DNA from: a virus
IMG/VR virus record: IMGVR_UViG_3300030329_002482
Span: 1-20,173 of that record
Direction: 5' to 3' (one strand)
Length of the DNA stretch: 20,173 nucleotides
Shown: in pieces, positions 1 through 20,173 of the stretch
Numbering within the stretch: the first letter of the stretch is position 1
How the letters are laid out: every line of letters starts with the position of its first letter
The notes under the pieces: generated by a model
Seen by the model: the letters and a program-made list of their open reading frames with translations, nothing else
Database searches by the model: none
What the model was told of the DNA's origin: nothing
Translations under genes and position numbers: made by a program

Positions 1-3000
1 TAAGGAGCTACCACTCTCATATCTGGCAACAGAATCAGGCTCAGCAACATCGATGTCCATATTAAGTCTGTAGATTTTCCAGTCATCACCCTTAGCCAGA
101 CCCTTACTGACAATGAATGAATCATCACCTCCTAAACTGTCAATGAATGTTTCTATTTCGTTTTGCTTGGCATCGGAAAGGTATGGTGCAAAGATACGTT
201 CAACTTCTGAAGTAACTATTTGCCATACATCGGGGGTCTTTGGTTCCTTATAGGGGACTTTCTTGGTTGCCTTAACAGCACCTCTGGTAAGCTTTGATAC
301 TAGGTCTGGTGCATTGGTAGGTTCAGTTTCCTTTTTTGTTTCTTGTTTTGCTTCCTTTACTTCGGACTTTTTTTTTAATGTTTTCTTTGGCTTCCTTGTG
401 GCCTTTAGTTTCTCAGAAGCTTCCTTCTCTTTGGCAGAGTACTTATCAACCTTAGTACTAACAGTGCTACCACCCTTCTTGGCTAGTGCAAAATTAACTT
501 TCTCTCTTTGCTTTTGTGTCAACAGTGGGAAGTATCTATCCTTTAAAGACTGGCTGTTATCTGGTGTTACTTCTCCTTCCAACCAAGTTACTAATGCATT
601 GCGTATAAGTTCCTTTAAATTATTTGGAGCTTTCTTAACACCACCCAGATCCTTCTTTATTTGTTCAGAGAAAAATTCTGTAGTTTTACCTGTCGCATCC
701 CAATGAGATACATCTGTATACTTACGATCATCTTCTATTTTTGAATACCAATCTTCCCTAAATTTTTCAGGTAATGAATTCTTTACATCATCTGCATCTA
801 ATACTCTTCCAGTTTTCTTAGCTTCATTTACTTGTTGCATTAGTAGTTCTAATGCTTGACCAATAGCACCAGTACCTTGTTCTATGGTATCCCCTAATGT
901 TGAAATCGGGCCTTTTGGGGGTGTGACGGGGGCTTTTGTTTCTTTCTGAGGAGCAACCTTTGCCCTAATCTTTTCTATAACATCGATTGGCTTGTCAGTT
1001 TTTTCAACCTTAACACCAACACCTTTAGCTATTCTTCTTATATTATTAGTAACAACTGATGGTGCTCCACCTTCATCAACTGATTTAACTAATGCTCTAG
1101 CTTCTTCAACTACATCTATCCTGTCCTTTATCTTTTCTTTCCCCTTCTTACCCCTTCTAGCGGCAAGCTTATCCTTCATCTCCTGTTGCTTGTTACGCTT
1201 CTTGGGAGCCTTGGCTGACAATCCCTCATCTGTTACCTGCTCAGGAGATTTAAGGGTAGCTGACTTCTTCCTATTGTCAACCATACCCTCTGTCAAGGCA
1301 TCTGTATGTACCTGCTCCTCAACATCTGCCTGAGTTACTGGTCTGGTGCGAGGTGTTCTAGGTTTCTCAGTACCTTCAGCTACTCTCAGTGGCGTATCAG
1401 CTTCCCTACCTTCAGTAAGGAATCCGTTCCTATATTTACCACCCTTTTCTTTAACGCTATAAGTGTCAGCTAATCCTGACAGCAGGTGTTGAAGCATGCC
1501 TTCTGCTTCTTTTGTATGCTTCCCTGTCTTTTTATTAACAGCATAATCATTAATAGTTTTAGATCCCTTAATAGTTTCACCCAACCTCCATGCACTTTTG
1601 TTAGGCTTACTAAATATAATATTTCCTTCAGGATCAACTCCATCAAACCTCCACTTCTGTACTCTCTTCGGAAAACTATTAGGATCATCATTGCGAAAGC
1701 CCCTATTCTTAGAATAATGAAGGACAGTTTGTCCTATCAGTGGCTTGTATTCTTCTTCTGTAACAGTCTTAGGACTTTTTATAGCACTTCCATCACGATT
1801 ATAAAGTGTTACTCGTCTGGTAAATTTAGGGGAAGCAGCTACTTCAGCAGTAAGTTCTTCTTCTAGCTCAGCTACTTCTTCCTCAGTTGGCTTCTTCTCA
1901 GCCTTCTTATCACCCAGAACCTCAATATCAGAAGCAGCTCGTGCTCTTGAAAATGGAAGTGCATCACCGGGAACTTCTATTTCAAGCTCCAGTGCTAAGT
2001 CTTCTGCTATCCTATCCCTTAAGTCTGCTGGGATTTGATATTCATTTTTCTTTTTACCTTTCTTTGTTGTATATTCAGTTGGTTTGATGCCTTCTTCCTC
2101 AGCCCTTTCCTTAATCTTGTTATATAACTTACCTCTTTGATAGTTCCAATCCCAACCTCCTTCTTGGAATCCCTCCCTAAGTGCCCATGATTTAACAAGT
2201 TCAACTATCTCAGTAGCAGATTCACCTACAGTTAGAGTTTCTGGTATAGGAGTTTCTTCATAAATTGTTTCTACCGCTTCTTTTTTAACAGTTGGTTTTT
2301 TCTTTGGTTCGGTTCCCTTCTCCGCAACCACACTGGCTTCCTTTCCTGTACCAACTTGTTCAACTGCTTCCCCTGCTTCTTCTTTTTTTGGTGGTAAAAC
2401 TGGTGGTAAATCCCCAGCCTTGGTACTTACTGGTGTAGCATCAGGTGCAGGCGCAACTACAGGTTCACCTACTTCTTGAACAGGTTCACCTACTTCTTGA
2501 ACAGGTTCACCTGCTTCCTCAGCAGGAGCCTTCTCAGTCCTGACTGCATCAGCTTTAGGTATAGTGCCTGCCTTCTCCATGTTAGCAATAACAGCATTAA
2601 CACCTTTGTTGTCAAGCTGAGTATTGCCTTGGGCTATTTGAAGATAGACTTTATCACGTGGGCTTCTTTGTTCTTCTGGTGTCTGAAGTATAGTATCTAC
2701 AGTCTGCCTTAGAACTGCATCTTCATTAAGCTCAACTGCTGGATCGGCTGCTTCCTGTATTGGGGTAGCATCTGGAATGAAATGAGTTCCGGGTTTAAAT
2801 GAATCTAATCTACGCTTTCTTTCTGCTGTACGTTTTGGTTCTGTTCGCTCAGCAAGGAGGTCAGCCCCTTTTCTCATGTCAGCTATTTCTTCATCAATGA
2901 CCCGTACAATACGATCATCCTGATCAACAGCATTCTGTCTCATTCTATCAAGTTCTATGAGGGCTGTCTCAGAATCTGGTATATCTATTTTAGATCTAAC

Positions 3001-4287
3001 CTCATTTAATATTATTCCCTTAGGAACAAAGTCCTCATCACCCGGTTTAGCGGTTCCTGATGGTCGAGCAATGGGGTTGCCACTTTTATCTAAACTAAAA
3101 GATCCCTTTTCCCATGCCTTGTATCCTCTATATCCACTAACAGCACCAAAAGGGCCACCCATAACACCACCCATCAGTGCCTCGTAGCCTACCTGCTTAG
3201 GATCAATTCCATATATAGTGCCTGCTAATAATGGGTATGGAATCTGCTCACCAACATCTCCTAATGCCAACATCTTAGCTTCCATTGCAGTATACTGGGA
3301 ACCTGCTGATTGAAGTGCCTCTTCAAGTGCCTCTATACCTGATGACTTTGCACCTGTTCTCATTATAGTTCCCCATTTACCTGATGAGGTCTTAATCATT
3401 TTAGCAAAACGACCTGCACCAGCAGGTGTTCTGTTAAGTGGATTAAATAAATTACCTAGAAATACCTTCCATGCACTATCATCAGCACGTTCAGATAAAA
3501 TCTTTACAGCCTCTAATCGTATTGCTTCTTCATCTTCAGTGGTAAGCTTCTTCTTCATTGCAGTCTCAAGCTTCTCCCTTACCATTGGATCTGTAATAAT
3601 ATCTACATAATTAAATCCAACTTCTGCCAATGCTTCTACTGTATTCCTTGCCATAAAAGCTGTCAGCCAAGCGGCAGCTCCAGTTACCCCTATGGCAGCA
3701 GCAGTCTTTGCTCCAACAACTGCACCTGCTACACCACCCGCCATGACTGCCGCCATTGTTGGGACAGATACGGATAGATCAAAGAGGAACTGAGTAACAG
3801 GATTCATATCCTTAGATTGGTATGCGTATATAAGACTGTTCTCCCACCTTGATTCATCCATTTGCTCTAGGTTGTCAAGCATACCTTCAGGATCATCGAA
3901 TGCTTTTGCTATTGCAAACTCACTTACATCAACCATCTGACCACCCAGATTTTTAACCATCTGACCCCACCTGCTAACAGTTCCACCGAAGCCTTTCTCA
4001 CGGCTGAAATCTCCGGGGTTATCTGCTTGCCCTAAACCATATGCATCAAACAAGTATTCTAAATCATCGTCAGATATGTCAGGCATGGTTGATTTGATCT
4101 CCCTTCTTAGGGAATTTCTTTTCAACTTCCATGCTCCATATGGATTGTCTGGCATATTATAAAGGCTATCTAATTCAGACCTGAACTTTTGTGCCTGAGG
4201 AGGTATTGCTAAAGGTTGAGGAACTATAGGATCAACCTGATATTTCCTCATACTTGTATCTTTAAATCCTTTATATTGTTCTGCCAT
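1..4287 (-). CDS. Giant internal virion / polyvalent-like protein (3' end beyond window)
   Basis: The frame is open from an ATG at 4287 to the left edge: 1429 codons with no stop, so the C-terminus is missing. The start has a strong GGAGG 8 nt upstream, inside the end of the preceding gene, and a 2-nt gap follows that gene's TAA. Residues about 163-212 are Ala/Gly/Val-rich and hydrophobic, and about 345-392 hold a second Gly-rich stretch; both could insert in a membrane. From about residue 430 the protein turns highly charged, with Pro/Glu/Lys linkers, a 7-residue repeat near 592-610, a Trp-containing globular patch near 670-760, a second one near 810-940, and a Lys-rich linker near 1290-1320. 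I recognise no enzyme domain. Its place after two virion-like genes and its size suggest an ejected internal virion protein or a phage large polyvalent protein. That role is inferred; the coding call is firm. Confidence 0.85.
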   Translation of the reverse strand, partial: MAEQYKGFKDTSMRKYQVDPIVPQPLAIPPQAQKFRSELDSLYNMPDNPYGAWKLKRNSLRREIKSTMPDISDDDLEYLFDAYGLGQADNPGDFSREKGFGGTVSRWGQMVKNLGGQMVDVSEFAIAKAFDDPEGMLDNLEQMDESRWENSLIYAYQSKDMNPVTQFLFDLSVSVPTMAAVMAGGVAGAVVGAKTAAAIGVTGAAAWLTAFMARNTVEALAEVGFNYVDIITDPMVREKLETAMKKKLTTEDEEAIRLEAVKILSERADDSAWKVFLGNLFNPLNRTPAGAGRFAKMIKTSSGKWGTIMRTGAKSSGIEALEEALQSAGSQYTAMEAKMLALGDVGEQIPYPLLAGTIYGIDPKQVGYEALMGGVMGGPFGAVSGYRGYKAWEKGSFSLDKSGNPIARPSGTAKPGDEDFVPKGIILNEVRSKIDIPDSETALIELDRMRQNAVDQDDRIVRVIDEEIADMRKGADLLAERTEPKRTAERKRRLDSFKPGTHFIPDATPIQEAADPAVELNEDAVLRQTVDTILQTPEEQRSPRDKVYLQIAQGNTQLDNKGVNAVIANMEKAGTIPKADAVRTEKAPAEEAGEPVQEVGEPVQEVGEPVVAPAPDATPVSTKAGDLPPVLPPKKEEAGEAVEQVGTGKEASVVAEKGTEPKKKPTVKKEAVETIYEETPIPETLTVGESATEIVELVKSWALREGFQEGGWDWNYQRGKLYNKIKERAEEEGIKPTEYTTKKGKKKNEYQIPADLRDRIAEDLALELEIEVPGDALPFSRARAASDIEVLGDKKAEKKPTEEEVAELEEELTAEVAASPKFTRRVTLYNRDGSAIKSPKTVTEEEYKPLIGQTVLHYSKNRGFRNDDPNSFPKRVQKWRFDGVDPEGNIIFSKPNKSAWRLGETIKGSKTINDYAVNKKTGKHTKEAEGMLQHLLSGLADTYSVKEKGGKYRNGFLTEGREADTPLRVAEGTEKPRTPRTRPVTQADVEEQVHTDALTEGMVDNRKKSATLKSPEQVTDEGLSAKAPKKRNKQQEMKDKLAARRGKKGKEKIKDRIDVVEEARALVKSVDEGGAPSVVTNNIRRIAKGVGVKVEKTDKPIDVIEKIRAKVAPQKETKAPVTPPKGPISTLGDTIEQGTGAIGQALELLMQQVNEAKKTGRVLDADDVKNSLPEKFREDWYSKIEDDRKYTDVSHWDATGKTTEFFSEQIKKDLGGVKKAPNNLKELIRNALVTWLEGEVTPDNSQSLKDRYFPLLTQKQREKVNFALAKKGGSTVSTKVDKYSAKEKEASEKLKATRKPKKTLKKKSEVKEAKQETKKETEPTNAPDLVSKLTRGAVKATKKVPYKEPKTPDVWQIVTSEVERIFAPYLSDAKQNEIETFIDSLGGDDSFIVSKGLAKGDDWKIYRLNMDIDVAEPDSVARYESGSSL
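367..376 (-). other. A9 run with A AAA AAG slippery heptamer
   Basis: On the coding strand nine A residues are followed by G. Codon 1307 of the giant gene is the AAG, so the heptamer A AAA AAG is in the phase required for -1 frameshifting, as at dnaX. A -1 shift would add 14 codons and then stop at TGA (323-325). No clear stimulatory hairpin was seen downstream. Slippage is only a possibility; the zero frame continues open. Confidence 0.25.
2460..2512 (-). repeat. 21-bp tandem repeat coding GEPVQEV
   Basis: Two and a half copies of a 21-bp unit (copies at 2460-2480 and 2481-2501, partial at 2502-2512) are identical at the base level. They encode the heptad-length peptide GEPVQEV in the giant protein, in frame, near residues 592-610. 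They sit in an acidic Pro/Val-rich linker between two denser regions. Identical bases rather than just identical residues suggest recent slippage expansion. Confidence 0.9.
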
Positions 4288-4289
4288 AT

Positions 4290-6551
4290 TTAGTTCCTCC
4301 TTTTTCTACTACCATATCTACCCTTGCCAGAAGGTTTTCTTGACTTACCGCTATACTTATCTTGAGTCATTACTGCAGCCCAGAATTGTTCAAATCTGTT
4401 TTGCAAAAAACTTTTTCTTGGGCTAGTCTCCGTTGCATATAAACCCTTATTAAATAGTTCAAACTCTGCTTTCAATAATATTCCTCTAGGATTACGCTCT
4501 TGATTACCTAGCTCTGTTTCAGTTCCAACAAGGTGAGAAATGTAATCACGGAAAGAAGTAAACCCAAGTTCTTTATTTCTATCAGTCATAAAAGAACCGC
4601 CATGCCTATATGCCATATCCCCTAATAGTTGTTTTAGTTCAGGATATTTTCTATATACACTAGGCTTAAGGAATTCATGATTATTAGTTAGAATTTTTAA
4701 ATTTTTATCATATGCCCACATACCTAATGCTTTCCCTTCTTCAGGAGTAAGCTTAAGGCTATCCCTGTTAGCTTGTTGGGCTGGAGTAAGAACATCTATA
4801 GGAGATTCTCCTCTTTTAACATGACCTAAAAATTCATGAAGATCAGGGGCTAAGAAATATTTTTCAAGTGCTTTCCACTTAGGACTTTCTGGTTTAAGAT
4901 TCAATTCCTTCCTTACCTGATTCATTATTTTAGTTTTGTGATTGGCATCTCCTTGTGCCATTTCCCATGCATTAACTGAAGGGCCAATTGCCGGGTCATC
5001 TAAATCATCAACTACATGAGCTAATCCATCTGCCTCTACTTTAAATCCTTCATTATATAAAAGATTATTTGCAACTTGCTCATCATATTCATCTGAATAT
5101 ATACTTTTTGGCACTGCAGACAAATCCTTTTTAATAACAGTTGAAGGAGTTACATCTACACGAAATCCGGGTTCACTTGCACCAAATTTGTCCTCAATTT
5201 TTTCAATCGCTGTATTAATAGTTGGCCCCGCCTTTTGTTTAACAACCTCAAGCTTTGCTTCTGCATTTTTAACAATAGTACTTACAGTATTTTTAATTTG
5301 ATTTTTAATATTTGGAGGTAATTCATCCCCAGTCAATACACCTGCAATAATCTTATTAACTATGGTGTCAACATCTCCAACACGAGGGTCATCTCCCGGC
5401 CCTACAAGACTTTTGTTTTTTCTTATTGCTTCATCCCAATATGCCCCCAATTTTTTCCCTGCATTTGCCATGATCTGCCAGATACTAGCTTCGGTTCCAT
5501 CTGGATTGATATTAGAAAATTCTATATCTAATACACCTCCACCATTGTTTATATTATCCTCTGCTTCTTCCCTTAATGTAGTTGGATCATTATTAATAAT
5601 CTTTTTATTTACAGGGTTTTTAATTGATGGTGGGCCTTTGTGTGGTTCAAATTTAGGTATAGTCTCTGATCCAGAATCTATTTGTTTCTTTTTCTTATGC
5701 TTCTCCTCAAGCAACTGTTCATTGAACTCATGTAGCGAAGTTTTCTTCAAACCAGCAGGTTTCTTTTCTGGTGTGTTAATAGTATAACCAAGCTGATTCT
5801 TAACATACGCAACCATATTATTAACATCATCCCTTGGTTCTGTATACACATCAGGATTATAGTACCCGGAATCTTCTGCCCATTGCATAAAATCTGTGGT
5901 AGCAGTATGCTGAGGATTTGTTGTTAGCTCTTCAATAATTTCCTCCCTTCTCTCCTCTATATCATCTCCTTTGTAATTAGCATAGTCTTCAAGTAGTCTT
6001 TGGGTAGCCTTAGGAAATAATCCTTTATATTTAACAACCAAATCATACTTAGATAACTGCTGAGTATCAGCTATATAAGCATCATAGATTTTATTCCACG
6101 TTTTCTCTATCTTATCTCGATCTCTCCATCCCCAAGCTCTACCAGCTTGCTGGATGTTACCCATCTCAACAGCTTTCATATGTAGTCCAAGCTTATGGGT
6201 AACTTCTCGCCTTTGATTTTCCTGATCTGTGATATCCTTCTGCCAGCCAGCCTTACGCATATCCCTGCCTATAGTACCACCGAAATACTCCTGAGGCTGT
6301 TGGTCTTTTTTTAATTTTAATCCTACTTTCTGTGCTCCTGCTTCTTGAGGTTGTTGCCCCTTATATCCAGAGTAAAGATCAGCACCAAAGATTTGGCCTG
6401 TCTTCTCAGCCATGTTAGCAAATGCACCACCAGCATATCCTATATACTGCCTAGTTCTTTCGGCATCCTGATTCCGTTGTGCTATCTGTTCTGATAACTG
6501 CTTATGCCGATATGGAAGTAACCTGCCACTGTCGTAAAATGCTATTGCCAT
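4290..6551 (-). CDS. Putative internal virion / ejection protein, 753 aa, with HEFLGH motif
   Basis: This 753-aa protein starts at the ATG at 6551, with AAAGGA about 7 nt upstream. The N-terminal third is helical and rich in charged and Gln residues. Residues about 260-320 form a Lys-rich linker, and 340-500 a mixed helical part. About 515-735 look like a folded domain containing HEFLGH at 572-577 (bases 4821-4838). The last 20 residues are very basic (many Lys/Arg/Gly), which could bind DNA or lipid. It has no signal peptide. It lies between the Gln-rich 491-aa gene and the giant gene, the place of the T7 gp15/gp16 type ejection proteins. I see no lytic transglycosylase signature. HEFLGH matches the HExxGH form of zinc site known from M49 dipeptidyl peptidases, but I see no convincing second zinc motif, so enzymatic activity is speculative. 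Confidence 0.8.
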   Translation of the reverse strand: MAIAFYDSGRLLPYRHKQLSEQIAQRNQDAERTRQYIGYAGGAFANMAEKTGQIFGADLYSGYKGQQPQEAGAQKVGLKLKKDQQPQEYFGGTIGRDMRKAGWQKDITDQENQRREVTHKLGLHMKAVEMGNIQQAGRAWGWRDRDKIEKTWNKIYDAYIADTQQLSKYDLVVKYKGLFPKATQRLLEDYANYKGDDIEERREEIIEELTTNPQHTATTDFMQWAEDSGYYNPDVYTEPRDDVNNMVAYVKNQLGYTINTPEKKPAGLKKTSLHEFNEQLLEEKHKKKKQIDSGSETIPKFEPHKGPPSIKNPVNKKIINNDPTTLREEAEDNINNGGGVLDIEFSNINPDGTEASIWQIMANAGKKLGAYWDEAIRKNKSLVGPGDDPRVGDVDTIVNKIIAGVLTGDELPPNIKNQIKNTVSTIVKNAEAKLEVVKQKAGPTINTAIEKIEDKFGASEPGFRVDVTPSTVIKKDLSAVPKSIYSDEYDEQVANNLLYNEGFKVEADGLAHVVDDLDDPAIGPSVNAWEMAQGDANHKTKIMNQVRKELNLKPESPKWKALEKYFLAPDLHEFLGHVKRGESPIDVLTPAQQANRDSLKLTPEEGKALGMWAYDKNLKILTNNHEFLKPSVYRKYPELKQLLGDMAYRHGGSFMTDRNKELGFTSFRDYISHLVGTETELGNQERNPRGILLKAEFELFNKGLYATETSPRKSFLQNRFEQFWAAVMTQDKYSGKSRKPSGKGRYGSRKRRN

Positions 6552-6585
6552 AACGTATTCCTTTTCTTAAAATTAAATATAGTTT

Positions 6586-8061
6586 TCAATAACTCCACCC
6601 TTTCCTTTTTAAATTTCTTTTCCAAGAAGGTTGCATTTTCCCTGTACCTAAGGGTGCGGTCATACCACCTAGTTCATTTGAACGTGGAGCAGGAAACATA
6701 TTTGCACCAGAGGTCATTTGAGGTTGACCAAAAGTACCCCCATATTGTATTGTTCTTGAAGATGGCATGTCATATATACTTTGACCACCACCACTTACAT
6801 TTGATAGAGCTGGCTTTTTTAAGCCATGAAACATACGATTTTCATATGGTATATTATTAGTTGTATTTGAAATTCGTGTTATTTCATTGCCTGAAGTCGA
6901 AACTTGGTCTTCTAAACTTGGGAAAGAAGTTGCAAATTCATTTGTATCTTGCCTCCCAAACCTGCTGTACATATCAGCTTCTGCACTAGCTGCCCTACCT
7001 GCTTGGATTCCTGAGTAAAGATTTGCCGCAGTACCTGCAATAGCAAGACCTGTCTGTATACCCCTGCCCATACGACCAGCATTGTATTCATCAACCTGTT
7101 GCTGTGCCATCTGGTCACTAAGCATAAGCTCCTGTTCCCTGCCCATACGTTGCTCTTCTATACTGGTTCTCCTGTCAGACATTGCATCACCAAACTGATC
7201 ATAAGCTTGGCTTGCCTGCAATGATCTTCCTGCTAGGTTAGCGAACCTATCTCCTGTAGCACCATACTGAGATGATAGTGCAAGGTTAGCCTGTGATCTA
7301 TTAAGCCCTGCTGTAGCAAGATTCATTTGATCTGCTATACGTGACTGGTGTGCCTGTGCCATAATCTGATCTGCCTGTTCTTCCTGACCAAGCATACCTG
7401 ACTGTTGCATTATCCTGTTAGCATCTACTTGCATTTCCTTCATCCTATTCTCCTGACCTGCAAACCAACCCTGCTGTTTAGCCTTAGCAAGGTTAGTACC
7501 TGCTGTACTCTGTGCATCCATCATAAGCTTTGCTGCTGCCACAGGATTTGTTTTTGCTAAGCCAGAAGCTACTGCCTGAGTCTGCTGTAATGCAGCTTCA
7601 TTACCCATCTTTGCGGCATCCATTACCATAGCTTGCACTGCATCAAAGCTTCCGGGTTGATACTTTTGTGACTCAAGATCTAATCTGTAAGCTTCTCTCT
7701 GCTTCTGTCTTTGCATTGATCTTTCACGTAGTCCTGCATAATGTTGTCTATCATCTGCAAGTTCGCCAGCTCTTCTCTCTCGCATGGCGGCTGATGTAAT
7801 ACCTGCTTGTGCTGCACCAGCTTGTGATTCTGATCTACCATATAATCTACGTGCTTCGTCACTATCGGTAAGGTATCTGCCATACTCATCTTGAGCACGG
7901 CCTTCATACATATCCCTCCTAGTACCATATCTATCATATGACTTATCGGATCTTTCCTTCCACTTCCTTAGCTCTTCTGGATTATGGAGTCTTCTAGGAT
8001 CAGACATCTTGGGGCCGCCAAGACTCTCAAACATTCCTCTAATTGCTCTGCCTAAGGCCAT
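6586..8061 (-). CDS. Gln/Ala-rich helical virion protein (gp14-like internal protein candidate), 491 aa
   Basis: This 491-aa protein starts at the ATG at 8061 with GAGG 7 nt upstream. The N-terminus is basic; residues about 30-330 are almost wholly helical and rich in Gln, Ala, Met and Arg, as expected of a coiled-coil or bundle protein. A short Ala/Gly/Ile-rich segment near 328-350 is the only stretch that could cross a membrane. The last 110 residues are Gly/Ser/Pro/Asn-rich and probably disordered, ending in a basic Trp-containing tail. The helical Gln/Ala character, one hydrophobic segment and its position first in a row of three growing proteins fit the small internal (ejection) protein of podoviruses. 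A tail-adaptor or other structural role is the alternative. No catalytic motif is visible. A 34-nt gap without a hairpin separates it from the 753-aa gene. Confidence 0.8.
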   Translation of the reverse strand: MALGRAIRGMFESLGGPKMSDPRRLHNPEELRKWKERSDKSYDRYGTRRDMYEGRAQDEYGRYLTDSDEARRLYGRSESQAGAAQAGITSAAMRERRAGELADDRQHYAGLRERSMQRQKQREAYRLDLESQKYQPGSFDAVQAMVMDAAKMGNEAALQQTQAVASGLAKTNPVAAAKLMMDAQSTAGTNLAKAKQQGWFAGQENRMKEMQVDANRIMQQSGMLGQEEQADQIMAQAHQSRIADQMNLATAGLNRSQANLALSSQYGATGDRFANLAGRSLQASQAYDQFGDAMSDRRTSIEEQRMGREQELMLSDQMAQQQVDEYNAGRMGRGIQTGLAIAGTAANLYSGIQAGRAASAEADMYSRFGRQDTNEFATSFPSLEDQVSTSGNEITRISNTTNNIPYENRMFHGLKKPALSNVSGGGQSIYDMPSSRTIQYGGTFGQPQMTSGANMFPAPRSNELGGMTAPLGTGKMQPSWKRNLKRKGWSY

Positions 8062-8070
8062 AGTTTTACC

Positions 8071-8979
8071 TCACTTACGTAGTCTATTTAATGTTTGTCG
8101 TGCTAATTTTTTAGCTCGCTTTGCTTCAGATCTTTTTACTGTAAGCATTCTTTTAGTAGGAGTTTCATAATTACCTGATGCTGTTGAGTTTTGTGCACCT
8201 GCTGTATGCGGTGAATTTCCTGCCTGACCAGTACCACCTAAGGCTGGATTATCATATGAACTTGCACCAGCACTCCCACTTTTTGCACTAGTAGTACCTG
8301 CTCTGTTCATTCTTGGGTGTTCAAACCAATCCTGATTCCAAGGCCCACTATCAGTCCAGTAATTGTCATAATAAACGCCATAATGTATAGTGCCTTTCTT
8401 TGCAACAAAAGAAAGTGTTCCACTACCTGATAAATAAAAATTGCCACCAGTAAGCCATAAAGTATTTCCTGAGATATTATCTATCATAGCTCCATTCGCT
8501 GGCCCTTCTATTGGATGTCCTACTACTGATCCACTATTTTGCATTCTCTGGCCTTTAGTTATTGTTCCTGTGGTTCCTGTAAATGTAACAGCATTTGAAC
8601 CAGAAGACCATGATGCCCCTGTTAATGTTCCTGATATATCGCTTGTATTGTAATTTCCCGTATTACCCCCACCCAATGACGTAATAGCAGGCCACCAATG
8701 CCATGTAGATCCATCAGTTTCTTCATGATCTTTTAATTTATCTTTATACTTATCCATTGACTCTAAAATTCCATATGATTCTGGAGAACCGGGTGTAGTA
8801 TATCCTGCCATTACAACATCATTCATATTATTCATATCACCTATAACTGTATTAACTTTAGCTGTTATAGCAAGTACATCATTAACCATAAGATTAAGCT
8901 TATTTTTTAATTCGCTAATATTATCCTCTAATGTTCTAATTTGTGCAGTCTGTAAGGTATCTATTTTTTCAGTTGCCAT
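8071..8979 (-). CDS. Appendage/fibre-like protein, paralogue of the upstream 183-aa gene, 302 aa
   Basis: Residues 1-75 form a coiled coil (IDTLQ..QIRTLED..SEL..KLNLMVNDVLA) that matches the N-terminus of the 183-aa protein encoded just upstream nearly position by position. The last 35 residues (NYETP..MLTVKR.EAKRAKKLAR) also match that protein's basic C-terminal tail. The middle, about 90-270, is unique: a Thr/Ser/Gly/Trp-rich beta module with KGQRM and TLWLTGG patterns, then a Gly/Ser/Ala-rich linker. The gene therefore looks like a duplicated copy carrying an inserted beta module, as is common in phage fibre evolution. It starts one base after the TAG of its paralogue, with AGGA about 11 nt upstream. 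A trimeric virion appendage is the best guess; receptor binding by the module is inference. Confidence 0.8.
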   Translation of the reverse strand: MATEKIDTLQTAQIRTLEDNISELKNKLNLMVNDVLAITAKVNTVIGDMNNMNDVVMAGYTTPGSPESYGILESMDKYKDKLKDHEETDGSTWHWWPAITSLGGGNTGNYNTSDISGTLTGASWSSGSNAVTFTGTTGTITKGQRMQNSGSVVGHPIEGPANGAMIDNISGNTLWLTGGNFYLSGSGTLSFVAKKGTIHYGVYYDNYWTDSGPWNQDWFEHPRMNRAGTTSAKSGSAGASSYDNPALGGTGQAGNSPHTAGAQNSTASGNYETPTKRMLTVKRSEAKRAKKLARQTLNRLRK

Positions 8980-8980
8980 A

Positions 8981-9532
8981 CTATGTAGTCCTTTTAACTA
9001 ATGTTCTTGCTACCTTCCTTGCTCGTTTTTCATTTTTAATTTTTAATGTCATAACTGCTGTTTCTTCAGGAGCATAGTTAGCAACCATTGTTGCTGTCTG
9101 GGCTGTTGCAGTATATGTAGTTCTTGGGTTATTATTTCCTTGAGCTGTTCCATCTAAGTTACTTACAGATGTACCTCCAGTCTGCCATATAGAAGAACCT
9201 TCATTTGCAGGAGGATGGGATTCTTCATATGTAGCTCCACCCGGAGCAGTTGCTGCAGTAGGTAAATACCTATGATCTTCAAGTGCTTGAAACAATTGAT
9301 CCAATCTTTTTAATATGCCGGTATTCGATTCACCTCCACCACTTGCCACAGAATAACCTGCATTAATAACAGTGTTTAAATCATCTGCATCTGAAATTGC
9401 TGTATTAAGCTTAGTTGTTAGTGCAAGAATATCTGCAACAACAAGATTTAATTTATCCCTTAAATCACTAACATCATTTTCTAGAGCAGTTATCTTCTCC
9501 GATTGTATTATATCAATTTCTGCTAAGCTCAT
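8981..9532 (-). CDS. Coiled-coil appendage-like protein, paralogue of the downstream 302-aa gene, 183 aa
   Basis: An N-terminal coiled coil (about 5-60, with ITALENDVSDLRDKLNL) leads to a short Gly/Ser/Ala/Thr-rich middle (about 70-145) and a basic C-terminal tail (LKIKNEKRARKVART). Both ends correspond to those of the 302-aa neighbour; the middle is shorter and lacks that neighbour's beta module. The ATG overlaps the TAA of the upstream gene as TAATG, suggesting translational coupling. No enzyme motif is present. Being next to tail genes and paired with a paralogue suggests a minor virion appendage or fibre-base protein; the exact role is unknown. Confidence 0.8.
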   Translation of the reverse strand: MSLAEIDIIQSEKITALENDVSDLRDKLNLVVADILALTTKLNTAISDADDLNTVINAGYSVASGGGESNTGILKRLDQLFQALEDHRYLPTAATAPGGATYEESHPPANEGSSIWQTGGTSVSNLDGTAQGNNNPRTTYTATAQTATMVANYAPEETAVMTLKIKNEKRARKVARTLVKRTT

Positions 9533-9780
9533 TAGCTATAACCTGCTTCCTTCCTCTCCTCTGGTGTCATTTTAGAATATCTTTGCCTTTCAGCCCAGCT
9601 AGATCTCCTTTCGTCAGTCCATAATAGTTCACACAATGCCTGTATTTCAGAATTAACAGGGGAGTCTGAGAAGTTATGGTCTGGATTTAATGAATATTTT
9701 TTTCGTTTTCCCTCTATTTCTTCGTGATAGTTGCAAATACCATACTGAAAATTAAAAGATACTGATATTACTTTACCCAT
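9532..9780 (-). CDS. Hypothetical small protein, 82 aa
   Basis: I do not recognise this 82-aa protein. The N-terminal half has beta-like alternation (MGKVISVSFNFQYGI) and the C-terminal half is charged and helical, with TPEERKEAGYS at the end. It starts 8 nt inside the 66-aa gene (ATGGATGGGTAA region) and its TAA shares a base with the ATG of the 183-aa gene. This tight nesting between two structural genes on the same strand supports it as real and co-translated. It could be a small virion or assembly factor, but nothing in the sequence shows which. Confidence 0.65.
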   Translation of the reverse strand: MGKVISVSFNFQYGICNYHEEIEGKRKKYSLNPDHNFSDSPVNSEIQALCELLWTDERRSSWAERQRYSKMTPEERKEAGYS

Positions 9781-9973
9781 CCATTAATACTGCTAGTGTT
9801 TCAGACTGTTCTTTAATCATTTCCCTTAGATTTGCCACCTCACCAGACAATGCAATTACCTTAGATCTAAGTTCTGCATTAATTCTCTCCTGATCCCTGA
9901 AAGCCTCCTGTGTTATCTGATCTTCTATCTGGGAAGCAACTACATTTATTCCATATCGTTCTGCTTCAGCCAT
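9773..9973 (-). CDS. Small coiled-coil protein, 66 aa
   Basis: This 66-aa protein is almost entirely helical. Residues about 15-62 carry a heptad-like pattern (ELRSKVIALSGEVANLREMI). No membrane segment or signal peptide is seen. The ATG overlaps the TAA of the 185-aa gene as TAATG, and its own end overlaps the next start by 8 nt, so it sits in a chain of coupled genes. The coiled coil resembles in character, but not clearly in sequence, the N-termini of the 183- and 302-aa appendage proteins, so it may join them in an oligomer. That partnership is a guess. Confidence 0.65.
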   Translation of the reverse strand: MAEAERYGINVVASQIEDQITQEAFRDQERINAELRSKVIALSGEVANLREMIKEQSETLAVLMDG

Positions 9974-10530
9974 TAGCTGGGTACTGCTGGAGTTTCAACA
10001 TCACTTATACTAATGTCAGTTTCAAATGAACCAACATAACCTCTTGGATTATTATTAGTATTATCGATCTGCTTCCATTGAAATATGTATCCCCTACTTC
10101 CTGATGGCATATAAAACTTCTCAGTCTTCCATCCAGTTGAGCTAAAGAAACGACTAGAACCTATCTTAGTGCCATCGAAATACATATCTATAGTAACATC
10201 ACCCTTGTATGTAATCTGTGCTTCTGACAGCTCTTTAACAACTCTGTGAGAAGCTATTGGGGCAGCAACTAACTCACAACTAACCATGTCACAGCCCTCC
10301 TCTATACTAACCTGTACCAATGATCCAGCTTGGGAGGGGTTAGGGAAAATTCTAAGAGGCAGAAGCTTCCCTTTCACTGCAAGCCCCGCACCAGAAATTG
10401 TTTCTGTGCCTGCATGATCCCCATCCACAGCAAAATTAAACTTCAGATCATCACCATCCTCTCTAGGTATTACGCCAACAAGTGCCTGATGAAAAACTAC
10501 TGGTGCTGGATACTGTTGAAACTCTGCCAT
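9973..10530 (-). CDS. Beta-rich protein homologous to the C-terminal domain of the giant tail protein, 185 aa
   Basis: Residues 108-157 of this 185-aa protein align with residues 2116-2165 of the 2181-aa protein encoded just upstream: YKGDVTIDMYFDG against YKGDIDFRVMLDG, then K.E.FYMPSGSRGYIFQWK against K.ERVYLPASSYGQRIHYM. The preceding 40 residues (VQVSIEEG..) may also correspond. It is thus a free-standing copy of that domain, probably a beta sandwich. The N-terminal 60 residues are not obviously shared. Its ATG overlaps the big gene's TAA (TAATG), so the two are likely translated together. A structural role beside the tail nozzle, for example as a decoration or fibre attachment protein, is inferred. 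Confidence 0.8.
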   Translation of the reverse strand: MAEFQQYPAPVVFHQALVGVIPREDGDDLKFNFAVDGDHAGTETISGAGLAVKGKLLPLRIFPNPSQAGSLVQVSIEEGCDMVSCELVAAPIASHRVVKELSEAQITYKGDVTIDMYFDGTKIGSSRFFSSTGWKTEKFYMPSGSRGYIFQWKQIDNTNNNPRGYVGSFETDISISDVETPAVPS

Positions 10531-13500
10531 TATGCTGCCATATTTCCGTTGAACTGTACTGATTCTATAGTACCTGACATACTCTCATTCATATAGTGTA
10601 TTCTTTGTCCATATGAAGATGCTGGTAAATAAACTCTTTCTTCTTTAAACTCACCTTCTGGATTAGTTAGTTCCTTCCTGTATATAAGCTTGCCATCTAA
10701 CATAACCCTGAAATCAATATCACCCTTATAGAATACATCAGCACTATGAGTTAGCGTGTGTGCCTGATACTGCTGAAGTGGATAGTGTCTTATTGATAAT
10801 GTCTGAACCCTTACATTACCCTGTATTTTTACAGATATAGTTCTAAATCTACGAAGATCATTTAGGTATAAGTCAGCAGACAATGGCTCAATCCTATCAC
10901 TCGGAGGGAGAACAAAAGTTCTTGCTGCTGTTGTATCATTATTAAGGAATACATCTACTACAGGTAGGTTGCCCCAGTATATTGTACCCGACCCACTCCT
11001 TAGTGGCTCTTTATCAAGAAGTAGTGCAGGATATGTAACACCACCAACAACTGAAGTAGTCACACTACTAACAATAGTATTGTCTGCAAGCATCTCATTC
11101 CATATTCTATCACCAGCCTTAATTGTTGATGTATCAAAATCAAGGGGCATAACTATCTTTTTACGTTCTGTTTCAGATAAGTTACCACCACCTATATCAA
11201 TCTCAAAATACTGTTCGGCATTCCCATAGTTGATAAACACATCATACATATCTACTTCTGAGTCAGCCCCTGCTGCTGCTAAATCACCTGCATCTAAGTC
11301 ATCTGGGTTCATACCCAATAAGGAAGCGGCTAGAGACTGACCTCGTATGCCATCTGACAATGTAACTGCTGACTTAGAATCAAGCACCTCATATACAACA
11401 GCTAATGAACCTAATGCTTTTGCAAGTGCAGGCTCTCCTGCATCAATCTTCTTGCTTCTCCATGATATATTAGTAGCTTTAGTTGAGCCTATCTCACTTA
11501 CACTGAATGTGCTGTCACTATCTGATACCTGATTATCTTTAGTTACAACGATAGCCTTACCAAGAGCCTTTGAATAATGTGCATAGTAGGCTTCTATTGA
11601 AGTCTTACAAAGTCTTAAGTCACCGCCTGTAATCTCAAGTCTGAATCCAGTACCATTACCCGGCTTCTGGAATAACCAGTAAACTCCATCTGCTACTAAA
11701 GCTCTAGGTTTAACAAGATTAGTTATTATATGTTTGTCCCTAGTTAAATACTGAACCTTACCAGCCTGATAGTATGCAATCCCATCATTAGCAGTAAGCC
11801 ATAATACCCCGCCACCAAATGTTGCTACTGTTTGTTCGTCACCATCCTTAATTCCATGTGCATCTGGAACCCTAAAAGCTATCATTGCTTTAGGATCAGT
11901 ACCCCTCACCCTGTATAATGAGTTAGTTGTCCATACAAGACCTTCACCTGCATGCTCCATTATTGCCCTGATTTCTGAGTCTAGTGTAACAACTGCATCA
12001 AGAGGCCAGTACTCAGGAGTTCCATACCTTGAGAACTGCAAGTTTGCATCTAATGCACCAAAGTACATTGATCCTACTGCTGTTATATACCTATAATAAT
12101 CCTCACTACTTTCTGTTTCAAAGAAGTTTTTCTTTTCTTCATTATATGTAAGACCTACTGGAGGATAGTTATCATTTTGTAGGTAGTGCAGTGATGTTAC
12201 TGGTGCTCGTGCTTTGTCCCTATACCCAAAACTATTAATCTCTATTGACATACTTTCTACATCTTGATCCGTAAAGTTCTCCTCATAACTGAATACTGTT
12301 ACTCCAGCATTGTGCGTAGATGGTAAGCTTCCTGCTGCATTAGTTGTACAACCTGTAAGTTTATTAGGAGTAGTTGTTAGATCTCTCCCAGTATAATCAT
12401 ATATTTCATTGCCTATAAGAATCCTGCCTGAGGCTTGGAATAATGCAGCATCTTCAACTTCTATGGTTATTGCACCAGTGGCGGCTGCATATGGGTTAAT
12501 AATATCTGTTTCAAGTGTTGTGGTATCCTGATTTCTATGCTCTATTTCAAGCACCCACTCAATTACATTAACAGCCTTTGCTGCTTCGTGTCTGCTTGCA
12601 GATGAATCATACTGTGCACGTTCACATCCTGTTAATGATGTACCTGATATACCAGTATACGATACATATTCTTCCTCAATCTTAACAACTCCTGCAGTAG
12701 GCCAAGCACTTGGGTTTGTTGTGCTGGCTAAGGCAATCGTTGTAGCTGTCTCATTAATCTCAGATGATAGTGTAGTTGTGTAAGCAACACTGGGAGAAAC
12801 ATTTTCACTAAGCTGAATTATATTCCATGAACCATCCATATCAGATGGTGATGTTATCTTCTTAAGTGTATGGGTTCCTACACCATCATCTGTTAAAGCT
12901 ATTACAGTACCAGTAGGAGTAGTAGCTAGAGTAATAGTATCTGCGTCTACTTTTGTTTTTACATAGTAATCATTCCCTGATACAAGAGGTTCTGGGAGAT
13001 CATCCCCAGATAGCCTTACCTTATTGCCAACCTCAAGCCCATGTGCAGAACCAAAGTCTAAGTTATTAGCATTAGATGAAAAAGTTGTTGTAAATGTTTG
13101 CCCTGCACTTATCCCTGTTGCAGTTAAATCAAAGTTTGAATTAGTAAAACTTCTTAACTTAGTTATATCTTTAAATGTTTTAAAGTTGTAAAACTTAGAT
13201 AAGGCAGATACACGAGCAAATGAACCAGTCAGACTACCTAAAGTAAGTGGGAAGCCTGTTAGATCAGGCATATCTATATCACGAAGGAACATCCATTCTG
13301 ATGAATCACCACCATAACGATACACACGAATAGTTTCTATATCTGTATTGTCAAAGTGAAAGAAGTTCTCATCAAAGTTAATCTGTATGCAATCATCTGC
13401 ACTATCTAATGGTTGTATACCTTCAGCAGATGCTACTGATGGAGCACTTTCATTCCCCCATTTATCTAAGAAAGAAGCACGATAATAAAAATCTATATTC

Positions 13501-16500
13501 GGCCCATAAGGATTAAACATATTAGGTGCACCAACTAAGAAAGCAGAGATTCCAACCTTTGAGGCATCAAATGCATTGTTTGCTGCATCTGCATTACCTA
13601 AGGTATATCCTATTTCTGTAGCATCAACACCACCTTTAAGTGGTATTGCTTTATCATTTAGTACATAAAAGTTTTGACCTGCTTCCTGATAGTTAGTAAA
13701 TGAAATTCTATTGTTTGCACCAGTTTGCCCAGTAGATGGCAGTACAGTCTCAGATGTTTTAAAGAATGCTACGTTACGAATAACCTTGCTTTTAAATTTA
13801 ACTTCAATTTTAGGATTTGTTATTTGTGAACCTACCCCTCCTGACTGTAGTGTTGCTGGAGCATCTAGTATGTACCATGTGAATTCATTTTGATCTCCTA
13901 GCATTTTATTAGCTTCATGGTTTAATCCTATAGTTGGATCTCCAGTACTATTAAAAACCCCAGAATCAAACTTCCATTCTACTGAAAGATACCTTGGTGT
14001 GCCCTGATCAGTTGCCTCCCCTTCTCTAGTTTTTATTACTTGTCCCCAAGCAGATATATTATTGCTACTAGAAGAATGATTAATCCAAGTATTTTTAAGA
14101 TCAGATTCAAAAAATGGTACTGCTGTATGTACATCATATTTTTCTGTAGAAGCATCAGTGTTATCTGTTCTTGTTATGCCCCAAACTTTCAGTCCATCAA
14201 AGTGTAATGGCTTAACAAAGTCGTATGATAGTATAGATGTTTCTGGTTTTGTTGAGCCTGTCTTAACCAACCTCCATCTAGGTGTGGAATCTGCATTAGG
14301 TTTAATCTTTACAAATACAAATACAACACTGCTTGCTATTAAATGTAATGCATCTTCAACCAATCCTGTAAGTCCAAGACCAACTGCTTGTTCTGGCTTT
14401 GCCTTGGTATATTTAACATTATAGTATGGGTCATATACAGTAATACTATTGTCATCAACAACAGACAGGTAATCACTTGTTAAATAATAAACCCCAGCAT
14501 TGCTAAATACCCTAGATGATGGAGCTACATCACTGTCAGTACCATTCTGAGAGTAAAGCTTTTGATTCCCTTCAGCCCCCTTTACATAAAAGATTCTAGG
14601 TTGAGAACCTGATGTTGCAGTTACTGCCCTAACATCAAGCATACCATCAGTGCTATCTTTCCATTTGATAGTATGCTTATAATCAGAGTTTGTTGCTTCT
14701 GCTCCTGAGTTTGCTCTTACTTCTATGGTTTGTTTTGTATCACTGTTAGGTTCAATTGGAGGCCGATGTCCTATTAATACATGACCAAAGAGGTCAGTCT
14801 GTAGCACTTCCCTCTCAGAACCATCAAGTGCTTCATCTACTGTTGCAGGCTTATAAATATAAAAGTTACTTGCATTTTCTTCATTAAATGGATCAATAGA
14901 ATTTATAACCGGATAGCATTCTTCATCTCTAAAATCTCCATCACCGGGGTACGTTGCTCCTTCGCCTATTCTTTTTAAAAATAGTTTAGATGAACTATTA
15001 TTAATACTTGTTATCTCAGCCAAAAAATAATCTTTTTCGTGCTTCCTATGTGAATTAGGAAGTTCATTCATATTACTTTCTGATGGCCTTACTATACTTC
15101 CTGATGAGTTAATTCTAAAAGAAGTATTCCATGATAATGTTCTATTGCCGTTTCCTTGCACTTTAATAACATCCCCAACTGTAAATGTTTTGTCAGATGC
15201 ACCAGTAAAAGATATGCTTTTTTCACTCCTATTTATAGTTGCTTTAGCCCATAGCTTAGATCTTGCAAATCCTGTTTGTACTGTCATTGAACCACCGGGA
15301 GTATAGCTACATAATCTAATTATATATGAGTCATAACTACCTGTAATTTTATTCTGGTAAACATTGGCTCTACTTGTTGAGTGCCTACTTGTTTTTACTA
15401 TATTAGATTGATCTGATCTCGTCCAACTACTTGAAAGAGTATGATGATTTTGCCATGAACCACCAACTGATGGTGCCCAACTATAGTGTTGTTGTTGTAT
15501 TCCTTTTTTACCTGTTCTCATACTATAGTGATAATAAAATTCAGTCTTACTGGCAGTGACTATACCTTTTACATAATAATCTCTCCATGCTTGTTGACTA
15601 GACCAGTATCTCCCTAATGTTTTAGGAATGCTATTATTTGTATATGTTATTTCAAAATCATATGCTGGAACTCTAAGTTTATAATGTGGAGCTATAGTGT
15701 AATATTGATAACTTTCAGGGCCACCTCCGGGGAAACCTCTGTCATTAGTACTAAGCACTTGTCTGGAATTCTCTGCATAAGAAACGCTAATATTGTTTAC
15801 ATCATTTTGACTTGGAGTTTGATTACTTTTATTTATAAGAAAAAACTGAGGTTTATTACTTCCTACTTTTACTTTTGTCCATGTATTCGATTGAACAAGG
15901 CATGCTGCCCATTTAATTCCTTGGTTAACAGTTCTATTATAAGCAGTATTTCTCCCACCTTTTACTGTCACTGTAGTAGATTGCCAACTAGCCTTACCTC
16001 CTTGTTTTTCTGGAGGATTAGATCCTGATTTTGACCATATTTCTATATCATCACTGCCTGCATTCCAGTTACCACTTGATTCTCCATCAGTAAAATTATC
16101 TCTTACTAATAAAAGAATTGAAGTACGAGAAGGTGGTAGTATCCACCTCTCATCTGCACTACCAGTGTATTCAGTAGGAGTTGTATTTGTTGTTTTTATT
16201 TTTTGAGCAAAGGTAATAACACCATTACATATGTCAACACTGCTAATTTCCTGACCTGTTGCACCAGAGGTAAAACCAAAGTCACTGCCTGCATTCCCAC
16301 CCTGACTTACATCAACAGTATCAAATGAATTAACAGTCATTGATGATGTGCTAAGCTGCACAGTATCTAAATGTTGAGCATCCCAACAGATAAAGTAGTT
16401 TTCTTTAAATAAATAACCACCGCTATGATGTGTAAGATTACCAGACTGTACTAGATTAGTAGTCCATCCCCCAGAACCATCTGGCTGACGAGTAGTAACC

Positions 16501-17075
16501 TTCCAGTTAGATGTACTATCATCTATCCAGTAAGGCTGACCACTGTAATAGTATATTTTTTTATCTGTAGCGTTAGTATCTGCCCTGTGTTCTTCTAGCG
16601 AGGGGGCATTACTGTATGGTGGGGTTAAAGTTTTATCTCCTGTGTCTACTATACCAAACTTGTCACCTTCTAGTTTTAATAGATGCGATCCCTCTGCGGG
16701 TCTGAGTCCCCTAGAACCTTCTGAGACAACAGATCCTGTGATAATAGACTTGGGAGGTAGTGAAGGGCCAAGGTTCCTAGATACATTTGCATCATCATTT
16801 ACTATCTCTTCAAACTGAGGTCTTTTATTATCGAATGTTTTAACAACTCCGATACCAGATTCCTCAAATGATACAGCTTCTGAATCACGTATCCACTCAC
16901 CCCGGTAATGATAATGACCAGCATCTGTTAACTCTTCTAACCCATCTCCGGGTTCAAGAGCAAAGCCCTTTAAGTTAATATCAAGGGCTTCTTCTCCTTG
17001 GTCATCACGTAGATTCTGGGGATCAATCTCATTTGATATACCACCAGTAAATTGTCTAAGTACATTCCTTGGCAT
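10530..17075 (-). CDS. Very large tail nozzle-like (tubular B-type) protein, 2181 aa
   Basis: The N-terminus (FTGGISNEIDPQNLRDDQGE.. DINL, residues 9-40) has the pattern that opens podoviral tail tubular B or nozzle proteins. Near 1193-1210 is FYYRASFLDKWGNESAPS, typical of their beta domains, and near 1704-1780 a segment (GEGLVWTTNSLYRV.. GGGVLWLTANDGIAYY) typical of their beta-propeller core. Additional modules include about 1340-1404 (VGNKVRLSG.. DYYVKT.. GTHTL) and two related LTGC modules around 1440-1495 and 1525-1590. Residues about 280-780 are Ser/Thr/Tyr/Trp-rich and look inserted. The C-terminal domain (about 2075-2165) is copied in the next gene. At 2181 aa it is about 2.7 times T7 gp12. 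The start at 17075 follows an AGGGG about 9 nt upstream. A combined nozzle and appendage protein is the likely reading; fibre-like or baseplate roles remain possible. Confidence 0.85.
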   Translation of the reverse strand: MPRNVLRQFTGGISNEIDPQNLRDDQGEEALDINLKGFALEPGDGLEELTDAGHYHYRGEWIRDSEAVSFEESGIGVVKTFDNKRPQFEEIVNDDANVSRNLGPSLPPKSIITGSVVSEGSRGLRPAEGSHLLKLEGDKFGIVDTGDKTLTPPYSNAPSLEEHRADTNATDKKIYYYSGQPYWIDDSTSNWKVTTRQPDGSGGWTTNLVQSGNLTHHSGGYLFKENYFICWDAQHLDTVQLSTSSMTVNSFDTVDVSQGGNAGSDFGFTSGATGQEISSVDICNGVITFAQKIKTTNTTPTEYTGSADERWILPPSRTSILLLVRDNFTDGESSGNWNAGSDDIEIWSKSGSNPPEKQGGKASWQSTTVTVKGGRNTAYNRTVNQGIKWAACLVQSNTWTKVKVGSNKPQFFLINKSNQTPSQNDVNNISVSYAENSRQVLSTNDRGFPGGGPESYQYYTIAPHYKLRVPAYDFEITYTNNSIPKTLGRYWSSQQAWRDYYVKGIVTASKTEFYYHYSMRTGKKGIQQQHYSWAPSVGGSWQNHHTLSSSWTRSDQSNIVKTSRHSTSRANVYQNKITGSYDSYIIRLCSYTPGGSMTVQTGFARSKLWAKATINRSEKSISFTGASDKTFTVGDVIKVQGNGNRTLSWNTSFRINSSGSIVRPSESNMNELPNSHRKHEKDYFLAEITSINNSSSKLFLKRIGEGATYPGDGDFRDEECYPVINSIDPFNEENASNFYIYKPATVDEALDGSEREVLQTDLFGHVLIGHRPPIEPNSDTKQTIEVRANSGAEATNSDYKHTIKWKDSTDGMLDVRAVTATSGSQPRIFYVKGAEGNQKLYSQNGTDSDVAPSSRVFSNAGVYYLTSDYLSVVDDNSITVYDPYYNVKYTKAKPEQAVGLGLTGLVEDALHLIASSVVFVFVKIKPNADSTPRWRLVKTGSTKPETSILSYDFVKPLHFDGLKVWGITRTDNTDASTEKYDVHTAVPFFESDLKNTWINHSSSSNNISAWGQVIKTREGEATDQGTPRYLSVEWKFDSGVFNSTGDPTIGLNHEANKMLGDQNEFTWYILDAPATLQSGGVGSQITNPKIEVKFKSKVIRNVAFFKTSETVLPSTGQTGANNRISFTNYQEAGQNFYVLNDKAIPLKGGVDATEIGYTLGNADAANNAFDASKVGISAFLVGAPNMFNPYGPNIDFYYRASFLDKWGNESAPSVASAEGIQPLDSADDCIQINFDENFFHFDNTDIETIRVYRYGGDSSEWMFLRDIDMPDLTGFPLTLGSLTGSFARVSALSKFYNFKTFKDITKLRSFTNSNFDLTATGISAGQTFTTTFSSNANNLDFGSAHGLEVGNKVRLSGDDLPEPLVSGNDYYVKTKVDADTITLATTPTGTVIALTDDGVGTHTLKKITSPSDMDGSWNIIQLSENVSPSVAYTTTLSSEINETATTIALASTTNPSAWPTAGVVKIEEEYVSYTGISGTSLTGCERAQYDSSASRHEAAKAVNVIEWVLEIEHRNQDTTTLETDIINPYAAATGAITIEVEDAALFQASGRILIGNEIYDYTGRDLTTTPNKLTGCTTNAAGSLPSTHNAGVTVFSYEENFTDQDVESMSIEINSFGYRDKARAPVTSLHYLQNDNYPPVGLTYNEEKKNFFETESSEDYYRYITAVGSMYFGALDANLQFSRYGTPEYWPLDAVVTLDSEIRAIMEHAGEGLVWTTNSLYRVRGTDPKAMIAFRVPDAHGIKDGDEQTVATFGGGVLWLTANDGIAYYQAGKVQYLTRDKHIITNLVKPRALVADGVYWLFQKPGNGTGFRLEITGGDLRLCKTSIEAYYAHYSKALGKAIVVTKDNQVSDSDSTFSVSEIGSTKATNISWRSKKIDAGEPALAKALGSLAVVYEVLDSKSAVTLSDGIRGQSLAASLLGMNPDDLDAGDLAAAGADSEVDMYDVFINYGNAEQYFEIDIGGGNLSETERKKIVMPLDFDTSTIKAGDRIWNEMLADNTIVSSVTTSVVGGVTYPALLLDKEPLRSGSGTIYWGNLPVVDVFLNNDTTAARTFVLPPSDRIEPLSADLYLNDLRRFRTISVKIQGNVRVQTLSIRHYPLQQYQAHTLTHSADVFYKGDIDFRVMLDGKLIYRKELTNPEGEFKEERVYLPASSYGQRIHYMNESMSGTIESVQFNGNMAA

Positions 17076-17085
17076 CTATCACAAC

Positions 17086-17094
17086 CCCTATAGT
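17086..17094 (-). promoter_or_regulatory. ACTATAGGG box before the nozzle-like gene (possible phage promoter or RBS)
   Basis: In the 33-nt gap ahead of the 2181-aa gene the minus strand reads AATAACTATAGGGG, which contains the -6 to +3 core of the T7 promoter exactly. The -17 to -7 part matches poorly. The G run also falls at a spacing of about 9 nt from the ATG, so it may simply be the ribosome binding site. No phage RNA polymerase gene is in the window. Confidence 0.2.
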
Positions 17095-17108
17095 TATTAG
17101 TTTATGTC

Positions 17109-17276
17109 TCATGTAGGATTCTGAGGGAGTACCTTAGGATTACATTTATCTGCTAATATTTTTGTAAGGTTTACTTCCTTAATTATCTTTTCCTTTTGAA
17201 CTTCCTCAGGCGTAAGCATCTCACGGATTGTATCCGTATAGCAATCGCAGGTTTGCCAGACTAATATCTGATTCAT
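17109..17276 (-). CDS. Hypothetical small protein, 55 aa (start uncertain)
   Basis: The C-terminal 36 residues (from MLTPEEVQKEK) lie beyond any other gene and look coding. The ATG at 17276 gives 55 aa beginning MNQILVWQTCDCYTDTIREM, with a Cys pair, and overlaps the preceding gene by 56 nt. A shorter start at 17219, in a TGAGATG arrangement with the preceding stop, is possible. So is a longer one at 17462, which would give 117 aa with a lipoprotein-like signal (hydrophobic stretch ending in LTGSC at residue 26). The function is unknown. The position after the endolysin gene is where spanin genes are often found, which makes the long form worth testing. Confidence 0.5.
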   Translation of the reverse strand: MNQILVWQTCDCYTDTIREMLTPEEVQKEKIIKEVNLTKILADKCNPKVLPQNPT

Positions 17277-17448
17277 GAACGGATTCTTCTGTCTCCAACT
17301 CACTGAACAAACTTGCCAAAGACTCCTGATCTCCATCGTACTGAAGTTTCCATCGTACTTTGGTTTGATCTGAGTGGTTTTCTGACAACTCCCAGTCAGG
17401 CTCAAACTCAGCAGTAAGACCACATTCCAGTTCAAGAATAATTTCCAT
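17221..17448 (-). CDS. Hypothetical acidic small protein, 75 aa
   Basis: This protein begins at the ATG at 17448, one base after the endolysin TAA, and ends at 17221. It is strongly acidic and begins MEIILELECGLTAEFEPDW. First codon positions are rich in G and GAA/GAG/GAT codons are frequent, which favours this frame over the overlapping one. It has no membrane segment or known motif. The frame stays open upstream into the peptidase gene (to 17529), but that part is a shadow of the M15 gene. Ribosome binding is weak, so coupling to the endolysin stop is likely. Function unknown. Confidence 0.55.
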   Translation of the reverse strand: MEIILELECGLTAEFEPDWELSENHSDQTKVRWKLQYDGDQESLASLFSELETEESVHESDISLANLRLLYGYNP

Positions 17449-17449
17449 T

Positions 17450-17830
17450 TTAATATGTCCATACAGTTGGTCTTGGCCCTTCATCTGGGGATAATATATC
17501 AAGATGTACAAATCTTTTTGCGTGAACACCTCTTTGACTCATACCTACCCCACTCACCCCATGCTTTTGTGCAATAGTAAATAACCTCATAGCATCAGCA
17601 CCAGATATAAGTATGTCTGCTGCCTTAGCAAATGTATGTGGCCCCTTCTTCCCTGTTGTAGACACCCTCTGATTATGCTCCTCACACCTAAAACCAGATG
17701 TAATCTTCAGTGGCCTTTGCATTTCATCTCTAATAGATTGAAGAATCCTCATAAATTCATCATCCATATCAGATTTGCCACAACAAGAACAGGCCATTTC
17801 ATCAGTTGTAAAGTTCTTAGTTATAAGCAT
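17450..17830 (-). CDS. M15-family peptidase, probable endolysin, 126 aa
   Basis: This 126-aa protein matches the single-domain zinc D-Ala-D-Ala carboxypeptidase / L-Ala-D-Glu endopeptidase type (Peptidase_M15_3). SGFRCEEHNQ lies at 45-54, the zinc ligands are probably H65 and D72 in PHTFAKAADI, and the last ligand H109 lies in RFVHLDI. The usual Gly of the first ligand motif is Ala here. An N-terminal ACSCCGK cluster holds three cysteines, as often seen in this family near EF.C. There is no signal peptide or cell-wall binding domain, so export through a holin would be needed. The ATG at 17830 has GGAGG 7 nt upstream. It follows five small membrane-type genes, consistent with cleaving host peptidoglycan cross-links at lysis. 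Confidence 0.85.
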   Translation of the reverse strand: MLITKNFTTDEMACSCCGKSDMDDEFMRILQSIRDEMQRPLKITSGFRCEEHNQRVSTTGKKGPHTFAKAADILISGADAMRLFTIAQKHGVSGVGMSQRGVHAKRFVHLDILSPDEGPRPTVWTY

Positions 17831-17837
17831 ACCTATC

Positions 17838-17857
17838 CCTCCAATTAGAATTCCTCC
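17838..17857 (-). promoter_or_regulatory. Tandem Shine-Dalgarno boxes before the endolysin gene
   Basis: Two GGAGG boxes lie at 17842-17838 and 17857-17853 on the minus strand. The nearer one is 7 nt from the endolysin ATG and is the functional candidate. The farther one has no usable start at normal spacing: the only candidate, a TTG, is followed at once by TAG. It may aid ribosome loading. Confidence 0.5.
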
Positions 17858-17879
17858 AAATTGTCTCCGAGTAACGATA

Positions 17880-17895
17880 TAACCTTTTAAGGTTA
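17880..17895. other. Short inverted repeat ahead of the endolysin gene
   Basis: TAACCTT and AAGGTTA form a perfect 7-bp inverted repeat with a 2-base centre, in the 68-nt gap between the 59-aa gene and the endolysin. It is AT-rich and lacks a following U run, so it is not a convincing terminator. It could be a small regulatory site or chance. Confidence 0.25.
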
Positions 17896-17898
17896 ATA

Positions 17899-18078
17899 TT
17901 ACTTAGCGATACTCTTTTCATAGGCTTGTAATATCTTGTCGTCAACTTCGTTTTTAGTAGATTCAACAAGCCTTCTTAAGAGTATTAAAATTACCTGCTG
18001 GAGAAGCTTCTCGCTAAGCATCGACATACACATTGTTTTAACTGTTGCACCTACCAATGGTGCTAATAAACCTATCAT
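17899..18078 (-). CDS. Small amphipathic/hydrophobic protein of the lysis region, 59 aa
   Basis: This 59-aa protein begins MIGLLAPLVGATVKTMCMSM; residues 2-12 and 26-37 (QQVILILLRRL) are hydrophobic and the C-terminal 20 residues are charged and helical. An AGGAGA lies about 6 nt before the ATG and the start overlaps the upstream stop (TAATG). Good ribosome binding and coupling support it as real. It may associate with membranes and act with the neighbouring holin candidates, but I do not recognise the family. Stop TAA at 17901-17899. Confidence 0.7.
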   Translation of the reverse strand: MIGLLAPLVGATVKTMCMSMLSEKLLQQVILILLRRLVESTKNEVDDKILQAYEKSIAK

Positions 18079-18251
18079 TAATTTTCTCCTGTAAGTGAGT
18101 TTAGTTTTTCTGAATTTTGGTTTACCTGAAACTTAATTACCTTAACATCTCCACTTAATTCGGAGACAGTGACAAGTAACCATGATATGCTGGCTATTAC
18201 TAACGAGCCAACTACAAGTAATATATTATTTACAGACATAGGCTGATTCAT
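18078..18251 (-). CDS. Single-pass membrane protein of the lysis region, 57 aa
   Basis: The frame reads MNQPMSVNNI then one clear transmembrane segment (about 9-28, LLVVGSLVIASISWLLV) and a polar helical tail ending LTGEN. I chose the ATG at 18251, two bases after the upstream TAA; the ATG at 18239 (53 aa) is the alternative and neither has a strong ribosome site. The stop shares a base with the next ATG. One membrane helix with a short coiled-coil-like tail is the form of small phage lysis helpers, such as a pinholin, antiholin or i-spanin-like protein; which of these cannot be told. Confidence 0.65.
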   Translation of the reverse strand: MNQPMSVNNILLVVGSLVIASISWLLVTVSELSGDVKVIKFQVNQNSEKLNSLTGEN

Positions 18252-18253
18252 GT

Positions 18254-18520
18254 TTAATGTGCTGTTACCTTCCCTAAGTGAATACGAATACCTGTAACTA
18301 TTTCTTTTAGTTCTTTCATTTGATATGAGAATGTATCTTCAGCTTCCTGTAAATGCTCTATATGTATTGATTGCTGAGAAACTGTTTCTTCTAAATCTAA
18401 TACAGTACTGAATAACCACCCTACAATTCCTAATAACCCTGCAACAACTAAAGGTGTGAATGTTTTTACTAAAGCATGATCTGTAGCAGCAGTTAATGCA
18501 CTGCCATTTCCATTAGCCAT
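18254..18520 (-). CDS. Membrane-anchored coiled-coil protein (holin or lysis accessory candidate), 88 aa
   Basis: A short polar N-terminus is followed by one transmembrane segment at about 20-41 (FTPLVVAGLLGIVGWLFSTV) and then a coiled coil at about 42-80 (LEETVSQQSIHIEHLQEAE). This plan resembles XhlA-like or i-spanin-like lysis accessory proteins, though in XhlA the coiled coil precedes the membrane helix. GGAG lies 7 nt before the ATG, and the start overlaps the upstream stop as TAATG. It lies between the two-helix holin candidate and a further one-helix protein, which supports a lysis role. No sequence signature settles the exact class. Confidence 0.7.
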   Translation of the reverse strand: MANGNGSALTAATDHALVKTFTPLVVAGLLGIVGWLFSTVLDLEETVSQQSIHIEHLQEAEDTFSYQMKELKEIVTGIRIHLGKVTAH

Positions 18521-18804
18521 TATTTTTCTCCTCCATTTGTTTCCTCTGCCTCTGCATCCTTCTTGTCCTTAAACCAATAATCAGTGGATTTTGCGAGAAC
18601 CGCCACATAAGCTCCGAGCAATACATTAAGAAAATCCCTTGAAGTATCCTTAACCTCTGCATAAAACAATAACCATAATAACGCCAGAAACGTAACCGCA
18701 TTTGCCACCGAAATAGTAAATCGTGCCCAGAAGAGTAATAGTTTTCTGTTTTCAAGAGGATCACCTCCACCACCTAAAAGTGATTTGTGTAGTCTTCTGC
18801 TCAT
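18520..18804 (-). CDS. Holin candidate with two membrane helices, 94 aa
   Basis: This 94-aa protein has a basic, Gly-rich N-terminus, two hydrophobic helices (about 24-49 and 57-72) separated by a short polar turn, and a highly charged C-terminal tail (KDKKDAEAEET) typical of holins. The second helix followed by STDYWFKDKK recalls the 3TM holin group of gene transfer agents and marine phages, but that likeness is from memory of pattern only. The ATG overlaps the upstream stop as ATGA. With the downstream endolysin it would form the membrane hole that releases the peptidase. Confidence 0.7.
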   Translation of the reverse strand: MSRRLHKSLLGGGGDPLENRKLLLFWARFTISVANAVTFLALLWLLFYAEVKDTSRDFLNVLLGAYVAVLAKSTDYWFKDKKDAEAEETNGGEK

Positions 18805-19007
18805 TCATTGCTGCAATCTAATGTCTTATCAATGCAATTCCAATACGGCCTTACGTAAGCTCTGTTAGCCCTTAATGTCCCACGATAAGGGCCATCATTA
18901 ACCCAATACCCAGCTCTATCTGGAGGAATAGGGGAGCACCCATTAAAAAGGAAAGTCCATATTATTATGAGGTACAAGCCCCATCTCCATAAGAAAAGTT
19001 CAATCAT
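18801..19007 (-). CDS. Signal-anchored or lipoprotein-like small protein, 68 aa
   Basis: The N-terminus has a hydrophobic core (LYLIIIWTFLF, residues 11-21) followed by NGC24, then a Pro-rich and Tyr/Arg-rich mature part with two further Cys residues near the end (C58 and C65). The lipobox is imperfect (FNGC), so it may be a lipoprotein or simply a membrane-anchored protein. Both ends use ATGA overlaps with neighbours (4 nt each). A role as an outer spanin-like or superinfection-exclusion lipoprotein is possible, but not shown. Confidence 0.65.
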   Translation of the reverse strand: MIELFLWRWGLYLIIIWTFLFNGCSPIPPDRAGYWVNDGPYRGTLRANRAYVRPYWNCIDKTLDCSNE

Positions 19008-19528
19008 GGTTTAGTAGGCCATGTTATATCATCTGGATCAGAATTATCCTGTGGTACTGATCTCAGTTTAGATCGGTAGGTTTTCATATCCGCAGATAAA
19101 GTATTATCTCCTAATGCAAGATAGTCTGTCTCTGCTAACTTACTGTTTCTCTCACTCCTTACATTATCCCACTTATCTGCCAGTAGCCTAGCATCCTTTG
19201 CTGTGTCATCTCCTATGAAGTGAGACTTAACACCCTCTATTTCTGAATCCCTTTTGGAAGCATAGTATTTAATGTTGTATGTTGTTCTTTCTAATGTGTT
19301 GGAAACATAATCATCTAACTGCCCAAGTCTTTTTTGAACATCTTCATCAGTACATTCAACAATGGTAAAATCCTCAGACGGATAGGTAACTACAGGGGGA
19401 TCACCAGAAGTTATTGTCTCAATCCAAGCCCAATACTCAGGTTTGGTCATACCTTTAGACTTTTTCCTGCATTGCCATTCTGTTTCGTGAACCGATTGGA
19501 TTACATTTGATTTATGAGATATAAACAT
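19004..19528 (-). CDS. Tail fibre assembly chaperone-like protein, 174 aa
   Basis: The last 55 residues (about 118-174) follow the Phage_tail_APC pattern: RSERNSKLAETDYLAL, then a YRSKLRSVPQ segment, then ITWPTKP at the end. Such domains help fold or attach tail fibres. The N-terminal half has YWAWIETI near 32-39 and a long helical region with Lys/Glu near 60-120. It begins immediately after the fibre gene's TAG, with AAGGA about 5 nt before the ATG. Being next to the C-terminus of a fibre-like protein supports an assembly role for that fibre. The chaperone name rests on the family pattern, not on shown activity. Confidence 0.8.
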   Translation of the reverse strand: MFISHKSNVIQSVHETEWQCRKKSKGMTKPEYWAWIETITSGDPPVVTYPSEDFTIVECTDEDVQKRLGQLDDYVSNTLERTTYNIKYYASKRDSEIEGVKSHFIGDDTAKDARLLADKWDNVRSERNSKLAETDYLALGDNTLSADMKTYRSKLRSVPQDNSDPDDITWPTKP

Positions 19529-20173
19529 CTAATCCTTTCTTAATCTTTTTATTTCAAAATAACCATTTTCGTGAGTACCTAATATTGCACCATATACTTG
19601 AATATAATCTCCTCTTTTTAACTCAACTCTACCCCAAAATGAAACTGCCGCAGTAACATTTGCATTATCGTTCATATAACTCATACCAATATCATGACCA
19701 TTCTTTCTAATTTTTGCATAATCACTATCTGAAATAGAACTATTAAAATGATACTGGCATAACATTTCATACCAACCATCAACTAGACAAATCATTCTAT
19801 CGTATGCGATTGCAAAATCCTTATTAAAAAGTTCTCCCATACCATTCTGTGAACTATGTCTTTTTCCTCTCCATTCATCCCAAATAATAGTACCTAAAGA
19901 AGTTTGACCATCATCTTTAGCACAAGATACAACTATATTTGAAAGGTAACTCGTATCTCTAGTAACCTCATCCCAAGTCTTTCCGTCTGGTGTAACCACA
20001 AGATTAGTCTGTTCCATATTCCTATCGCCACCTACCAACTCATGTAGGTAGGGCGTTTCAAAGCTCTGGTAATGGGAAGATGTGTGGATTGGAGTTGCTA
20101 TATCTATAGCATCAAGATCACCATCAGTTGATGCTTTATTTTTTGATTTAAAAGTATAAAGTCCTAAAGTTTT
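19529..20173 (-). CDS. Tail fibre-like protein, C-terminal part with C1q/TNF-like domain (5' end beyond window)
   Basis: The frame is open through the right edge: 214 residues are visible and no start is needed inside the window. A TTG at 20038 and an ATG at 20017 are internal, since the upstream codons (ending YLHELVGGDRN) read through in frame. The last 130 residues have the pattern of a C1q/TNF-like jelly roll: GWYEMLCQYHF, then KIRKNGHDIG, then ELKRGDYIQVYG and GYFEIKRL at the end. In phage fibres such domains trimerise and bind host surface sugars or proteins. The preceding GKTWDEVTRDTSYL looks like a linker to the shaft. The fold is a family-pattern call, not proved. Confidence 0.75.
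   Translation of the reverse strand, partial: KTLGLYTFKSKNKASTDGDLDAIDIATPIHTSSHYQSFETPYLHELVGGDRNMEQTNLVVTPDGKTWDEVTRDTSYLSNIVVSCAKDDGQTSLGTIIWDEWRGKRHSSQNGMGELFNKDFAIAYDRMICLVDGWYEMLCQYHFNSSISDSDYAKIRKNGHDIGMSYMNDNANVTAAVSFWGRVELKRGDYIQVYGAILGTHENGYFEIKRLRKD

Follow-up and report, generated by a model that had tools for sequence, protein, structure and literature searches.

Genes B and A and their surroundings

The window, a 20,173-nucleotide stretch of the virus record IMGVR_UViG_3300030329_002482, carries two adjacent genes on its minus strand, the strand of all features given below by window position. Gene B (8981..9532) encodes 183 residues and gene A (8071..8979) encodes 302; both start with ATG, and they lie head to tail in the order B then A, separated by a single base. 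Each protein divides into three parts. The N-terminal region of B (residues 1-86; 9275..9532) contains a heptad coiled coil at about residues 10-58, with a confidently predicted helix over residues 3-60. It is followed by a middle with an HPP motif (residues 87-128; 9149..9274), delimited by comparison with other family members, and by a C-terminal region (residues 129-183; 8984..9148) that ends in a basic helix according to alignment, model and shuffling. In A, the N-terminal region (residues 1-84; 8728..8979) is again a heptad coiled coil, recognised from its core positions and from a confident predicted helix from residue 2 to about 57. The middle spans residues 85-247 (8239..8727), and the C-terminal region (residues 248-302; 8074..8238), defined by model, alignment and DNA profile, also closes with a basic helix. 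The a and d positions of the coil are I, L, V or M in 13 of 14 cases in A and 11 of 14 in B, and the last 25 residues carry net charges of +9 and +8, respectively.

A sequence-only reading of this DNA had taken the two for duplicated genes sharing an N-terminal coiled coil and a basic C-terminal tail around differing middles. Aligning A with B, as that reading proposed, bore out each of these points and revealed homology outside the low-complexity coil as well. A blastp comparison matched A residues 1-134 to B with E=1e-19 and a second block, A 221-299 with B 106-181, with E=2e-5. Within the window the two proteins are 42% identical in the N-terminal region and 41% in the C-terminal region, and their middles cannot be aligned with each other; the DNA of the coils is 71% identical over 84 bp. 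To control for false coil similarity, the residues of B's coil were permuted within their heptad classes in 5000 trials. The observed score of 137 compares with a maximum of 91 among these shuffles, which rules out the low-complexity coil as the sole source of the likeness. None of 5000 shuffles reached the observed score for residues 59-87, nor for the last 55 residues, and the basic 25 residues taken alone are weak (85 of 5000 shuffles reach the score). A and B are thus tandem paralogues, with homology that continues beyond the coil.

Upstream of the pair lies a 2181-residue gene (10530..17075) that matches phrog_511 (E=4e-21). A profile built from distant relatives of this gene hits chain 8jov_A (E=8e-33), one of six chains in the entry of a podophage portal-tail complex, and a profile including the window's own nozzle segment matches the same chain with E=1e-14. 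The best reading of its product, from profile match and gene order, is a hexameric nozzle-type tail protein. Next to it, the accessory tail gene g185 (9973..10530) resembles the end of the nozzle-type protein in its second half (22% identity over 88 aa in one pairwise comparison, E=4e-7) and may be a duplicated nozzle domain. The small coiled-coil-like protein g66 (9773..9973) occupies, by position only, the place of a fibre-anchor-like gene in distant relatives. Downstream of A, g491 (6586..8061) stands where distant relatives encode their 'DNA ejection' protein; it has no family match and combines a conserved N-part with a hypervariable C-part, the first 365 residues being almost identical among three phages and residues 366-491 unalignable.

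Two relatives, L001 (a 29.8-kb contig) and L010 (62 kb), were found by IMG/VR scans, and L024, L025, L026 and 14 distant phages were found in IMG/VR through the nozzle gene, the last group including contigs matching PH1 and VPMS1. Contig PBPE01000002.1 (L018; 29,752 bases), from a Dehalococcoidia MAG, appears to be the same sequence as L001; a phage contig in such a MAG is likely either a binning error or a hint of the host. Among the 14 distant phages, 12 have a gene of 46-202 aa following the nozzle gene, and the other two have genes of 665 and 1313 aa there, both matching tail-fibre PHROGs. Inspected by eye, nine distant phages have this gene followed by a cupin-like gene and then by a 'DNA ejection' gene; the copy of the cupin-like gene that was tested, in L027, matches the 'short tail fiber' family phrog_12032 (E=5e-35), and the L028 copy of the ejection gene matches 'DNA ejection' phrog_21132 (E=2e-60). 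In podoviruses of the VPMS1/PH1 type, a fibre-anchor-like gene and a 'tail fiber adhesin' or short tail fibre of phrog_12032 fill the interval between the nozzle-type and DNA ejection genes that is filled by A and B in the window, although these nozzle-proximal genes have no detectable homology to A or B. With the nozzle-type gene upstream, ejection-place genes downstream and fibre or adhesin genes in this interval in distant relatives, the gene order places A and B in an appendage locus.

The wider arrangement recalls SU10. The L010 contig encodes an SU10-type adaptor (PF24175, E=8e-13), and the SU10-like order of fibres, lysis and nozzle is matched in the window, where a Phage_tail_APC tail fibre assembly gene (PF16778; 19004-19528) and an M15 peptidase gene, probably an endolysin (17450-17830), lie upstream of the nozzle gene. 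Genes lying upstream in L010 comprise a fibre with SAKEWA repeats and small tip-like genes, so long fibres exist there as a separate module.

Ends and middles across phages

The B-A tandem occurs in four phages (the window, L001, L010 and L024), with A of L024 open at the contig end; A and B of the window each have orthologues in the other three. L025 and L026, which are alike at the locus, carry a single family member (HMM E=5e-15), which implies that one copy can suffice and that two forms are not obligatory. The distribution of the tandem and the support for the A clade (86/99) indicate that the duplication predates the split of the window, L001 and L010; this timing covers those three phages, and the L024 pair may stem from the same event or from another, the tree favouring neither. 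In B of L010 (L010:8758-9333), 4 residues are inserted in the coiled coil, which equals a heptad stutter in size.

Between the window and L001, A is 79% identical in its N-terminal and 82% in its C-terminal region, and the middles (162 versus 52 aa) give no meaningful alignment. The same comparison with L010 gives 53% and 56% for the ends and again no alignment of the middle. The middle of A in L024 is likewise unalignable with that of the window. For B, the identities of the N-terminal, middle and C-terminal regions are 87, 55 and 82% with L001 and 66, 33 and 54% with L010. We computed z-scores all-against-all for nine members, every one of which has the heptad coil. The N-terminal scores are 6-56 in all pairs, and the C-terminal scores are mostly above 5, weak only for A of L024 against the B copies and in a few other pairs. 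The A middles score about 0-3, both among themselves and against B.

The A middle also changes in size, from about 52 to more than 200 aa among phages; that of the window exceeds those of L001 and L010 by about 110 aa and is non-repetitive in sequence and rich in aromatic residues. B middles are 42-46 aa long and keep the HPP motif while their sequence drifts. Glycine, serine, threonine, asparagine and proline together make up 42-57% of the middles. Because the A middles are unalignable and the B middles keep both length and HPP motif, we regard A as the diversifying copy and B as the conservative, length-stable one. The expectation that relatives would show conserved ends and middles variable in sequence and length therefore holds in full for A; for B it holds for sequence but not for length. 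Judged from these comparisons, only A's middle appears to be freely replaced or to diverge rapidly, and B's drifts at constant length.

Structure prediction was informative for the helices. In the AlphaFold models, built from 2 sequences for A (pLDDT 41) and 6 for B (pLDDT 59), these parts alone are confident, and A's middle has a pLDDT of about 20-35 with nothing beyond short, low-confidence strands. As this middle also matches no family in Pfam or PHROG, the 'beta module' that the sequence-only reading assigned to the larger protein is not confirmed. Searches of Pfam, PHROG and PDB with A and B returned generic coil matches and nothing that resembles, in sequence or profile, a known family of fibres, needles or receptor-binding proteins. 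A alone had no match in the close-relative scan, neither protein had one by tblastn against phage GenBank records, and the A3 profile matched no distant locus at E<=0.1. In the literature we found neither a sandwich-type receptor-binding protein nor a tandem marine podovirus fibre pair matching A and B. Within the libraries covered by these searches, A and B form a protein family that has no described relatives.

Exchange of the g82-B-A cassette

Upstream of B lies g82 (9532..9780), a small gene found in the window and L001 and absent at this place from L010, L024 and L025. Between the window and L001, dS is 0.34-0.78 in g82, B and both ends of A, and 0.01-0.15 in the nozzle C-part, g185, g66 and the N-part of g491. 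DNA identity in 60-bp bins drops sharply close to 9750 and is back at 98-100% by position 8142. This places one crossover within the codons for the terminal helix, in the conserved basic tail of A. Since selection on the protein has little effect at synonymous sites, the dS jump is best read as replacement from a diverged relative of a cassette of roughly 1.6 kb (8143..9750, ends approximate), conserved ends included, between the lineages of the window and L001. Movement of the middle alone between these two phages is rejected, as dS jumps in the ends too. Recombination at these genes is thus visible in the DNA, but the unit exchanged between the window and L001 is the g82-B-A cassette with its ends and not just the middle.

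The ends of A and B are under purifying selection in the same comparison (dN/dS 0.17-0.36), and the alignable part of A's middle has a dN/dS near 0.8. A donor for any A middle was sought by the close-relative scan, by tblastn of phage GenBank records and elsewhere in the window, and none was found. The neighbouring g753 (4290-6551) is itself a mosaic: its residues 500-753 are 99% identical to L010 and its DNA is about 53% identical to that of L001, an affinity opposite to that of the nozzle gene.

A possible role at the tail

We propose that the two paralogues serve a short-tailed phage as appendage proteins, situated at or next to the tail nozzle and bearing a variable display middle, and we put the probability of this reading at about one half. 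It is favoured by the paralogy beyond the coil, the conserved ends around unalignable A middles, the cassette exchange, the purifying selection on the ends, the heptad coil in all nine members, and the content of the locus in distant relatives and in SU10. In such an arrangement, the roughly seven heptads of the N-terminal coil would probably make each protein a trimer and fix it to the tail, and the conserved C-terminal part, basic helix included, would dock back on the virion or close the structure. The Gly/Ser/Thr/Asn/Pro-rich middle could then be displayed as a loop or small domain contacting the host surface, B serving as the length-stable partner and A as the diversified one. Diversity would arise when phages exchange the g82-B-A cassette, one crossover lying in the conserved tail codons of A, and when A's middle is replaced or diverges rapidly; recombination in the conserved ends or flanking genes may in this way refresh the displayed segment. 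Virion location, trimer, display and host contact are all parts of the model that we infer. Several observations weaken it: neither protein matches a family, the structural models are unreliable outside the helices, and strongly basic tails, as in A and B, are untypical of fibre tips. Given the separate long-fibre module upstream in L010, A and B need not be the receptor binder. Nor is variability alone proof of surface exposure, as the presumably internal neighbours, g753 and the C-part of g491, are hypervariable too.

Those neighbours lend themselves to a different account, in which both paralogues would be small internal proteins that are ejected together with the DNA, the basic tail binding DNA or membrane. 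The pair adjoins g491 and g753, which stand in the place of ejection proteins and are likewise part conserved and part hypervariable, and the basic C-terminal helix would suit such a function. We nonetheless consider it unlikely, because distant relatives have fibre or adhesin genes in the corresponding interval ahead of the ejection gene, and because a long-heptad coil joined to a Gly/Ser-rich middle is appendage-like. Still less probable is a reading of the middle as a disordered linker under no constraint, free to drift and to gain or lose length, with neither module exchange nor host contact. The composition of the middles, their low pLDDT and the dN/dS of A's middle would agree with a linker; the long, non-repetitive and aromatic-rich middle of the window's A, the retained length and HPP motif of B and the demonstrable recombination of the stretch (dS jump and DNA identity profile) would not.

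A narrower version of the appendage reading makes A or B a tail needle or plug, a trimeric coil that sits in the nozzle channel, retains the DNA and has an exchangeable distal part. In SU10 the gene after the nozzle encodes the trimeric needle gp18 and precedes the ejection genes, a position that A and B share only approximately, since g185, g66 and g82 lie between the nozzle gene and B. P22-like needles (gp26, Sf6, HS1) likewise have heptad shafts, of 11-16 heptads, with conserved N-terminal virion-binding ends and exchanged tips (PMC3741392). The coil of A and B is shorter than these, at about seven heptads; their basic C-terminus is conserved and the variable part lies in the middle; and there are two tandem paralogues where one plug is needed. 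We found no homology of A and B to the SU10 needle and fibres, hhalign with gp18 was not significant, and a PDB profile search showed generic coils only. A needle or plug is for these reasons about as improbable as the linker.

The appendage reading finds its closest functional parallel, as distinct from membership, in the T-even gp38-type tip adhesins (T2, PP01, S16), which combine a constant framework with Gly-rich hypervariable inner segments. A and B match no gp38 family in Pfam or PHROG, and the models of their middles are too uncertain to show a polyglycine-helix sandwich domain. gp38 sits on gp37 and is not known to have an N-terminal heptad coil of the kind found in A and B. Textbook fibres have a constant N-terminus and a variable C-terminus; in A and B the C-terminus is also conserved and the middle varies. 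A constant attachment end and diversification by recombination, as in ordinary phage tail fibres (PMC10386132), are features that A and B share. Recombination diversifying a phage tail part is a known kind of biology, and it is the layout that is unusual, with both ends fixed around a replaced middle and a split into constant and variable paralogues. We suggest, tentatively and as something rather doubtful, that the pair represents an undescribed class of podovirus tail tip, in which a hypervariable segment lies between coil and basic helix, a constant B and a diversifying A form mixed appendages, and cassettes are exchanged among marine phages through crossovers in the conserved ends.

Fixed ends around a replaced middle are what one would expect if the part faced a host surface that changes, the role proposed here. 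The pair would offer a candidate host-contact part for an uncultured marine phage group, its variable segment marked to within a few residues, and the recombination map shows that codons of a conserved tail can act as a crossover point. The nozzle-type protein also varies among the window, L001 and L010: its residues ~300-750 and 1320-1410 are hypervariable or rich in indels, possibly inserted host-contact domains, and the rest is 80-100% identical.
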